Source: Melioribacteraceae bacterium (GTDB lineage Bacteria; Bacteroidota; Ignavibacteria; Ignavibacteriales; Melioribacteraceae). From it: a DNA stretch of 64,000 nucleotides. Where the stretch lies: contig JAIPBD010000008.1 of NCBI GenBank assembly GCA_021739765.1, forward strand, positions 1-64,000. Direction: 5' to 3'. The position numbers and the translations under genes are program-made. Positions 1 to 64,000 of the stretch are shown piece after piece (positions within the stretch are counted from its first letter, which is position 1; each line of letters starts with the position of its first letter). The notes below the pieces were generated by a model. That model saw only the letters and a program-made list of their open reading frames with translations, searched no databases and was not told the DNA's origin.

Positions 1-2
1 CT

Positions 3-344
3 CAGTTCATCTCAAGGGATTTTGCCGAGTACTTAAAGCAAGCCGGACTTCAGCATATCAGAACCTCAATTGCTTATCCGCAGAGTAATGGTAAAATCGA
101 ACGATATCACAGAACCATTCATGAAGAATGTTTAATGAACAAATCTCTGATCAATTTAGAAGATGCCAGAAAACAAGTTGCTGATTATATTGAGTATTAT
201 AACACCAAGCGACTGCACAGTTCTTTATATTATTTGACACCGGAAGATTTTTTATTTGATAGAATTGATGAGAAAATTGAAATCAGAAATACTAAATTAG
301 TGCAAGCAAGAATTGCACGTTATGAGGTGAAAAATGTTAGCTGA
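3..344 (+). CDS. IS3-type transposase OrfB, C-terminal part (5' end outside the window)
   Basis: The frame is open from base 3 and ends at the TGA at 342-344, so the visible 113 residues are the C-terminal part of a DDE (rve-fold) transposase. The stretch AYPQSNGKIERYHRTIHEE carries the third catalytic acid (E of GKIER) in its usual IS3/IS2 OrfB setting, and YNTKRLHSSL...TPEDF is the typical C-terminal motif of the family. The protein catalyses strand transfer of its insertion sequence. The right terminal inverted repeat of the element was not identified after the stop; it should lie within the next ~100 bases. Whether the element is complete upstream cannot be judged. Confidence 0.88.
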   Translation, partial: QFISRDFAEYLKQAGLQHIRTSIAYPQSNGKIERYHRTIHEECLMNKSLINLEDARKQVADYIEYYNTKRLHSSLYYLTPEDFLFDRIDEKIEIRNTKLVQARIARYEVKNVS

Positions 345-447
345 AATAAAGACAGTTTTCCCTTAGCATTTTTAACTGAAATTCCATTTCTCGCTGAACC
401 AATACAAAATTGCGCAACATTCATTCCTGCACCGATCAATAGAATAA

Positions 448-1677
448 CTATTTTATTAAAATTGCTTTCTTCGTATCTGTAAAATTTGAACCATAGATTT
501 GGTAAAAATATACGCCGGTCGGGTAGTCAGCGGCGTCAAATCTAATTTGATGAGAGCCTGCGGTTTTAATGCCCGTTTCCAATGTTTCAATTTCAGTCCC
601 AACAGCATCATACACTTTAATTGTTATGTAATCTGTCTGTTCCAGTTCATATTTTATTGTCGTAACCGGATTAAACGGATTAGGATAATTTTGCTCCAAC
701 GAATATTTGAATATCCGATCTTTCTCAAAATCAACATCGACCACCGATGTATAAACTCCATTATCAATAATTGTTTGGTTTGAACTGAGCGAAACAAATT
801 TGCCGGGTGGAGAAGACCATCCGTCAATTGTTTTAAAATCAATAATGTAATTCCCCGAAATTAAATTATCCATAACTGTTCCACTGCTCTGCCATACACC
901 ACTATCAATTTTCCACATTGCTCCTGCATCGATTGCTTCTTTTGGAGAAAGATTTATCTGAATTGAACCGGTAGGAATAAATACGGCATTAATAATAAGC
1001 TCAGCTTCTTCCTGGTTTGAAGGAGGATTACCACCGAATAACCAAAAATTGATATGTAATCTTTCTTTACCGAGCGGAGGATTCTTATCACCGGTGTAGT
1101 TCCATCTTTCTATCAGGTAATTGGAGCTTGGCAATGATGCGAAATGACCCTGATAACTTTGGAATATTATATTATTCGCGCTCCAGTTGAATGAGTGCGT
1201 TGAGTTCAAACCCGTCAAATTTAGCTCGAAATTTTTCTGACTATTTGAATAAGGAGGAGGTTGGATAGTGTACCAGCCGCTTTTGTTGGAATTATTTCCC
1301 CATTTCGAAAACTCAATATCTATCTCGCGTGAATCGTTCTCATAGAGGAATAAACCAACAACTATATTTTGATTATAGTTTTCCAAATCGCTGGAGACGT
1401 AGAATCGGTACTCTCCATAGCCGAATGATTGTTGGGCGTAAACTTCCGCACAGTACCATTTGTTACCTTCTTTTCTGATTTTTAGATGTAAAGCACCTGT
1501 GGAATCTACCCAAACGCTTTTAGAATCGTTTGACCAGTTGTTGGGACCAGGACCGCCGGTTCCGTTTTTGACAATCCACTCAATTCCGGAAAAATTTATT
1601 TTGGTTTGAGCTTTATTGATGGTGTAATATGTTAAAGCAAAAATCAGTACAAGAAAAATAAAGTTTAGTTTTTTCAT
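448..1677 (-). CDS. Secreted GH16-like protein with type IX secretion sorting domain
   Basis: The 409-residue product begins with a hydrophobic signal peptide (residues 1-23). A concanavalin-like fold of glycoside hydrolase family 16 type occupies roughly residues 27-240; the E118-I-D120-I-E122 run matches the GH16 catalytic ExDxE pattern, so beta-glucanase or related polysaccharide hydrolysis is plausible. Residues ~245-315 (GSIQINLSP...AGAMWKIDSG) look like a PEGA-type beta domain. From ~325 the motif YSLEQNYPNPFNP and a C-terminal beta domain ending KKAILIK form a type IX secretion sorting signal, so the protein should be exported to the cell surface or medium. Substrate is not deducible. 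It stands alone on the minus strand. Confidence 0.8.
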   Translation of the reverse strand: MKKLNFIFLVLIFALTYYTINKAQTKINFSGIEWIVKNGTGGPGPNNWSNDSKSVWVDSTGALHLKIRKEGNKWYCAEVYAQQSFGYGEYRFYVSSDLENYNQNIVVGLFLYENDSREIDIEFSKWGNNSNKSGWYTIQPPPYSNSQKNFELNLTGLNSTHSFNWSANNIIFQSYQGHFASLPSSNYLIERWNYTGDKNPPLGKERLHINFWLFGGNPPSNQEEAELIINAVFIPTGSIQINLSPKEAIDAGAMWKIDSGVWQSSGTVMDNLISGNYIIDFKTIDGWSSPPGKFVSLSSNQTIIDNGVYTSVVDVDFEKDRIFKYSLEQNYPNPFNPVTTIKYELEQTDYITIKVYDAVGTEIETLETGIKTAGSHQIRFDAADYPTGVYFYQIYGSNFTDTKKAILIK

Positions 1678-1727
1678 AACTCTCAGAATTTAGTTATTAG
1701 GAAACATTCTCAATGCAGGAAAACAAA

Positions 1728-2411
1728 CTAATTAATTTTCCATCCAATCGGAGCGATAATCACAACAAATTCGCCTTTTATAATCTTTTGGGACAAATCA
1801 ATTATTATTTCACCCGGTAAACCTTTCCAGCATTCTTCGAAGGATTTTGTCAACTCTCTTTGAATTACAACAAATCTTTCAGGCATATATTCATTCAGTT
1901 CCGAAATGAGTTTTTCGATTCGGTGGACTGATTCGTACAAAACGATTGTCCTTTTCTCCAAAACGAGTTCTTTTAAGATTTTTTGCCTTCCTTTTTTTTG
2001 TGGAAGGAAACCTTCGTATGCAAATGAATCCGTTGGAATTCCGGAAACAGATAATGCGAGAATAGCGGCATTTGCACCCGGAATTCCGACTACTTGAATA
2101 TTATTTTCAAGCAGAAAACTCACTAAACGCACTCCTGGATCAGAAATTGTTGGAGTTCCGGCATCGGAAACCAAAGCACCACTTTCCCCTTGAAGCAGTT
2201 TTTCTAATACAATTTTTGATTTACCGTCTTCACTCTGAGCATTAAATGAAACAAGTTTGTTCGAAATTTCGTAATGAGAAAGAAGTTTTCCGGTTGTGCG
2301 GGTATCCTCGCATAAAATAAAATCAACTGTTTTTAATGTTTCTACAGCCCGAAAAGTAAAATCAGCCAGATTCCCGATCGGTGTAGCCACTATAAAAAGT
2401 TTTCCAGTCAT
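1728..2411 (-). CDS. rsmI: 16S rRNA (cytidine(1402)-2'-O)-methyltransferase RsmI
   Basis: The 227-residue protein has the tetrapyrrole methylase fold. It opens with GKLFIVATPIGNLADFTFRAV, the glycine-rich signature of RsmI, followed by CEDTRTTGKLLSHY and the SDAGTPTISDPG segment that lines the SAM pocket. RsmI uses SAM to 2'-O-methylate C1402 in the decoding centre of 16S rRNA. It is shorter than the ~286-residue E. coli enzyme and lacks its small C-terminal domain, which is common in other phyla. The ATG at 2411 faces the ferredoxin gene across a short divergent intergenic region that contains a perfect 18-bp palindrome. Confidence 0.95.
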   Translation of the reverse strand: MTGKLFIVATPIGNLADFTFRAVETLKTVDFILCEDTRTTGKLLSHYEISNKLVSFNAQSEDGKSKIVLEKLLQGESGALVSDAGTPTISDPGVRLVSFLLENNIQVVGIPGANAAILALSVSGIPTDSFAYEGFLPQKKGRQKILKELVLEKRTIVLYESVHRIEKLISELNEYMPERFVVIQRELTKSFEECWKGLPGEIIIDLSQKIIKGEFVVIIAPIGWKIN

Positions 2412-2432
2412 TAGATTTCCAAATTGTGGAAA

Positions 2433-2450
2433 TAAGATTCGCGAATCTTA
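2433..2450. promoter_or_regulatory. Perfect 18-bp palindrome between rsmI and the ferredoxin gene
   Basis: TAAGATTCG followed directly by CGAATCTTA is a perfect dyad with no loop. It sits 22 bases upstream of the rsmI start and 68 bases upstream of the divergent ferredoxin start. A gapless 18-bp dyad in a divergent promoter region suits a dimeric repressor or activator site better than an RNA hairpin. The binding protein is unknown. Confidence 0.5.
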
Positions 2451-2517
2451 CTTTCCCGGGTTGCATCAAATGTAAATTGAAAAATATAATAATTCCGAAT
2501 TCAATTGTGAGAATAAA

Positions 2518-2709
2518 ATGATATCTGTAAATAAAGAATACTGTCCGCAAAATCACAAATGTCCCGTAATTAATTATTGCCCGGTGGATGCGATTATTCA
2601 AGACAGTCCATTTACCGCACCAAGAATTGATGAACAAAAATGTGTTAAATGCGGCAAGTGCACAAAAGCGTGTTTTGTTTTCAGTTGTGATGATTGCAGC
2701 GGAAAATAA
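2518..2709 (+). CDS. Small 4Fe-4S ferredoxin-like protein
   Basis: The 63-residue protein has nine cysteines. C42-x2-C45-x2-C48-x3-C52 is a standard 4Fe-4S motif (CVKCGKCTKAC). The N-terminal half has C9, C15 and C21 followed by PVDAI, which resembles the second ferredoxin motif but with wider cysteine spacing, and C57/C60 form an extra pair at the end. An electron-carrier role is the simplest reading; C52 is not followed by the usual proline. It is a single gene between convergent minus-strand genes, so no redox partner is indicated by context. Confidence 0.75.
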   Translation: MISVNKEYCPQNHKCPVINYCPVDAIIQDSPFTAPRIDEQKCVKCGKCTKACFVFSCDDCSGK

Positions 2710-2745
2710 TTCGATTAATTAATTTGGCCAAATACAATCGCGGAA

Positions 2746-4344
2746 TTATTTGATCGCGAAAATCGAATCCAGAATTGTTCCGTCGACCCATTTAACAACA
2801 GCCACAACTTTTGATTTATCAAATTTGGGCTTTTCCGGTTTTCCGCAAAGCTGATCAACTTCTTCTTTGATCTCACCGATTGACTTAATTGGTAATCCGG
2901 ATTTTTTTGTCGCTTTAATTAAATCCTTTCTTTTGGGGTTAATTGCGATTCCTCTTTCGGTGACGATTACATCTATTAATTCTGCCGGACCGACGAGCGT
3001 TGTAACTTCATCCACAATTACAGGAATTCGATCCCGGAAAGAGGGAATTGCCAAAATTGTACATTTGGAGAACAAGCAATTTTGCCAACCTCCGATTCCG
3101 TGTAATAATAATCCGTCAGAATGTGAGACAACATTCGCGTTAAAATTAACATCAACTTCCGTTGCGCCGAGAACAACAGCATCGAGCATAGATGCGAAGT
3201 TACCTTTGCCGTGATAATTGTAGCTCGTGAATGGGGAGGTATTTACATGATTTGGATTTTCTCGCATTGAACGAACTCCTTCAAGATCGAAAGTTTGTCC
3301 ATCCAAGATATAATCCGTTAATCCTTCCTCAAGCATTTCAACAAGATATTTCGTGCTTCCGCCTCTAATAAATCGCGCTTTGATTTTCTTTTGTTTCATT
3401 TTCTCTTTTAAGAATAAAGCGAAGGCGAGATTTGTACCTCCGGCGCCTGCCTGGAATGAGAATCCATTTTTCACAATTCCGGCAGAATCTAAAAATTCGG
3501 CAACATATTCCGCGATCAATAATCTGTCGGGACTTTTAGTCACTTCCGTCGTACCGGAAACGATTTTTGAAGGATCTCCGAGCGAATCAACTTCAACAAC
3601 ATAATCCACATTATTTCCTTGAATTTGCCAGGGAAGACATGGAAATGGAACAAGATTATCGGTGGCTACAATAACATTTTCTGCGTAGATTGAGTCAGCC
3701 AACGCGAATCCTAATAATCCACATGCAGATTTTCCTCTGTCCCCGGTTGCATTGCCAAAAAAATCCGCGGTGGGCGCGGCGATTACAGCAATATCGATTT
3801 TTACCTCGCCGTCTTGAATTGCTTGATACCTTCCGCCGTGGGAACGTAGAACACCCATTCCTTTCATTTTTCCACGGGAAGTAAATTCTCCGAGAGGTCC
3901 GTTCATGCTTCCTTCTATGTGATTAATAGTTCCGTCCTCAAGATATTTTAACAAATGGGAATGACAGGGAAAAGACGCGCTCGGGAACCACCTCACATTT
4001 TTGATCCCCAATGAATGTATGATATCAAAAACTTGATTGGTGAGTAAGTCACCGTTTCGTAAATGATGATGAGTTGAAATAGTAATTCCATCTCTCAATC
4101 CGGCTTTCAATAATGCGGTTTTCAGATTTTTGACTAATTTATTTCCGTCTGTCGGATAATCCGAACATGATTTAATTTTGGGATTGTGCTTTCTTCCTTC
4201 AGGTTTATATCCATTTATCCCTTGATAGGGGATTGCTCCCTCACCGTTAATTTCATCGGGGACAAATCTTCCGGCGGCATTTTCCATTAACCTCATTTCT
4301 TCCTCAAAATTTGCATGAATATTTATCAATGCATGAATTTTCAA
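2746..4344 (-). CDS. citF: Citrate lyase alpha subunit (CitF family)
   Basis: The 532-residue product has the full CitF length and fold (acyl carrier protein acyltransferase, CoA-transferase superfamily). Supporting segments are ISTHHHLRNGD near residue 90, the glycine-rich SFQAGAGGTNLAFA stretch and FIRGGSTKYLVEMLEEG. In citrate lyase this subunit moves the acyl-ACP thioester from acetyl to citryl before CitE cleaves it to oxaloacetate. Its ATG overlaps the stop of the upstream CitDE gene (ATGA at 4341-4344), so the two are translationally coupled. The true substrate could be citrate or a close analogue, given the PrpD-family neighbour. Confidence 0.9.
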   Translation of the reverse strand: MKIHALINIHANFEEEMRLMENAAGRFVPDEINGEGAIPYQGINGYKPEGRKHNPKIKSCSDYPTDGNKLVKNLKTALLKAGLRDGITISTHHHLRNGDLLTNQVFDIIHSLGIKNVRWFPSASFPCHSHLLKYLEDGTINHIEGSMNGPLGEFTSRGKMKGMGVLRSHGGRYQAIQDGEVKIDIAVIAAPTADFFGNATGDRGKSACGLLGFALADSIYAENVIVATDNLVPFPCLPWQIQGNNVDYVVEVDSLGDPSKIVSGTTEVTKSPDRLLIAEYVAEFLDSAGIVKNGFSFQAGAGGTNLAFALFLKEKMKQKKIKARFIRGGSTKYLVEMLEEGLTDYILDGQTFDLEGVRSMRENPNHVNTSPFTSYNYHGKGNFASMLDAVVLGATEVDVNFNANVVSHSDGLLLHGIGGWQNCLFSKCTILAIPSFRDRIPVIVDEVTTLVGPAELIDVIVTERGIAINPKRKDLIKATKKSGLPIKSIGEIKEEVDQLCGKPEKPKFDKSKVVAVVKWVDGTILDSIFAIK

Positions 4345-5561
4345 CTTTCATTTCGCCAACTTTTTTCAATCAGCTGATTTTCTTCAGCAAGTTTTACAAT
4401 TTTTAATGCACGTTTAACTACGGGTGGATCAATCATTTTGCTTCCTAGCGCAACAACTCCTAACCCTTTTTTCTCCGCCGCTTCAAACGCAATTGCTATT
4501 TGCTTCGCTTTCTCTATTTCTTTTTCATTAGGTAGAAATGCACGGTTTACGATTGGGATTTGACGAGGATGAATACAACCTTTACCTTCAAAACCAATTG
4601 ATTTTGCTTCAAAAACGCTTTTCTGTAAACCATCCATATCGTTTACATCAGAAAAAACTGTATCGATGGCCTGTACTCTTGCGGCTTTTGCGGCATTCAC
4701 AAGGGCCAATCTGGCGTACAGAGATTCATTACCTTCTTTGGTTCGTTCTACGCCAATATCCGCTGTGTAATCTTCCAAACCGATGGCAAGCGCGCAAACC
4801 AGATTGGAAGCCGTCGCGATTTCGTAAGCGTTTTCAATTCCTTGAGCGCTTTCGATAATTGGCATCAACCAGGGTTTGTGTTTCAGTTTTTTGTCTTCGC
4901 AAATGGAATCGATTTTCGCTGCCACTAATTTTAAGTCTTCGCCGGATTCACATTTGGGAATTAATATCAAATTTACGTTTTGAGGAATAATTTGCTCCAA
5001 ATCTTCCAATCCCAATTCCCCTTGATTGATTCGAACCATTCTTTCGGAGGGGGAAAAATCTAAAAATCGGAGAGCGTTGCGGACTAAAATTCTTGCTGAT
5101 TCTTTATTAGCCGGATGTACGCTGTCTTCCAAATCGAGTATAATTCCATCAGGTTTGTGTAAAGATGCGTTCGGGAAAAATTTGGGTTCGTTTCCCGGGA
5201 GATACAATCGAGATCTGCGTAATCTATTTTTATCCGTTGCGATAATTTTTGGCAAATTTGGTCCCGGTAAGTAAGCTTCGATCGGGTCATGCATGATTTT
5301 TCGATAAGCTGCTTCAAGTCTTGCCGAAATCGTAAAAGGGAGAGCGCCAAAATCATCAATACTTATATTCGCTGATTTTATTTTATAGAATTTGCAGAAA
5401 TCAAGTATTTGACTTTTGATACTATTTTCAAAAAGCGAGGCGACTTTGCTTGAAATATTTAGCTTAATTCCTCCAGACTGCATAAGTTCGATCGTTATAA
5501 AACAATCCGATCTTGTGCCTTCAATATTATTACCTGCTGAAGCTATTAACTTTTCGGCCAT
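4341..5561 (-). CDS. citE: CitD-CitE fusion: citrate lyase acyl carrier (gamma) and lyase (beta) subunits
   Basis: The 406-residue protein joins two subunits that are normally separate. Residues ~1-89 match CitD: S18 in the AGNNIEGTRSDCF segment lies where CitD carries its phosphoribosyl-dephospho-CoA arm, and DDFGALPFTISARLEAA follows as in CitD. A short linker leads to CitE from ~114: RRSRLYLPGNEPKF, GIILDLEDSVHP (E145/D146), PIIESAQGIENA and IGLEDYTADIG are aldolase-fold hallmarks. CitE splits the citryl thioester to acetyl thioester and oxaloacetate. The gene starts one base inside the PrpD-family stop (TAATG) and ends overlapping citF. The helper genes citC, citX and citG are not in the window. 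Confidence 0.88.
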   Translation of the reverse strand: MAEKLIASAGNNIEGTRSDCFITIELMQSGGIKLNISSKVASLFENSIKSQILDFCKFYKIKSANISIDDFGALPFTISARLEAAYRKIMHDPIEAYLPGPNLPKIIATDKNRLRRSRLYLPGNEPKFFPNASLHKPDGIILDLEDSVHPANKESARILVRNALRFLDFSPSERMVRINQGELGLEDLEQIIPQNVNLILIPKCESGEDLKLVAAKIDSICEDKKLKHKPWLMPIIESAQGIENAYEIATASNLVCALAIGLEDYTADIGVERTKEGNESLYARLALVNAAKAARVQAIDTVFSDVNDMDGLQKSVFEAKSIGFEGKGCIHPRQIPIVNRAFLPNEKEIEKAKQIAIAFEAAEKKGLGVVALGSKMIDPPVVKRALKIVKLAEENQLIEKSWRNES

Positions 5562-6931
5562 TAGTTAATCACCAATTTATCCATAAAATCAGAGGCAGAG
5601 TATTTTTCACAAGAGAAAATTATTTCTTTCAATTCAATTAATCTTTCCGGTGAAAAATATGGGGAGGAGAGTGAATTAAATTTATTTTCGAGATCAGTCA
5701 TTGTCATTGGTTCCATTGGATGACCTTTGGGATATTCAAGATATTCCTCGAAAAATTCACCCGACTTGGTTTCCACTTTTGCTCTCGATGGCTGCTTTGC
5801 AGGAAACATTTTTTCAAATTCTTCTGATGCTTCACCTTCAATTTTGTCGATCACTTCCCAAATTCGAGGATCTTTTAGCTTTTCATCGCTAAATGTCTCA
5901 GTGGTGATTTTTTTATCGACTACCGCCGCCGCTATACAATAGGGAAGCGAATGGTCTGCGGTTTCCCTTGATTCCGGTCGGTATTTATGCGGATCAAATA
6001 AGATATCACAAGCCCGTGCTATTGTGGTGATTGTAATTTTCTCGATCTGGTCATAGGTCAAATTATTATTGATCATCACTTTTAACACAGCAGAAATATG
6101 CGTGTGCGTTAGCGCTTCTGTCGGAAATGCTTTCATACTGCATTCCATAATTTTGAATGCTATTCCTAAATCACCTACGAGTTTATTGTAATCCCAATCC
6201 GGTTTATAAACATCCATCAAACCTTCTTTCCCTTCAAAAATTGCCTCAGTTCCCGTAAATCCTTTCTCGGCCATCAAAGCCGCGAAAACACCACTTTGAA
6301 CCGCCATCGGATCTACCGTGTTTTTCATCATTGTTAACTTTCCGGCGGTCGGGCATCCAATAGTATGATTGTGTGAACCGCTGATTCCAATAGCGTTAAC
6401 CATTTGATCAGCGTTTAAATCCAATATTTTACCGGCAACTATCGGAGAAACAAATTGTGTTAAAGTAGCATGATGCCATTTCCTTTCTCTAACTCCGGGC
6501 ACGGCAAATTCACACATTCTTTGTTCGAATTCGTACCCGAGAACGATCGCGGTAATCACATCTTTCATCGATTTACCTCTTAATTCCGCAACTGATAAAG
6601 CGGCTGGAATAAGATCTGAAGGATGTGAAGGGTCTTCTTTCCAATAAATATCATTAAAATCTAATGCTCGAATGGCGAGTGAATTTACCAATGTTGCGTT
6701 TACTGCAGGAATTTTTTCACCAGACCCAATCAATGTCGCTTGTTTTGTTCCACCCATTTCTTGATAAATTTGGCGAATAATATTCACATCTTTCGTTTTA
6801 ATCGCTCCATATGCGCAACCGATCGAATCGTACAAGAATTTTTTGGCTTGGTTAATAACTCTTTCCGGTAGGTCTTCATAATTAAGCTGAATTGCGTAAT
6901 TCGCAATAATTCGAGAGATCGTTTGTTCCAT
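5561..6931 (-). CDS. MmgE/PrpD family protein (2-methylcitrate dehydratase-like)
   Basis: The 456-residue protein is a full-length member of the MmgE/PrpD family, which includes 2-methylcitrate dehydratase and cis-aconitate decarboxylase. Recognisable parts are the N-terminal helical region with LPERVINQAKKFLYDSIGCA, the ALDFNDIYWKEDPSHPSDL segment that contributes to the active site, and GCPTAGKLTMMKN. It is the first gene of a coupled trio, its TAA overlapping the ATG of the CitD-CitE fusion by one base. This argues that its substrate or product is the tricarboxylic acid cleaved by the lyase. Dehydration of (methyl)citrate is the family function; the exact reaction here is inferred. Confidence 0.85.
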   Translation of the reverse strand: MEQTISRIIANYAIQLNYEDLPERVINQAKKFLYDSIGCAYGAIKTKDVNIIRQIYQEMGGTKQATLIGSGEKIPAVNATLVNSLAIRALDFNDIYWKEDPSHPSDLIPAALSVAELRGKSMKDVITAIVLGYEFEQRMCEFAVPGVRERKWHHATLTQFVSPIVAGKILDLNADQMVNAIGISGSHNHTIGCPTAGKLTMMKNTVDPMAVQSGVFAALMAEKGFTGTEAIFEGKEGLMDVYKPDWDYNKLVGDLGIAFKIMECSMKAFPTEALTHTHISAVLKVMINNNLTYDQIEKITITTIARACDILFDPHKYRPESRETADHSLPYCIAAAVVDKKITTETFSDEKLKDPRIWEVIDKIEGEASEEFEKMFPAKQPSRAKVETKSGEFFEEYLEYPKGHPMEPMTMTDLENKFNSLSSPYFSPERLIELKEIIFSCEKYSASDFMDKLVIN

Positions 6932-7051
6932 GATTTCCCCGCAAATAATCGGTTATTGATCTATGAAACTTATAAAGAATAGATCGAATTCGCACGATAA
7001 TAAGACTTGAAAATCGAAGATAACTACAGAAAAATAAAAAGTCTCGGCAGA

Positions 7052-7510
7052 TTATTTATGACTCTGACCTTTCACTTTGAAATAGAGGTCGAACAGAGAA
7101 AGAATCTCTTCTTTGAATTCAAACGGATCGTACGTATTACCATCGAAAATTAACGAGAATTTTCTCGTATCTGTATTTTTGTGATGAATATCGTAATCTT
7201 CCGGTATTCGATTGTGTTTGAAGGTTGCACCTTCGTGAGCAGTTTCATCAATAATCTCGACTCTAAAAGTTTTTTTACTGCTGAGGATATCTTTACACAG
7301 TTTTACTTTTTCATCGCGTGAAGCCCGACTCAAAAACCGTTTCATCCCGGTTGAAGGGTCGCTTTTTTTAATGAATTCAAGAGTCGATGTAACTGTTGAG
7401 GCAAAATTGAAAAAATTATCTCCACTGATAACCATATCAAGTTGTTCATATTCACGGATAAGTTTTTCGTACAGGTTGCGAGGTGTTTTGAACTCGTGTA
7501 AGTATTTCAT
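7052..7510 (-). CDS. Hypothetical protein, soluble, 152 residues
   Basis: No family was recognised. The product is charged and soluble with no signal peptide or membrane segment. The first half looks helical (FKTPRNLYEKLIREYEQL); a central SRASRDEKVKLCKDILSSKK segment is basic and the C-terminal part is beta-rich (FSLIFDGNTYDPFEFKEEIL). The ATG at 7510 is preferred over an ATG four codons upstream because GGAG lies six bases before it. It sits alone between the PrpD-family gene and the small membrane genes, with spacing too wide for clear operon membership. Confidence 0.55.
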   Translation of the reverse strand: MKYLHEFKTPRNLYEKLIREYEQLDMVISGDNFFNFASTVTSTLEFIKKSDPSTGMKRFLSRASRDEKVKLCKDILSSKKTFRVEIIDETAHEGATFKHNRIPEDYDIHHKNTDTRKFSLIFDGNTYDPFEFKEEILSLFDLYFKVKGQSHK

Positions 7511-7629
7511 TTCCCACTCCATTTATTTGATAAAATAATTTCGTGCGAATATTTTAAGAAGATGCTTATGTACAATTAAAGAAATTTATTGAAATTGGCA
7601 ACTGAAATCGGAATTGTGAAAAATTTATC

Positions 7630-7651
7630 GTAATTGTACGGAGTCCGTTTT
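7630..7651 (+). repeat. Conserved leader element, copy 1
   Basis: Twenty of 22 bases match the copy at 8401-8422 (core GAGTCCGTTTT), and each copy lies about 50-70 bases before one of two paralogous small membrane genes. The shared block is followed by an AT-rich stretch containing TTATTGTTAAT here and CTTATTAACAT in copy 2. It may be a shared promoter or regulatory site kept after gene duplication. Confidence 0.55.
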
Positions 7652-7697
7652 AATAATTTATTGTTAATATGAGATTGCGAATTTGGGGATTGAGAAG

Positions 7698-7964
7698 ATG
7701 GAGACAATATTATTTCTGTTGTTAGTCATCATTACAGTTCTTTTCTGTATGTTATTACAGGCATTTTATTTAACAGTTACTTCAGAAAATCGTTGTTGGA
7801 AATCATTGCTAAGAATGTTTACAAGAATTATTCCAACATCTGTTGTCACAATAGTAATTGGTATTGAGGTATATTTAGCCATCTACGAAAATGTATTCTA
7901 TATTTCATTAATAATTCTACCTATAATTCATTATTTGGGATTAGTTATGTTTAGATCCAAATAA
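7698..7964 (+). CDS. Small membrane protein, paralogue of the gene at 8471
   Basis: The 88-residue protein has three predicted hydrophobic segments: an N-terminal one (ILFLLLVIITVLFCMLLQAF), a central one (TSVVTIVIGIEVYLAI) and a C-terminal one (FYISLIILPIIHYLGLVMF). It aligns along its whole length with the product of 8471-8740, including the spacing of the hydrophobic blocks, IxELYLx in the middle and a final positively charged MFRSK/MKSE tail. ATG at 7698 is chosen over an upstream in-frame TTG because the hydrophobic start matches the paralogue. Function unknown. Confidence 0.6.
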   Translation: METILFLLLVIITVLFCMLLQAFYLTVTSENRCWKSLLRMFTRIIPTSVVTIVIGIEVYLAIYENVFYISLIILPIIHYLGLVMFRSK

Positions 7965-8062
7965 AAGGATATAAGGTCGAATAATAATCAAATTTGATTA
8001 TTTAAAAACTATCTACTATTTTAACACGCATTATTGCTATTAATCCAAATTCAAGAGATTAT

Positions 8063-8359
8063 ATGTTAAAAGAAGAAGTAATTTCCAACGTTTTGCAATT
8101 TGTAAAAGAAAATAACGGCGATAATTATGATTATTATGTGGGAACATCTAACGATCCAGGTACAAAAATGTTCTCAATTCACTTAGTCCAACCTCTCGGC
8201 GGAATTTACAAGTATGTTAAACTTGATAATATTGAAGAAGCTTCGGAAACTAAAAAGCAACTCATTTCTACTTTTGGGTTTGACGGGCAACTCTCTGACG
8301 GATCCACAAAGTCTCAATATTTATACATTTATAAAAAAACTCAATCCAGTAAAGAATAA
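8063..8359 (+). CDS. Hypothetical protein, 98 residues
   Basis: This small soluble protein lies between the two paralogous membrane genes. It has no signal or membrane segment. The sequence starts MLKEEVISNVLQFVKENN and contains a short basic/acidic mixture ending YLYIYKKTQSSKE. No family is recognised. The ATG has an AAGAGA upstream at a usable distance. It may be part of the same duplicated unit, though no second copy was seen. Confidence 0.5.
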   Translation: MLKEEVISNVLQFVKENNGDNYDYYVGTSNDPGTKMFSIHLVQPLGGIYKYVKLDNIEEASETKKQLISTFGFDGQLSDGSTKSQYLYIYKKTQSSKE

Positions 8360-8400
8360 TCTAGGTGAGGCTAATTTATATTCTTAATTAAAAATTTAAA

Positions 8401-8422
8401 GTAATTATACTGAGTCCGTTTT
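8401..8422 (+). repeat. Conserved leader element, copy 2
   Basis: This is the second copy of the 22-base element at 7630-7651, in the same orientation and about 50 bases before the ATG of the paralogous membrane gene at 8471. Two substitutions separate the copies. The rest of the intergenic sequence is far less alike, so the element is preferentially conserved. Confidence 0.55.
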
Positions 8423-8470
8423 CGAATATTCTTATTAACATTTGTTTGAAAATAATAAGATGAGGAAAGA

Positions 8471-8740
8471 ATGGAATTAATTTTATCAATAATCCTGGTA
8501 TTTGTTTCTGCTTTTTTTTGTGCTCATTTGTTCGACTTAACCCTTGAAAATGAATTCAAAAACTTAACTATGAAACGAATTAAAAATGAAAAAGGGAGAA
8601 TTGTATTGCCAATAATTGTTATCATCATATCAATAGTTTTAGAACTGTATTTGGTTTTGAGTTCAAGCGTGTGGTATGCAATAACTTTAATTATTCCAAT
8701 AATTTATTTCGCTGGTATATTCACTATGAAGTCGGAGTAG
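8471..8740 (+). CDS. Small membrane protein, paralogue of the gene at 7698
   Basis: The 89-residue product has three hydrophobic segments (residues ~2-20, ~48-65 and ~70-85) separated by a charged loop (EFKNLTMKRIKNEKGR). It aligns end to end with the protein at 7698-7964 but is clearly diverged, which indicates an old tandem duplication. AGGAAAG precedes the ATG. No known family was recognised and there is no catalytic motif. A role in the inner membrane is all that can be said. Confidence 0.6.
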   Translation: MELILSIILVFVSAFFCAHLFDLTLENEFKNLTMKRIKNEKGRIVLPIIVIIISIVLELYLVLSSSVWYAITLIIPIIYFAGIFTMKSE

Positions 8741-8750
8741 TCAAATTAAT

Positions 8751-9194
8751 TTAATGATCCAATTTTACATTTTTTGAGATAGCAAATTTTTCGAACGCTG
8801 ATTTCGAGTTTTTAAGGTCGTCGTAACCAAAATTACTCAGACTGATTGTTTCGGTTTTGCCGGATTTCAGTTTTAGTTGTACACTTGTAATAAGGACTTT
8901 GATGGAATCAACATCATTCCAATTAACTTCGACTTTATCAAAGAAGTTGAAATAGGTTTTTATATTGTGCTCAGTTATTTCAATGCCATATTGCTTTTCG
9001 AATCGTTTGGTAAAAAATGACGTTACGATTAAAGCTGGTCCGATAAGCAGATAAAATTTTGAAAATAATTCGGCTTCCTCATATTGCATAATCCCCAATA
9101 TCGTATAGATTATTCCCAGCAACAAATAGATATATTTCGAATATTTATAATGTTTGGGAGTGTTTCGATCTAATTTTAGTCTGAAATTTTCCAT
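8751..9194 (-). CDS. Two-helix membrane protein with a PH-like cytoplasmic domain
   Basis: Residues ~20-37 and ~45-62 form a membrane hairpin (IYLLLGIIYTILGIM and FYLLIGPALIVTSFF). The remainder is beta-rich (YGIEITEHNIKTYFNFFDKVEVNWNDV cut by short turns), resembling the bacterial PH-like domains that follow two-helix anchors. The gene begins six bases after the aconitase-family gene ends on the same strand, so the two may be co-transcribed. The function is unknown and the PH-like call rests only on the hydrophobicity and strand pattern. Confidence 0.55.
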   Translation of the reverse strand: MENFRLKLDRNTPKHYKYSKYIYLLLGIIYTILGIMQYEEAELFSKFYLLIGPALIVTSFFTKRFEKQYGIEITEHNIKTYFNFFDKVEVNWNDVDSIKVLITSVQLKLKSGKTETISLSNFGYDDLKNSKSAFEKFAISKNVKLDH

Positions 9195-9199
9195 AGAAT

Positions 9200-11152
9200 C
9201 TACTTGAGATTATTTCTAACCCAATCTTCTAATCCACCTGCTACAATTATTTCCTGAGCAGCTTTACCGATGGGTTGAAAATAAAAATCATTACCATCGA
9301 TGTTAAGAACCGATTTCGTAAAATTCATCACCGCTTCATATCCGGTATTGATTGTTAGCTTATCTGAATCCAGTTTTGTTTTAAGAAAATCAACCAACTT
9401 GGGAATTTGGATAGTAAGAAATCCATTATTGATCGCGTTTCTGACATAGGTCGCTGAGAATGACCCACTTAAAACTACTTGAATTCCTTTATATTTTAAA
9501 GCGGTTGCTGCCTGCTCGCGCGAACTTCCGGTTCCAAAATTATATCCGCCGACAAGGATGTCGCCGGATTTCGCAATCTCGTTAAATTTTGCATCGTAGT
9601 TTTCCATAACTACCGAAGCTTGAAATTCGGGAGTTAAATCATCCTGATATGTGTATTTACCCGGAAAAATACCATCAGTATTTAGATTGTCCTGTGGGCA
9701 AAAGATCAAATTACCTTTAATTTCTCGCGGAAATCCTTCAATCAATTCCGCATCTTCGGTTGATTCGCTAATTCGTCTATTTTCTCTGATCGTAGCCGAT
9801 ATCTTTGAAGGTATAATTTCTGAAATTGGAGCATCAATAAATCCTTGTAATGCAGAATAAGCAACCACTTCCGGAGAGGCAAGATAAGCCAGCGCATTTT
9901 TGGAGCCCATTCGTCCTTTAAAATTCCTATTAGTAGCCGAGATTCCAATCTCGCCATCTTCTAATAATCCTGTGCCTAAACCGATGCACGGCCCGCAACC
10001 GGGAGGAAGTGCGATAGCGCCGGCGTCAAGTAAAACTTGCCAATCGCCTTCATTTTCTGCTCTTTTCTGAACCTCGCTAGATGCTGCCGCGATATAAAAT
10101 TTCACATTTTTCGAGATTTTTTTGTATTTGAGTATGTCGGCAGCTTCTTTAATGTCTTCGAATCTGCTATTAACACAAGAAACGAGATAAGCTTTATTCA
10201 CTTTTAATTTTTGATCTCGAAGTGCTGAAATTGGCGACATCACTTTTACCGAGTTTGGGCCGGAAACATGTGGTTCGATCGAAGAAAGGTCTATCGATAG
10301 TTCTTTAGAGTAAAATGCGTCCTTATCCGGTACAAGATCAAACATTTGTGTTTTTAGTGTTGCGAGTTTATCATGAGTGAGCCTCGGATTGGTTCCGCGT
10401 TCATCTTTTCTTTCCAAATCGGAAATTCTGTTCTCCAACCATGTAATTGTTCGAAAATCGATCGGAAATAGTCCGACTAACGCGCCCCATTCGGTTGTCA
10501 TATTCGCGATTGTTAATCTTTGATCAACCGAGAGGTAATCGACTCCATCTCCACAGAATTCTATCGCATGGTTAAGAACTTCATCATTGTTGAAAAAGCC
10601 ACAGAGAGCGATAATTACATCTTTTCCTTTTACTCCTGTATTTAATTTTCCTTTTAATTCAACTTTTACAGTCGGGGGAATTTGCCACCAAGTTTTTCCT
10701 GTTGCCCAAATCGATGCGGCATCGGTTCGTACAATCGGAGTTCCGAGAACGCCAAGCCCGCCATACATATTTGAATGACTATCCGAAGCGACGACCATTG
10801 TTCCTGGCCAAGCGTATCCTTCTTCACACATAATTTGATGACCGATTCCTCGTCCGGCGGGATAAAAATCCGCTCCCATTTCACGCGAGAATTTTTCAAT
10901 ATTCCGGTATTTCTCCAGATTTTTTTCGCTCGTGTCCTGAATATTATGATCCAAAGTATGAACGACTTGATTTGGGAAAGCCAGTTTAGTGGCACCAATT
11001 TGATGAAATTTGGGAATGACAGCTCCGGTATTATCGTGTGTCATCACATAAGCCGGCCGGATTGAAATAAACTCTCCGGTTTTTACTTTGTGAGATTCTT
11101 TTAGACCTAAAGCATGTTTCTGAACGATTTTTTCTACTAATGTTTGTCCCAT
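9200..11152 (-). CDS. Aconitase-superfamily hydratase of the homoaconitase (Lys4) type
   Basis: The 650-residue protein is a complete aconitase-fold enzyme with catalytic core and a C-terminal swivel domain (~480-650, GTGSSREQAA). The 4Fe-4S ligands are C326 (SCVNSR), C386 and C389 (GCGPCIG). Its N-terminal segments VMTHDNTGAVIPKF, FYPAGRGIGHQIM and VASDSHSNMYGG...GTPIVRTDAA closely resemble fungal homoaconitase rather than AcnA or AcnB, and the length fits Lys4. It should interconvert a tertiary and a secondary hydroxy-tricarboxylate: citrate/isocitrate, homocitrate/homoisocitrate or a methyl analogue. It shares a strand and tight spacing with an isocitrate dehydrogenase-family gene upstream, giving the next step of the pathway. 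Confidence 0.82.
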   Translation of the reverse strand: MGQTLVEKIVQKHALGLKESHKVKTGEFISIRPAYVMTHDNTGAVIPKFHQIGATKLAFPNQVVHTLDHNIQDTSEKNLEKYRNIEKFSREMGADFYPAGRGIGHQIMCEEGYAWPGTMVVASDSHSNMYGGLGVLGTPIVRTDAASIWATGKTWWQIPPTVKVELKGKLNTGVKGKDVIIALCGFFNNDEVLNHAIEFCGDGVDYLSVDQRLTIANMTTEWGALVGLFPIDFRTITWLENRISDLERKDERGTNPRLTHDKLATLKTQMFDLVPDKDAFYSKELSIDLSSIEPHVSGPNSVKVMSPISALRDQKLKVNKAYLVSCVNSRFEDIKEAADILKYKKISKNVKFYIAAASSEVQKRAENEGDWQVLLDAGAIALPPGCGPCIGLGTGLLEDGEIGISATNRNFKGRMGSKNALAYLASPEVVAYSALQGFIDAPISEIIPSKISATIRENRRISESTEDAELIEGFPREIKGNLIFCPQDNLNTDGIFPGKYTYQDDLTPEFQASVVMENYDAKFNEIAKSGDILVGGYNFGTGSSREQAATALKYKGIQVVLSGSFSATYVRNAINNGFLTIQIPKLVDFLKTKLDSDKLTINTGYEAVMNFTKSVLNIDGNDFYFQPIGKAAQEIIVAGGLEDWVRNNLK

Positions 11153-11158
11153 AATTCT

Positions 11159-11818
11159 CTAAAATTTGTAAGTAAATACTAATCTGTAGTGGTTTTCGAA
11201 TATCATTAACTGTTCTTGACCCATTTCAATTTTGTTCATGTCGGTAAATCCAAACCATGCTTCTAATCCAACACCGTATTTCCCAACTTCCTGATCTATT
11301 TTAATTCCCAGATTAACTGTGTTCGATTTGAAAAAATCTGATACGTCATTTTCAAACCATTCGCGGTTAGCGAACTGGTCGTCAATAGCCGAACCGTAAG
11401 CATCTTGTTTAGAACTGAATGCGTATTTGCCTTTTACTCCAATACTTGGACGGAATCCAATTAATCTGTAATTAATCAGAACCATTGTTCCGTATTCTAT
11501 CGCATGAAAAGTATAATCATCCTGGTAACCATTTGGCGCAACGCTGCTTTTTCCTCCAAACTGAACATAACCAATAAATGGTTTCAGTGAAATAATTCTG
11601 TGAACGGGAAATTCATAAAACACTCGTGCCAGGGGGGCGAAGGTTAAATACTCCCGGGTAAATTCCGAATCTTCTAATTCATGGATAAGTTCGTTATTCC
11701 CAATTCCTAATTCTAAACCGAAACCCGAAAAAGGCTTTTGGACTGACTGTGCTCTTGAGATATACGAAGCGGAAAGCAAGATTATCGACACCCCGATTGT
11801 AAAATGATATTTTTTCAT
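11159..11818 (-). CDS. Outer-membrane beta-barrel-like protein with signal peptide
   Basis: The ATG at 11818 overlaps the stop of the upstream HD gene (ATGA), and from it the protein opens with a signal peptide, KKYHFTIGVSIILLSASY, cut near SRAQS. The mature part is a run of amphipathic beta-strand stretches ending with an aromatic residue (YRLVFTYKF), typical of small outer-membrane barrels of about 8-10 strands. A porin or lipid-binding barrel role is possible. Its position inside a metabolic operon (dehydrogenase, HD protein, barrel, aconitase) hints at uptake of the pathway substrate, but nothing in the sequence proves that. Confidence 0.6.
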   Translation of the reverse strand: MKKYHFTIGVSIILLSASYISRAQSVQKPFSGFGLELGIGNNELIHELEDSEFTREYLTFAPLARVFYEFPVHRIISLKPFIGYVQFGGKSSVAPNGYQDDYTFHAIEYGTMVLINYRLIGFRPSIGVKGKYAFSSKQDAYGSAIDDQFANREWFENDVSDFFKSNTVNLGIKIDQEVGKYGVGLEAWFGFTDMNKIEMGQEQLMIFENHYRLVFTYKF

Positions 11819-12363
11819 ATCAAACATTTTTCCTTTCTAAATGGATCAAAGCTGACAAAATCAGCATGATGAACGATAATTGATTCTAAAGTTCGTTTTC
11901 CCAAATCGCCTTCTTTTGAATGAGTTGCGATTATATGTTGAACTTCAGCAGGAATATCGAATCGATCCGCAATCGCTAATCCGCTAAACGGATGACGAAT
12001 CAAACTTCCGGCACTCGAAACAGATAACTCATTATTTTTTAATTCATATTCGATAAGTTTCCCGACATCAATCAAAATTGCACCGGCAATTAATATATCC
12101 CATTTTACTTTAAATTCATCCCCGAAATTTTTCTCCATTATTCTTGCCATTTCAATGGATAATTGCACTGCGGTTCTTTTATGATTCATAAATGAAATGT
12201 TGCACTTATCAGTTAATAATGAGAAGGGGATAACTTCGAGATCATCTGGCGTGAGAACGCTTTTTTCGAGGGCATATTCCCAACAATTATAAACTTTCTC
12301 TTTTAGCTCTTCATCCTTGATCAGTTCAATTTCAGGCCATATTTTTTTTAATTCAGAACGCAT
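11815..12363 (-). CDS. HD-fold protein with an altered HD doublet
   Basis: The 182-residue protein has the helical layout of HD-domain phosphohydrolases: H61 (MNHKRTA), then AGAILIDVGKLIEYE where the usual HD doublet reads I98-D99, then H124, H143, H148 and a late HHAD (165-168). Loss of the first histidine of the doublet with retention of the others suggests either a one-metal enzyme or a binding protein. It lies 10 bases after the isocitrate dehydrogenase-family gene and overlaps the barrel gene, so it belongs to the same operon. Its substrate is unknown. Confidence 0.7.
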   Translation of the reverse strand: MRSELKKIWPEIELIKDEELKEKVYNCWEYALEKSVLTPDDLEVIPFSLLTDKCNISFMNHKRTAVQLSIEMARIMEKNFGDEFKVKWDILIAGAILIDVGKLIEYELKNNELSVSSAGSLIRHPFSGLAIADRFDIPAEVQHIIATHSKEGDLGKRTLESIIVHHADFVSFDPFRKEKCLI

Positions 12364-12373
12364 GAAAATCTCC

Positions 12374-13549
12374 CTAGAGTTTAGAAATTATCTCATCAGC
12401 CATTTCTTTGGTGGAAGCGGCTCCATTTTGAAGAACATCTTGTCTTCCCCTCAATTTCATCATATCGTAAGTTTTAACTTTTCCTTCTTCAATAACTTTT
12501 GCTACCGCAACTCTAATTTTTTGTGCTTTTTCCTTTTCTTGAATATGATCCAACATCATACAAGCGCTTAGAATCATAGCGATTGGATTAATTATCGGCG
12601 GATCAAAGGTTTCATATTTTGGAGCGCTGCCGTGAGTCGGCTCGAAAACCGCGACTTCATCACCAATATTCGCGCTGCACGCAAATCCAAGTCCTCCAAC
12701 CAATCCTGCGAAACCGTCGCTGATTATATCGCCGAACATATTTTCCGCGACAATCACGCCATAATCTTCGGGATTTTTGGTCAGCCACATCATCTGCGCG
12801 TCAATATTTGTATCCCATAAATCGATATCTGGATATTCATCGCTAATTTCACGTGCAATTTTAAGCATCATGCCGGATGTTTCTCTCAGCACGTTGGGTT
12901 TCTCGCAAATCGTTACGTTTTTGTAGTTATACTTTTTCGCGTATTCAAACGCGGCTCTTATAATTCTGGTTGATGCTTTTTTGGTAACTATTCTGGTTGA
13001 AATTGCAAGTTCGTCGTTTGGAGTATCTTTGAAATTTTTCATTTTGGGATGAGTCTCGAAGGCATCCCTTACATTTTTCGGTGGGTTTGTCCATTCGATT
13101 CCGCCATAAAGGCCTTCGGTATTTTGTCTGAAAATTACAGCGTCCACTTCGGGCTCTTCAAATCCGGAATTAGATTTTCGAATAAAGTTCAAAGGATTAC
13201 CTTTAAAAGCTTTACATGGCCGAATACAAATATCCAAATTAAAATGTTGACGCATCCCAACAATCGGACTGAAATAAACGAAGCCTTTGTCTCTAAGTTC
13301 GGGAGACAATTCTTCAGCAGCGGCATCCTTAGGTTTGCTTGTAATTGCCCCAAAAAGTCCGATTTTGTGTTCTTCAAGCAGATCAATTGTTCTTTGGGGA
13401 AGGGCGTTGCCTTCAGTTTTCCAGAATTCCCATCCGATATCTGCATGGATATATTCAGCTTCAAAACCCGCTGCTTTTAGCACACGAATTGATTCGGGAA
13501 GAACAACCTTTCCAATTCCATCACCGGGCATCGATACGATTTTTCTCAT
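12374..13549 (-). CDS. Isocitrate/isopropylmalate dehydrogenase family enzyme
   Basis: The 391-residue protein shows the decarboxylating beta-hydroxyacid dehydrogenase fold: IVSMPGDGIGKVV at the start, FRQNTEGLYGGIEW for substrate phosphate or carboxylate contact, the conserved NIDAQMMWLTKNPEDYGVIVAENMFGD region cut here in parts (Asp and Lys of the catalytic set), and VFEPTHGSAPKY near the cofactor. NAD-dependent isocitrate, homoisocitrate and isopropylmalate enzymes cannot be separated by eye. Because it heads the operon with a homoaconitase-type hydratase, the likely reaction is isocitrate or homoisocitrate to 2-oxoacid plus CO2, or the reverse carboxylation. Confidence 0.82.
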   Translation of the reverse strand: MRKIVSMPGDGIGKVVLPESIRVLKAAGFEAEYIHADIGWEFWKTEGNALPQRTIDLLEEHKIGLFGAITSKPKDAAAEELSPELRDKGFVYFSPIVGMRQHFNLDICIRPCKAFKGNPLNFIRKSNSGFEEPEVDAVIFRQNTEGLYGGIEWTNPPKNVRDAFETHPKMKNFKDTPNDELAISTRIVTKKASTRIIRAAFEYAKKYNYKNVTICEKPNVLRETSGMMLKIAREISDEYPDIDLWDTNIDAQMMWLTKNPEDYGVIVAENMFGDIISDGFAGLVGGLGFACSANIGDEVAVFEPTHGSAPKYETFDPPIINPIAMILSACMMLDHIQEKEKAQKIRVAVAKVIEEGKVKTYDMMKLRGRQDVLQNGAASTKEMADEIISKL

Positions 13550-13661
13550 AAAAATATATCCTCATCTTATTGTTTTATAATACTATGCAAATTAGAGAGT
13601 AAGGTTTTGAGACGCAAGAAAAAGGAGATTGTGATAGGTCAGCACTATTACAATTTTCGAT

Positions 13662-15644
13662 TTAAAGATCAAAATCCAGTTGAAAACTAAAACGATTATC
13701 CAATTGACCCGGAATCTCCGAATTCCCGCTGCCGAAGGAGTTTACGTTTGGTTTAAACAATTCTGAATATTTTAGGGATATTTTCATTATCTCAAGCGGA
13801 TTGTAACTGACGGCAAAATACCATCGGAATCCTTTTCCGAACAATGGCGGATTGCTCATCACCCCCGGCAGATCGTTTTCAAATTGGTAAACTCTTGAAT
13901 TATATGATTCGGTTTCAAAAAATACAGTTCGGAAATAAAATCGGAAGACTCCGGATAAGTTGTATCTGATATCGGATAAGATTAACCAACCTTTTTCATT
14001 GTTGCCGAAGGATTGTGAATAATTGACAAATTCGACTCTATTTCTTAAACGGAATCTGGGATTTATTTTATAATCAACCGAGACCCTAAAATTTTGCTTT
14101 TCGACATTACCTATTTTCTTCTCAATTCCATCCAAAAGTTCCTCTTCCTTCTCCTCAATTTTAATTCTTGCATTAAGAGAAAGCGAACTGGACAATCTGG
14201 TTTCATAATTTATTAAGTAATCATGCCCACTTGTTGGCAAAGTAGAGGAAAAGGTTGAAGAGGGGAAATTGTATAAATCATAATAAATATCAAACTCGCC
14301 ATACTCTGTATTTAATCTCACACCCGAATAAAAACCGGTTTCGTTTGCCGTGCCGTTTCGTTCCCCAAAACCATTCGAATATAAACCGAAATAATCAAAC
14401 GGGTAGACCCGTAAGGAGAAAATCAGTGATACATTTTTAACGAGCGCCAACATCACGTTATTGATCGTCGCGGTGTTGTAACCATCAGAACTGGTCTCCC
14501 CGGAAAAGTAAATATTGTTCAGGTCAAGAGAATAATTAACCGAATACCAATTAAAAAAATCTGAATCGGGTAAATACCTTTCCGAAGTTTCCAATTTTTT
14601 ATCGAATTTGGTATTGAAATAGAGAAATTCTGTTTTAAAATTTTTGTAAGGGTAATATTCTAAAGCTAAGCCTGAAGAGACAACATTCGTGTTATTTTTT
14701 CTGCTGATTTCGTTTTCGGTTCGGTGCAAACCGGATATGTTGATTGATGAAAAACTATTTTGGTCGGATAAAGTAACATCTGCTTGATTTGAAGAATAGA
14801 ATGCCGCAAGTCTAACGCCGTATAGTTCTTTTGAAAACGCTATTCCGCGAAAAAATTGACTTTCGTTTGATCCGGAATATGGACGCAAAATTCTACTTTT
14901 TCGGTCCACAGTATTTATCGCATCACTTCCTTTTGAAAAAGCATAAGGACTCCAAATTGCCAATCCTTGTCCAAATTTAAATTGAAAATTTCCGAGAATG
15001 AGGTTATCAAACGGCAATATTTTTTCGAACGATAGCGCGAATGAGTGAAAATCTGAGTAGCTGGATTCTCCCACATCTTTTTCGATTAAGGCATACAATT
15101 TTATTCGGTCATCGAATTTAATCTGCATTCGATTATAAGATGCTAATCTTGTTCCTTGATATTTGCCATTTAAAAATCCCTGCTCAATTTGAGCATCATA
15201 TAAAATCCGGTTTCGTAAAATAATGTTGATATTACGCGGGTCAACCTTTGTAATTGGAATATCGATATCTTTTTCATCAGAGAAATAAACAAAAGGCAAT
15301 ACTTTTTCCAGCTCGCTGTTCGGAACATCAGGAACGTTATAGATCGCTCTTTTGAATGTGAAAAAACCGTAATTATCTCGAAACGCTATTATTTTTGAAG
15401 CTACGGAATTATCAATAAATGGAATCTGCATCAATTCTTCAACATCCGCGCTGTTGATATCTATCTTATTCTCAATAAGATATTCGATTTCTTCAATCAG
15501 CTTTGAGTCTTCAATATCGATTGACGAAGATTCAAGCAGATCATAAATATATTGATTTTCGCTTATTGTAGAATCAATCTGGGAGAATACGGCCGTTGAA
15601 AAAAGTAGAAGAAACCATGTCAATTTTACAATCGAAGTACGCAT
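13662..15644 (-). CDS. Helix-hairpin-helix protein with outer-membrane barrel
   Basis: After a signal peptide (residues 1-21) comes a ComEA-like helix-hairpin-helix pair (DINSADVEELMQIPFID, then IIAFRDNYGFF) around residues 55-95. The rest, to residue 660, is a long run of alternating beta-strands typical of an outer-membrane barrel, ending FSFQLDFDL with a terminal aromatic/hydrophobic pattern. Such HHH-plus-barrel proteins occur in Bacteroidota but have no agreed function; the HHH may bind DNA or act as a protein-protein module outside the inner membrane. The stop of the upstream PorV/PorQ-like gene touches its start at 15644, so the pair is coupled. Confidence 0.65.
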   Translation of the reverse strand: MRTSIVKLTWFLLLFSTAVFSQIDSTISENQYIYDLLESSSIDIEDSKLIEEIEYLIENKIDINSADVEELMQIPFIDNSVASKIIAFRDNYGFFTFKRAIYNVPDVPNSELEKVLPFVYFSDEKDIDIPITKVDPRNINIILRNRILYDAQIEQGFLNGKYQGTRLASYNRMQIKFDDRIKLYALIEKDVGESSYSDFHSFALSFEKILPFDNLILGNFQFKFGQGLAIWSPYAFSKGSDAINTVDRKSRILRPYSGSNESQFFRGIAFSKELYGVRLAAFYSSNQADVTLSDQNSFSSINISGLHRTENEISRKNNTNVVSSGLALEYYPYKNFKTEFLYFNTKFDKKLETSERYLPDSDFFNWYSVNYSLDLNNIYFSGETSSDGYNTATINNVMLALVKNVSLIFSLRVYPFDYFGLYSNGFGERNGTANETGFYSGVRLNTEYGEFDIYYDLYNFPSSTFSSTLPTSGHDYLINYETRLSSSLSLNARIKIEEKEEELLDGIEKKIGNVEKQNFRVSVDYKINPRFRLRNRVEFVNYSQSFGNNEKGWLILSDIRYNLSGVFRFYFRTVFFETESYNSRVYQFENDLPGVMSNPPLFGKGFRWYFAVSYNPLEIMKISLKYSELFKPNVNSFGSGNSEIPGQLDNRFSFQLDFDL

Positions 15645-16489
15645 TAGAATTGCGATCTATTTTTTGTAGCAGTCGATCGAAAGTCGAATTCCTCAAAATG
15701 AACTAATACTCCTGCTTGATGAGTTAAACCGAGTTCGATATGTTGGAAGACAGAATAATCGACTTGGAAAATGGAATAATTTATTCCAATTCCTCCCGAA
15801 TACGATTTTGGTTCGCTGCTGAATCCAACCCTAAAAGTAAAATATTTCAGGGGAGAGTATTCTGTTCCGTAATTAAAAGAAACATCGTGGTCAAGATCCT
15901 TTTCGAGGGTGAAATTAACGGATAATGCTTCCAATGGTTCATAACTAATTCCGGATGAGTAAACAACGGGCAGATAATCCTCTTTGGAATACCCGCTTCT
16001 GGTCAGGTTATCAATCGCGATCGCAAAACTGATATTTTCCGAGTAATGGAAAACCGAGCCAATCAAAATTGTAAATGCGCTGGTGTTGCCGTAGTTTTGA
16101 ATTTTGAGAAAATTGTACTTTAAGCTGATACCCGCAAACACACCGTTTCCCAAATAATTTGAATAACCAAGGATAATCTGATTTTCTTTGTAGAGTTCGA
16201 ATCCATATGTTTTAAACCCGGCGGCAAAAGAACCAAATTTTGTATTTTCATGATACGCCCCGTATGCATTTGCCAGTTCCGATAAACCAAATGGAGCAGG
16301 GGAATAATAGACTCCAACTTCACGCCAATTTAATTGCGAAAGACCTCCGGGATTGGAAAATAGTGTAAATACATCATCTGCTTGTGCAAGCCCGGAGTGC
16401 GAAAGTCCGATCTGCCGGGCACCCGGTAAATTTTGAGAGGAAACAATAAAGGAACAAAAAAGTATAATAATCACTATAAAACGAATCAT
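15644..16489 (-). CDS. PorV/PorQ-like outer-membrane protein
   Basis: The 281-residue protein begins with a signal peptide (FIVIIILFCSFIVSS) and NLPGARQIGLSHSGLAQADD, followed by FSNPGGLSQL. This opening, with small residues around a conserved NP, is characteristic of the FadL-like barrels PorV and PorQ of type IX secretion, and of related barrels in Ignavibacteria. The rest is beta-strand rich. PorV-type proteins pass type IX cargo to the attachment complex. Several paralogues usually exist in such genomes, so it is not certain that this one serves secretion. It is coupled to the HHH-barrel gene. Confidence 0.68.
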   Translation of the reverse strand: MIRFIVIIILFCSFIVSSQNLPGARQIGLSHSGLAQADDVFTLFSNPGGLSQLNWREVGVYYSPAPFGLSELANAYGAYHENTKFGSFAAGFKTYGFELYKENQIILGYSNYLGNGVFAGISLKYNFLKIQNYGNTSAFTILIGSVFHYSENISFAIAIDNLTRSGYSKEDYLPVVYSSGISYEPLEALSVNFTLEKDLDHDVSFNYGTEYSPLKYFTFRVGFSSEPKSYSGGIGINYSIFQVDYSVFQHIELGLTHQAGVLVHFEEFDFRSTATKNRSQF

Positions 16490-16567
16490 AATTGTTTCAC
16501 CAATTGTTATAAAGGCCGCAAATTTCTATTTTGCTATTTATCAATTAAAAATTCCGAAAAATCCATT

Positions 16568-17461
16568 ATGAAAAAAATCATATTAATATTTATTCTTTGC
16601 CCGCTAATTCTAAATGCTCAAGAACTTCGGGCAACGGTAAAAGCCACTTTTGAACAATTGCCAACCTATCCTAAGGAGAGATTGGTAAATTTCGCCAATG
16701 AAATTGAAGCTTACATGAATAATACAAAATTTACTGATATTGATTGGGCAGATGAGGATAGAATTAAGTGTGATTTTAACATTTTTTTTACAGCCGGTTC
16801 GGAAATTAATCGTTATGCGGCACAAATTGTGATTACAAGTCAAAGACCGGTGTATAATTCCGAAACAAATTCCTTGATGCTTAACGTAATGGATAACTCA
16901 TGGCAGTTTGAATACGAACCCGGACAAGCGATGTATTATAACAGCTCTACATTTGATGGATTAACAAGTTTTCTCGATTTCTACGCGTTGATAATAATTG
17001 GATTGGATATGGATTCGTATGAAGAATTTGGCGGCAATATTTATTTTAGTAAAGCATTTGAAATAACCGCACTCGGCGCGAGCAGTAAAGATTCTGAAGG
17101 TTGGGAAGTTAACAGCAGTTCTTACAGCAGAAGGGGTTTGGTCGAAAATTTGATGAACGCGAATTTCGAACAGTTTCGTCGGGATGTTTTTAATTATCAC
17201 TACAATGGATTAGATTATTTTTTCAAGTATCCAAAACAAACACATAAAATGATTGTTAAATTAGTCGATAATCTCTACGAAAGTATTGATTCGATTGATC
17301 CCAGAAATGTTCTGCTAAATGTATTTTTTGATTCAAAAAGCGGGGAAATAATCAGATACTTAAAGGGTTACAACGACCCATTAGTTTTTGAAAAATTAAA
17401 AATAATTGATCCGCCGCATACATCGAAATACAACGAAGTTTTAGATATGATGATAGACTAA
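16568..17461 (+). CDS. DUF4835 family secreted protein (PorD-like)
   Basis: The 297-residue protein starts at the ATG at 16568, chosen because it gives a clean signal peptide (KKIILIFILCPLILNAQ) ending at A/Q; a longer reading frame runs upstream without one. The body (VKATFEQLPTYPKERLVNF..., FTDIDWADEDRIKCDFNIFF, ...QPVYNSET) matches DUF4835, a family associated with type IX secretion and envelope biogenesis in Bacteroidota. Its last four bases overlap the stop of the converging acyltransferase gene. It is divergent from the PorV/PorQ-like gene, a common arrangement for envelope proteins. Confidence 0.8.
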   Translation: MKKIILIFILCPLILNAQELRATVKATFEQLPTYPKERLVNFANEIEAYMNNTKFTDIDWADEDRIKCDFNIFFTAGSEINRYAAQIVITSQRPVYNSETNSLMLNVMDNSWQFEYEPGQAMYYNSSTFDGLTSFLDFYALIIIGLDMDSYEEFGGNIYFSKAFEITALGASSKDSEGWEVNSSSYSRRGLVENLMNANFEQFRRDVFNYHYNGLDYFFKYPKQTHKMIVKLVDNLYESIDSIDPRNVLLNVFFDSKSGEIIRYLKGYNDPLVFEKLKIIDPPHTSKYNEVLDMMID

Positions 17462-18579
17462 ACCTTCATTTCAAAAACTCGATAGGTTTTATAAGCTTCA
17501 CCTTTCATCATTTCCGCGCCGCGAATCATCATTTCGTTGTCTTCCAAAATCCAGCTTGCTTCTCCTTGCAAAATGCCAAGGTTTTCAGCTCGTTCCATGC
17601 ATTCTTTATAAAGAATTGCGTCAATTCCTTTTTTCTGAAATTCCGGAATTATGCCCAGAATGATAATCCGAACCCAATCAATTTTTTTCTTCTGTGTAAA
17701 AAGTTTTAAGAATCCGAAAGGAAAAAGTCTGCCATTCATTTCTTTAAAAATTCTATTATAATCGAGCATCACAAGCGCGAAACCAATCGTTTCATCATTT
17801 ATTTCGGCGAACAAAACCAAATTTGGTTCAACGAGAGGTTTTAGGTCGGCTGCCATCGTGTTAATTTCTTCATCAGTCATTGGAACAAATCCCCAATTTG
17901 GCTGCCACGCAAGGTTGTAAATCTTTTTCACATGCTCCAATTCATTATTGAATTTTTTCATATTAAGCGATCGAATCTTTACATTTTGTCTTTTTTGAGC
18001 GATTTCGGCTACACGGAATAATTTTGATTGGGTTTTTAATCGAGGATTTTGGATATCAAATGCAAAAAGATCTTTCGCTTTCTCCAATCCGTAATTCTCG
18101 AGCAAATCTTTGTAGTATCGGGGATTATAAGTCATCAAAAGTCTCGGAGAATCATCAAATCCATCTATTAATAACGCATATTCGTCATTTGACGAAGGAT
18201 TTGCTGGTCCGCGCATGTAGGTTAAACCTCTTTCCTTTATCCAGTTCTTTGCGGTATCGAGTAATTTATCCGCGACTGCTTGATCATTTATACATTCAAA
18301 AAATCCGAAGAACCCAATATTTTCGTTGTGTTCAGAATTATGCAAATCATTTTTAATAGCTGCGATTCTTCCCACAATTTTACCATCCCGTTTTGCGATG
18401 AATAAATCCATCTCGGCATGTTTGAAGAACGGATTTTTTTTCTTGTTGAGAATTTTCTTTTTATCGAATAATAACGGCGGAACCCAATGCGGATCCCCTT
18501 TATAAATTTCCCACGCAAATTTTAAAAATTTTGAGATTTCAGAATTTGTACTGATTTTATTTATAATTATTTCACTCAT
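17458..18579 (-). CDS. GNAT-fold N-acyltransferase, candidate bacterial ceramide synthase (bCerS/YghO-like)
   Basis: The 373-residue protein combines a degenerate N-terminal GNAT half (YKGDPHWVPPLLFDKKK, AKRDGKIVGRIAAI) with a second GNAT half carrying FAEINDETIGFALVML and IIILGIIPEFQKKGIDAIL, the acyl-CoA binding loop. MRGPANPSSNDEYALLIDGF and PRLLMTYNPRYY are the family signature I associate with bacterial ceramide synthase and E. coli YghO. That enzyme N-acylates a sphingoid base with a fatty acyl-CoA. ATG at 18579 is preferred over an upstream TTG because AGGA precedes it. Serine palmitoyltransferase and a CerR-like reductase lie 1.4-3.7 kb away, which supports the role; a generic N-acetyltransferase is the alternative. 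Confidence 0.7.
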   Translation of the reverse strand: MSEIIINKISTNSEISKFLKFAWEIYKGDPHWVPPLLFDKKKILNKKKNPFFKHAEMDLFIAKRDGKIVGRIAAIKNDLHNSEHNENIGFFGFFECINDQAVADKLLDTAKNWIKERGLTYMRGPANPSSNDEYALLIDGFDDSPRLLMTYNPRYYKDLLENYGLEKAKDLFAFDIQNPRLKTQSKLFRVAEIAQKRQNVKIRSLNMKKFNNELEHVKKIYNLAWQPNWGFVPMTDEEINTMAADLKPLVEPNLVLFAEINDETIGFALVMLDYNRIFKEMNGRLFPFGFLKLFTQKKKIDWVRIIILGIIPEFQKKGIDAILYKECMERAENLGILQGEASWILEDNEMMIRGAEMMKGEAYKTYRVFEMKV

Positions 18580-18707
18580 CTCAGTCCTCAATAATAGATG
18601 CAGAAATTGTACTCAATTGTAGAGTTTTAATTTTCGATAACTAATTAAAGCAAGTTATCAAATGAAACGGAATTATGCGATATGATTGGGAAACAATTCC
18701 TATAACG

Positions 18708-19829
18708 TTAAACTTTAATAAATATTCTTTTTTTATAAAAAATCCACATTATTCCCAACCAAATTAAAACGTAAAATAGCGCCCAGAAAAGACTCGCGTT
18801 TACGGGATCAAGCCAGCTTAAAAACATATTTTGATATAAAAATTGCTGAAGCGAAGAATACGAATTGGAGGAATTTTGAATCAACCATTCTCCCATTCCT
18901 ATTGCGACCAGACTTGAGAGCATATAAACCGTAATTGCATTTGAACCGTATACTTGAAAGGGAAGTGCCCATTTTTTATAACCAAGCACGTCGATCGTCC
19001 AATAACAAAAAGCAAGAAAGTTTAATGCTAATCCACCGGTATACAATACGTATGAACTTGTCCACAAACTTTTATTTATCGGAAACCACATATCTAAAAT
19101 GTAACCGGCTACCATCAAAATCGATCCGTAGAAAAACATCCATACAGTTTTCTCTGTTTTATTTTTTTCACTTCGTAAAAGATGCCCTGCAAGAATCCCC
19201 AATATTGTAGTCGATATTGCAGGAACGGTGCTCAATATTCCTTCCGGATCCCATACTTTGGAATAATTCCAAAGGTGACCGCCAAGCAACAAATTATCAA
19301 GCCATGCCCCCAAGTTCGTTGCGGGTTCAAGATTCGCAGGACCTATTCCCGGAACAGGTACAATTGTCATAAGTAACCAATATAAAAGTAGTAATCCGAT
19401 TCCTATCCACAGCTGCGTTTGTTTGGCCGTTTTTAGAAATAAAATAGAAGAAACTAAATAAACGACGGCGATCCGCTGCAGAACTCCCGGAATCCGAATA
19501 GTATCAAGTTCGAAATAGGGGAATGTGTTTAAGATTAAACCTAAAACAAATAAGATTATACTTCGCTGAAAAATTTGTTTAATTAGTTTTTGATGGCTTT
19601 CACCTTCGTTTTTTCTTTTTGAAAGTGAAAATGTTATCGCAACTCCAACAATAAAAAGGAAAAATGGAAAAACTAAATCGGTTGGTGTGCAGCCGTTCCA
19701 TTCCGCGTGTCGAAGTGCCGGATAAATATTCCCCCAATCCCCGGGATTATTTACAAGAATCATCCCGGCAATAGTGATTCCTCTAAATACATCTAAAGAT
19801 ATTAATCGTTGAGATTGGTTAACCTTCAT
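18708..19829 (-). CDS. Polytopic acyltransferase-like membrane protein (NagX/heparan-glucosaminide N-acetyltransferase type)
   Basis: The 373-residue product opens with RLISLDVFRGITIAGMILVNNPG and then HAEWNGCTPTDLVFPFFLFIVG, the signature of the NagX/DUF5009 group related to lysosomal heparan-alpha-glucosaminide N-acetyltransferase. About ten hydrophobic segments follow. Family members are thought to pass acetyl groups across the inner membrane to amino sugars. The start is taken at the ATG at 19829 because the signature begins five residues later, while the upstream extension is not conserved-looking and would cross the terminator of the serine palmitoyltransferase gene. Confidence 0.8.
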   Translation of the reverse strand: MKVNQSQRLISLDVFRGITIAGMILVNNPGDWGNIYPALRHAEWNGCTPTDLVFPFFLFIVGVAITFSLSKRKNEGESHQKLIKQIFQRSIILFVLGLILNTFPYFELDTIRIPGVLQRIAVVYLVSSILFLKTAKQTQLWIGIGLLLLYWLLMTIVPVPGIGPANLEPATNLGAWLDNLLLGGHLWNYSKVWDPEGILSTVPAISTTILGILAGHLLRSEKNKTEKTVWMFFYGSILMVAGYILDMWFPINKSLWTSSYVLYTGGLALNFLAFCYWTIDVLGYKKWALPFQVYGSNAITVYMLSSLVAIGMGEWLIQNSSNSYSSLQQFLYQNMFLSWLDPVNASLFWALFYVLIWLGIMWIFYKKRIFIKV

Positions 19830-19911
19830 ATTGTGTTCCAAATTCCAAGGCAAATAATAAAATGAAGTGATCGAAATCGTAATGTTATCAAAAGGATGAT
19901 TTGTTTCAGGT

Positions 19912-19947
19912 AAAAAGAAAACCGCCATCTAAAAGAAGATGACGGTT
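19912..19947 (-). terminator. Rho-independent terminator after serine palmitoyltransferase
   Basis: On the minus strand AACCGTCATCT and AGATGGCGGTT form an 11-bp stem with one G-U pair around the loop TCTTTT, followed by TTCTTTTT. It lies seven bases after the stop of the serine palmitoyltransferase gene and 80 bases before the next gene, so it should end that transcript. Confidence 0.85.
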
Positions 19948-19953
19948 AAATCA

Positions 19954-21144
19954 TTAAATCAATCCTAATTCAGTTCCGATTTTTTTGAAAGTATCAATAA
20001 TATAATCCAAATGTTCGTCTTCGTGAGTTGACATATAACTGGTTCTCATCATTTGTCTGCCTTGAGGAACACCGGGCGAAATAAATACATTCACAAAAAC
20101 ACCTGCGTCGTATAACATTTTCCACATTTTGAATGCTATATCATCATTGCCAACTATAACCGGTACAATTCCGGTTCTTCCGTTAACAATATTGAATCCG
20201 GCATCACGAAGCGATGAGCGAACTTTCTCGGCGTTTCTGACCAATTGAGTCACTCTTTCAGGTTCGGCTTCCAATACATCCAAAGCGGCTATTGCAGCAG
20301 CTACGGAGGAAGGAGTTGGAGACGCGCTAAAAATCAAAGCCGGAGCATGGTGTTTGATATAATCAATTACTTTTGCGTCTCCGGCAACAAATCCGCCCAG
20401 CGAAGCAAAAGTTTTGCTAAATGTTCCCATTGTCAAATCTACATCATCAACCAGCCCGAACTCGCTTGCCGTACCTCTTCCGCCTTTACCGATAACGCCA
20501 ACGGAATGAGCATCGTCGATCAATATTTTCGCGTTAAAAGCTTTAGCTAATTCAACCATTTTCGGTAATTCGACAATTTCACCGCCGGTGCTAAATACTC
20601 CGTCACTAACAATCAATTTTCCCGCATCTTTTGGCACTTTGTTCAACACTCTTTCCAAATCTTGCATATTGTTGTGTTTGTAACGTAATAATTCCGCAGT
20701 CGCGCCTCTCGCCATCAAGTTTGCGGCAACTATACATGCATGATTATCCTTATCGGAAATCACATATTCACCTCTCTGAACGAGGGTTGGAATAATACCT
20801 TGTCCGGTTTGATAACCGGTACTAAATAATAAAACAGCTTCTTTCCCAAAAAACTTTGCAAGTCTTTCTTCAAGTTCCACGTGTAAATCGATAGTTCCCG
20901 TTAAGTATCTTGAGCCTGAACAACCAGTGCCATATTTGTTAATGGCGGCGATTGCGGCTTCTTTAACTTTGGGATGTGAAGTTAAACCAAGATAGTTGTT
21001 CGATCCGGCCATAATAACTTTACGACCTTCAATTGATACAACAGGTCCTTCATTTTCTTCAATTGGTCTGAAGTATGGGTAAATTCCAAGAGCTTTAATC
21101 TCATCTGCCCTTGTAAAATCGTAACATTTCTGAAATAGATCCAA
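19954..21144 (-). CDS. spt: Serine palmitoyltransferase (alpha-oxoamine synthase family)
   Basis: The 396-residue PLP enzyme should condense L-serine with palmitoyl-CoA to 3-ketodihydrosphingosine, the first step of sphingolipid synthesis. The PLP lysine lies in [11 protein letters not shown] (K244 from this start), H135 in DKDNHACIV stacks on the cofactor, and D211/H213 are in IDDAHSVGV. The opening ([22 protein letters not shown]) and the length are typical of bacterial serine palmitoyltransferases; aminoketobutyrate ligase and AONS are shorter at the N-terminus and are the main alternatives. The start is TTG at 21144: AGGAGG lies six bases upstream. It is divergent from the CerR-like gene and has its own terminator. 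Confidence 0.82.
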
Positions 21145-21260
21145 AATATTCCTCCTAGATCCTATATTAATCAATAAAAATACTATTTTTGAATACAGAA
21201 CAGAGCAAACTATTATAATATTGTTTCAAAATCAAACTTAACATAAATTTTACATAGCCT

Positions 21261-22253
21261 ATGAAAAATGCACCAATATCTGTAGTAACAGGTGGATCCG
21301 GATTTGTCGGAAGTCACCTTGTCGATCTTTTAATCGAGAAAGGACATGTTGTCCGCTGTATAGTTCGTGAATCGAGTAATTTGAAGTGGCTCGATAATAA
21401 AAATATCGAAATATTTAAATCCGGGTTATTTGATAAAAATGGATTGAAAGAAGTATTAAGGGATGCGGATTACCTTTTCCACGTCGCCGGAGTTGTAAAA
21501 TCTAAGAAAAAGGAGGGTTATTATTCCGGTAACGTCGATACAACAAAAAATTTACTTGAAGTAATTGTTGAAGAAAATATCAAAATAAAACGAGTTTTAA
21601 TTGTTAGTAGTCAAACGGCTACCGGTCCCTCAAACTCGGAAAAAGCCAAAGCTGAAGACGAAACTCCGAATCCGATAACAACTTACGGCAAATCCAAAAG
21701 AGCGCAGGAAGTACTTGCGCTGAATTATTCCGACAAAATACCGATTACAATAGTCCGCCCGCCGGCTGTATATGGCGAACGAGACACCGAGATTTTCCTA
21801 GTTTTTAAATCTTACAATCAAGGATTGATGTCGATGGTAGGGTTTGATGAAAAGCGATTAAGTCTCGTTCATGTTTCGGATTTGGTAAATGGAATTTATT
21901 TAGCAGCGACTAATGAGTCTTCCGCCGGGGAAATCTACCATATCGGCTCGGATGAATTCTATTCATGGCCTGAGATGAGTAAATATTTTGCGAAGGCTTT
22001 TGGGAAAAATGCGTTAAAAATCCGGTTACCACATTTTCTCGTTTATGGTGTTGCTACTGTCGCGCAATTTTTCGCAATGTTCAGTTCAAAACCCGCAACG
22101 TTTAATCTTGAGAAAGCAAAAGATTTTGTACAGAAATACTGGACTCTAAACGTTGATAAAGCGAAAAAAGAACTTGGCTATAAACAAAATATGCCGATTC
22201 AAGAAGGGGTAAAAAGAACGGCCGATTGGTACTTGGATAATAATTGGCTTTGA
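21261..22253 (+). CDS. NAD(P)-dependent epimerase/dehydratase family reductase, candidate CerR-like
   Basis: The 330-residue protein is an extended short-chain dehydrogenase. SVVTGGSGFVGSHLVD (residues ~8-23) binds the cofactor, SSQTATGPS supplies the catalytic Ser/Thr region and YGKSKRAQE gives YxxxK. It ends with a lipid-facing looking helical C-terminus (FLVYGVATVAQFFAMF). In Caulobacter the ceramide reductase CerR belongs to this epimerase/dehydratase family, and the divergent placement beside serine palmitoyltransferase makes reduction of the 3-keto sphingoid intermediate likely. A 3-beta-hydroxysteroid dehydrogenase or sugar epimerase annotation would be the default by homology alone. 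Confidence 0.68.
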   Translation: MKNAPISVVTGGSGFVGSHLVDLLIEKGHVVRCIVRESSNLKWLDNKNIEIFKSGLFDKNGLKEVLRDADYLFHVAGVVKSKKKEGYYSGNVDTTKNLLEVIVEENIKIKRVLIVSSQTATGPSNSEKAKAEDETPNPITTYGKSKRAQEVLALNYSDKIPITIVRPPAVYGERDTEIFLVFKSYNQGLMSMVGFDEKRLSLVHVSDLVNGIYLAATNESSAGEIYHIGSDEFYSWPEMSKYFAKAFGKNALKIRLPHFLVYGVATVAQFFAMFSSKPATFNLEKAKDFVQKYWTLNVDKAKKELGYKQNMPIQEGVKRTADWYLDNNWL

Positions 22254-22648
22254 ACAGATTCTTTTCCCGAATAGAATAAATGGGTAAATGATTTTGGGGA
22301 ATCACCACTTCCGAAACCCTTGCAAGCTGCCGAGAAATTAGAATCATCAAGCAAATCTGCGGCTAATTTTTCCTCGAAATCTTTTTTGTGATCTTCAAAA
22401 ATCAGAATGCTTTTGATTTCTGCTGACGCTAAAGTTGTTAGATGATCGATATGCCAATGTCTTGTTTTTTCTTTCTTTAGATGCCGTTTCAAACGAAAAC
22501 CAAGATTTTTTTGAGCGCTCCCCACGTAATAATAATACCCGTCATTAAATTCAATATGATTAAATTTTTTGATTCCTACCGTGAAATTGGAAGGGAAGAA
22601 TATCTCAAGAATGTAAATCCCGGATTTTAGATCAGTTATTTTTCGCAC
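22199..22648 (-). CDS. GIY-YIG family nuclease (DUF123 type)
   Basis: The 149-residue protein has SGIYILEIFF near the start and GYYYYVGSAQKNLGFRLKRHL, a GIY-YIG core in its DUF123 variant, then KTRHWHIDHLT, GFGSGDSPKSFTHLFY. The last ~25 residues continue past the usual end of the family and are encoded antisense to the end of the converging reductase gene (55-base overlap). Members may act on nucleic acids, but the biological role is undefined. The start is GTG at 22648; its AGAAGG is unusually close, so the start is uncertain. Confidence 0.75.
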   Translation of the reverse strand: MRKITDLKSGIYILEIFFPSNFTVGIKKFNHIEFNDGYYYYVGSAQKNLGFRLKRHLKKEKTRHWHIDHLTTLASAEIKSILIFEDHKKDFEEKLAADLLDDSNFSAACKGFGSGDSPKSFTHLFYSGKESVQSQLLSKYQSAVLFTPS

Positions 22649-23051
22649 CTTCTGCTATCCAGGTTTTTATTCCATTCCTCTGAGATTCATTTATTGGAGT
22701 TACCGGATAAGTATAAGGCGGCATAACCTCGGCACCATTTTGTCCTTCGATCGCCCAAACCAGTATGCTGTTATCGGGTGAGCCCGGAAAAACAATTAAC
22801 GGATTTGCGGTAGTTAATGCCCATGATGTTAAAATGACGCTTGTTTCCGAGGAACTTCCATCGTGGCACCCGCTGGAATTACACTTAAAATCGAATATCG
22901 GTTGAATATGCTCCGAATATTTTACATCAGTTGGCGGAATGTAACGATTATCAATTTCACTTCCTGTCAATGTATCATCACATGAACTAAGGCTTATTAA
23001 AAAGGTAAAGGCAAATACAATTAAACCAATATGCGGAAATGTATTTTTCAT
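22632..23051 (-). CDS. Lipoprotein with single cytochrome c-like heme site (CX4CH)
   Basis: A lipoprotein signal peptide (FTFLISLSSC, C24 as the lipidated residue) is followed by YSEHIQPIFDFKC and a C57-NSSG-C62-H63 motif. The spacing between the two cysteines is four rather than two residues. MPPYTYPVTP near the end could supply the distal methionine, as in small envelope cytochromes that start with HIQPIFxxxC. The protein probably sits in the periplasm or outer membrane as an electron carrier, or the cysteines are structural. Its stop overlaps the start of the GIY-YIG gene. Confidence 0.65.
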   Translation of the reverse strand: MKNTFPHIGLIVFAFTFLISLSSCDDTLTGSEIDNRYIPPTDVKYSEHIQPIFDFKCNSSGCHDGSSSETSVILTSWALTTANPLIVFPGSPDNSILVWAIEGQNGAEVMPPYTYPVTPINESQRNGIKTWIAEGAKNN

Positions 23052-23137
23052 AAATTAATCTGATATTAACAAAGGATTAGCTTAAAATTATCTTATTTTT
23101 GAAGCAATTATTTCTTGCAAACTTAAGAGGAAATCGA

Positions 23138-24460
23138 ATGAAAGCCAAAGCATTAATTTTTTCCCTCCTGCTGGTAACTTCAACAATCTATTCGCAAAAA
23201 AGTTTGATTCAATCCGGTCCGATGGTTGGTTATTCACAAATGATGGAATCAGTTGTTTGGATACAAACAAATGAGTCCGCTGATGTAAAAATGAATTATT
23301 GGCTAAAGGGGGATTCCTCACTTAAAATGAACAGTGAATTAATCACCACGAAAAAACAAACCGCATTTACCGCCAAATTACTTGCGGATGACGTTAAACC
23401 CGGAAATACTTATGAATATGAAATTGTAGTTAATGGGAGAACAGTTGATTTTGATTATCCGCTGGAGTTTCAAACTCAAAAACTTTGGCAATGGCGTGGA
23501 GACGCTCCCGACTTTGAATTTGTTATCGGAAGTTGTTTTTACGTGAATGAACCGGATTACGATCGACCCGGGAAAGGTTATGGATCAGAGTACGAAATTG
23601 TTCAATCAATTCACGAAAAGAATCCCGACTTTATGATTTGGCTGGGTGATAATATTTATTTGAGGGAAGTTGATTGGAACTCAAGAACCGGAATTTTGCA
23701 CCGGAATACACACACGCGATCACTCCCGGAATTGCAGCCGCTCTTGGCTTCAACTCATCATTACGCTATTTGGGATGACCATGATTTTGGACCGAATAAT
23801 TCAAACCGGAGTTTTTGGGCGAAGGATTTAACGCTCGAAGCATTCGAACTTTTCTGGGCTAATCCATCTTTCGGTGTAAATGGAAATCCTGGAATTACTA
23901 CTTATTTCGAATGGGCGGATTGTGAATTTTTCCTTCTTGATAATCGGTATTACAGATCACCTCAATATAGAAAAAATACGGAAAGGGAGATTTTTGGAGA
24001 AGAACAAATCGAATGGTTGATTGATGCGTTAAGTTCAAGTTCGGCTCCTTTCAAATTTGTTGCGATGGGAAGCCAGTTTCTAAATCCTTATGTCGGATAT
24101 GAAAATTATTCCACTTATTCCGCCGAACGAGAAAAATTACTCAATTTAATTGAAGAAGCCGGAATAACAGGCGTGATTTTCTTTTCAGGTGATCGTCACC
24201 TTTCAGAAATTTCAAAATTGGAACGATACGGAACTTACCCGCTCTACGATATTACTATTTCTTCATTAACCGCCGGCTCAAATACATGGCCGCCGGAAGC
24301 AAACTATTACAGAGTGGATGGCACTTTGACGCAAAAACATAATTTCGCGATGTTAAAAGTTACCGGTCCCCGAAAAAATCGTTTGCTGACAATTAAAGAC
24401 TACGATAAAGACGGAAATGAACTTTGGAAATTCGAAATTAATGAAAACGATTTGAAATAA
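23138..24460 (+). CDS. phoD: PhoD-like alkaline phosphatase family protein
   Basis: The 440-residue metallophosphatase shows the PhoD layout: a signal peptide (KALIFSLLLVTSTIYS), a beta-sandwich N-terminal domain, then the metal sites GSCFYVN, WLGDNIYL, WDDHDFGPNN and FFSGDRHLSEI. PhoD enzymes release phosphate from esters outside the cytoplasm using iron and calcium. The ATG at 23138 is chosen because AAGAGG lies seven bases before it and it gives a proper signal peptide. There is no twin-arginine motif, unlike Bacillus PhoD. No pho-box was recognised. Confidence 0.83.
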   Translation: MKAKALIFSLLLVTSTIYSQKSLIQSGPMVGYSQMMESVVWIQTNESADVKMNYWLKGDSSLKMNSELITTKKQTAFTAKLLADDVKPGNTYEYEIVVNGRTVDFDYPLEFQTQKLWQWRGDAPDFEFVIGSCFYVNEPDYDRPGKGYGSEYEIVQSIHEKNPDFMIWLGDNIYLREVDWNSRTGILHRNTHTRSLPELQPLLASTHHYAIWDDHDFGPNNSNRSFWAKDLTLEAFELFWANPSFGVNGNPGITTYFEWADCEFFLLDNRYYRSPQYRKNTEREIFGEEQIEWLIDALSSSSAPFKFVAMGSQFLNPYVGYENYSTYSAEREKLLNLIEEAGITGVIFFSGDRHLSEISKLERYGTYPLYDITISSLTAGSNTWPPEANYYRVDGTLTQKHNFAMLKVTGPRKNRLLTIKDYDKDGNELWKFEINENDLK

Positions 24461-24506
24461 TTGCGAAATGTGATGGTCTTTGCTATCTTTACAATCGCAA
24501 AAAGAT

Positions 24507-24579
24507 GGGGCTATAGCTCAGTTGGGAGAGCGCTTGACTGGCAGTCAAGAGGTCAGCGGTTCGAACCCGCTTAGCTCCA
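24507..24579 (+). tRNA. tRNA-Ala (anticodon GGC)
   Basis: A complete 73-nt cloverleaf: the acceptor stem GGGGCTA/TAGCTCC contains the G3-U70 pair that defines alanine tRNAs, the D-arm is GCTCAGTTGGGAGAGC, the anticodon stem is CTTGA/TCAAG around loop CTGGCAG (anticodon GGC, reading GCC/GCU codons), and the T-arm is GCGGTTCGAACCCGC. The discriminator base is A. CCA is not encoded. Confidence 0.97.
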
Positions 24580-24583
24580 CTTC

Positions 24584-24626
24584 AAAAAGTTCGATTTTAG
24601 TCTAAAATCGGACTTTTTCTTTTTTG
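24584..24626 (+). terminator. Rho-independent terminator after tRNA-Ala
   Basis: AAAAAGTTCGATTTTAG and CTAAAATCGGACTTTTT make a long stem with one mismatch-tolerant G-U position and a very short loop, followed by CTTTTTT. It starts five bases after the tRNA and would end its transcript. Confidence 0.85.
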
Positions 24627-24983
24627 AGTGAAATGAATTAAACATTCTTCTACCCTGTTATTTCTGCTTTTTTTGTACCCGGTTGATAGCCATCAGATAG
24701 TTCAATTTTGGTAAAGTAATAAAAATTGAAAAACCGGTTAAAAGGAGTAAAGAAATCCACTCCCAAATCTTCAACCATTTTTCCCAAATCAAAATATAAT
24801 ATTTGGAATTCGTTGCTTTTTAGTTTCGAAAAATATCATTTAAGTTGTGCCATTTTAGCATCAATACTTCGATGAGAAATTCGTCGGTGATGAGAGCAAC
24901 TAAATTTATCATATAATTCCACTACACATTTTATTTGGAATGGAAACGAATAAAGTTGATAGCAACAATATTGCAATCGAAAA
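24627..24983. other. Intergenic stretch without recognised features
   Basis: About 360 bases lie between the tRNA terminator and the end of the DUF1697 gene. No gene-like frame, repeat or strong hairpin was seen. Confidence 0.6.
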
Positions 24984-25517
24984 TTATTTTGTGTCAATCA
25001 TCGAGATTATTTTGCTGATTGTATTCCAATTCCTCGCGGTAACCGAAACTCCCAGGCAGCGTTCTACTTTCGCAGCTAATTTAGAACGACCAATTCCTTC
25101 CGGTGCAAATAAATAAAATACTTTTTCGGTTAGTTTGAATTCTTCGGATTCTGATTTAAGTTTTAATATTTGTTCGAGGTCGGGGACTTTAGAAGGTTTG
25201 CTGAGGAAGAAAAAATGCAACAATTTACCTGTTTCTACGGGGAAAGGATTGTTATCAATCGTTTTTTTCAAATCGGCAGAACTGAGGATCAATATTTTGG
25301 GTTCAAAACCAAATTTATGAAAAATGTTTCGGCTGATTTCATAGGCCAATTGGTTTGAATCAAATTGATTAGAACTGAATGTAACATTTCCGCTTTGAAT
25401 ATAAGTTTGAACATTCTCAAGTCCCATTTTTGCCAGAACTTCGACTAAACCTTTCATTGGTAGAATATTATTTCCACCAACATTTATTCCCCGAAAAAGA
25501 GCAATGTATGTTTTCAT
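24984..25517 (-). CDS. DUF1697 family protein
   Basis: The 177-residue protein has the family opening TYIALFRGINVGGNNILPMK followed by LENVQTYIQSGNVTFSS, which together are diagnostic of DUF1697. The family has a small alpha/beta fold and no established enzymatic activity. There is no signal peptide, so it should be cytoplasmic. It stands alone on its strand, with an AT-rich upstream region; expression control is not visible. Confidence 0.88.
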   Translation of the reverse strand: MKTYIALFRGINVGGNNILPMKGLVEVLAKMGLENVQTYIQSGNVTFSSNQFDSNQLAYEISRNIFHKFGFEPKILILSSADLKKTIDNNPFPVETGKLLHFFFLSKPSKVPDLEQILKLKSESEEFKLTEKVFYLFAPEGIGRSKLAAKVERCLGVSVTARNWNTISKIISMIDTK

Positions 25518-25722
25518 TGAAGTCCCTTTCTGAAATCGTCCATATTCTTGATTTTATTTCAAGATTTTTCCAAGCAAAGGATGTTCCTAAACTTGGCAAA
25601 CCATCTTGCGATATTTTAAGCAATTCCGGTTCCGGAAAATGAAAAATTTGTAAATCACGAAATCCTGACACTATAAAATCTATTCAGGATCTAATCATCA
25701 AACTTTGGATAAAAATTATCTG

Positions 25723-26658
25723 TCAACTCCATTCCGGGAATTGAGTTTTATTTAAATCTAATTTCGCGATAGTTTTCATATCGGAATCGTCCAATTGGAA
25801 GTCAAAAATATTTAAGTTTTCTTTCATATGTTCTTTTTGAGATGATCTTGGAATAGCTACAATACCTCTTTGGTAATGCCATCTTAAACTTACCTGGGCG
25901 TTATTTTTATTATACTTTTTCCCGATAGCCGCCAAAGTTTCATTGCTGAAAATTTGATTTCTTCCTTCTGCCAAAGGGGACCAAGCTTGCATTTGGATGC
26001 CGGATTTTTTCAAGTAATCAAATGCTTTATTTTGGATATAAAAAGCATGAGTTTCAATTTGATTTATCACCGGCTTAATTTTGCTGCTTGCCATCAAATC
26101 GTCAAGTTGATCAGGTTCAAAATTACTTACTCCAATGGCTTTTATTTTACCTTCCTGATACAACTCTTCCAGCGCCTTCCACGATCCTTTATAATCTTCA
26201 CGCGGACGATGAATAAGGTACATATCAAGATAATCAGTCTGTAATTTCGAGAGGGAAGTAGCAAAAGCTTTCTTTGTATTCTCATATCCATGATCACTAA
26301 CCCAGACTTTAGAACTGACAAAAAGTTCTTTTCGATCGATGCCGCTCTTCTTTATTCCAAGCCCAACCGCATCTTCATTCCCATAAATTTTTGCGGTATC
26401 AATCAGACGGTAGCCGAGTGAAATTGCATCTGCCACACATCGTTCACCGACAGAACCTTTCAACGTATTTGTGCCAAATCCCAAAATTGGCATTTTTACA
26501 CCATTATTTAGCACGATATTTTCGATTGAACTTTTTTGTAGTGTAGAACTACCGATCCCAAAAAGTCTCGAAGTACCGGCGCCCATTAAAACTGCTCCTG
26601 TTGTCAAAATCGAGCCGGTTTTTAGAAAGTCTCTTCTATTTAACTTCTTTTTACTCAT
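25723..26658 (-). CDS. Tat-exported aldo/keto reductase
   Basis: The 311-residue protein starts with a twin-arginine signal, NRRDFLKTGSILTTGAV, so it is folded with its cofactor before export. The AKR barrel follows: GFGTNTLKG, the tetrad residues in DTAKIYGNEDAVG (Asp and Tyr), SSKVWVSD (Lys) and YLIHRP (His), and IGVSNFEPDQL. It would reduce carbonyls with NADPH or NADH. An exported AKR is unusual because nicotinamide cofactor is cytoplasmic; the cofactor would have to travel bound to the enzyme. Substrate unknown. Confidence 0.88.
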   Translation of the reverse strand: MSKKKLNRRDFLKTGSILTTGAVLMGAGTSRLFGIGSSTLQKSSIENIVLNNGVKMPILGFGTNTLKGSVGERCVADAISLGYRLIDTAKIYGNEDAVGLGIKKSGIDRKELFVSSKVWVSDHGYENTKKAFATSLSKLQTDYLDMYLIHRPREDYKGSWKALEELYQEGKIKAIGVSNFEPDQLDDLMASSKIKPVINQIETHAFYIQNKAFDYLKKSGIQMQAWSPLAEGRNQIFSNETLAAIGKKYNKNNAQVSLRWHYQRGIVAIPRSSQKEHMKENLNIFDFQLDDSDMKTIAKLDLNKTQFPEWS

Positions 26659-27091
26659 TTTTTGCTCCGTGTATCATTAATAATCTATTTTTTATGAATT
26701 TGAATATCAGCATTTTGTCTCAGTAAACTTATCTCGTTCTTGAACCCTCTTTCCTTCGAAGTATTGATTATCTGCATCCCGGAAGCGGAGCGCCGATTAA
26801 TAAAACTAAACTAACGTTTATGCACCCGCTGATTAAATATCAGCAATATCACAAGTTGAGTTACCGGCTAAGCTCATTTTAATAAATTTATTGCGGATTA
26901 TATGTCACATTCTCAATCGGTTAAAAATTCCGCTTACACATACAAATAAAATAATGAATTAATAATAAACATCTAAATGAGTGATTTTCCCACTTCCACC
27001 CTTAAAATCAAGCCCGAATTGAGATTCCGGTTTTGTTCACAGAAGTTGGTGAGAAGCCTTTTAAATACCAACGTAAGTATCAACTTAAATA
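26659..27091. other. Intergenic stretch without recognised features
   Basis: About 430 bases between the reductase gene start and the end of the CNNM-type gene. It must contain the reductase promoter, but no convincing site, repeat or coding frame was seen. Confidence 0.55.
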
Positions 27092-28138
27092 TCAGTTTTT
27101 ATTAATATTTAATTTCCTTCTACTTATTTCCCATTTTTTCTTCGCTAATTTCTGCATATCAGCGTCCGTATCTTTTTCATCCATGATTTCCAATCCAAGT
27201 ATTGTCTCTATTATATCTTCCATTGTGGCTATGCCTTGCATTCCGCCATGTTCATCAATAATCAAAGCCATATGCTCCTTTTTCATTATTAATTCTTCGA
27301 ATAATTTTGGAATTGAAAAACTTTCATAAAAAATAATTATAGATCGTTTTACGGATTTAATTCCTTGGTCACGATTCTCTTTAGCCAGTTTTTCAAGAAC
27401 ATCGGATTTGAGCACATAGCCCGTTACATTGTCAATATTTCCCGAATAGACCGGGATTCTGGAATGTTTCATGTATTCGCTTCGTTTAATGAACTTTTCA
27501 AGTGAAATATCTTCGGGCGCTGATACAACAACGGTGCGGGGTGTCATAATAACCCGTACTTTGAGAGTGCTGAGTTTAATTAAATTATCAATAATCTTAC
27601 TTTCGCTCTCTTTTAATACGCCTTCTTTTCTTCCAATATGAGCTAAAGCGACGACTTCTTCCCGGCTCATAGTCTGAGTTTTTTTACCCTTCGATATAAT
27701 TTTCGTTATAAATTCCGAAATCATCACAAATGGATATGAAATATAAATCATAACCATTATTACAATCGCAGTAGGTAGAGCCAATTTTCTCCAGTAAACA
27801 GCTCCAATTGTTTTGGGAATAATTTCCGAAAAGAACAAAATTAGAATTGTAAGAACAGCGGAGATTAAGCCAAAATATATTTCACCAAATACATGAACCG
27901 CCTGAGCACCTACACCGGCAGCCCCAACTGTATGTGCAACTGTGTTAATTGTTAATATTGCCGCCAACGGTCGATCGATTTTGCTCTTCAGATTTTTAAG
28001 ATATTTTGCCGATGCTTTTCCTTCCATCTCTTTCATTTTGATAAAAGGTGCCGATACCGACAAAATTACAGCCTCAACAATTGAGCATAGGAAGGAAACA
28101 ACGAGAGCTAAAGTCAAATAAAATAAAAGCAGTGCCAT
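27092..28138 (-). CDS. CNNM/CorC-type DUF21-CBS membrane protein
   Basis: The 348-residue protein has an N-terminal DUF21 (CNNM) membrane domain with about four hydrophobic segments (LALVVSFLCSIVEAVIL, LAAILTINTVAHTVGA, ISAVLTILILFFSEIIPKT), then a CBS pair with IMTPRTVVVSAPED and SRIPVYSGNIDNVTGYV and ending MEDIIETILGLEI. The C-terminal CorC/HlyC domain is missing or very short, unlike ~430-residue relatives. Homologues are linked to magnesium or cobalt efflux. The CBS pair probably senses adenine nucleotides. Confidence 0.87.
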   Translation of the reverse strand: MALLLFYLTLALVVSFLCSIVEAVILSVSAPFIKMKEMEGKASAKYLKNLKSKIDRPLAAILTINTVAHTVGAAGVGAQAVHVFGEIYFGLISAVLTILILFFSEIIPKTIGAVYWRKLALPTAIVIMVMIYISYPFVMISEFITKIISKGKKTQTMSREEVVALAHIGRKEGVLKESESKIIDNLIKLSTLKVRVIMTPRTVVVSAPEDISLEKFIKRSEYMKHSRIPVYSGNIDNVTGYVLKSDVLEKLAKENRDQGIKSVKRSIIIFYESFSIPKLFEELIMKKEHMALIIDEHGGMQGIATMEDIIETILGLEIMDEKDTDADMQKLAKKKWEISRRKLNINKN

Positions 28139-28242
28139 ATTTACATTTATTGTGTGATTGAATTTATAAAAGCGATTATGAAAAGAGAAAGATCAAGGGT
28201 TCAATTTAGTATTGCCTTTTGAATTTAACGACCGCTCAACTA

Positions 28243-28440
28243 TTATTTGGATTTAGACTGATTCTCTTTTTCAACTTCCAAAGCTGATATTCTTTTTTCC
28301 ATTTCAGCCAATTCACTTTCTAATTTCGACCTACTTTTTTGACCACGAAGTTTCCGGGCGATCCAATCCGGTAATTCCAATAGTTCTAATACAACCAGCA
28401 GTATAACGATAGTGAGAATAGTATAAACAAGGTTTTCCAT
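28243..28440 (-). CDS. Small membrane-anchored coiled-coil protein
   Basis: This 65-residue protein has one N-terminal membrane helix (YTILTIVILLVVLELLEL) followed by a basic patch and a heptad-patterned, charged helix (ELAEMEKRISALEVEK) that should form a coiled coil. It lies about 100 bases upstream of the CNNM-type gene on the same strand and could be co-transcribed with it. No family name applies with confidence. Confidence 0.6.
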   Translation of the reverse strand: MENLVYTILTIVILLVVLELLELPDWIARKLRGQKSRSKLESELAEMEKRISALEVEKENQSKSK

Positions 28441-28674
28441 CTCCGCACCTCAATTTTGTTATTATCTTTCCACTCTATTTGGCTTAAGTCTTCCTTTTGC
28501 CGTTTTAATCTCGCTAAGCTCTCGCAAACTTTTTAGTTATTGGAACCATCCCGAATTCGGTGTTTAATTCGTGTTGTTTGATTTTTCTAACTACGAATTT
28601 CTAATCCATTTTATCAGTTTTAATTGAATTATAAATTACGATTTCCACCGGTGATTAATCAGCATGATTTCATA

Positions 28675-29550
28675 CTACTCAATTTCAGTTACGATATCGC
28701 AAGTAAATTTAGAGTCGGGTTGAATGGTTTTTAAAGTTGATTTTTGTGTTAAATCGAGTGATTCCTCCTCATGATCCGGTAGTCCCAGCCAGGGTTCGAT
28801 GCATATAAAATCAGCGCCTGGTTTCGACCACAAAGCGAGATTCGGAAACTCCTCAAATCGAACAACTATCCCTTTTTCCTTATCTCTTCTGCGTAACCGA
28901 ATCCAATCGTAATCAATATCAGAAAAAATCAAAGCATCTTCGTTAAATAGCGTGTCGGAAAGTTGAAGTATTCCTTCGTTGCTGCTAATTTTTCGTGTAT
29001 GATGCGTGAGTAATCCGGATTCGCCTAATGTGCCGGCTTTAAGTTCATTTTGGGTGGGGAATTCAATAACATAATCCTGCAGTTTCGTATTTCCACTCAA
29101 TGGACACGCGTAAGCCGTATGGCCGCCGCAAGCGAATTGCATTGGAACCGTGTCCCGGTTTTCAACTATATAACTCATAGTTAAACGATTCTCATTTAAC
29201 GCGAATTCAACACTGAACGAAAATTTATACGGATACTGTTTTAATGTTTGCTCCGAACCGTTAAGAACAAATGCGCATTTTGAAGCTCCAAAGCTTCGGA
29301 AAATAAGCTGATCGTTGTTTCTGATAATTCCGTGCTTGGGCATCGAATATTCTTTCCCGTTAAAAACTACTTTTTCTTCTTTAATTTTGCCTATTGCAGG
29401 GAATAATACAGGGGAACTGCTTCCCCAAATTGACTTGTTGAATTGCCAAATATATTCCTCTCCGGTTGTTTTATTTTTTAGAGAACGTATTTCAGCTCCG
29501 ATAGATTCGATGGCGCAAATTAATATTTCATTTTCGATAGTGTATTGCAT
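28675..29550 (-). CDS. Aldose 1-epimerase family protein (LacX-like)
   Basis: The 291-residue protein fits the galactose mutarotase fold of the LacX subgroup: GAEIRSLKNKTTGEEYIW near the N-terminus, SPVLFPAIGKI, MPKHGIIRN with the conserved histidine, and FACGGHTAYACPL with the second histidine. ICIEPWLGLPDHE near the end supplies the catalytic glutamate region. It should interconvert alpha and beta anomers of a hexose or hexose phosphate in the cytoplasm. It is a single gene. Confidence 0.85.
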   Translation of the reverse strand: MQYTIENEILICAIESIGAEIRSLKNKTTGEEYIWQFNKSIWGSSSPVLFPAIGKIKEEKVVFNGKEYSMPKHGIIRNNDQLIFRSFGASKCAFVLNGSEQTLKQYPYKFSFSVEFALNENRLTMSYIVENRDTVPMQFACGGHTAYACPLSGNTKLQDYVIEFPTQNELKAGTLGESGLLTHHTRKISSNEGILQLSDTLFNEDALIFSDIDYDWIRLRRRDKEKGIVVRFEEFPNLALWSKPGADFICIEPWLGLPDHEEESLDLTQKSTLKTIQPDSKFTCDIVTEIE

Positions 29551-29750
29551 AATTCAATTAATTAAAATGTTTATAAAATTAGATTTTCTACAAGAATTAG
29601 ATTTCGTTATGAGTTAAACAGTCTCCAATTATAAATGAAAATTTTCCTCAATTCAATTAGGCTGTTAAGCTTATTTATTCCGCGATTTCGATTAGAATAA
29701 TTAACCGCGTTATATAGACTATGAATTTCAAAACACTTTGAGCCATTCTA

Positions 29751-30371
29751 CTATCCTTTAAAGAGCGAGAAAAATCGATTCTTTAACATTATTTTATTGC
29801 TGACTTTCGTACTCTCTCCCTTGTTTGCGTGTGGAAATGGAACTGATGGAATTTCAAAGCCCAAAAAATCACACAACTCCGCAAAACCATCCCCATTTTC
29901 CCAACATAACTCTATAAAATCATTCTTTCGATTTCTAAAGTAATTTCGGACATCGGTATTGTGCTTCCTATAAAAATTGAGATGTTCCGTTTTATGCCTG
30001 TGGGGATAACTGAAACCATACGCGAGTTTCCTGCAATGTAAACTCGGGTCTGTTTTTAGTGAATGTTTTTTCAGACTTTTTAACCATGCTTCTTCTGATT
30101 TTCGGACCGTTAAAATGAATTTACTTCCCGGATACAGCTTGTCGATTTCTTTATAAATTAAAGGCCAAGGCCAATCTTCAAACAGATCAAACTCGCTAAC
30201 TTTTTGATTGATTCGATCGAAATTATTACTCAAAACATAATCTTTAAGTAAGCGTCTATTAACACCGGTACATCGCAAACCAAGGATTTTTCCGCATTCA
30301 CTTAAAGTAGTTGTTCCGGTTTTATTTAGACCAATCCCAAATATTTTTATTCTGTCGTCGGCTGCACTCAT
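29751..30371 (-). CDS. Sulfotransferase family protein
   Basis: The product (206 residues from the ATG at 30371) begins KIFGIGLNKTGTTTLSECGKILG, a PAPS 5'-phosphosulfate-binding loop of the sulfotransferase P-loop fold. KFILTVRKSEEAWLKSL holds the 3'-phosphate-binding Arg/Ser region. It would move sulfate from PAPS to a hydroxyl, probably on a glycan or lipid. An in-frame TTG five codons upstream is the alternative start. It is the first of four sulfotransferase genes in 14 kb. Confidence 0.8.
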   Translation of the reverse strand: MSAADDRIKIFGIGLNKTGTTTLSECGKILGLRCTGVNRRLLKDYVLSNNFDRINQKVSEFDLFEDWPWPLIYKEIDKLYPGSKFILTVRKSEEAWLKSLKKHSLKTDPSLHCRKLAYGFSYPHRHKTEHLNFYRKHNTDVRNYFRNRKNDFIELCWENGDGFAELCDFLGFEIPSVPFPHANKGESTKVSNKIMLKNRFFSLFKG

Positions 30372-30530
30372 TTCAAAATTTTCCAAATAATATTTACATT
30401 CTCTTTTTTTAAGAATGGGCTCACATTAAGAACTTTTCGGATGATTCACAAGATTGGCGGCTTGTTCTATTCGGCTGCCATTATCATTTTTCCAAGCCGG
30501 CATTTAATGTAAAACGCGGTTAATTTATTT

Positions 30531-31502
30531 TTACGGCTTGTTGGTTGTGGTTCGGTAATCAAATTTTTCCAGGTTTACTTTTATAAGATCTTGTGTGATT
30601 TGATTTGATAGATCGAATCTATCACCTGTCCATTCTTTTATTTCATTTCTCAATCTACTTTTAATCGATTCATTTTTTCGTTTTGGAACGCAAAGAGCTA
30701 TTGATTTTTTTACCCCGAGTATGATGCTCTCCCTATTCTTATTATGCAAACCGGAATTGTTATTAAGGGAACTTGAGAAAATAAACGGATTAAGAATTCG
30801 TAATTTATAGTTCAAAAAATGGTCGCGCTTCGCATTAATCCTTTTGTCAAAATTTGGATTTTCATTCGATAGGTCTGTTTCTAAAAAATCACCTAAAGTC
30901 TTTAGAAACGCGGTTTTATCGGAATCTAACAATTCGTATGGGATAACTAATACATTATTTTCACCGAATCTGTCGTAGTAGCCCTGTATAAGGAAATGAT
31001 ACTTTATATGCGATGGTGAAAACCCGGGTCGTTTACCATCATATTTAATATTTAAATACTTTTGCAGACTATGAGTTCCTCCGGTTGACAAGTATTGAAA
31101 GTAATTAGATAGAATCCATGAGGTTTGTTCTCGAATTACAATTAAAATTTTTGAATTTGGAAATGACTTTTGAATTCTTTGAGCAATAACGTAGGAATCA
31201 AAACCGGAACTGTGCGGATTGCCTGACAATCTTTCATGAGAAATAACCGGAATTCTGTTCCCTCCATTCATAAAATTTTGAGAAATTTCTTCAAAATTCT
31301 TCAGAATGGTCTTCTCATTATTATCGAATGAGCTTAAAAGATAGCCTTCTTTATCATAAATAAAATCTGTCGCAAGTGTACTTTTTCCTTTCTTGTTTTT
31401 TGAAACGGGTACAAAATTTTTGCTTTTTGAAATGAACAATTCATTTTGCATCCAACTTGTGGCAGTTTTATGATAACCGATGTGAAATAAAATATTATTC
31501 AT
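30531..31502 (-). CDS. Sulfotransferase domain protein
   Basis: The 323-residue protein opens with NNILFHIGYHKTATSWMQNE, a standard phosphosulfate-binding loop, and has KILIVIREQTSWILSNYFQYLS as the 3'-phosphate site. VISHERLSGNP is typical of bacterial carbohydrate sulfotransferases. It probably sulfates a cell-surface polysaccharide. It follows the shorter sulfotransferase gene's promoter region on the same strand. Its start at 31502 borders the first copy of the cassette-associated repeat family. Confidence 0.85.
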   Translation of the reverse strand: MNNILFHIGYHKTATSWMQNELFISKSKNFVPVSKNKKGKSTLATDFIYDKEGYLLSSFDNNEKTILKNFEEISQNFMNGGNRIPVISHERLSGNPHSSGFDSYVIAQRIQKSFPNSKILIVIREQTSWILSNYFQYLSTGGTHSLQKYLNIKYDGKRPGFSPSHIKYHFLIQGYYDRFGENNVLVIPYELLDSDKTAFLKTLGDFLETDLSNENPNFDKRINAKRDHFLNYKLRILNPFIFSSSLNNNSGLHNKNRESIILGVKKSIALCVPKRKNESIKSRLRNEIKEWTGDRFDLSNQITQDLIKVNLEKFDYRTTTNKP

Positions 31503-31722
31503 TTATGTCCCGTTTAACAACCGCCAACGAATGTTCAAGTCCGACTGTTTTTATCACTCCGATTTTGCAGGATGAGAAGATTTTGTTCAACTTATCTTTT
31601 GACCGGAAAACTAAGTATTCAAAGCAAATCATAATTGAATATCGAGTTTATCGCATACTTTTCTTTACAAATATACTATCATTTTTCTTTCTGATTTCCG
31701 GGTCCTGGATCTTCGCCTTTGG

Positions 31723-31815
31723 TGTCATGCTCATAATTGCCACCGTGTTCAATCGAGAATTGTTGTCACGGTATCAAATTCAGAGATGAATTCTAAGACC
31801 GTGACAGCCTTGTAG
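31723..31815 (+). repeat. Cassette-associated repeat, copy A (shortened)
   Basis: The 43-bp hairpin TGTCACGGT...ACCGTGACA is at 31764-31806 with a 25-base loop. To its left about 45-50 bases of the consensus are missing: GTGTCATGCTCATAAT joins directly to sequence resembling TGTTCAATCGAGAA. The element lies just after the stop of vapC on the minus strand. Confidence 0.85.
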
Positions 31816-31862
31816 TGCGCTTTGAGTTGGCGTTGAAACTCTGGTTTGCATTATACTCAATT

Positions 31863-32246
31863 CTAAATTTTCACTAATTTCAGAGCAATATATTCGTATA
31901 TTAATTTAAAATGTTTGTCATTAGAAAATAAAATAAGATCATTTTGAATAGCATTGTCGACAATTATCAGATCAGGGATGCCAACTTTGTTAATTCCATT
32001 TTTAAGACAAATCGTCTGATACTCAATTATCTGATTCCAATTAATATTCAGTGGGATTATTGATATTTCGGTGAGCAAATCTATTATTTTCTTTTCTTTT
32101 CTAATTCTGAGGTTTGGAATAAGTTCGGACAAAATTAAATGATTCGTGCAAATTACATTTTCATCAATGTATGAATCCATCACTTCAGAATTCTTCCCAC
32201 CCCGAAAATAATCAATCCAAATTGAACTGTCTACCAAAATTCTCAT
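31863..32246 (-). CDS. vapC: VapC-type PIN-domain toxin
   Basis: The 127-residue protein has the PIN fold of VapC ribonuclease toxins: D6 in RILVDSSIWIDYF, the conserved glutamate in HLILSELIPNL, and D in GIPDLIIVDNAI with a further aspartate in LFSNDKHF. VapC toxins cut tRNA or rRNA and stop translation. The ATG overlaps the stop of the antitoxin gene (ATGA at 32243-32246), the classical antitoxin-first operon. It is the first of several cassettes bounded by the repeat family. Confidence 0.92.
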   Translation of the reverse strand: MRILVDSSIWIDYFRGGKNSEVMDSYIDENVICTNHLILSELIPNLRIRKEKKIIDLLTEISIIPLNINWNQIIEYQTICLKNGINKVGIPDLIIVDNAIQNDLILFSNDKHFKLIYEYIALKLVKI

Positions 32247-32437
32247 TGTCTCTTTCTTAATGTATCTAAATCAATATCAAGATCTATTTTACCTCGATAT
32301 TTTTTCAATTCCATTATCTTATTTTTTTGGATAATATTTTCCAGGGCAAGTTTTATTAGTTCTGTTTTGGTTTTACTTTGGGTTATTCTTAATGCCTCGT
32401 TTATAAGTCCTTCGGGAATATCTAATGTTGTTCTCAT
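32243..32437 (-). CDS. vapB: VapB-type antitoxin
   Basis: The 64-residue protein starts RTTLDIPEGLINEALRITQ and continues SKTKTELIKLALENIIQ, a ribbon-helix-helix DNA-binding domain of VapB type. The C-terminal ~20 residues (KYRGKIDLDIDLDTLRKR) match the toxin-binding tail that inserts into VapC. It should repress its own promoter together with the toxin. GGAG lies eight bases before the ATG. The promoter region contains a GTTAGC-type box (reverse strand of 32525-32531) discussed as a cassette boundary. Confidence 0.92.
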   Translation of the reverse strand: MRTTLDIPEGLINEALRITQSKTKTELIKLALENIIQKNKIMELKKYRGKIDLDIDLDTLRKRQ

Positions 32438-32595
32438 TTTCTATCTCCAATTTTATGCATAAGATAATTGATTGTTTATGCATATTCAAGGATGAAACTG
32501 AGGGTCTAATTTATTTGTAAGTAATGCTAACAATTATATAACCCGACCAGCTTCCGAAATAAAAGGGAAGCAATCGCCGGCGTTATTTCTTTTAT

Positions 32596-32740
32596 CCATG
32601 GCTGACATGCTCACAATAACGATCGAAATAATTACACCATGACACAAACCGAACACCCAAATTGCCACAGTTTTTAATCGAGAAATGTTGTCACGGTATC
32701 AAATTCAAAGATTAATTCTAAGACCGTGACAGCCTATAAA
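32596..32740 (+). repeat. Cassette-associated repeat, copy B
   Basis: The copy contains the left part (CCATGGCTGACATGC...CACCATGACAC), the linker CTGCCACAG-like region and the 43-bp hairpin at 32689-32731 (9-bp arms TGTCACGGT/ACCGTGACA). The right part of the long consensus, seen in copies C and F, is absent after CAGCCTATAAA. Confidence 0.88.
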
Positions 32741-32800
32741 AAGCAAATAGACTAATTTTATGAATAACACTAAAATATAAAGTAATGTTTCCTGAACTTT

Positions 32801-32861
32801 TTGTAAAATAAACTTGACATTTATTTGCCGACGGCTTACATTTGTAAAGTTTATTTTACAA
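32801..32861 (+). promoter_or_regulatory. Promoter and 15-bp inverted-repeat operator of the membrane protein/repressor operon
   Basis: TTGTAAAATAAACTT (32801-32815) and its exact inverse AAGTTTATTTTACAA (32847-32861) flank a -35-like TTGACA at 32814 and a -10-like TACATT about 17-18 bases later. Two operator arms around a promoter 20 bases before the start suit autoregulation by the Cro-type protein encoded in the operon, perhaps by looping of two dimers. Confidence 0.72.
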
Positions 32862-32881
32862 TTTATACAAGGAGCTTTACT

Positions 32882-33286
32882 TTGGAAAAGAATAATTGGC
32901 AAACAAAAAATAAAAAGAATACGCTGAATTTAGCTGTAGTTATGGTAATTTGGCTTATTTCAATGGCGGTGGCTGCTTTTGGCCCGCGTTCAATTTGGAA
33001 TTTTAATCAAGAGCTTACACTTATCGCTATTATCGCAAACTTTGTTCTGGGCATCGCGGTAATATTCGCGTACATACGGCATATAAAAGGGCAGGACGAA
33101 ATGCAGCAGAAAATACAGCTCGAGGCAATGGCTATTACTCTCGGCGTGGCAGTTTTCGGCGGATTGAGTTATTCCCTGCTCGACTCGACAAACGTAATTC
33201 ACAAGGCGGAAATTTCTCACATCGTTATTTTAATTAGTATAACATACATGGCGGCTTTGATTATCGGGAGGATTCGCTACAAATGA
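32882..33286 (+). CDS. Four-helix membrane protein paired with a repressor
   Basis: The start is TTG at 32882: AAGGAG ends seven bases before it and no ATG fits. The 134-residue product has four hydrophobic segments (residues ~17-35, ~44-62, ~85-103, ~113-128) and a short KGQDEMQQK cytoplasmic loop. Pairs of a small multi-helix membrane protein with a YgzD-like repressor are common in bacteria, often involved in stress or metabolite-dependent regulation, but the function of this one is unknown. The next gene starts in its stop codon (ATGA). Confidence 0.75.
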   Translation: MEKNNWQTKNKKNTLNLAVVMVIWLISMAVAAFGPRSIWNFNQELTLIAIIANFVLGIAVIFAYIRHIKGQDEMQQKIQLEAMAITLGVAVFGGLSYSLLDSTNVIHKAEISHIVILISITYMAALIIGRIRYK

Positions 33287-33483
33287 AAAATAGATTAAAA
33301 GTACTGCGCTCCGAAAGAGACTGGACTCAAGAAAAACTTTCAAATGAACTTGAAGTCTCTAGACAGACAATTAACGCAATTGAAAAAGGAAAGTTTGATC
33401 CTTCGCTTCCCTTAGCGTTTAAGATTGCCCGTTTGTTTAGTTTATCAATTGAAGAAATTTTTGAATACAGCGAAGATAATTAG
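33283..33483 (+). CDS. Cro/CI-type helix-turn-helix repressor
   Basis: The 66-residue protein is almost a bare XRE domain: LKVLRSERDWTQEKLSNEL gives helices 1-2, VSRQTINAIEKGKFDPS the recognition helix, and LAFKIARLFSLSIEEIFEY the rest. It belongs to the short YgzD/YozG group. It probably represses its own operon at the inverted repeat 32801-32861. It is the only plus-strand cassette in the array, opposite to all neighbours. Confidence 0.9.
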   Translation: MKNRLKVLRSERDWTQEKLSNELEVSRQTINAIEKGKFDPSLPLAFKIARLFSLSIEEIFEYSEDN

Positions 33484-33566
33484 ATCCGAAACATCACAGC
33501 TGTCACGGTTCGACGTGACAGCCGAGTAAATAATAAAAAGAATAACATGAAATGTAATTTGGACAT
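33480..33566 (-). pseudogene. Truncated 5' remnant of a histidine kinase gene
   Basis: From the ATG at 33566 the minus strand reads MSKLHFMLFFLLF, which matches the start of the kinase at 35795-37396 (MSKIHFMFFF) at both protein and DNA level, with the same ribosome-binding leader. After about ten codons it runs into a hairpin, GCTGTCACG/CGTGACAGC (33499-33522), and stops at 33480, inside the end of the repressor gene. The rest of the kinase gene is gone, so this is a deletion scar, not a gene. Confidence 0.75.
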
Positions 33567-33894
33567 AATAGCTCCTTTCCTTTTAAGTTATGAAAACAGC
33601 TAACGGTTGACGTAAAGCAGCACCCTAAAACAGCTCCATGGCTGTCATGGTCATAATAGCGATCCAAATAATTGCAACCATGACACAAACTGAACACCTA
33701 AACTGCCACAGTTTTTAATCGAGAAATGTTGTCACGGTATCAAATTCAAAGATTAATTCTAAGACCGTGACAGCCTTGTAAAAAAATATTTGACACTTTG
33801 AGGCTTGTCCGCCGTTTTGTTGGGCGGGCATCCTTATGCCTTTCCATCAATATTTATTTTAACCAACTTTGCGTGGGCTTTAATCGGAATAACT
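33561..33894 (+). repeat. Cassette-associated repeat, copy C (long form)
   Basis: This 334-base copy aligns with copy F (37391-37724) with no net insertion or deletion and roughly one difference in ten bases. It holds two hairpins of identical size: TGTCATGGT...ACCATGACA (33643-33685) and TGTCACGGT...ACCGTGACA (33730-33772), both 43 bp with 25-base loops. To the right are TTTGACACTTTGAGGC, a CCGCC/GGCGG hairpin and CGGAATAAC. The left end includes AGCTAAC at 33598. Confidence 0.92.
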
Positions 33895-33908
33895 GGTCAC
33901 AAAACTTT

Positions 33909-34376
33909 TCATCTATATTCGTATGAAATTTCAATGCGATATCCATCTTCCTCATTTTCAAAAACATAGGGCAATTGAGGCCCGTCCTCTACGACCGGGA
34001 TATCGGCTGGATCTATATTAAATTCGTACATTTTATCATCAGAAAATGCATCCGCATCGAAGATAATTATTTCGAAGGGAGCATTTAACTGATAAATTAT
34101 ACAATCAGACATGATTATTTTAATTGGAAGATCTGATCTACTTACATCTTCATGTCTACTAGATCTTGTGTTTTCAATTAAAATATTTCGATAATCATAA
34201 ACCTTCAAATAAACATCAGCTCCTCCACTTTTATCCCAGCTTGAACCATTTGATTTCACGAAAGATATTTTTTCTAATTTAATTTCATTAATAATCAGCT
34301 TTGATACAGAACTTTGAGCTGAAATGATTCCTGAAACGAAAAGAATAAGAATACCAAGTAAAAATCTCTTTCTCAT
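33909..34376 (-). CDS. Secreted orphan protein, 155 residues
   Basis: The ATG at 34376 gives a clear signal peptide (RKRFLLGILILFVSGIISAQ). The mature protein is beta-rich with several acidic patches (FDADAFSDDKM, FENEEDGYRIEI) and might be a C2-like or other beta-sandwich domain that binds calcium, but no family was recognised. A longer in-frame reading upstream lacks a signal and crosses a GTTAGAA box, so the shorter start is chosen. It is a single-gene cassette between copies C and D of the repeat. Confidence 0.6.
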   Translation of the reverse strand: MRKRFLLGILILFVSGIISAQSSVSKLIINEIKLEKISFVKSNGSSWDKSGGADVYLKVYDYRNILIENTRSSRHEDVSRSDLPIKIIMSDCIIYQLNAPFEIIIFDADAFSDDKMYEFNIDPADIPVVEDGPQLPYVFENEEDGYRIEISYEYR

Positions 34377-34572
34377 AATGACCCCAATATTATTTTGATA
34401 ATTTGTTAACCAACTTATTTCTAACACCACTGTAATTAACTACCCCTCGTATTATTCACGATAAACAACTTCTATTTTAATAAAACCTTGTTTGCCACGG
34501 ACTTAAAAATAGCTCTGTTTTTAACACTAATCATAGAATATTTTCGAGAATAATTTTAAACGACCTTAATGT

Positions 34573-34829
34573 AGGTGTCATGCTAATAATAACGACCTAA
34601 TAATTACACCATGACACAAACTGAACACCTAAACTGCCACAGTTTTTAATCGAGAAATGTTGTCACGGTATCAAATTCAAAGATTAATTCTAAGACCGTG
34701 ATAACCATGCAAAGAACTATTTGACACTTGGCCGCCGTTTTGTTGGTCGGGCATTCTTATGACTCTTTATCAATATTTATTTTCATCAACTTTGTGCTGA
34801 CTTTAACCGGAATAACTTGTTATATGTAA
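34573..34829 (+). repeat. Cassette-associated repeat, copy D
   Basis: The hairpin is at 34661-34703 with its right arm decayed to ACCGTGATA. The right half (TTTGACACTTG, CCGCCGTTTTGTTGG, CGGAATAACTT) is present with an 8-base shortening relative to copies C and F, and ends in GTTATATG at 34818, five bases from the toxin stop. Confidence 0.88.
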
Positions 34830-34834
34830 TATTA

Positions 34835-35134
34835 TCAACGACCAAATAATTCATCTTTTCTTAATAATCTATGCGCCTCAAATACGGTAAGTATATCAAT
34901 TGAGTTTTGCTTTATGATATAAACAATTCTATAATTTTTATGAATTACTTCTCGGATGGTTTCTATTGATAACTCAGGTACAATTCTTCCTTTTTCTGGT
35001 TTATTTATAATTGATTCTCCAGTAGTAATTAATTCATCAACGAATCTTATTGCTGCACTTGGGTTATCTCTTGCAATATATTCTTCGATTTCGAGTAATC
35101 TTAATTGTGATTCTCTTGTCCATAATATTTTCAT
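34835..35134 (-). CDS. ParE/RelE-type toxin
   Basis: The 99-residue protein begins KILWTRESQLRLLEIEEYIARDN and continues PEKGRIVPEL, IREVIHKNYRIVYII and ILTVFEAHRLLRK, the standard core of ParE/RelE toxins (plasmid stabilisation family). ParE members inhibit gyrase and RelE members cut mRNA; the C-terminal HRLL favours ParE but is not decisive. The ATG at 35134 overlaps the antitoxin's TGA by one base (TGATG), so the antitoxin is made first. Confidence 0.9.
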   Translation of the reverse strand: MKILWTRESQLRLLEIEEYIARDNPSAAIRFVDELITTGESIINKPEKGRIVPELSIETIREVIHKNYRIVYIIKQNSIDILTVFEAHRLLRKDELFGR

Positions 35135-35421
35135 CAATTTTTATCGGCTCGTGATTTTTTAAGTTCATTTCTAAGTTGTGAAATTGTTAATACTTTTCCT
35201 TTTTCTGAATCTGACAAACCACGTGAAACAGAATCAATGAATAATTTGGTTTGTCTTAACTCATCAAATTCTGCAGGCGAAATTAGGACACCAGCCGGTT
35301 TACCATTTTGAGTAATTATTAGAGAATTACGTTTATCTTGTATCTCTTTTAAATACTTAGCTAAACCAGATTTAAATTGACCAACAGGAATTATATCATT
35401 TGCAACCAATATATTTTTCAT
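35134..35421 (-). CDS. Phd/YefM-type antitoxin
   Basis: The 95-residue protein has the Phd/YefM opening with IIPVGQFKSGLAKYLKEIQ and the hallmark LIITQNGKPAGVLISPAEFDEL, a dimeric DNA-binding fold. The charged C-terminal helix (LTISQLRNELKKS) should wrap the toxin. It would repress its own promoter. It is the first gene of the cassette; ATATAAC (reverse GTTATAT) lies 79 bases upstream at 35500-35506. Confidence 0.9.
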   Translation of the reverse strand: MKNILVANDIIPVGQFKSGLAKYLKEIQDKRNSLIITQNGKPAGVLISPAEFDELRQTKLFIDSVSRGLSDSEKGKVLTISQLRNELKKSRADKN

Positions 35422-35601
35422 TTTCGCGACCTTTCTTTGTCTTTATTTTAGCCTTAATATAATCCCATATTATGACTTTCTCAAGAATATTTTCGGAGCA
35501 TATAACGCCGTTGTGCTTAACCCGCAGCCCAGAACAGCAATGCTTAACTTGCAACCAATGTTAATAATTTGTAGCCGACAGAAAATTACATTAAACTGGC
35601 G

Positions 35602-35782
35602 GCGACCTAATAATTGCAACCATGACACAAACAGAACACCCAAATTGCCACAGTTTTCAATCGAGAAATGTTGTCACGGTATCAAATTCAAGGATTAATT
35701 CTAAGACCGTGACAGCCTTGTAAATTATTGTCATGGTATCAATTTCAGAGATTAATTCTAAGCCTGGGACAGCCTTGTAAAC
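35602..35782 (+). repeat. Cassette-associated repeat, copy E (double hairpin)
   Basis: Two tandem versions of the second hairpin are present: TGTCACGGT...ACCGTGACA at 35672-35714 and a decayed one, TGTCATGGT...CTGGGACA, at 35729-35771, both followed by GCCTTGTAAA. The long right half of copies C, D and F is missing, and the kinase gene ends 12 bases later. Confidence 0.85.
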
Positions 35783-35794
35783 CATCACACAATA

Positions 35795-37396
35795 TCATGC
35801 ATTAAATGCTACCGTAAAAACGGTACCAACACCAACCTTAGAATTAACAAGGAGCTCGGCATTATTTAATTGACAATAACGGTATGCTAAACTTAAACCC
35901 AGCCCTGTACCATCAAATTCGCGTGTATAGCCTTGTTTTTCTTGAGAAAACGGAGTGAATAATTGTGGAATAAATTCTTCAGGAATGCCTATTCCCGTAT
36001 CCTTGATACTTACACATAGTTTATTATCAATTTCCTCAATAACTACTTTAATTATCCCTTCTTCAGTAAATTTAATTGCATTATCTAATAGGTTCGAAAA
36101 TATCTGTAATATTGAGTACTCATCGGCTTCAATACGGCGAGGAGTTGTTTTAACAATTTTCTTGATCTCTAGCTCTTTTTCGCGTAATTCGACATAGAAT
36201 TCCTTCATTAACATATCAATAATGTCTTTCTCTATGTCCAAAGTGGTTTTATTTGCTTTATATGTTCCGGTTTTTAACTCTGAGAAATTTACAATTAAAT
36301 CAATAGTTCTAACTAATCTTTTAGTTGCTAATTTTATTGAATCAAGAAGAATTTTCGAGTCATCTTCAGGGTCTTCATTTTTTGATATCTCCTCCTTAAT
36401 AAACTCATAACCACTCACTAGAATATTAATTGGTGTTCTTATTTCGTGAGAAATTTGTGCGATAAATTCTGACTTTATTTTACTCAGCCTTTCAGTTTCT
36501 GCTTTGGCTTCGATCAAAGCTTTTGTTTTGTTCATAACCTCTTTTTTTAAGGTTCTATTCCAAAAGAATATAAGTACGAGAATAAATCCAAGTAACAACA
36601 CCGTTATTGCGGCCCATTTATAATATTCCTCATATTTTTGTGCATCTTCATCGTACATGAACCATTTTTTATATAATGCATCATAAGTTCCATCTTTTTT
36701 AAATGTTGAAATTGCAGTGTTTATTTGTGCACATAACAAACTGTCGTTCTTACCCACAGCAAAGCCATACTCTCTTGGTGCTATTATAAAAGAGGCAGAA
36801 TGTACATTTTCTAATCCAAACCGTTTAATGTTTGCTGTACCCGAATAATAGTTTCCGATCGCATAATCATATACCTCACTACTCACAAGCTTCAGAGCTT
36901 CTACTTCCGTACTTACTTCGACTAAGTTGATATTTGCCATATTACTTTTTAAATATTCCGATACAAATCCGTCTCTTTCAACAAGAATTTCTTTGTCTTT
37001 AAGTTGGGAAATATTTTCAACGGAGAGATCTTTAGAATTAGTAAAAAGGTTGTCGTATGTCAATATAATAGGTAGGCAATATTCAAGGTACTTGGCACGT
37101 GTTGTTGAGTAATAAAGTGATGTCAAATCATATTTACTTCCATTCTGTAATGAATTTAAAATCGAATGCCAGGGTTTAAGCTCAATTTCTATTTTTACAC
37201 CGGCTTTCTTACTTATTGCATCCAGCAAGTCAATTACAAACCCTTTGGGTTTATTATTCTGATCTAAATATTCGAAAGGATAAAAATCTATATTACCGCC
37301 ATACTTCAAAACATCTTTATGAAAAGACACCTCTTGAGAATAAATATCAAAGACATTAATTACTATAAAGAAGAACATAAAATGTATTTTGGACAT
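35795..37396 (-). CDS. Hybrid sensor histidine kinase with periplasmic solute-binding (SBP_bac_3) domain
   Basis: The 533-residue protein has a signal peptide, a periplasmic family-3 solute-binding domain (GNIDFYPFEYLDQNN, KGFVIDLLDAISKKAGV, residues ~30-245), one membrane helix (WAAITVLLLGFILVLIFFW), and a kinase core: FIAQISHEIRTP (phosphorylated His), LLDNAIKFTEEG (N box), DTGIGIPEEF and GTGLGLSLAYR (G boxes). It likely senses an amino acid-like ligand. No receiver domain or response regulator gene is next to it, unusual for such kinases; it stands alone as a cassette. A truncated copy of its start lies at 33566. Confidence 0.88.
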   Translation of the reverse strand: MSKIHFMFFFIVINVFDIYSQEVSFHKDVLKYGGNIDFYPFEYLDQNNKPKGFVIDLLDAISKKAGVKIEIELKPWHSILNSLQNGSKYDLTSLYYSTTRAKYLEYCLPIILTYDNLFTNSKDLSVENISQLKDKEILVERDGFVSEYLKSNMANINLVEVSTEVEALKLVSSEVYDYAIGNYYSGTANIKRFGLENVHSASFIIAPREYGFAVGKNDSLLCAQINTAISTFKKDGTYDALYKKWFMYDEDAQKYEEYYKWAAITVLLLGFILVLIFFWNRTLKKEVMNKTKALIEAKAETERLSKIKSEFIAQISHEIRTPINILVSGYEFIKEEISKNEDPEDDSKILLDSIKLATKRLVRTIDLIVNFSELKTGTYKANKTTLDIEKDIIDMLMKEFYVELREKELEIKKIVKTTPRRIEADEYSILQIFSNLLDNAIKFTEEGIIKVVIEEIDNKLCVSIKDTGIGIPEEFIPQLFTPFSQEKQGYTREFDGTGLGLSLAYRYCQLNNAELLVNSKVGVGTVFTVAFNA

Positions 37397-37724
37397 AATA
37401 GCTCCTTTCCTTTTAAGTTACGAAAACAGCTAACGGTTGACGCTAAGCAGCGCCCTAAAACAGCTCCATGGCTGACATGCTCACAATAACGATTCAAATA
37501 ATTGTAACCATGACACAAACTGAACACTTAAACTGCCACAGATTTCAATCGAGAAATGTTGTCACGGTATCAATTTCAAAGAATAATTCTAAAACCGTGA
37601 CAGCCTATAAAGAAATATTTGACACTTTGAGGCTTGTCCGCCGTTTTGTTGGGCGGGCATCCTTATGTCTCTTTATCAATATTTATTTTAATCAACTTTG
37701 CCTTGACTTTTTATCGGAATAACT
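37391..37724 (+). repeat. Cassette-associated repeat, copy F (long form)
   Basis: The copy is directly repeated and gapless relative to copy C, 3,830 bases away. The hairpin is at 37560-37602. The left end overlaps the first codons of the kinase gene and contains AGCTAAC at 37428 (reverse GTTAGCT), preceded on the minus strand by GCGTCAACC. The right end carries CGGAATAACTTGTCGTATG and borders the nuclease stop. Confidence 0.92.
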
Positions 37725-37739
37725 TGTCGTATGCATTTT

Positions 37740-38954
37740 CTAATTACCTCTCCATCTCCAAGCTCTTCGAAATCCATACTTTTCTGCTTCATCGACAGTT
37801 GAGGCATAAAATTCGTTTTTATCTTGCTCGATAATTGTACCATCATATTGTTGATCAAACGGTAAATGATATATTTTACTCCCATCTCGCCTTGAAATAT
37901 TACATTTTATTGATGGATATTTTTCGAATGCAACATTTGGATGAAGTTCAATCCCAAGTAACTGTGCAAATTTTTTAGAAGTATCTGAAAAGGAACATGT
38001 AGCATAGAAAGAACCTCTAATATTATTGCTTTTCAATAATTCAGGAAACAAGCCCAGCTGAGTAGATGATTCATCGAAATTGGTATTTTTTATAAAATAC
38101 TCAACAGTAGTTCCAAAAAGTTGATTAATATGTTTCTCGTGGATAGTTCTTTCAACTCGCCAATATTTACATTGAACAATTTTAACTTCATTTCCTTTTT
38201 TGCAAATTAAATCACGCCCTAAATCTTCAAGACCTTTTTCGATTCCTTGATAATTTACTGTCCATCCATTAGATTCGAATAAATAGCCAATATATCTTTC
38301 ATAATCACGGCCTATTTGCCATGGCGTTTTTTTCTTTTTCCAATATCTATCTAAAGCACGTTGGTTTCTTTCTGTTTCATTTAATTGTTCGTATTCACCT
38401 TTTGTTACAAAATATTGAACAGGATCTGATTCTTCATCTAATTCATCAGCCGAAAATGCATCAAGTAATGTATCATCAATATTTGCATCAGCAAAATCAT
38501 TTAGCCAGGGAAATAAGGCTTCATAATATTTTAATAGGTTGCGAGAATAAAGAAAGCTCTTTCTTAGTTTAGTTTTTTGTTTCGATATTTCACGGATGGC
38601 TTCAGCTGCTTTTTTTGCGGCCCATTTTTTATAATCAAAGTAATTTGCAACACCCAAATCAAGCAATTCAAAATATTGGCAAATAGCGTCGGTAAGCCAC
38701 GGGAAGCCTTTTGTTTTTTCAATAATTATTGTATCAATTTCAGCTAAGGTTTCCTTCTTATATATGTCAATACTACTTTCTAATTTGGCTAGATTATTTT
38801 TTTTATTTTCATAATCTTCATTGAGGGAATTTTGTAGTTTTTTCAATGTGTCAATTTCAGATTGTACTTTACTCAGAATGATTTCTAGTTCTGATTTAAT
38901 ATCGACTGAATCTCTTAATTTTTCAATTAACCTGCTGTCATTTGAAGAGAACAT
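37740..38954 (-). CDS. Coiled-coil protein with Mrr-like restriction endonuclease domain
   Basis: Residues ~10-75 of this 404-residue protein form a long charged coiled coil (ELEIILSKVQSEIDTLKKL). A helical region follows, then a PD-(D/E)XK nuclease core of Mrr type from ~215: GRDYERYIGYLFES, DLGRDLI with the metal-binding Asp, and VKIVQCKYW giving QxK. A short C-terminal module (EFYASTVDEAEKYGFRRAW) resembles the small tails on other such nucleases. It probably cuts DNA in defence against phages or plasmids. Its first 17 bases overlap the end of the small membrane-protein gene, so both form one unit. Confidence 0.8.
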   Translation of the reverse strand: MFSSNDSRLIEKLRDSVDIKSELEIILSKVQSEIDTLKKLQNSLNEDYENKKNNLAKLESSIDIYKKETLAEIDTIIIEKTKGFPWLTDAICQYFELLDLGVANYFDYKKWAAKKAAEAIREISKQKTKLRKSFLYSRNLLKYYEALFPWLNDFADANIDDTLLDAFSADELDEESDPVQYFVTKGEYEQLNETERNQRALDRYWKKKKTPWQIGRDYERYIGYLFESNGWTVNYQGIEKGLEDLGRDLICKKGNEVKIVQCKYWRVERTIHEKHINQLFGTTVEYFIKNTNFDESSTQLGLFPELLKSNNIRGSFYATCSFSDTSKKFAQLLGIELHPNVAFEKYPSIKCNISRRDGSKIYHLPFDQQYDGTIIEQDKNEFYASTVDEAEKYGFRRAWRWRGN

Positions 38955-39267
38955 CTCTCATCTGCTCGTTTTTATATTTGTATTTTTTATTTAACGTATT
39001 AAGGAAATAATATTTTGTAAAGTCATTATTATTCAATTTAGGTTTAGGAAGTTTTATTTTTTGTTGACTTGTGTCTTTTGAGATTAAATTCTTATAAAAC
39101 TCTATGTTTTCATGGTACATTTCATAATCTATTGAATCCAGTTTTCCGCTATTATTTATTAATACTTTTTTTAAATGATTATTTACACGTACTTTTTTTA
39201 TATAATCTACTACTGAAGCAACGATAGATAATCCAATTATAATCGCAAAAAATATTAGTACTTCCAT
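38938..39267 (-). CDS. Small single-span membrane protein coupled to the nuclease
   Basis: The 109-residue protein has one N-terminal membrane helix (VLIFFAIIIGLSIVASVV) followed by a basic, helical cytoplasmic part (VRVNNHLKKVLINNS, KNLISKDTSQQKIKLPKP). No family was recognised. Its stop lies 17 bases inside the nuclease gene, so translation is coupled. A membrane sensor or anchor that recruits or controls the nuclease is a reasonable guess. The upstream 200 bases contain no other gene. Confidence 0.6.
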   Translation of the reverse strand: MEVLIFFAIIIGLSIVASVVDYIKKVRVNNHLKKVLINNSGKLDSIDYEMYHENIEFYKNLISKDTSQQKIKLPKPKLNNNDFTKYYFLNTLNKKYKYKNEQMRDVLFK

Positions 39268-39781
39268 ATTAACCTAAGCGTATAGTTGTTATTTAACCCG
39301 ACACACTGGGTTTTGAAATATTTTATTTGCAGGAAGTTTCATTCTTGATGGCAATCTCCTAATTGTATCTATTATTTTGTAAGTCCTATAACAACTACTT
39401 ACCACCCAATATATTTTTATGATTTAATGTCAGCAAGAATCTATTTCATGCGAATACTCCTAATTTCCTATCAGTCTAACGGACTTATAACGGCGGCACC
39501 CATATTGGTAAAATGTGTATTTATCATCTTAGTCTTTTCGGTTTTGGGGCTGTAACTGTTTCTTTGTAATGAGATTCTTACTTGATCAAGTAGTTTAGGT
39601 TTCTTTAGTATTTTAATTGAAGTGGTCAATTTATCCCGTTAAAAAGAGTTGAAATCTTTTGTTCCCAAAATAATTGAATGTCAGTTAGAAGATAAGTAGT
39701 AAATATATACTATACAAGAGTAAGAGATCAAAAGATAAGTCTTTGTAATGCCCCCCAAATTTCCGGCTCATCATTTTCCGG
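39268..39781. other. Non-coding border of the cassette array with a GTTRRRY box
   Basis: No coding frame is convincing here. GTCTAAC at 39474-39480 reads GTTAGAC on the minus strand, an exact GTTRRRY box, preceded there by GCCGCCGTTATAAGTCC. This resembles the right end of an integron attC site and lies upstream of the two-gene nuclease cassette. The rest is AT-rich with no clear structure. Confidence 0.5.
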
Positions 39782-40175
39782 TGACGAAATACAATTTTTT
39801 CGCCCCGATGCATTTTCCATGACGCAATGTCACTTTTTCATGACCCCGAGTGATTTTTTTATGACGCAGTGCAATTTTTTACGACCCCGAGTGATTTTTT
39901 TGTGACGCAATGCCATTTTTTCATGACCCCGAGTGATTTTACTGTGACGCAATGCCATTTTTTAATGACCCCGGGTTATTTTTCATTGACCCGATACCAC
40001 TTTTTTATGCTCCCGTGTGATTTTTTTGTGGCGTTATACCGTTTTTTCGCGCCCTGCAGTTATTTTTTAATGCCTTGGAGTCATTTTCTCATGCCCTGGA
40101 GTCAATTTCCCGTGCCCTGATGTAATATTCTCAAGCCCTGGTGTTATTTTTTCTTGCCGTTATGCCATTTTTTCA
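39782..40175. repeat. Degenerate tandem repeat of exact 21-bp period with phased T-tracts
   Basis: About nineteen units run from TGACGAAATACAATTTTTTCG onward. From 39820 the period is 21 bases with a single 20-base unit at 39883. Each unit is a GC-richer head (TGACGCAATGCC or TGACCCCGAGTG) and usually a run of five to seven T. In 39820-39965 the two head types alternate, giving a 42-base higher-order unit. Later units drift to TGCCCTGGAGTC. A frame through the array exists but encodes only heptad echoes of the repeat and has no ribosome site. Confidence 0.92.
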
Positions 40176-40281
40176 CGCGGTTTTTCATTTTCGCCGGACT
40201 GGGCATGATTAATTTGTGGATTGGGTACGATTTTCAAATTAGTTTGAACGTTTGCTCAATTACTTAATCAATTAAATAATC

Positions 40282-40337
40282 GCATCAACTTAAAAGCGGG
40301 TTGCACTTTTGCGGTTTACTTTTATTAACTGGTTCAA
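40282..40337. repeat. Remnant copy of the GT61 gene end (direct repeat of 40650-40706)
   Basis: GCATCAACTTAAAAGCGGG...CGGTTTACTTTTATTAACTGGTTCAA matches, with about a quarter of bases changed, the segment 40650-40706, which spans the last codons and stop of the glycosyltransferase gene. On the minus strand this copy reads like EPVN followed by no stop in phase. It seems to be the relic of a second, deleted glycosyltransferase gene. The 310 bases between the two copies hold no gene. Confidence 0.6.
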
Positions 40338-40683
40338 CCGGAATTATGCTTTAGACCACGATACAGAATTAATAGGATTCTTAATCACGCCGTCGGCGAT
40401 TCTTTAAAGCTAATGGAATGCAGGCTTCAGCCAAATTGCGTTTTGATCTATTATTATAAAAAGTACAACTTTTCTAATCACGTTCTTATTCTCCAAAAGT
40501 TGAACTTTTTTGAAACGGTTCCAAATAAAGTTCTTTTTTAACGTATTAACTCAAGATCAAAATCTTGGGTAAATGATCCCGCATAATTTTAGCACAAACT
40601 TTCGCGAGCCACGCTATTATTCTTATTGAATATTCCGGGTAAATTCCCGGCATCAACTTTAAGGCGGGTGGTTCTATCCCGGT

Positions 40684-41598
40684 TTACTTTTTACCAACGG
40701 GTTCAAAGTAGGAACCGAGTTGTTCATTTTCTAGAAGCCGATTGGTGAAATCTTCGATATCAATTTTCGCGTGCCTGTCAGGAATCTCATAGACATTGTA
40801 GTCGTGGCGTTTAAGCTTGCCGGCTCTTTCGAAATGCAGATAATGCAGTTCACTGCTCAATTCAACCATAATGGATTTGGGATTCATCCAGATACAGTTT
40901 GCTAAACCGGCGCCGTGCTGGGCTATTACAACTTTTGCTTTGCTAAAAATCTCAATTTGGTCACGAAATGAAAGATTCTCTAATTGAAGATTATGAAATT
41001 CAAACGGGGCTTTAACCATGCTTTGAAGAGTTGTGCTCAATTCGTGATGATTCAAGATTGACCTACGGGTGGAGCCGCCGCCTTTCCTTTTTGCGTCTTC
41101 GATAAAATACCGGTCAGGTGGTAATCGTTCAATGAGTAAAATTTTCTTCGCTTTATCTGTTTTTTCGATCCCGAAATTGTTAAACATATCGTCAACAAAC
41201 GACTCTAAAAATTTGCTTGTTAACAAAACTCTGAGGGGATTGATACCAATTAAGTTTATTCTTTTGGTCTCTTTCGGAACATCGTTTTTATCTACGATTT
41301 GAATTCTACCGGGGAATAAATCGAGTACTCTATTTGTAAATATTCCGAAGTGCTCAAGCAAAAAAACGGTGTTAGGCGGAGTTTTTTTTATCAAGGTATT
41401 TAAGGGCAGAAGCAGATCAAAAATAAAATGATAATAATGTTCTACGTGTCCGCGACCGCCGGGCGGTATGGGATTTAAAAATATCTGCCGGTTTAATTTG
41501 GAAGCTTTTAAAATCTCCAGTTGATTTAAAAATACTTGAATCGTTTTCTTCATTCTGGTCGACAATTTATTTCTATACTGAGTCATAGTTCTATTCAT
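40684..41598 (-). CDS. Glycosyltransferase family 61 (DUF563) protein
   Basis: The 304-residue protein shows the GT61 pattern: HVEHYYHFIFDLLLPLNTLI, ILLIERLPPDRYF, FEFHNLQLENLSFRDQIEIFSKAKV and the hallmark VIAQHGAGLANCIWM. Such enzymes add xylose, N-acetylglucosamine or related sugars to glycans. Its ATG overlaps the stop of the upstream sulfotransferase gene by eight bases, so glycan transfer and sulfation are probably part of one pathway. There is no signal peptide; it should act on the cytoplasmic side. Confidence 0.85.
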   Translation of the reverse strand: MNRTMTQYRNKLSTRMKKTIQVFLNQLEILKASKLNRQIFLNPIPPGGRGHVEHYYHFIFDLLLPLNTLIKKTPPNTVFLLEHFGIFTNRVLDLFPGRIQIVDKNDVPKETKRINLIGINPLRVLLTSKFLESFVDDMFNNFGIEKTDKAKKILLIERLPPDRYFIEDAKRKGGGSTRRSILNHHELSTTLQSMVKAPFEFHNLQLENLSFRDQIEIFSKAKVVIAQHGAGLANCIWMNPKSIMVELSSELHYLHFERAGKLKRHDYNVYEIPDRHAKIDIEDFTNRLLENEQLGSYFEPVGKK

Positions 41599-42403
41599 AC
41601 CCCAATTTTAGCATAATATCTCCGAATTTCTGTCCGAACGTTTCGATATGCCGGGTTTCAAAATAATCCTTCCATTTACTTGCTTTTGGGGAGGAAACAT
41701 GCTTTATCCTGGCAATTTCAGCCTTCGATTTTCTATTCAGATCGTGTTTTGCGGCGATGTTTATACCTTGTTTTATCTCGGATTTCGAGAACCTGAGATG
41801 CTCAAAAATCATTTTGAATATTTCACCGAAATTATTCATTACATCCTCGAATCTGATCTCCAGGATATTCTCGTTATTATAATCCCACTTGTCCATGCTT
41901 TCAATCGTCCACGTGCCATAATTATTCATTTCAAAAAACAATCCGTCATACTGAGACATATTTAAAAGATTATTTTGATATGACATTCCGTTCAGGGAGT
42001 TCAAATATTTCATTTTCCAATCCTCCGACCGGTATTCTTGTGAATACGGCACTTGAGGAAACATGATCGGATGTTTAACAACGAAGTCTGAATTGACACA
42101 CCATTTTTCGTTTGTTCGGCGATGATAAAGGTAACCGGAGACCACTATGTCTCTCGGGTCGCGAATTGTGTGAACCCCTAAAAACGGCTCGCTGATAAGA
42201 CTTAAATCAATCAACGAATGGGGGAATAATATTACATCGGCATTTTGAGGGATATGAGTTTGTTTGCCCGGAAGCGCAAGAAATTTTTTATTGTTGAGGT
42301 CGCAAAATTCTCTAAATATCTTACGGAACAGAGTCGTGCCCCCTTTATGATAACCGAATATATATATCGGAATTCTACGGTATTTTCTCTTTAAAAATCT
42401 CAA
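41591..42403 (-). CDS. Sulfotransferase domain protein
   Basis: The 270-residue protein has the PAPS loop in RIPIYIFGYHKGGTTLFRKIF and the 3'-phosphate site in GVHTIRDPRDIVVSGYLYH, with the second substrate region around WDYNNENILEIRFEDVM. This is the common bacterial sulfotransferase pattern seen for carbohydrate acceptors. It overlaps the GT61 gene downstream, giving a coupled pair. It is closer in pattern to the 30531 gene than to the 42479 gene. Confidence 0.85.
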   Translation of the reverse strand: MRFLKRKYRRIPIYIFGYHKGGTTLFRKIFREFCDLNNKKFLALPGKQTHIPQNADVILFPHSLIDLSLISEPFLGVHTIRDPRDIVVSGYLYHRRTNEKWCVNSDFVVKHPIMFPQVPYSQEYRSEDWKMKYLNSLNGMSYQNNLLNMSQYDGLFFEMNNYGTWTIESMDKWDYNNENILEIRFEDVMNNFGEIFKMIFEHLRFSKSEIKQGINIAAKHDLNRKSKAEIARIKHVSSPKASKWKDYFETRHIETFGQKFGDIMLKLGYE

Positions 42404-42478
42404 TTAAGTTCAATTACAATTATTTTGTTGATTGGAGATCATTAAAAATTTTCTCACTCATCTCTATCAATACTAACG

Positions 42479-43480
42479 TTATGAGGCCTTATAAATTTGA
42501 TACCTGTCATATGTTTCTTTATTAATAAAACCATTCTTATGCAGAATATCCAAAGTCTTAAAATCAGTTTCGGAATAGAATTTTCTGATGTTGTTAATCG
42601 CCGTTTCGCTAAGTTCAGTCGAGTAGCTCATTTCTCCGATTCTGGTTTTTTGAGTTATCGAATTCTTGAAGTAATCATTAAGTTCTAAACGATTCATTAA
42701 AATTTCAAAATCATTTCGCATGTGCTCTAATCGTCCGACAAAAATTATTTGTTTTTTATTTTGCTCAACAAATCGCCCGTTATCCAAATACCAGCCAATA
42801 CTTTTGTTAAGATGCTGTTCTTCATGATTCATAAGTTGATGCGCCTTTTCTCTGATTTTTCGGTTTGAACTCGAGAGAGATTCGGCTAATTCGTTCGCGC
42901 TGTTAAAACTTGAAATAAGATCTTCAAAACTTTTCTCGAAGATCAATCCGGTTTCTAATCGTCTCAATACTAAAGCCGGAGCAGGACAATTTTCCAACGT
43001 GAGATTTTCCGGGTCGCAATTGTTAATGTCGAAATTCACTATTGAATGTGTATGATTAAATGCTGAGACAAACCTTGTAAACGGATTTCGAATCCAAACA
43101 AAATATCCAAAATTCGGATTCGCAATCGGCTTTTGACGGTGATAATGGGATAGCCGAATTCCGGCAGTCATAAATCGTTTTTTGATTGTTGTTCCGCCAC
43201 ATTTCCCGATATGAATAAACTTGAGATTCTCAATACGATATTTAAAATAGTAATCTACACCCCACCTTTTTAGAGTCGTGATTTCTTCGTTTTTTAAAGG
43301 GGCAAATTTTAAAGGCTTGCTGTTTCTTTTTATGAATGGAAAAAGTGATACACTCACACGATTTAATAAATTCAAATATCTTTTTGTATGCTTTTTTATG
43401 GATACCAATTTCATCCCACAGGTTTTTAATATATGACTTTTTGTTTGATTCAGATTTACGGATATTTTCTCAGATTTCAA
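42479..43480 (-). CDS. Sulfotransferase family 2-type protein
   Basis: The 333-residue protein carries LKFIHIGKCGGTTIKKRF (phosphosulfate loop) and YFVWIRNPFTRFVSAFNHT (3'-phosphate site), the signature of the sulfotransferase family 2/heparan-type group. A basic N-terminal tail of ~80 residues precedes the domain, without a clear membrane segment. With the adjacent sulfotransferase and GT61 genes it forms a minus-strand group for glycan sulfation. The upstream AT-rich region is the likely promoter. Confidence 0.82.
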   Translation of the reverse strand: MKSEKISVNLNQTKSHILKTCGMKLVSIKKHTKRYLNLLNRVSVSLFPFIKRNSKPLKFAPLKNEEITTLKRWGVDYYFKYRIENLKFIHIGKCGGTTIKKRFMTAGIRLSHYHRQKPIANPNFGYFVWIRNPFTRFVSAFNHTHSIVNFDINNCDPENLTLENCPAPALVLRRLETGLIFEKSFEDLISSFNSANELAESLSSSNRKIREKAHQLMNHEEQHLNKSIGWYLDNGRFVEQNKKQIIFVGRLEHMRNDFEILMNRLELNDYFKNSITQKTRIGEMSYSTELSETAINNIRKFYSETDFKTLDILHKNGFINKETYDRYQIYKAS

Positions 43481-43783
43481 ATATCATAATAAATTGAATA
43501 AAAAGAGCCTGATAGAACAAAATTTTGCGGACGGAAATAAGACTTTCCATTTCCTAACCTTAACAAGCCCGAACCAAATTATCACGTTAGAATGAATGAT
43601 TGGTTGTATGTTTGAATGAAAAACATTCATCCACCGATCTTCATTCAGGCATTCTATCGTTTTATTTGTCTCAGTAATATTCTGCCAAATTTTACAGGAA
43701 CATTAGAATTAAGATACTAATAGTACAAAATGACGGTTCTGTATAAATTCATTATATTTGCCCACTTATAAAAGGAGGCAGGA
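43481..43783. other. Divergent intergenic region
   Basis: About 300 bases between the sulfotransferase group and the plus-strand reductase. GAATGAATG..., GAATGAAAAACATTC is a small inverted pair near 43612-43630. AAAGGAGG serves the reductase start. No coding frame was seen. Confidence 0.5.
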
Positions 43784-44752
43784 ATGGAGTATAAACATTT
43801 AGGAAGATCCGGAGTAAAAGTAAGCCAATTATGTCTTGGCACAATGAATTTCGGACCATATACAACTGAAGAAGACAGTCATAAAATTATGAACAAAGCT
43901 CTCGAACTGGGAATTAATTTCTTCGATACTGCTAATGTTTATGGTTGGGACAAAGGAAGAGGACTGACGGAGGAAATAATGGGACGATGGCTGAAATCCG
44001 AAGGAAAAAGGGACGAAGTTTTTCTGGCGACGAAAGTTTATGGAAATATGAGCGATCGGGTTAATGACGGCAAACTTTCGGCTTATCATATTAAAAGAGC
44101 GTGCGAAGCGAGTCTTAAACGCCTTCAAACCGATCATATCGATTTATATCAAATGCATCACATAGACCGTGAAACACCTTGGGAAGAAGTTTGGCAGGCG
44201 ATGGAGCAGCTTATTCGCGAAGGTAAAATCACTTATGTAGGCAGCTCAAATTTTGCCGCTTGGAATATCGCGGAATCATTCTTTACCGCGAAGGAAAACC
44301 GTTTGCTTGGCTGTATCTCCGAACAATCGATTTATAGTTTACGGAACAGAAATATTGAGTTGGAAGTAATTCCGGCTTGCGAAAGATTTGGTTTGGGATT
44401 AATTCCCTGGAGTCCTCTCGCCGGTGGAATTTTATGCGGGGTTCTCGAAAAAGCAACGGAAGGCAGAAGAACGAGGGAACCATTGCAGAAATCGGCTGAA
44501 AAATTAAGACCCCAGATCGAAAAGTATGAAGCACTTTGTAAAGAGATCGGGCATTCACCTGCTGACGTTGCGCTTGCATGGGTGCTAAAAAATCCGGTTG
44601 TTTCTTCGCCGATTGTGGGTCCGAGAACAATAGAACAACTTGAGCAAAATGTAAAAGCGATTGAAGTGAAATTAGACCAAGAAACCTTAAATAAACTTGA
44701 TGAAATTTGGCCGGGTCCCGGCAATCAAGCTCCTGAAGCTTATGCGTGGTAG
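43784..44752 (+). CDS. Aldo/keto reductase
   Basis: The 322-residue barrel enzyme has DTANVYGWDKGRGLTEE (Asp and Tyr of the tetrad), LATKVYGNM (Lys), YQMHHIDRETPWEE (His), YVGSSNFAAWNI and a C-terminal VVSSPIVGPRTIEQLEQN that binds the cofactor phosphate. It belongs to the voltage-gated channel beta/YhdN-like AKR group and has no export signal, unlike the other AKR in this window. AAAGGAGG lies six bases before the ATG. It may be transcribed with the bicarbonate transporter gene 24 bases downstream. Confidence 0.88.
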   Translation: MEYKHLGRSGVKVSQLCLGTMNFGPYTTEEDSHKIMNKALELGINFFDTANVYGWDKGRGLTEEIMGRWLKSEGKRDEVFLATKVYGNMSDRVNDGKLSAYHIKRACEASLKRLQTDHIDLYQMHHIDRETPWEEVWQAMEQLIREGKITYVGSSNFAAWNIAESFFTAKENRLLGCISEQSIYSLRNRNIELEVIPACERFGLGLIPWSPLAGGILCGVLEKATEGRRTREPLQKSAEKLRPQIEKYEALCKEIGHSPADVALAWVLKNPVVSSPIVGPRTIEQLEQNVKAIEVKLDQETLNKLDEIWPGPGNQAPEAYAW

Positions 44753-44775
44753 GTTAAAAAGAAAGGAAATAATTA

Positions 44776-45750
44776 GTGGAAGGTAATCTTGTTCTACAAA
44801 ATTTTCTCAATCCGACAATATTATTCTTTTTTCTCGGAGCGCTTGCGAAAATTGTTAAATCGGATTTGGAAATTCCCCAGCCGATCCCGAAGTTTTTATC
44901 ACTTTATTTGCTGATGGCGATTGGATTTAAAGGCGGCGTTGAGTTACACTCCAGCGGAATTTCGGGTGATGTTATTCTGTCGCTGGGAGTCGCGGTATTT
45001 ATGGCATTTGTTGTACCGGTCTATTCATTTTACATACTGCGTAGAAAATTCGGAATCGCCGATTCAGCGGCAATTGCGGCTACATACGGATCAATTAGCG
45101 CGGTTACTTTCATAACAGCCACTTCATTTTTGGGTCGTTTGGATATTAGCTACGGTGGCCATTTAGTCGCTGCGATGGCATTGATGGAATCACCGGCTAT
45201 AATTGTAGGTGTGTTGTTATATCGTTACCACAACAAAGATTCCGATGATGAATCGGGGAACAGTTGGAAAGAAATTCTGAGAGAAGCTTTTCTCAATGGT
45301 TCGGTTTTTCTGATTATGGGAAGTTTAGTTATCGGTTTTGTTACCGGCGAGGATGGCGCAAAAACTTTAACTCCCTTTACAAACGAAATATTTAAAGGTA
45401 TGCTGGCATTTTTCCTTCTTGATATGGGAATAGTCGCGGCAAAAAGATTGGAAGTACTTAAATCCGGAGGATTATTTATTATTTCCTTCGCGATAATATT
45501 GCCACTTTTCAACGCTTTGGCCGGAATCGGAATTGCCCATTTAATTGGGATGACAGTTGGTGATGCCCTGCTATTCTCAATTTTGTGCGCGAGCGGATCT
45601 TATATTGCCGTCCCCGCCGCTATCCGGTTAACCATTCCGGAAGCTAATCCCAGTTTTTATATTCCTATGGCTTTAGGAATTACTTTTCCGTTCAATATCA
45701 TTTTAGGTCTTCCATTATATTTATGGATTATCGAATTATTATGGAGTTAA
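44776..45750 (+). CDS. sbtA: SbtA-type sodium-dependent bicarbonate transporter
   Basis: The 324-residue protein has about ten hydrophobic segments in the inverted-repeat layout of SbtA: FLNPTILFFFLGALAKIVKSDLEIPQP, LYLLMAIGFKGG and, in the second half, IILPLFNALAGIGIAHLIGM and ASGSYIAVPAAIR. It should import bicarbonate with sodium across the inner membrane. The charged loop near residue 155-165 lies between the halves. The start is GTG at 44776 after AAAGGA. Two bases separate it from sbtB, which encodes its regulator, and ppc follows. Confidence 0.9.
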   Translation: MEGNLVLQNFLNPTILFFFLGALAKIVKSDLEIPQPIPKFLSLYLLMAIGFKGGVELHSSGISGDVILSLGVAVFMAFVVPVYSFYILRRKFGIADSAAIAATYGSISAVTFITATSFLGRLDISYGGHLVAAMALMESPAIIVGVLLYRYHNKDSDDESGNSWKEILREAFLNGSVFLIMGSLVIGFVTGEDGAKTLTPFTNEIFKGMLAFFLLDMGIVAAKRLEVLKSGGLFIISFAIILPLFNALAGIGIAHLIGMTVGDALLFSILCASGSYIAVPAAIRLTIPEANPSFYIPMALGITFPFNIILGLPLYLWIIELLWS

Positions 45751-45751
45751 T

Positions 45752-46045
45752 ATGAAACAAGTTAAAAAAATAGAAATCATCGCGGATTCATTAGAGATTA
45801 ATAAAATTCTTGCAAAACTCGAAGCTAACGGTGTTACCGGTTACACTGTAATTAAGGATGTTATCGGAAAAGGTGAGAGGGGAGTTAGAGGCGGTGACGG
45901 ACTGAGCGATGTTTTAAAAAATAGTTTGATTATTACAGTATGTGAACCCGGGCAAGTAAAAGCAATTTCGGAAGCGGTTCAACCGGAATTGAAAAAATTT
46001 GGCGGAGTTTGCCTTATTTCAGACGCGCAGTGGTTAGATCATTAA
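45752..46045 (+). CDS. sbtB: SbtB-type PII-like regulator
   Basis: The 97-residue protein has the ferredoxin-like PII fold with VKKIEIIADSLEINKILAKLE and a T-loop region with IGKGERGVRGGDGLSD. It lacks the C-terminal CGPEGC hook of cyanobacterial SbtB, ending AQWLDH. SbtB proteins bind adenyl nucleotides (cAMP, AMP, ADP) and gate SbtA. Its position between sbtA and ppc makes a regulatory role in bicarbonate uptake almost certain. Confidence 0.88.
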   Translation: MKQVKKIEIIADSLEINKILAKLEANGVTGYTVIKDVIGKGERGVRGGDGLSDVLKNSLIITVCEPGQVKAISEAVQPELKKFGGVCLISDAQWLDH

Positions 46046-46057
46046 TTAGGAAGTAGT

Positions 46058-48832
46058 ATGGCTTTAAAGAGCTTAAATGAGTTGGAAAATATTCAATCGG
46101 ATAATAAACTTCGTTCAGATATTCGAGAATTGGGTAAAATTCTCGGTGAAATTCTAATCGAACAAGAAAGTAAAAGTTTGTTTGATACGGTTGAAAAACT
46201 TCGAGGATTAACAAAGGATTTAAGAACGGCTTATTCCGCCGCGACTCACAAACAAATTCAAAAGGTAATCAGCTCATTGGGAGTTGAAGAATCGTACAAT
46301 GTCGTCCGCGCATTCTCGATTTATTTTATTTTGGTTAATGCTGCCGACGAAGTAAATAAGATTAGAAATGAAAGGATTGAGATCGCTGAAGGTAAATTGA
46401 TTGCCGGAAGTTTTAAGAAACTGTTCAATGAATTCAAAGAAGCTAAAATTTCCGAGAAGCAAATTTTCGAAATTTTAGATACCGTAGAAATTATTCCTGT
46501 ATTTACCGCGCATCCAACCGAAGCCACAAGGCAGACCATTCTTCGAAAAATTTTAAGAATCAGCAAGATTTTACTCATCCGCGATACACGGTTATTAACA
46601 GATGAAGAGCTTGAACAGATTAGGAGAGATCTGAGAGCCGAAATTACAATGCTTTGGCAATCAAATGAAATCCGATTTCACAAAGTAACTGTTCAGGACG
46701 AAATCCAGCGCGGTTTATTTTTCTTCAAAGAGGTGATCTACGATTTAATTCCTGAGTTTTACCTTCGTATAAATACTCAGTTAAAAACTGTTTATGACAC
46801 TGTTCAAAAATCGCCGCCGATCCTCCAATTTGGATCGTGGATGGGAGGTGATCGTGATGGGCATCCTTACGTAACCGCTGAAATTTCAAAAGAAACATTT
46901 CTTAATTCGCGCTCCCAAATCATAAAATTATATTTAGATGATTTAGACGGCGTGTATCAATTTCTCAGCACTTCTACAAACATTTCAACAGCGAGTAAGG
47001 CGTTAATCGATTCTGTAGAGCGTGACCGTGAATTGATCGGTTCCGAATTAAATTTAAGTCAACACAGGGAACCGAGCGAGATTTATAGAATAAAACTTCT
47101 GTTTATTTATCAAAAATTACAGAATGTGCTGAAACAAACCGGTCCCCGTTATTTGTCATGCGATGAATTTATCGATGAGTTGAATCTCATTTATTCGTCA
47201 CTTAATGAAAACAAAGGAATGATTTTATCGGAATCGGAAATACTGCCGTTATTGTTGAAGGCCAAAACATTCGGCTTCCATCTCGCAAAATTGGACATCC
47301 GCCAAAACTCGTCAATTCTAAATTCCGCTGTTTCTGATTTGTTTAATGTTTCGGAAGTAGAAGAATCATTCGAAACAAAATCTGAAATGGAAAAAGTTGA
47401 AATATTATCGCGAGAAATCCTAAATTCGCGACCGCTGGTTGGAAGCAATTCTGTTTTGAATGAATCCACGCAAAAAGTGCTAAACGAATTTAAGTTAATC
47501 AAATGGGGCAGGAAAAATATTTCCGAATCTTCATGCGGCGATTTTATTATAAGCAACAGTGCCGTCGCGAGTGATGTTTTGTCGGCTCTATTATTGGCGA
47601 AAGAAGTCGGACTCCTGAAGGTTAAAAATAAAAGGATCGAGTCGTCAATTATAGACATACTGCCGTTATTTGAAACTATTGAAGATTTAAGAGTAGCGAC
47701 GAAAACGATGAAGATCTTGATTGAAAACGAAGCTTACTCCCAACATTTAACGCTGAGAAAAAACAAACAAAAAATTATGATTGGATATTCCGATAGTAAT
47801 AAGGATGGCGGAATATTTACTTCAAATTATGAGCTGTACAATGCTCAGATTAATCTGCATAAACTATGTGAGAATTATTCCAAGGAGCTTATCCTGTTCC
47901 ACGGTCGCGGTGGAAGTATCTCGCGCGGCGGCGGTCCGATGAATGAATCCATTCTTGCCCAACCTCACGGAACTCTGGATGGAGCAATCAAAATTACAGA
48001 GCAGGGGGAGATGATCTCCTCAAAGTATTTGATTCCTCAAATAGCCAACCGCAGCTTGGAGCTTATCGGATCAGCCGTTTTGGAAACCACCATAAAATCG
48101 AGATTGCAAAAAAGTAAGGAGATAAACGCAATCCACAATAAAATTGCCGCATTTATCTCTGAGAAAGCATTTCAAACTTATAGAAATTTGGTTCAGCACG
48201 ATCTATTTTATGAATATTTCCGTGAAGCGACTCCGATTGATATCATCGAACAAATTGAAATCGGATCACGCCCGCCTTCACGCAAAAAGGGAACTGATAT
48301 CCGTTCACTTCGCGCTATTCCATGGGTTTTTTCATGGACTCAAAACAGGCAAACGATTTCAGGATGGTATGGAATCGGTTCCGCAATCGAATCCTCGATC
48401 CACGAAAAACAGACCACATGGGAACAGCTGAGCGAAATGTATCACAACTGGCAGTTTTTTAGAATGATAATCGATAATGCTGAAATGGTATTATTTAAAA
48501 CAGATATGATAATCGGTGAAGAATACGCAAAATTGTGTAAATCGAGTAAAACCGCCAATACAATTTTCGGTATGATAAAAAGTGAGTATGAAAAATCGAC
48601 CAACTCAATAATGCGAATTACGGGCGAAAAGAAATTGTTGGATAATGATCCGCCTTTGCAAAGAACTCTTTTATTACGAAATCCTTACATAGATCCGTTA
48701 AGTTTTATTCAAGTAAATATGATTAAAAAATACCGGGGAATTTCGAGGAATAATAACCGTAAAAAAGAAATCCTGCACGCGCTCCGTTCAACAGTAAACG
48801 GAATCGCTGCAGGAATTAGAAATACAGGTTAA
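46058..48832 (+). CDS. ppc: Phosphoenolpyruvate carboxylase
   Basis: The 924-residue enzyme joins bicarbonate to phosphoenolpyruvate to give oxaloacetate. Catalytic signatures are all present: VFTAHPTEATRQT with the active histidine, SWMGGDRDGHPYVT, MIGYSDSNKDGGIF with the lysine, and LFHGRGGSISRGGGP. It ends RNTG, close to the usual QNTG that reaches the active site. It is the third gene of sbtA-sbtB-ppc, so imported bicarbonate would feed it directly for anaplerosis or CO2 assimilation. Confidence 0.96.
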   Translation: MALKSLNELENIQSDNKLRSDIRELGKILGEILIEQESKSLFDTVEKLRGLTKDLRTAYSAATHKQIQKVISSLGVEESYNVVRAFSIYFILVNAADEVNKIRNERIEIAEGKLIAGSFKKLFNEFKEAKISEKQIFEILDTVEIIPVFTAHPTEATRQTILRKILRISKILLIRDTRLLTDEELEQIRRDLRAEITMLWQSNEIRFHKVTVQDEIQRGLFFFKEVIYDLIPEFYLRINTQLKTVYDTVQKSPPILQFGSWMGGDRDGHPYVTAEISKETFLNSRSQIIKLYLDDLDGVYQFLSTSTNISTASKALIDSVERDRELIGSELNLSQHREPSEIYRIKLLFIYQKLQNVLKQTGPRYLSCDEFIDELNLIYSSLNENKGMILSESEILPLLLKAKTFGFHLAKLDIRQNSSILNSAVSDLFNVSEVEESFETKSEMEKVEILSREILNSRPLVGSNSVLNESTQKVLNEFKLIKWGRKNISESSCGDFIISNSAVASDVLSALLLAKEVGLLKVKNKRIESSIIDILPLFETIEDLRVATKTMKILIENEAYSQHLTLRKNKQKIMIGYSDSNKDGGIFTSNYELYNAQINLHKLCENYSKELILFHGRGGSISRGGGPMNESILAQPHGTLDGAIKITEQGEMISSKYLIPQIANRSLELIGSAVLETTIKSRLQKSKEINAIHNKIAAFISEKAFQTYRNLVQHDLFYEYFREATPIDIIEQIEIGSRPPSRKKGTDIRSLRAIPWVFSWTQNRQTISGWYGIGSAIESSIHEKQTTWEQLSEMYHNWQFFRMIIDNAEMVLFKTDMIIGEEYAKLCKSSKTANTIFGMIKSEYEKSTNSIMRITGEKKLLDNDPPLQRTLLLRNPYIDPLSFIQVNMIKKYRGISRNNNRKKEILHALRSTVNGIAAGIRNTG

Positions 48833-48835
48833 ATT

Positions 48836-49966
48836 TTAGTTTTTATCAGAATGGAATAATTTTACATCCCAATCCATATCCTTATCAAAAGGCAATGTAA
48901 AATAGAACGTCGATCCTTCGCCTTCTACGGATTCAATTCTGATTGTGCCGTTGTTTTTATGCACAAACTCTTCGCACAGAACCAAGCCTAATCCGGTTCC
49001 TTTTTCGTCATCAGTTCCTAATGTGGAAACGGATTTGTCAACTTTAAAAATATTATCAATAGTTTCTTGGGACATTCCGATTCCCGTGTCCTTAACGAAA
49101 ATCTCATATTTATTATCTTTTTTCTCACCGCCGATAATTACTTTGTTGCCTCGGGGTGAAAATTTGATTGCGTTTGAAAGCAGGTTACGCAGGACGGTCT
49201 GTATCATCTCGTCGTCACCAAAAAGCCGAACATTGTCATTAATTTGGCTTTTTACTTCGATCTGTTTCTGACTCGCGTTCGAAGAAACTAAATCCACTGT
49301 TTTTTCGACAAGTGGTTTCAGATAAAATGTAATTGGGTTTACATCTATTCTGCCAAGCTGACTTCGGGACCATGTTAACAAATTTTCCAAAAGCTGGTGA
49401 GAATTACTGGCAACTTTTTCCAATTCGCCGATAATCTCTAATTTTTCTTCATCGCTCATTTCAAGAAAATCTTCTTTCAAAATATTAATAAATCCAAGAA
49501 GCGATACGAATGGATTTTTAAGGTCGTGCGCAATTATCGAAAAATACTTATCCTTGCTTGAGTTTAATTCTTTAAGCTGCTGAGCATAATCCGCAATCTC
49601 ATTTTGCATTTTGATTCGTTCTGTTGCGTCTCTCAGGTTACTGACAACATATTTGTCTTCACCGTCAATTACATTATTTACAACCAGATCCATCAAAATA
49701 GTCGAACCATCTTTCTTTTTAATTTTTTTACCGGGTAGAACATCATCATACATTGTAATTTGTTCAGGATCTAAAATCAGATTGGCGTATCCGCCTCTCG
49801 GAAATAAAAACTTGAAGTTTTGACCAATAATTTCCTCTTTGGAATAACCGAGAACAGAAACACAGGTATTGTTTACATGCACAATTTTTCCGGTTGAACC
49901 ATCGGTAATTATTATCGCGTCAGGTGATTCATCAAAAACTAAGTCACTTTTGAGTTCTTTTGCCAT
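48836..49966 (-). CDS. PAS-domain histidine kinase
   Basis: The 376-residue protein has an N-terminal PAS domain (SPDAIIITDGSTGKIVHVNNT, YSKEEIIGQNFKFLFP) with PAC tail (VSNLRDATERIKMQ), then HisKA with FSIIAHDLKNPFVSLLGF and HATPase boxes RNLLSNAIKFSPRG, DTGIGMSQE and GTGLGLVLCEEF. There is no membrane segment, so it senses a cytoplasmic signal such as redox or energy state. The nearest potential partner, a regulator gene upstream on the same strand, is not a response regulator, so its target is unknown. Confidence 0.92.
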   Translation of the reverse strand: MAKELKSDLVFDESPDAIIITDGSTGKIVHVNNTCVSVLGYSKEEIIGQNFKFLFPRGGYANLILDPEQITMYDDVLPGKKIKKKDGSTILMDLVVNNVIDGEDKYVVSNLRDATERIKMQNEIADYAQQLKELNSSKDKYFSIIAHDLKNPFVSLLGFINILKEDFLEMSDEEKLEIIGELEKVASNSHQLLENLLTWSRSQLGRIDVNPITFYLKPLVEKTVDLVSSNASQKQIEVKSQINDNVRLFGDDEMIQTVLRNLLSNAIKFSPRGNKVIIGGEKKDNKYEIFVKDTGIGMSQETIDNIFKVDKSVSTLGTDDEKGTGLGLVLCEEFVHKNNGTIRIESVEGEGSTFYFTLPFDKDMDWDVKLFHSDKN

Positions 49967-50014
49967 TTTGGCCTCACTTCTGGTTATTTATTTATAAAAA
50001 TCTAAAAATATGCT

Positions 50015-50563
50015 TTAAATATTCGTTTCTAGTTTGTGAACGATACTAATAATTTGTTTTATACTATCCTGAAACTTCTTGAAGTCGGTTTCCAATTTAT
50101 ATAATCTGTAAGACTCAGCTTTTTCAGTTCCACCCAGAAGCCAGTTTATATCACAACCTAAGCGGAGAAGTTTGATTAATATTTTTGAGCCGGGTTCACG
50201 TTTGGCGCTAATATATTGCTGAAGCTGCTGAGGCGATATTTCCATCGCGTCTGCTAATCCTTTTAGTGTTCCAAACTTTCTTTTAGCAAATATGCGTATT
50301 CTTTCGCCAATTCCTAATTGAATTTTATCTTCATCGAATAATGTTATTAATTCGGAGCCATTACTATCAAACAAATCCAACTCTAGCTGGTATTCTTCAA
50401 TCACATCCTTAATTTTTAAGTAAATATCTTCATCCAGATTAGGACTTTCATTTAGGAGATAAGTGAGGGTTTGCAATTTGAATCCTAACTTATCGGCAAG
50501 CCACGACATTTTGATTCCGTAGGTGTGAAGCAGAAACTTAATTTCTTCTTGTTTATGAAGCAT
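50015..50563 (-). CDS. Double helix-turn-helix regulator
   Basis: The protein (about 182 residues from the ATG at 50563) has an N-terminal HTH-like segment (HTYGIKMSWLADKLGFKLQTLTYLLN) and a second in AKRKFGTLKGLADAMEISPQQLQQYISAKREPG cut into parts, with CDINWLLGG typical of bacterial XRE proteins that use a DINWLLTG ending. The C-terminal helix (FKKFQDSIKQIISIV) may dimerise. It lies just upstream of the PAS kinase on the same strand and may act in the same pathway. Confidence 0.7.
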   Translation of the reverse strand: MLHKQEEIKFLLHTYGIKMSWLADKLGFKLQTLTYLLNESPNLDEDIYLKIKDVIEEYQLELDLFDSNGSELITLFDEDKIQLGIGERIRIFAKRKFGTLKGLADAMEISPQQLQQYISAKREPGSKILIKLLRLGCDINWLLGGTEKAESYRLYKLETDFKKFQDSIKQIISIVHKLETNI

Positions 50564-50701
50564 ATTCAAATTACTGAATTTATTATTTGTTCAATATAAT
50601 AATTCCTAAAAATAAAGCATAGCGATCAAAAAGCACAAAATTAGTTCAATCTGTTTTACTGCGTATTTTATAATAAGATAAAATGGCTATATTTAGCGCT
50701 T

Positions 50702-52054
50702 ATGACTTTTTTAATACGAAAAGAAACTTCGAAATATATATTAAAGATGGCGCTCCCCGCCATTGCCGGATTGTCCACTCAAATGGTTGTTTCCCTCGTT
50801 GATACCGCCATGGTTGGTAGAATAGAAGACGCGACATTTGCGCTCGCCGCGATGGGATTAGGGGTTCTCGCAACCTGGGCGATGGTGAGTTTTTTTTCCA
50901 GTCTGGCAACTGGAACTCATGTGGTTGTTGCCCGAAGATTTGGCGAAGGAAAATTCAAAGAATGCGGAGAAGTTTTTTCAACCTCGGTGCTGATTTCTTT
51001 TTTTGTCGGAATTGTTGTCGCATTTTTTGTAATGTCTTCCGCTTACTGGATAGGTGATTTTTTCGCTGCTGACGATAAAGTAGGAATTTTAACCGGAGAT
51101 TATCTTACCTACAGGTTCTTAGGCCTGCCGTTTTTGCTCATCTCAATTTCATATCGTGGATTTTTCTTCGGAGTCGGCAACACTAAAGTATTTATGTATG
51201 CGGGAATAGTGTCAAATTTCTGCAATATTATTTTTAATTACATATTAATATTTGGAGCCTTTGGCGCTCCTGAGATGGGTTTGGCCGGCGCGGGATTGGC
51301 TTCAAGTTTGGCAACTTTGGTCGATGCCCTAATTCAATTTGCGTTTTCAGCAAGAGCGGAGCACCGAAAGAAATTCAAATATTTTAGTCATTTTCGTTTC
51401 AATTCGGATATCGCGAAGCGAATTTATAGTATTTCACTGCCTGTCTCATTTCAAAATATTTTTATACTTGTCGGATTTTTGAGCTTTATCGCGATCACCG
51501 GATTAATAGGAACGACTGAGCAGGCTGCGAGTCAAGCGATTGTTTCGTTGTTGTTTATTTCAATTATGCCTTGTTTTGGATTTGGGATTGCGGTTCAGAC
51601 TTTGGTCGGTAATAACCTCGGAGGAGGGAATGTATCAAAAGCAAAATTTTATGGTTATGAAACCTCAAAAATTGCCGCACTTTATACAGTTTTAGTTGGT
51701 TTTGCTTTCATCGTGTTTCCGGCTGATATGTTATCAATTATTACCGAAGAAACCAATGTTATCAAAACAGCGATCCCGGCGCTTCAAATTGCCGGATTCG
51801 GCCAAATATTTTATTCTGTCGGAGTAGTGTTATCCAATGGTCTTCAGGCTGCCGGGAAAACATTTTTTGTAATGACCGCTGAAGTATTGGTTAATTGGAT
51901 ACTTTTTATACCACTTGCTTATTTTTTGAGCATCACTTTGAAGTTGGGAATAGTAGGTGCTTGGATCGCGGTACCGGTCTATGTTATAATTTATTCTTTG
52001 GTGATTTTTCTTAAATTTCGCAATGGGGATTGGAGCAAGTTAAAACATGTGTGA
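50702..52054 (+). CDS. MATE family efflux transporter
   Basis: The 450-residue protein has twelve hydrophobic segments in two homologous halves. KMALPAIAGLSTQMVVSLVDTAMVGR is the N-terminal MATE signature, and SLPVSFQNIFILVGFLSFIAITG opens the second half. MATE proteins export cationic drugs or metabolites in exchange for Na+ or H+. It is divergent from the regulator gene, with about 130 bases between, so the regulator could control it. Substrate unknown. Confidence 0.93.
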   Translation: MTFLIRKETSKYILKMALPAIAGLSTQMVVSLVDTAMVGRIEDATFALAAMGLGVLATWAMVSFFSSLATGTHVVVARRFGEGKFKECGEVFSTSVLISFFVGIVVAFFVMSSAYWIGDFFAADDKVGILTGDYLTYRFLGLPFLLISISYRGFFFGVGNTKVFMYAGIVSNFCNIIFNYILIFGAFGAPEMGLAGAGLASSLATLVDALIQFAFSARAEHRKKFKYFSHFRFNSDIAKRIYSISLPVSFQNIFILVGFLSFIAITGLIGTTEQAASQAIVSLLFISIMPCFGFGIAVQTLVGNNLGGGNVSKAKFYGYETSKIAALYTVLVGFAFIVFPADMLSIITEETNVIKTAIPALQIAGFGQIFYSVGVVLSNGLQAAGKTFFVMTAEVLVNWILFIPLAYFLSITLKLGIVGAWIAVPVYVIIYSLVIFLKFRNGDWSKLKHV

Positions 52055-52115
52055 TTTGTATTATATTCTCACAAAAACAGTTGCGAAATTAAATGGATAA
52101 CGATATATTCTGTTT

Positions 52116-52511
52116 ATGAAAAAAGTACTATCAATAATTCTTCTCTGCTCACTTGTAGGAACACTCTATTCCGGTGTTCTTCTTTCCTTTTTTCATGCAC
52201 GCAGCGATGGTTCTAACATCATTTTAGAATGGCAGACAAGCCAAGAAGAAGCAATTAAAGAATTTGTTGTTGAAAGAAGCGCTTCAGATAATCCTTTTGT
52301 CGAAGTTGATGAAATTGTTCCAAAAGGAAATGATTCATTTTACTCCTTTACAGACAAAAGCGCCTATAAAACAGCTGATGTGTTGTATACATATCGATTA
52401 AAAATAGTCGATATGGATAATTCAATATCTTACTCAAGCGAAATATCGGTTGCTCATAATGTTTCCAGCGTTAAACGTACTTGGGGAAGTATTAAAGCCT
52501 TATTCCGTTAA
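52116..52511 (+). CDS. Small secreted protein with fibronectin III-like domain
   Basis: The 131-residue protein has a signal peptide (KKVLSIILLCSLVGTLYSG). The remainder, with LSFFHARSDGSNIILEWQTSQEEAIKEF, VERSASDNPFVEV and YTYRLKIVDMDNSISYSSEI, has the strand pattern and wording of the fibronectin III-like domain that precedes type IX sorting domains in larger proteins (LEWQTxxE...FxVERS). The sorting domain itself is absent, so how it is displayed is unclear. It may be a lone periplasmic or surface domain. Confidence 0.65.
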   Translation: MKKVLSIILLCSLVGTLYSGVLLSFFHARSDGSNIILEWQTSQEEAIKEFVVERSASDNPFVEVDEIVPKGNDSFYSFTDKSAYKTADVLYTYRLKIVDMDNSISYSSEISVAHNVSSVKRTWGSIKALFR

Positions 52512-52553
52512 TTCTTGCCAACCCTTCCTTTTTATTTTTAATTTTCCTTTTAT

Positions 52554-53135
52554 ATGATTAAGACTAATCTTCCAATTTTTTTGGCGTCCAAATCTCCACG
52601 TAGAAAACATCTGCTTAGTCTGCTAAATATACCATTCGATTCATTTTCGGTAGAAACAGAAGAAATATTCGACCATGAATCAACGCCGGAGGAAAATGTA
52701 TTACGGCTCGCTGAAGAGAAAATGACCGGGGCTCGTAGAATTAAAAGTAATGGTTTGATCATCACAGCTGACACAATTGTCGTTCTGGAAAACAATTTAC
52801 TCGGAAAGCCTGAAGATGAGGACGACGCATTCCGGATGTTAACTAGTTTAAGTGATAAATCGCATCACGTCTTTACAGGAATTTGTGTTTATAGTTCTGA
52901 AACAAATCAACAGTTTCTGGAATATGAAAAAACGGAGGTTACTTTTTCAGCAATTTCCGAAAATGAAATTCGAGATTATATTCGTTCGGGTTCTCCACTT
53001 GATAAGGCGGGTTCTTACGGAATACAGGATGATTACGGTGCCGTTTTTATCAGTAAAATTGATGGATGTTTTTACAATGTTGTCGGATTACCGTTAAACA
53101 GACTTTACAATATCCTAATGAGAATAGGAAATTGA
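52554..53135 (+). CDS. maf: Maf-type nucleoside triphosphate pyrophosphatase
   Basis: The 193-residue protein opens with LPIFLASKSPRRKHLLSLLNIPF and continues IITADTIVVLENNLLGKPEDEDDA and HHVFTGICV, the standard Maf (Ham1-related) sequence. Maf enzymes hydrolyse dTTP, UTP, CTP or modified nucleotides and affect cell division. The TGA at 53133 overlaps the TTG start of the next gene, so the pair may be coupled. It is the first of several house-keeping genes on this strand. Confidence 0.93.
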   Translation: MIKTNLPIFLASKSPRRKHLLSLLNIPFDSFSVETEEIFDHESTPEENVLRLAEEKMTGARRIKSNGLIITADTIVVLENNLLGKPEDEDDAFRMLTSLSDKSHHVFTGICVYSSETNQQFLEYEKTEVTFSAISENEIRDYIRSGSPLDKAGSYGIQDDYGAVFISKIDGCFYNVVGLPLNRLYNILMRIGN

Positions 53136-54100
53136 TCCGTTCATTAAAAAGAAATATCCTGCTCGCAATCTCCCTTGCGGCGATCTCATATTTGATACTT
53201 TCATTCTATGCTGATTATGAATCGGTTGTGAATGCGTTCAAGAAATTCAACTGGTTTCTATTCCCGTTGCTTCTATTGCTCTCGTACTTGAATTATACAA
53301 CCCGATTTATTAAATGGGATTTTTACCTAAAACTATTAAAAATCAAAATCAAACGAATTGACTCATTTCAAATTTTTATGTCCGGGTTAATAATGAGTGT
53401 AACACCCGGAAAAATGGGTGAACTCTTGAAATCGTATTTGGTGAAGCAAACTACCAATGAACCAATTAGCAAGACCGCGCCAATTATTCTTGTAGAAAGA
53501 GTAACCGATTTTTTGTCGCTGATGATCATAGCAATAATCGGAGCTTATGTTTTTGATTACGGTAAATTAATATCTGTCGGAGTTATGCTTTTTTTCATCG
53601 TGGTTGTTCTGGTTGTTTTAAATCGGAAATTAGCGCTAAAAATATTAGAGCTGATGAAACGAATCGCTTTCTTGGAAAAAATATCCGAGAAATTAAGAAC
53701 AGCCTACGAAAGTGCTTATATCTTATTAAAACCTTCACCATTATTCAAAATGATAGGAGTTAGTTTTATCTCCTGGTTTTTTGAATGTTTTGGCTTTTTT
53801 CTTATTCTGGATAATTTTCAAATTGATGTTTCTTTGCTGTGGTCGGCCTTTGTCTATGCTTTTTCCACAATTGTCGGTGCGATTACAATGCTGCCCGGGG
53901 GACTCGGAGCAACGGAAGGATCTTTAACATTTATGCTTAATGAAAACGCAATACCACTTGATGTTGCTGTTGCTTCAACATTCATTATTCGAGTTGTGAC
54001 CCTCTGGTTTGCGGTTCTTGTCGGAATTATCAGTGTCTTATTTTATCAAAGGAAATTTGGTTCGATTCAATTCGAAAACTCCGATCTAAAAAAAGATTAA
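53132..54100 (+). CDS. UPF0104/lysylphosphatidylglycerol synthase-type membrane protein
   Basis: From the TTG at 53132 (AGGAAA upstream, stop of maf overlapping) the 322-residue protein has seven or eight hydrophobic segments. The signature SGLIMSVTPGKMGELLKSYLV and TMLPGGLGATEGSLT identify the AglD/UPF0104 family related to the membrane part of MprF. Members act as lipid or glycolipid flippases or in glycan synthesis. An upstream in-frame ATG at 53066 would place 22 extra residues antisense to no known domain and is considered less likely. Confidence 0.85.
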   Translation: MIRSLKRNILLAISLAAISYLILSFYADYESVVNAFKKFNWFLFPLLLLLSYLNYTTRFIKWDFYLKLLKIKIKRIDSFQIFMSGLIMSVTPGKMGELLKSYLVKQTTNEPISKTAPIILVERVTDFLSLMIIAIIGAYVFDYGKLISVGVMLFFIVVVLVVLNRKLALKILELMKRIAFLEKISEKLRTAYESAYILLKPSPLFKMIGVSFISWFFECFGFFLILDNFQIDVSLLWSAFVYAFSTIVGAITMLPGGLGATEGSLTFMLNENAIPLDVAVASTFIIRVVTLWFAVLVGIISVLFYQRKFGSIQFENSDLKKD

Positions 54101-54274
54101 AAATATTCTATACGAATTTTTGAACTTGTATTGAACCCTGCGACAAAAAGTATTAAGATATAGAAAAAGGTAAAATAGTTGAGCAAATAGTCTTCTACGG
54201 ACACGTCTATCCTTGATTTTGGATGCGTCTGTTAGTATTTTTAATGACTATTAACAATGTAAAGAGGATAATAT

Positions 54275-54694
54275 ATGTCACATGATAATGGACAAGGAAA
54301 AGGTTTCTTATTGGGCTTACTTGCGGGTTCAATAGTTGGTTCCGCAGTCGCATTACTATATGCTCCCAAGTCAGGCAAAGAATTGAGAGGGGAGTTAAAA
54401 GACAAATCCGATGACTTTTTTGAAGATGCGGAAAACTATATTGAGAACGCGCGTGACAAAGCTCAGGAACTGATTAATGATGGCAAAAAAAAATCTGAGA
54501 AATTAGTTGCTGAGGCAAAAGAAAAAGTAGATTCATTACTTGAAGAAGCTGAAACAATCTTGGATGACGCAAAAGTTAAAGCCGAATCAGCAGTTGAATC
54601 AAGCAAAAAAGTCGTGAATGAAAAAGGCAGCAAATTTAAATCCGCTGTTAAAGCAGGTGTTGATTCATACAAAAAGGAAAAGGAAGACAAATAA
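54275..54694 (+). CDS. YtxH domain protein
   Basis: The 139-residue protein begins with KGFLLGLLAGSIVGSAVALLYAPKSGKELR, the YtxH signature: a glycine-rich membrane helix followed by LYAPKSG. The rest is a long charged helix with many A/K/E repeats, probably a coiled coil (KSEKLVAEAKEKVDSLLEEAE). YtxH proteins are general-stress related in Bacillus but have no defined biochemistry. AAAGAGGA precedes the ATG. The DUF948 gene follows three bases downstream, so both share a transcript. Confidence 0.9.
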   Translation: MSHDNGQGKGFLLGLLAGSIVGSAVALLYAPKSGKELRGELKDKSDDFFEDAENYIENARDKAQELINDGKKKSEKLVAEAKEKVDSLLEEAETILDDAKVKAESAVESSKKVVNEKGSKFKSAVKAGVDSYKKEKEDK

Positions 54695-54697
54695 AAC

Positions 54698-55075
54698 ATG
54701 TCATTTACTGATGTACTTCTTGCCCTTTTAATAATCGGCGCTAATGCTCTGGTTATTTATCTCATCATTTTTCTGAAGAAGCTCAACAAAACTGTTGGGC
54801 ATCTTCAAAATGATGTTCATGAATTAATTACAACAACATTACCCGTCATAAAAAATTTAGATGAAACATCTAAAAAACTTAACTCGGTAATTGAAACAGT
54901 TGAAAACCAGGTGAATGATATTTCCGAGAATATTGATAACGTTAAGGACAAATTTTCCTTTCTTACCACAAAAAAGGAAAAAAAGAAAAATTATGACGGT
55001 CCTTTGAGCGAACTAGTAAATTTCTTTTCGGCATTTTTTAGGGGATTTACTTCTTACCTAGATAAAAATAAATAA
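54698..55075 (+). CDS. DUF948 family protein
   Basis: The 125-residue protein has an N-terminal membrane helix (VLLALLIIGANALVIYLIIFL) and then a helical domain typical of DUF948 (KTVGHLQNDVHELITTTLPVIKNLDETSKKL). These proteins occur with YtxH proteins in many Gram-positive and Bacteroidota genomes, usually in stress operons. The C-terminal segment FFSAFFRGFTSYL is amphipathic. Function unknown; placement with ytxH suggests a joint membrane role. Confidence 0.88.
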   Translation: MSFTDVLLALLIIGANALVIYLIIFLKKLNKTVGHLQNDVHELITTTLPVIKNLDETSKKLNSVIETVENQVNDISENIDNVKDKFSFLTTKKEKKKNYDGPLSELVNFFSAFFRGFTSYLDKNK

Positions 55076-55106
55076 GCGAAATATGGAATAATTCTCAGGA
55101 GGTCAA

Positions 55107-57197
55107 TTGAAAGAATTCAGTCCGGAACAGATTAGAAATATCTGTTTTATAGGTCACGGCGGAAGTGGTAAAACTACGATTTCCGAATATCTGCTTTACG
55201 CTGCAGGCGAAATAAATAGACTTGGCAGCATCGAGGAAGGAAACACAACTTCAGATTTTAATCCAAATGAAACCGAAAGACAAATCTCAATATCGGCAGC
55301 GCCTTTGCATATTGAGTGGAAAAACTCCAAAGTTAATTTTATCGATACACCTGGGTACTCCGATTTTGTTGGCCAGGTTATCGCCGGATTACATGTTGCT
55401 GATACCGCGGTTGAAGTTGTAAAAAGTGCCGAAGGTGTTGAAGTTGGGACGGAAACCACTTGGAATCATGCGGCAAAAAACGAAATGCCCTCCGCGATTA
55501 TTATCAATAAAATTGATAATGAACACTCAAAATTTGAAGAAACATTTGAGATAGTGAAAGATCGTCTCAGTAATGACGCTACAATTATTTCATATCCGGT
55601 AACCGAAGGCCCTAGTTTTAATACTATAATCGATGTAGTTAAAATGAAAGCATTGTCGTGTACGAATCCATCCGACAAAAAAATTGTTGAAATGGAAATA
55701 CCGGCTGAGGAGAAGGAAAAAGCGGATGCTCTTCATGAGGAATTAGTAGAGAAGATTGCAGAATCGGATGAAGATTTGATGAATAAATTTTTTGAAGAAG
55801 GTACACTTAAAGAAGAAGATCTGAAAAAGGGGATGCGCGCCGCAATTCTTAATCGATCGTTGATTCCGGTTTTTGCGGTTTCCGCTAAAAATGGAATCGG
55901 AATGCAAAATTTTATGGATTTTACAATTAACTTTTTGCCTTCACCCTTGGATAGAGGTCCTGCTGATGCCACAAAGTTAAACGATAACGAAAATGTTAAA
56001 GTTGTTTGTGACCCCACCGGAAATCCTTCTTTGTTGGTTTTCAAATCGCTTTCAGAACAACACGTAGGCGAATTGTCAATATTTAAAGTATACTCAGGCG
56101 CTTTGGAAGCCGGGATGGACATGCTAAATACAACTCGTGAAAAGACTGAGAGGCTGGGGCAATTATTCTTCCTAAATGGAAAAAATAGAAAGGATGTATC
56201 TAAAGTTACTGCCGGTGATATTGGTGCCGTTGTTAAACTGAAAGATACTCATACCGGAAATACATTAGCATCCAAAGAGAATCCGATTATACTAAAACAA
56301 ATCGAATTCCCGGAATCCGTGATCCGTGGTGCTATCAAACCTAAGTCCAAAGGTGATGAGGATAAAATCGCTTCGGGTTTGCATACCGTTCATGAAGAAG
56401 ATCCTACTTTTTCAACTCGATTCGAACCGGAACTTGGTCAAACCATCGTTACGGGTCAAGGAGAATTGCAACTATCACTGGCGGTAAAACTTTTAAAAGA
56501 TCGTTATAATGTTGATGTTGACCTTGTCGAGCCTAGAATTCCTTATAGAGAAACAATTAAAGGCGTTTGTGCCGATGCTGAATTTAAGCACAAAAAACAA
56601 TCCGGTGGTCGTGGGCAATACGGTCATGTTCACCTAAAACTTGAACCTGTTGAAAGAGGAAGCGGATTCGAATTTGTAAATGCAATAGTTGGCGGTGTTG
56701 TTCCCGGAAGATTTATTCCCGCGGTTGAAAAAGGATTGGATGAAATAATGGCGAAAGGAATTTTAACCGGAAGTAAAGTTATTGATGTTAAAGTAACATT
56801 ATTTGACGGAACTTTTCACAATGTGGATTCCGATGAAGTTTCCTTTAAATTAGCAGCATCGCAGGCATTCAAAAAAGGATTTCTGGCTGCAAAGCCTGTA
56901 ATTCTTGAGCCGATTTACGGAATTGAAGTGAAAGTTCCCGAAGATTACATGGGTGACGTGATGGGCGATCTTTCATCGAGAAGAGGAAAAATTTCAGGTA
57001 TGGATGCGGAAGGACCTTTCCAAATAATTAAAGCGAAAGTGCCGTTGGCTGAGTTATATAAGTATTCTACACATCTAAGAAGTATCACCTCAGGAAGGGG
57101 AGTACATCATCGAGAATTTTCTCATTATGAGGAGGTTCCGAAAGATGTGGAAGCCAAAATAATTGATGAATACAATAAATCGAAAGAGGAAGATTAA
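55107..57197 (+). CDS. Elongation factor G-like GTPase (EF-G2 type)
   Basis: The 696-residue protein has all five EF-G domains. The G1 loop is GHGGSGKTT instead of the canonical GHxDAGKTT, as in the EF-G-2 subgroup; DTPGY (G3) and NKID (G4) are intact. GRGQYGHVHLKLEP and GDVMGDLSSRRGKI mark domains IV-V. It may help translocation or ribosome recycling under particular conditions, or serve another function as the second EF-G. The start is TTG at 55107, with AGGAGGT six bases upstream. Confidence 0.92.
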   Translation: MKEFSPEQIRNICFIGHGGSGKTTISEYLLYAAGEINRLGSIEEGNTTSDFNPNETERQISISAAPLHIEWKNSKVNFIDTPGYSDFVGQVIAGLHVADTAVEVVKSAEGVEVGTETTWNHAAKNEMPSAIIINKIDNEHSKFEETFEIVKDRLSNDATIISYPVTEGPSFNTIIDVVKMKALSCTNPSDKKIVEMEIPAEEKEKADALHEELVEKIAESDEDLMNKFFEEGTLKEEDLKKGMRAAILNRSLIPVFAVSAKNGIGMQNFMDFTINFLPSPLDRGPADATKLNDNENVKVVCDPTGNPSLLVFKSLSEQHVGELSIFKVYSGALEAGMDMLNTTREKTERLGQLFFLNGKNRKDVSKVTAGDIGAVVKLKDTHTGNTLASKENPIILKQIEFPESVIRGAIKPKSKGDEDKIASGLHTVHEEDPTFSTRFEPELGQTIVTGQGELQLSLAVKLLKDRYNVDVDLVEPRIPYRETIKGVCADAEFKHKKQSGGRGQYGHVHLKLEPVERGSGFEFVNAIVGGVVPGRFIPAVEKGLDEIMAKGILTGSKVIDVKVTLFDGTFHNVDSDEVSFKLAASQAFKKGFLAAKPVILEPIYGIEVKVPEDYMGDVMGDLSSRRGKISGMDAEGPFQIIKAKVPLAELYKYSTHLRSITSGRGVHHREFSHYEEVPKDVEAKIIDEYNKSKEED

Positions 57198-57203
57198 ACG
57201 AAA

Positions 57204-57234
57204 GGGCGGAACGAAACTTCCGCCTTTTTTCTTT
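57204..57234 (+). terminator. Rho-independent terminator after the EF-G-like gene
   Basis: GGCGGAA (57205-57211) and TTCCGCC (57218-57224) pair around the loop CGAAAC and are followed by TTTTTTC. It starts seven bases after the stop and ends only 12 bases before the next ATG, so the HIT gene must have its own promoter or depend on read-through. Confidence 0.9.
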
Positions 57235-57245
57235 ACGGTAGAAAT

Positions 57246-57749
57246 ATGAATAGAATGTGGTCGCCCTGGCGAAGTAAATACATACAATCCTTCAAAGAGA
57301 AAAAGGAAGGCGATTCTGATTGCATTTTTTGCAATGCGGTTACTCAAAATTCAAATGATGAAGATTCTCTCGTTGTGTTTCATGGTGTTGAAGTTTTCGT
57401 TGTTATGAATTTGTATCCTTATAATAACGGTCATTTGATGGTTGTTCCAAACCGTCATATAAACGATTTCCTTGATCTCTCCAAAAGCGAACTTGACGAA
57501 ATCAATCATCTGTTAAAAATCTCGTTAAAAGCGTTGAGAGAAATTTTGAAACCCCAAGGATTTAATGTCGGGATGAATATTGGCAAAGTCGCGGGAGCGG
57601 GAATTGATACTCATCTGCATTACCACGCCGTTCCCAGATGGAATGGCGATACCAATTTTATGCCTGCACTTGGTGAAGTAAAAGTGATCTCACAAGATCT
57701 CCTACAAACAAAAACCGAATTAATAAAAGCTTTCGATAAACTGCTTTAA
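57246..57749 (+). CDS. HIT family protein (Ap4A-type hydrolase or phosphorylase)
   Basis: The 167-residue protein has DCIFCNAVTQNSNDE with a C-x2-C pair at the N-terminus, VVMNLYPYNNGHLMVVPNRHI and the catalytic triad THLHYHAVPRW (HxHxH). These are hallmarks of the HIT family that cleaves nucleoside phosphates, probably diadenosine tetraphosphate. The RMWSPWRSKYI opening is typical for this subgroup. It stands between the EF-G gene terminator and thyX. Confidence 0.93.
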   Translation: MNRMWSPWRSKYIQSFKEKKEGDSDCIFCNAVTQNSNDEDSLVVFHGVEVFVVMNLYPYNNGHLMVVPNRHINDFLDLSKSELDEINHLLKISLKALREILKPQGFNVGMNIGKVAGAGIDTHLHYHAVPRWNGDTNFMPALGEVKVISQDLLQTKTELIKAFDKLL

Positions 57750-57822
57750 TGTCTGATTATAACGGACTATTTTCGAAGTAATTACTAAATTTGCAATCAA
57801 CAATTTGTAAATCGAGGATTTG

Positions 57823-58752
57823 ATGTCAGAGAAATTTGAAAAATTGGAGCCGACCGTTGTTCCGGAATTAAATGAAATATTGGGTAAACCGTTCAAAGTT
57901 TTAGATGATGGATTTGTAAGAGTAGTTGATTATATGGGGTCTGATGAGTCTATTGTTCAGGCAGCACGAGTTTCCTATGGAAAAGGCACAAAAAAAGTTC
58001 GTCAGGATCGGGGACTAATTCGTTACTTAATGCGCCATAGACATACAACTCCTATGGAAATGTGTGAAATAAAATTTCATATACGTGTTCCGATGGATTG
58101 CTGGAGGCAATGGATTAGACACCGTACAGCTAATGTTAACGAGTATTCAACAAGATATTCGCTTGCGATTGATTCCGCACAAGCAACTTTACCCGGTGAA
58201 TGGAGGGTACAATCGACCTCGAATAGACAAGGAAGCGACGGTTTCGCTGCGGATATTAACGGTCAATCTTTCACGGACGATGAAACAAAACTCCACAATT
58301 TATCGAGGGAAGTTTATAATAAAAGGATAGAAGCAGGAATCGCGAGAGAGCAAGCTAGAAAGGATCTGCCTCTATCTACATATACCGAAGCGTATTGGAA
58401 GATTGATTTACATAACTTACTTCATTTTTTGGCGTTACGAATGGATGTTCACGCTCAAAAGGAAATTAGAGATTATTCCACGATTATCGGTCATGAAATT
58501 GTAAAAAAATGGGTTCCTTTAACTTGGGAAGCTTTCGAAGATTACAGATTAAATTCATTCAATCTGACCGGATTAGAACTTGAGATAGTACAGCTGATAA
58601 ACCAAAATAGTCATGAAGCCGCTATTAAGAGTGCTGATAGTAACGGATGGTTGGAAAAAAGAGAAAATGGTGAATATAAAATGAATTTGGAAAGAATAGA
58701 ATTCGAGGAAAAATTGACCAAAATGAAACTTCAAATTCCCTGGGGAAATTAA
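57823..58752 (+). CDS. thyX: FAD-dependent thymidylate synthase ThyX
   Basis: The 309-residue enzyme methylates dUMP to dTMP using methylene-tetrahydrofolate, FAD and NADPH. The ThyX motif is complete: RHRTANVNEYSTRYS (RHRX7S) around residue 100, and the substrate-binding LPLSTYTEAYWKIDLHNLLHFLALR. The ATG at 57823 follows GAGGA by five bases; an in-frame TTG immediately upstream is less likely. The next gene encodes dihydrofolate reductase, which ThyX does not itself need. Confidence 0.96.
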   Translation: MSEKFEKLEPTVVPELNEILGKPFKVLDDGFVRVVDYMGSDESIVQAARVSYGKGTKKVRQDRGLIRYLMRHRHTTPMEMCEIKFHIRVPMDCWRQWIRHRTANVNEYSTRYSLAIDSAQATLPGEWRVQSTSNRQGSDGFAADINGQSFTDDETKLHNLSREVYNKRIEAGIAREQARKDLPLSTYTEAYWKIDLHNLLHFLALRMDVHAQKEIRDYSTIIGHEIVKKWVPLTWEAFEDYRLNSFNLTGLELEIVQLINQNSHEAAIKSADSNGWLEKRENGEYKMNLERIEFEEKLTKMKLQIPWGN

Positions 58753-58764
58753 CCTAATAACACT

Positions 58765-59241
58765 TTGGAAAAAATAATAATATCAGCGGTTTCTCAAAAT
58801 AATGTCATCGGGAGAAATGGCAAATTACCCTGGCATATTCCGGAAGAATTGCAATTCTTCAAAAAAACGACTTTGAATCATGCGGTATTAATGGGAAGGA
58901 AGACTTATGATTCCATTGGGCAGCCCCTTCCGCAAAGACTGAATATTATATTGACCCAAAGTTCTGTGCACTCTGATTTTGAGAGTCTTATTTTTACCAA
59001 CTCTATTCAAGATGCCTTCGATATTAGTCTTTCAAAAAAACATGAAAAATGCTTTATTATAGGAGGAGAATCTATTTTCAATCAAACTCTAGAACTTTGT
59101 GATAGAATTATTATTTCTCGAATTCCGGATAAATTTGAAGGTGATACATATTTCCCCAAGATTGAGACGGAATTGTGGAATTTAACTGAAATGATCAATT
59201 ATGAAAAATTTAATGTCGAACATTATAAAAAATGCAATTGA
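58765..59241 (+). CDS. folA: Dihydrofolate reductase
   Basis: The 158-residue enzyme reduces dihydrofolate with NADPH. IISAVSQNNVIGRNGKLPWHIPEEL is the substrate and Met20-loop region, VLMGRKTYDSIGQPLPQR the cofactor site, and CFIIGGESIFNQTL the glycine pair. The start is TTG at 58765. It follows thyX by 12 bases and precedes mutL by five, so the three should share a transcript. Confidence 0.94.
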   Translation: MEKIIISAVSQNNVIGRNGKLPWHIPEELQFFKKTTLNHAVLMGRKTYDSIGQPLPQRLNIILTQSSVHSDFESLIFTNSIQDAFDISLSKKHEKCFIIGGESIFNQTLELCDRIIISRIPDKFEGDTYFPKIETELWNLTEMINYEKFNVEHYKKCN

Positions 59242-59246
59242 ATTAA

Positions 59247-61100
59247 GTGAATAAAAAGATAAAAATATTACCCGATAACATCGCTAATAAAATAGCTGCC
59301 GGGGAAGTTGTACAAAGACCGGAATCCGTTGTGAAGGAATTAATGGAAAACTCAATTGATGCCGGCTCAAAAACGATTGAGCTCTACATAAAACGTGCGG
59401 GAAAGTCATTAGTACAGGTCTCGGATGATGGCGAAGGGATGTCAGAGGAAGATTCAAAACTTTCGATCGAACGACACGCAACAAGCAAAATTGAATCTTT
59501 CGAAGATTTAGGACGAATAAACACTTATGGATTTAGAGGTGAGGCGCTTAGTTCAATAGCTTCGGTCAGTAATTTCGAGATCCGTACAGAACGAGCGACG
59601 GATGAAATCGGAACTTTACTCAGGTTTGATGACAATGAAGGTTTACAAATTGAGAAAGGATCATTCGCAAAAGGAACAACAATTCAAGTAAAAAACCTTT
59701 TCTATAACACACCGGCGCGGCGCAATTTTCTAAAAACAAACGCAACTGAGCTAAAACATGTTATCGAAACATTTAAACGAAATGCGTTATCCCATCCTGA
59801 AATTACATTCAAGTTTTTTAACGATGATGATCTGTTGTTTGATTACCGGAAAGGTGATTTTGATGAAAGACTAATGGCGGTGTTTGCCGATAATATACTT
59901 GATGCGGTCGTTCCGGTAAAAGAAATAACCGAATATTTGAGTTTAACCGGATATGTTTCGAAGCCAACTTTCTTACGAAAAAGCCGCGGTGATCAATATC
60001 TATTTATTAATAAAAGATTCGTTATCAGCAAGTCGATTAACCATGCAGTTTTTAGAGCTTATGAACACATTTTGGAGCCGGGTGATTATCCGTTTTTTGT
60101 TTTGTTCCTGGAGACCGATCCTTCGCATGTTGACTTAAATGTGCATCCTCAAAAGCTGGAAGTAAAATTTGAAGATGAAAAGGGGGTTTATTCATTCGTT
60201 AATGCTGTTGTGAAAAAAGGTCTCGGCAGTCATGATTTGGTTCCCAATCTTAAATTTGACGAAGAAAAATCAAGACTTAGTTATGAAAATCAAAAAACTA
60301 CATCGAATGATTTTTCCGATCGTCCTTTCCGGACAAATAACAGACCGAAGCCGAACCGCGAAAATGCGTTCGATGAGAATGAACTTGATTTGCTGTTTGG
60401 TTCTATCACAAGAAATATTAACAGGGAAGGAACTGATTCAGCCGCCCAATCAACTCCATTTGATAATTATCAAGAATCGAGTTTTGCGGCTAACCTTGAC
60501 GAAAAAGAGACCACTTCCACCTATCGTGAAACATCACCTTTTATGGTTTTGCTTCATAATAAATACATACTGACTCAGATTAAATCGGGTTTAATGATTA
60601 TTGATGCTCATGTTGCTCATGAAAGAATTTTATATGAAAAAGCGCTTGAATCTTTGAACGCAAACCTGCCTTTTTCGCAGCAGCTTTTGTTTTCGCAAAA
60701 AATTAAGGTAGATCCTTCCGATATTGGTTTGATTCAGGAAATATTCGAGTATTTGCAAAAAATTGGTTTTCAAATTTTGTTTTCGGGCAAGGATTCGGTA
60801 ATTATTGAGGGTGTTCCGGCGGATATTAAAATCGGTAATGAAGCCGAAATTTTGAGTGAAATCCTGACCGAGTACCGGCAGAATGAATTAAAAGGCGACT
60901 TGGATGTTGTGCACAACGTAGCCGCTTCGTATTCGTGTAAAGCGGCAATTAAAGCCGGCGATAAACTCTCCGATAATGAAATGAGTATTTTGGTTGACCA
61001 ATTGTTCGCTACATCAATGCCTTATGTTTGTCCGCATGGCAGACCAATTGTCATAAAAATACCTTTAACCGAATTTGATAAAAGATTTGGTAGAACATAG
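59247..61100 (+). CDS. mutL: DNA mismatch repair protein MutL
   Basis: The 617-residue protein has the GHKL ATPase with ENSIDAGSKTIEL, VSDDGEGMSEED and GFRGEALSSIASVS, followed by the transducer domain (YLFINKRFV) and a linker. The C-terminal domain holds DAHVAHERILYE, a version of the DQHA(X)2E(X)4E endonuclease motif, and CPHGRP, so it is a nicking MutL that does not need MutH. Start is GTG at 59247, five bases after the reductase stop. Confidence 0.96.
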   Translation: MNKKIKILPDNIANKIAAGEVVQRPESVVKELMENSIDAGSKTIELYIKRAGKSLVQVSDDGEGMSEEDSKLSIERHATSKIESFEDLGRINTYGFRGEALSSIASVSNFEIRTERATDEIGTLLRFDDNEGLQIEKGSFAKGTTIQVKNLFYNTPARRNFLKTNATELKHVIETFKRNALSHPEITFKFFNDDDLLFDYRKGDFDERLMAVFADNILDAVVPVKEITEYLSLTGYVSKPTFLRKSRGDQYLFINKRFVISKSINHAVFRAYEHILEPGDYPFFVLFLETDPSHVDLNVHPQKLEVKFEDEKGVYSFVNAVVKKGLGSHDLVPNLKFDEEKSRLSYENQKTTSNDFSDRPFRTNNRPKPNRENAFDENELDLLFGSITRNINREGTDSAAQSTPFDNYQESSFAANLDEKETTSTYRETSPFMVLLHNKYILTQIKSGLMIIDAHVAHERILYEKALESLNANLPFSQQLLFSQKIKVDPSDIGLIQEIFEYLQKIGFQILFSGKDSVIIEGVPADIKIGNEAEILSEILTEYRQNELKGDLDVVHNVAASYSCKAAIKAGDKLSDNEMSILVDQLFATSMPYVCPHGRPIVIKIPLTEFDKRFGRT

Positions 61101-61164
61101 GTCCTTTTTTATCTTGTTTCTCAGTAAAGGAATAAACAAATTCAAATAAAATTTTGAGGTGGTT

Positions 61165-62820
61165 GTGAATTTTGAAGAATATAGATTGGCAAAATTAAGG
61201 TATAAGGAAAAACTCACGAGCTTGAAAGAGTCGGGCGAAAACTACACGACTGTTTCAGGTGAGAAAATAAATCTGCTTTATGCCCCCGACGATATAAATG
61301 AATCAGAATTTTTGGAAAAAATTAATTTCCCCGGCGAATTTCCTTTCACTCGGGGAATTCATCCTAACGGTTATAGAGGAAAAGTTTGGACAATGCGTCA
61401 GTTTGCGGGATTTGGGACACCGGAGGATACAAATGAACGATTCAAATATTTACTCGCAAACGGTCAAACTGGGCTTTCTGTCGCATTTGATTTACCGACA
61501 TTAATGGGCGTTGACGCTGATCATCCAACGGCTAATGGCGAAGTAGGAATTTGCGGTGTGGCAATTTCTTCTCTCGATGATATGGAAACTTTATTTGATG
61601 GAATTCCGCTCGACAAAGTTTCTACTTCAATGACTATTAATTCCCCGGCCGCAATGATTTTTGCATTTTATTTGGCAGTTGCAAAAAAACAGAATGTAAA
61701 TTTTAGTTCATTACGAGGAACGCTTCAAAATGATATTTTGAAAGAATATATCGCTCAAAAGGAATATATTTATCCTCCGCGTCCATCCATGCGAATAATA
61801 ACAGATATGATTGAATATTGCACAAACGAAGTTCCGCAATGGAATCCTGTCTCCGTCAGCGGTTATCATATCCGCGAAGCCGGATCGACAGCCGCGCAAG
61901 AACTCGCCTACACATTGGCAGATGGATTCGCATATATAGAAGATGCCATGGCAAGGGGATTGGATGTAGATAAGTTCGCTCCGAGAATCTCCTTCTTTTT
62001 TAATTCACATCTCGATTTTTTTGAAGAAATTGCAAAGTACAGGGCGGCGAGAAGAATTTACGCGAAAAGAATGAAAAACAAATACGGGGCTAAAAATCCG
62101 AGATCATTGTGGTTAAGATTCCATACGCAAACAGCGGGATGTACACTTACAGCCCAACAGCCGGAAAATAATATTGTTCGGACCGCTTATCAGGCGATGG
62201 CCGGAGTTTTGGGAGGCACACAATCCCTGCACACAAATTCAATGGATGAAACTTTAGCTTTACCGAGTGAAAAGGCTGTGACAATTGCGTTAAGAACTCA
62301 GCAGATTTTAGCTTATGAGACAGGGGTAATTAATACCGTTGATCCATTGGGAGGAAGTTATTTTGTGGAAGCGCTGACCAATAAAATGGAAGAAGAAGCG
62401 GAGCGAATTTTTGAAGAAATCGATTCATTCGGCGGAGTTATTCCGGCAATTGAATCAGGATATTTCCAGAAGGAAATTGCCGACGCAGCATATCGTTATC
62501 AAATGGAATTAGAAAGTAATAAAAAGTTTCACATCGGAATAAATGCATTTAAATCCGGAGACGACGAAATTGATATTCCGTTATTGCAAGTCTCTCCCGA
62601 AGTTGAAAAAATGCAAATTAAAAAATTGAATGAATTAAAGCAGACGAGAAACCAACAAAACGTTGCGGATTCTCTGACCGAAATAAGTCAAGCGGCGGCA
62701 GATGGCAAAAATCTTATGCCGGTTTTTATCAACGCTGCACAAAACTATGTAACTTTGGGCGAAATGATTGATGAACTTAAACAACATTTTGGAATTCACG
62801 AAGAGACCGTGGTTTTCTAA
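61165..62820 (+). CDS. Acyl-CoA mutase large subunit (methylmalonyl-CoA mutase type)
   Basis: The 551-residue protein covers the TIM-barrel catalytic part: FPFTRGIHPNGYRGKVWTMRQFAGFG, VSGYHIREAGSTAAQELAYTLADG and QTAGCTLTAQQPENN. The C-terminal B12-binding domain is missing, so this is the large chain of a split mutase whose small subunit must be encoded elsewhere. It would isomerise methylmalonyl-CoA and succinyl-CoA; isobutyryl-CoA type mutases are alternatives. GTG at 61165 follows GAGGT by four bases. Its TAA overlaps the UbiA gene start by one base. Confidence 0.9.
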   Translation: MNFEEYRLAKLRYKEKLTSLKESGENYTTVSGEKINLLYAPDDINESEFLEKINFPGEFPFTRGIHPNGYRGKVWTMRQFAGFGTPEDTNERFKYLLANGQTGLSVAFDLPTLMGVDADHPTANGEVGICGVAISSLDDMETLFDGIPLDKVSTSMTINSPAAMIFAFYLAVAKKQNVNFSSLRGTLQNDILKEYIAQKEYIYPPRPSMRIITDMIEYCTNEVPQWNPVSVSGYHIREAGSTAAQELAYTLADGFAYIEDAMARGLDVDKFAPRISFFFNSHLDFFEEIAKYRAARRIYAKRMKNKYGAKNPRSLWLRFHTQTAGCTLTAQQPENNIVRTAYQAMAGVLGGTQSLHTNSMDETLALPSEKAVTIALRTQQILAYETGVINTVDPLGGSYFVEALTNKMEEEAERIFEEIDSFGGVIPAIESGYFQKEIADAAYRYQMELESNKKFHIGINAFKSGDDEIDIPLLQVSPEVEKMQIKKLNELKQTRNQQNVADSLTEISQAAADGKNLMPVFINAAQNYVTLGEMIDELKQHFGIHEETVVF

Positions 62821-63698
62821 TGATAAAGCAATACTTAAAATTGATGCGGATTTCTCATTGGATCAAAAACTTTTTTGTTTTTGTTCCTCTGGTGTTCTCA
62901 AAGCATCTAACGGATTTTAATTACGGTCAAAAAGTAATATTCGCTTTTTTAATTTTTAGTTTGGTTTCGAGTTTTGTCTATGTTATAAACGATTTAATGG
63001 ATGTTGAGGTCGATCGTCATCATCCTAAAAAGAAAGATCGCCCGATTGCTTCAGGAAAGATTTCACCTCTAAAAGCTAAAATCCTCGCGATTGGTTTGCT
63101 TGCTGTCGTCGGAATTTTACTTCCTTTCGCAAATACAGCATTCACGGTTGCCGTTATAGCATATTTGATAATAAATTTTCTCTATTCCGTTAAACTGAAA
63201 CGAATAGTAATTGTCGATTTGATGTGCTTGGCTTCGGGGTTTATGCTGCGTGTGCTTGGTGGCGCGTATATAATTAATGTTGCCGTATCAAATTGGCTGA
63301 TTTTAACAACACTTTTCCTTTCAATATTTTTAGCGATTATGAAACGTAAATCTGAATTGGAAAATGTTTCGAACCATTCTGAAACCAGAAAGGTTTTGCA
63401 AGATTATCCCAACGCCTTTGTCGATCAGATTTCAGCGGTTTCGGCTACAGGAGTTTTATTGTGTTATTCACTTTACAGCGTTTCTGAAAGAACGGTGCAA
63501 TATTTTAAAACGGAATATTTAGTTTATACAACTATTTTTGTTGTATTCGGAGTCTTTCGTTATATGTATCTCGTTTATAAGCAGCATAAAGGTGAAAATA
63601 CGATAGAAATTGTAGTTAAAGATATCCCGATGTTGATAAACAGCGTTCTTTACGGAATCTCATTACTTGTTATAATTTACTTGGCTAAAATGATATGA
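62820..63698 (+). CDS. UbiA-family prenyltransferase (decaprenyl-phosphate phosphoribosyltransferase-like)
   Basis: The 292-residue membrane protein has about nine hydrophobic segments. YVINDLMDVEVDRHHPKKKDRPIA is the first Asp-rich motif (NDxxDxxxD...RP) and the second appears as the YSVKLKRIVIVDLMCLASGF region. The opening MRISHWIKNFFVFVPLVFSKHL matches the subgroup that makes decaprenylphosphoryl-phosphoribose. It would attach a polyprenyl group to a sugar phosphate or aromatic acceptor. It is coupled to the mutase gene upstream. Confidence 0.87.
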   Translation: MIKQYLKLMRISHWIKNFFVFVPLVFSKHLTDFNYGQKVIFAFLIFSLVSSFVYVINDLMDVEVDRHHPKKKDRPIASGKISPLKAKILAIGLLAVVGILLPFANTAFTVAVIAYLIINFLYSVKLKRIVIVDLMCLASGFMLRVLGGAYIINVAVSNWLILTTLFLSIFLAIMKRKSELENVSNHSETRKVLQDYPNAFVDQISAVSATGVLLCYSLYSVSERTVQYFKTEYLVYTTIFVVFGVFRYMYLVYKQHKGENTIEIVVKDIPMLINSVLYGISLLVIIYLAKMI

Positions 63699-64000
63699 AA
63701 AAAATCCTAATTTTTATCCCGCTTCTAATATTCGTTTATTCGTGTGCCGCGACGCCGGAAAAATTTTACGTGGCGAAGGCAAAAAACATTATCGAAGTTG
63801 AAAATCAAGAGTTCCATGTTTGGTTTGACATCATGCCCAATTCAAAAAGCAACATTAATCTATCCGGTGTTGTGAGATTCAGTGAAAATGACAAATATGA
63901 TTACAAAACCATTTCACTATTTTCAATCGATATCTATCAAAATATGGTTAAAGTTTATAGTGTTGAACCGGTTGTAAAAGAGAATAAATATCTAAACTTA
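63695..64000 (+). CDS. Lipoprotein, 5' part (gene runs off the window)
   Basis: The ATG overlaps the stop of the UbiA gene (ATGA at 63695-63698) and the frame stays open to base 64000 (102 codons). The product starts with KKILIFIPLLIFVYSC, a lipoprotein signal with C17 at the lipobox, then AATPEKFYVAKAKNIIEVENQEF. The rest is beta-strand like with no recognised domain. It should be anchored in the inner or outer membrane. The C-terminus is outside the window. Confidence 0.8.
   Translation, partial: MKKILIFIPLLIFVYSCAATPEKFYVAKAKNIIEVENQEFHVWFDIMPNSKSNINLSGVVRFSENDKYDYKTISLFSIDIYQNMVKVYSVEPVVKENKYLNL

Follow-up and report, generated by a model that had tools for sequence, protein, structure and literature searches.

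REP and BIME elements are dispersed intergenic palindromes. Clusters of attC sites lacking integrase are termed CALIN in the sense of IntegronFinder, and in the reverse integrons of Treponema the integrase gene, intI, is transcribed toward attI, co-directionally with the cassettes. In the Treponema study (PMC3607928), attC sites are described as remaining in T. phagedenis after apparent loss of intI, and the length given for Treponema attC sites is 63-132 bp. Complete integrons of Ignavibacteriae / Chlorobi are noted in a further report (PMC9024848).

The window analysed here, 64,000 nt of contig JAIPBD010000008.1 of a Melioribacteraceae bacterium, holds an array that is probably a decayed chromosomal integron of the Ignavibacteriales, with intI directed toward the cassettes and with attC and attI halves that are parted, cut short or hybrid around a genome-specific palindromic repeat. 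The array resembles a CALIN in being a set of cassettes without a complete intI, and differs in retaining a deleted intI with an attI-like site and in having its sites broken up by the repeat. Because attC halves were all that was found in the window, with no intact attC, no attC with pairing ends and thus not the at least two attC sites of a CALIN, the array is better called a relic integron than a CALIN in the strict sense. As in the reverse integrons, the minus-strand intI remnant heads a minus-strand array; the same layout occurs in the related loci L072, L086 and L087, and in L086 an intact intI is co-directional with an attC array. Unlike the Treponema chromosomal integrons, the host belongs to the Ignavibacteriales, and attC sites between R boxes span 171-212 nt in three relatives. 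The complete integrons of Ignavibacteriae / Chlorobi belong to the same clade, whereas the array of the window is decayed and its sites carry a 147-nt repeat. That repeat is like REP/BIME in forming dispersed intergenic palindromes, paired in the window as a composite, but many of its copies lie at former attC sites. The features, in the order of the array, are as follows.

39471..39629, minus strand: internally deleted integron integrase gene, 52-aa ORF (BLASTP against IntI of L086 and L072; SPLD end)
39474..39480, minus strand: GTTAGAC, coding sequence of the IntI C-terminus and not a recombination box (SPLD conservation)
39277..39302, minus strand: attI-like site GTCGGGTTAAATAACA/ACTATACGC (motif match to L082 attI)
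37730..39273, minus strand: cassette 1, membrane-like small protein (39267-38938) and Mrr-like nuclease (38954-37740; Mrr_cat)
37428..37734, minus strand: junction F, repeat copy F between the cassette end R'' (GCATACGAC, then AAGTTATTCC) and an attC-like right half
35795..37396, minus strand: lone sensor histidine kinase (SBP_bac_3, HisKA, HATPase_c), its unit starting at box 37434
35507..35781, minus strand: junction E, repeat copy E, partial second copy and attC right half GGGCTGCGGGTTAAGCACAACGGC/GTTATATGC
34819..35506, minus strand: Phd/ParE cassette (genes 35421-34835; start box GTTATATGC, end ACATATAAC)
34576..34818, minus strand: repeat copy D and its extension, immediately following R'' of the Phd/ParE cassette
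33909..34430, minus strand: secreted orphan protein unit (no Pfam match)
33598..33904, minus strand: junction C, made up as junction F (90% identity over 259 nt)
32825..33483, plus strand: membrane protein and HTH_3 repressor, the one unit in reverse orientation
32532..32742, minus strand: junction B, repeat copy B and attI-like half GTCGGGTTATATAATT/GTTAGCAT (attI motif)
31844..32531, minus strand: VapBC cassette (PIN, VapB; start GTTAGCATT, end AATGCAAAC; 8/9 complementary ends, null 0.013)
31711..31843, minus strand: junction A, repeat copy A in truncated form, preceded by an attC-like left half (CAG AGTTTC A ACGCC A ACTC)

An earlier note on this DNA saw no visible integrase, which proved wrong, since the ORF at 39629-39471 (minus strand) is an internally deleted IntI. 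It fuses about 25 N-terminal residues, 14/25 of which are identical to residues 31-55 of the L086 IntI in BLASTP, to about 20 C-terminal residues, which match residues 308-328 of the L072 IntI at 13/21 positions and end in SPLD-stop, a terminus found in 20/20 IntI loci examined (18 genomes). A second truncated intI head lies on C1 at 75 kb and has 294 nt in common with the window at 85%. The 52-aa remnant matches no NCBIfam or Pfam entry at E up to 1, so it was identified from pairwise comparison, from the SPLD terminus and from the second copy. Searching with a full IntI reaches it at E 0.148 only, and a profile match at E 6.4e-5 is not independent, the window row having been in the alignment. 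In the whole genome (99.8% complete), no IntI exceeds the TIGR02249 cut-off and no integrase with an intact core was found; 24 of 58 relatives have an IntI over that cut-off. Among the five GTTA-type boxes listed earlier, that at 39474-39480 falls because it consists of IntI codons, and the same conserved SPLD codons led us to reject GTTAGAC as the attI.

The attI-like site lies about 185 nt past the stop of the deleted intI, a spacing that is 141-194 nt in nine relatives. The site at 39302 has 4 mismatches in 20 to the attI motif of L082 (null 13/20000), a figure to be read with the facts that it was first spotted by eye and that this motif is the better of the two tried; its crossover GTT is changed. 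Such motif sites number only two on both strands of the window. In junction B, the attI motif is matched at 32547 with at most 3 mismatches.

The gene contents given earlier are broadly as described, judged by Pfam, except that the membrane protein and repressor pair lies on the plus strand; the membrane protein beside HTH_3 had no match over the cut-off, and the small protein beside the nuclease had no domain match. In L195, from another family of the order, 74% DNA similarity to cassette 1 runs from 39273 to 37730 and stops close to the ends of the Mrr cassette. The Phd/ParE cassette occurs with the same ends in L086/L091 and with complementary ends in 10 further loci. Its start box together with a complementary far end was found in 11/46 related loci, 9/9 in six of them, and one lies in an integrase-bearing array; these 46 of 80 loci are L090-L135 (labelled Ignavibacteria, Melioribacteraceae, Bacteroidetes, Chlorobiota and the like), with L136 (partial match), L149 (Melioribacteraceae) and 32 others left out. 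The Phd/ParE unit, at the least, is therefore a genuine cassette, and comparison with the relatives upholds the box at 35500-35506. In the island L047 of the source genome, cassette ends are complementary at 9/9, 9/9 and 8/9 positions, and the L''/L' pair CCGATT/AATCGG is constant across three sites; because the L047 sites retain both R''/R' and this 6-bp match, some function is possible. Complements of 8/9 arose at 2/4 chance sites, and weight is therefore given only to 9/9 or independently placed cases (the test covers 10 of 11 motif matches, the L050 match being left out). Cassettes with complementary R'/R'' ends that are common to several arrays are thus represented by Phd/ParE and by the two 9/9 pairs of L047. 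The box at 32525-32531 gains support from the 8/9 complement after vapC (null 0.013) and from its attI-like left side. The integron-like layout proposed earlier is supported by the deleted intI, the attI-like site, the complementary cassette ends and the Phd/ParE cassette in common with an integrase-bearing array.

In the right half of junction E, 33/34 nt are identical to those ending an attC of L086, an array that bears an integrase. Junction F, whose right half ends GTCAACC/GTTAGCT, forms no end-to-end stem; the resemblance between junctions C and F extends beyond the box to include the first part of the kinase unit. The boxes at 33598-33604 and at 37428-37434 resemble attC R' halves, but inspection by eye revealed no complementary far end for the cassettes beginning at them, and C and F are the two of six extended repeat sites without a complementary partner. 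At junction A, no right half was seen when its architecture was compared by eye with scanned attC sites.

The earlier description of one repeat family in six same-orientation copies holds: a 122-nt family with 65-100% identity has copies at 31711, 32636, 33677, 34608, 35619 and 37507, and a partial seventh lies at 35723-35781. When up to 3 mismatches are allowed, its inner hairpin matches the window six times, and 100 dinucleotide shuffles gave no match. The copies are unequal in extent; the common 147-nt core consists of two related 43-nt palindromes, and a further extension of about 110 nt stands beside it in six copies of the genome, three of them in the window. A single 21-nt match was obtained in the 58 relatives searched, and by this comparison the family is peculiar to the source genome. 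The Rfam scan of 30-41 kb gave nothing at gathering scores, and whole-site folding of copy D was no better than shuffles.

The repeat may have arisen as a mobile, BIME-like pair of palindromes with folded attC as its target, perhaps through the action of a Y1 (REP-type) transposase, although we regard this origin as doubtful. It would accord with the palindromic make-up of the core, with solitary palindromes found between ordinary genes, with cores situated at the ends of L051 genes that seem to have been shortened, with three Y1_Tnp matches in the genome, and with the position of all six window copies, each of which, by eye, adjoins an attC or attI half. Neither target duplications nor empty sites were found, however, and inspection by eye showed no REP 5' tetranucleotide foot. 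Beside the copies in the islands L049, L050 and L051 no attC half is visible, which leaves specificity for attC unproven.

A more distant prospect, improbable on the pairing results, is that the sites are giant attC of about 290-340 nt (about 700 nt for two L047 sites), in which the palindromic repeat is a variable terminal structure and which an integrase in trans still recognises. Six cassette ends do continue into the same extension and core, and the complementary ends and constant L''/L' pair of L047 point the same way. Against it, the attC pairing scan returned none in the window array and 10 at array positions in three integrase-bearing relatives, where one more was missed. End-to-end duplexes of -7.5 to -9.1 kcal/mol were within shuffles at 5/5 own sites, whereas z was -4 or below in 6/7 sites of relatives (a count that excludes 86_PhdParE_R2only, whose right end is a placeholder, and the L087 sites). 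Bottom-strand end pairs were present in 0/4 own sites and top-strand pairs in 1/4 (C), compared with 8/10 relatives' sites for each strand, and the genome lacks an IntI over the cut-off. A weak attC in the window could be missed, because the repeat-family site 86_2 of L086 (13178-13361) also fails the pairing tests and was missed by the scan, and site 86d has no bottom-strand end pairs. The 147-nt repeat as the body of an attC was rejected on the duplex, end-pair and scan results. The "new kind of attC" of the earlier note finds no support, since the tested repeat-bearing sites form no attC end-to-end stem; it is also opposed by the copies in L049, L050 and L051 and by the halves recognisable beside the window copies.

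That the island was built by ordinary repeat-driven homologous recombination and was never an integron is very improbable: the repeat does occur in several islands, with 4/6 clusters within about 1.3 kb of a contig end, and C and F are hybrids, but it is contradicted by the deleted intI, by the attI-like site and by the occurrence of the Phd/ParE cassette, ends included, in an array that bears an integrase.

For the decayed integron, the cassette ends suggest that an IntI formerly used attI x attC recombination to bring cassettes in at attI. Deletion would then have removed most of the middle of the gene and left an in-frame remnant of 52 codons, with the attI-like site and the cassettes still in place. 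The two-palindrome repeat would have lodged in or beside attC and attI sites, which appear to survive as left (R''-L'') or right (L'-R') halves, some of them hybrid and, in those tested, without pairing. Against this reading, the window and L047, where such halves are seen, hold only 12 of 28 repeat matches, with one more in L048 (by eye). The repeats probably provide homology for RecA-type exchange and deletion, and we infer that further rearrangement probably proceeds by homologous recombination. The earlier alternative, a repeat that reshapes islands in this way, thus suits the hybrid sites C and F if taken as an inferred layer added later to a former integron. The source genome itself is probably no longer able to move the array as cassettes, though any ends that remain intact could still serve a foreign IntI.

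One locus thus illustrates how an integron may die, with the integrase deleted, the attI-like site and cassettes kept, and attC broken by a repeat, and it suggests that palindromic repeats can replace attC as recombination points after integrase loss. More speculatively, and with little confidence, recurring deleted intI heads with attI in the Ignavibacteriales, that of the window among them, may be mobile promoter-plus-attI modules that re-start an array, with attC-invading palindromic repeats shuffling it once the integrase is lost. The deleted-intI/attI units of relatives are testable as promoter modules, and their repetition in L082, and perhaps L075, may outweigh the window finding in interest.

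The window array would probably escape searches that depend on foldable attC sites or on a complete integrase. Exact pattern search of genome-contig and viral-contig databases gave no match, and the 59 genomes compared include no second one of the same genus. L082 has three attI-like sites, of which two follow short intI heads, and L075 has four.

The integron integrase gene (intI) at the head of the cassette array, which we read as a decayed integron, has been deleted internally, and the remnant lies among the following features.

31711-39629, minus strand: array of cassettes between repeat copies
31711, 32636, 33677, 34608, 35619 and 37507: repeat copies at sites A, B, C, D, E and F
39629-39471, minus strand: open reading frame left from intI
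39789-40165: 42-nt tandem repeat (family D2) upstream of the deleted intI

The earlier note saw no integrase, which is not borne out: the open reading frame matches residues 31-55 of the integrase protein (IntI) of L086 (14/25 identical) and residues 308-328 of that of L072 (13/21 identical), both integrase-bearing relatives, with the match confined to the two ends and the middle of IntI absent. The GTT-type cassette start (box) that had been placed at 39474 is explained by the same remnant, because the sequence SPLD is the C-terminus of IntI, and it is present in 20/20 IntI loci. IntI above the family cut-off was found in 24 of 58 relatives and nowhere in the genome of the window. A second truncated intI head (E 9.6e-6) lies at 75 kb on another contig of this genome, C1, and has 294 nt in common with the window at 85%. 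This second head (L189 4210-5030; C1:74.2-75.0 kb) has its upstream region, with a 42-nt minisatellite, in common with window positions 39531-40174.

In 9/20 intI loci, a motif ending in TAATA/GTT, with changes in some, is found 141-194 nt after the end of IntI. The window carries an attI-like site, GTCGGGTTAAATAACA/ACTATAC, about 185 nt after the deleted intI; the likeness was first noticed by eye, and the site has 4 mismatches of 20 to the attI motif of L082 (null 13/20000) and fits a second motif that was tried worse, with 7 mismatches. With both strands of the window searched, only one other attI-like site came up, at 32547, before the VapBC cassette, the ends of which are complementary at 8/9 positions (null 0.013). 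Repeated attI-like sites also occur within arrays of integrase-bearing or related Ignavibacteriales, including L116 and L195, and were located in two relatives as follows.

L082: 9492, 13098, 17661
L075: 2588, 3761, 8226, 10743

The two extra sites in L082 follow short intI heads (open frames of 71 and 77 aa), which were also found by profile; those in L075 come after stretches in which the 5′ region of intI is repeated at DNA level, where the profile does not confirm heads. The profile found short heads in several further relatives, some at contig ends. In L048, an island of the window's genome, a MazEF-like pair (7954-8540; named by eye) lies between repeat copies, and an attI-like end seen ahead of it by eye was not found by the motif search.

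The cassettes themselves are shared. The Phd/ParE unit has 75% DNA identity to a cassette of L086, an array from a different family of the order that adjoins an intact intI of the same direction, and in both the cassette starts with GTTATATGC and ends with CATATAAC. The same cassette as in L086 (G057:C1, from a genome of the same order) is present in L091 (contig JAKAGV010000013.1), and the closest cassette match, at 92%, is in a Melioribacteraceae MAG; L091 and the names of the closest matches point to an Ignavibacteriales bacterium as the source of the window. When the start box was scored with up to 2 changes, 11/46 loci with the gene had the box together with a far-end complement of at least 8/9 (9/9 in 6 of these), or 12/47 with the window, where the ends are complementary at 8/9; the box alone was found in 24/47, some by chance. 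Relatives of the Mrr unit were found in 3 of the 164 other genomes. In one, L195, DNA similarity spans 39273 to 37730 and so stops near both limits of the cassette; similarity to L196 and L197 is shorter and uninformative on these limits. In island L047 of the window's genome, two cassettes have ends complementary at 9/9 and one at 8/9.

No attC site was found in the array by the tests used. A scan for strong pairing between AAC/GTT-anchored ends found 4, 3 and 3 sites of 171-212 nt at array positions in L086, L072 and the integrase-bearing L087, missed one further L086 site (13178-13361), and in both L086 and L072 gave a single hit that resembles chance. Window positions 31.0-40.3 kb, scanned on both strands, and L195 yielded no site. 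A 53-kb control window gave 1 hit, and 42 kb of the other islands of the genome gave 9 scattered hits (6 in L051), none at boxes tested for cassette-end complementarity. Site F and one of the L047 sites would escape a scan anchored on AAC and were therefore tested directly; pairing at F, C and three L047 sites was -7.5 to -9.1 kcal/mol, within shuffles, whereas 6/7 relatives' sites had z of -4 or below, the exception being 86_2. In whole-site folds, the ends paired at 0/4 own versus 8/10 relatives' sites on the bottom strand and at 1/4 (C) versus 8/10 on the top strand; whole-fold z-scores separated the two groups poorly. Halves of sites can be recognised: the end of site E is identical at 33/34 positions to that of an attC in L086, B ends with an attI-like half, and A starts with an L''-like architecture, judged by eye. 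Sites F and C, in which the left half of one type is joined to the right half of another, are read as hybrids.

The claim of six repeat copies in a single orientation in the window stands. Their inner hairpin is far above chance: with up to 3 mismatches allowed it matches 6 times, and not once in 100 shuffles. Copies across the genome have in common a core of 147 nt with two related palindromes, TGTCAYGG-N-CCRTGACA; some copies outside the window have no visible attC half, and six copies in the genome, three of them in the window, are longer by about 110 nt, the added stretch beginning directly after a cassette end. The array has probably lost its mobility in an integron decay of successive steps, and the repeats probably play a part in homologous exchange. 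CALINs are described as degraded integrons, and complete integrons are noted in Ignavibacteriae (PMC9024848). Two other papers describe, in Treponema, co-directional intI and attC sites remaining after apparent intI loss (PMC3607928), and lower attC recombination with a long VTS in replicative conditions (PMC8946536). Our literature search, which outside these three papers covered listings, found no report of palindromic repeats that disrupt attC sites.

The repeat is nearly confined to this genome, an assembly of 4.54 Mb in 37 contigs with 99.8% completeness, where 28 matches form six clusters; the 58 relatives gave one 21-nt match only, and the exact pattern had no match in genome_contigs and viral_contigs, from which the closest records to this genome are possibly absent.

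Repeat matches per cluster, by contig
C33 (window): 7
C15: 9
C13: 5
C6: 4
C1: 2
C18: 1

Copies may be missing from this count, because in 4/6 clusters a contig ends no more than about 1.3 kb away. Genome-wide, the palindrome form has 39 matches, many within cores (backward control pattern, 0), and solitary palindromes lie between ordinary genes at L185, L186, L187 and L188. In L051, two cores lie where genes that look shortened come to an end, one restriction-enzyme-like and one PIN-like, both named by eye. A second dispersed repeat, GTGGCAGAGCCACGACATGTTTATAGA, occurs between cores in L047 and L048; at two sites of L047 it brings the distance between the attC boxes R'' and R' to nearly 700 nt. 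At L190 (6410-7125), five palindromes form a tandem run with a spacing of about 168 nt.
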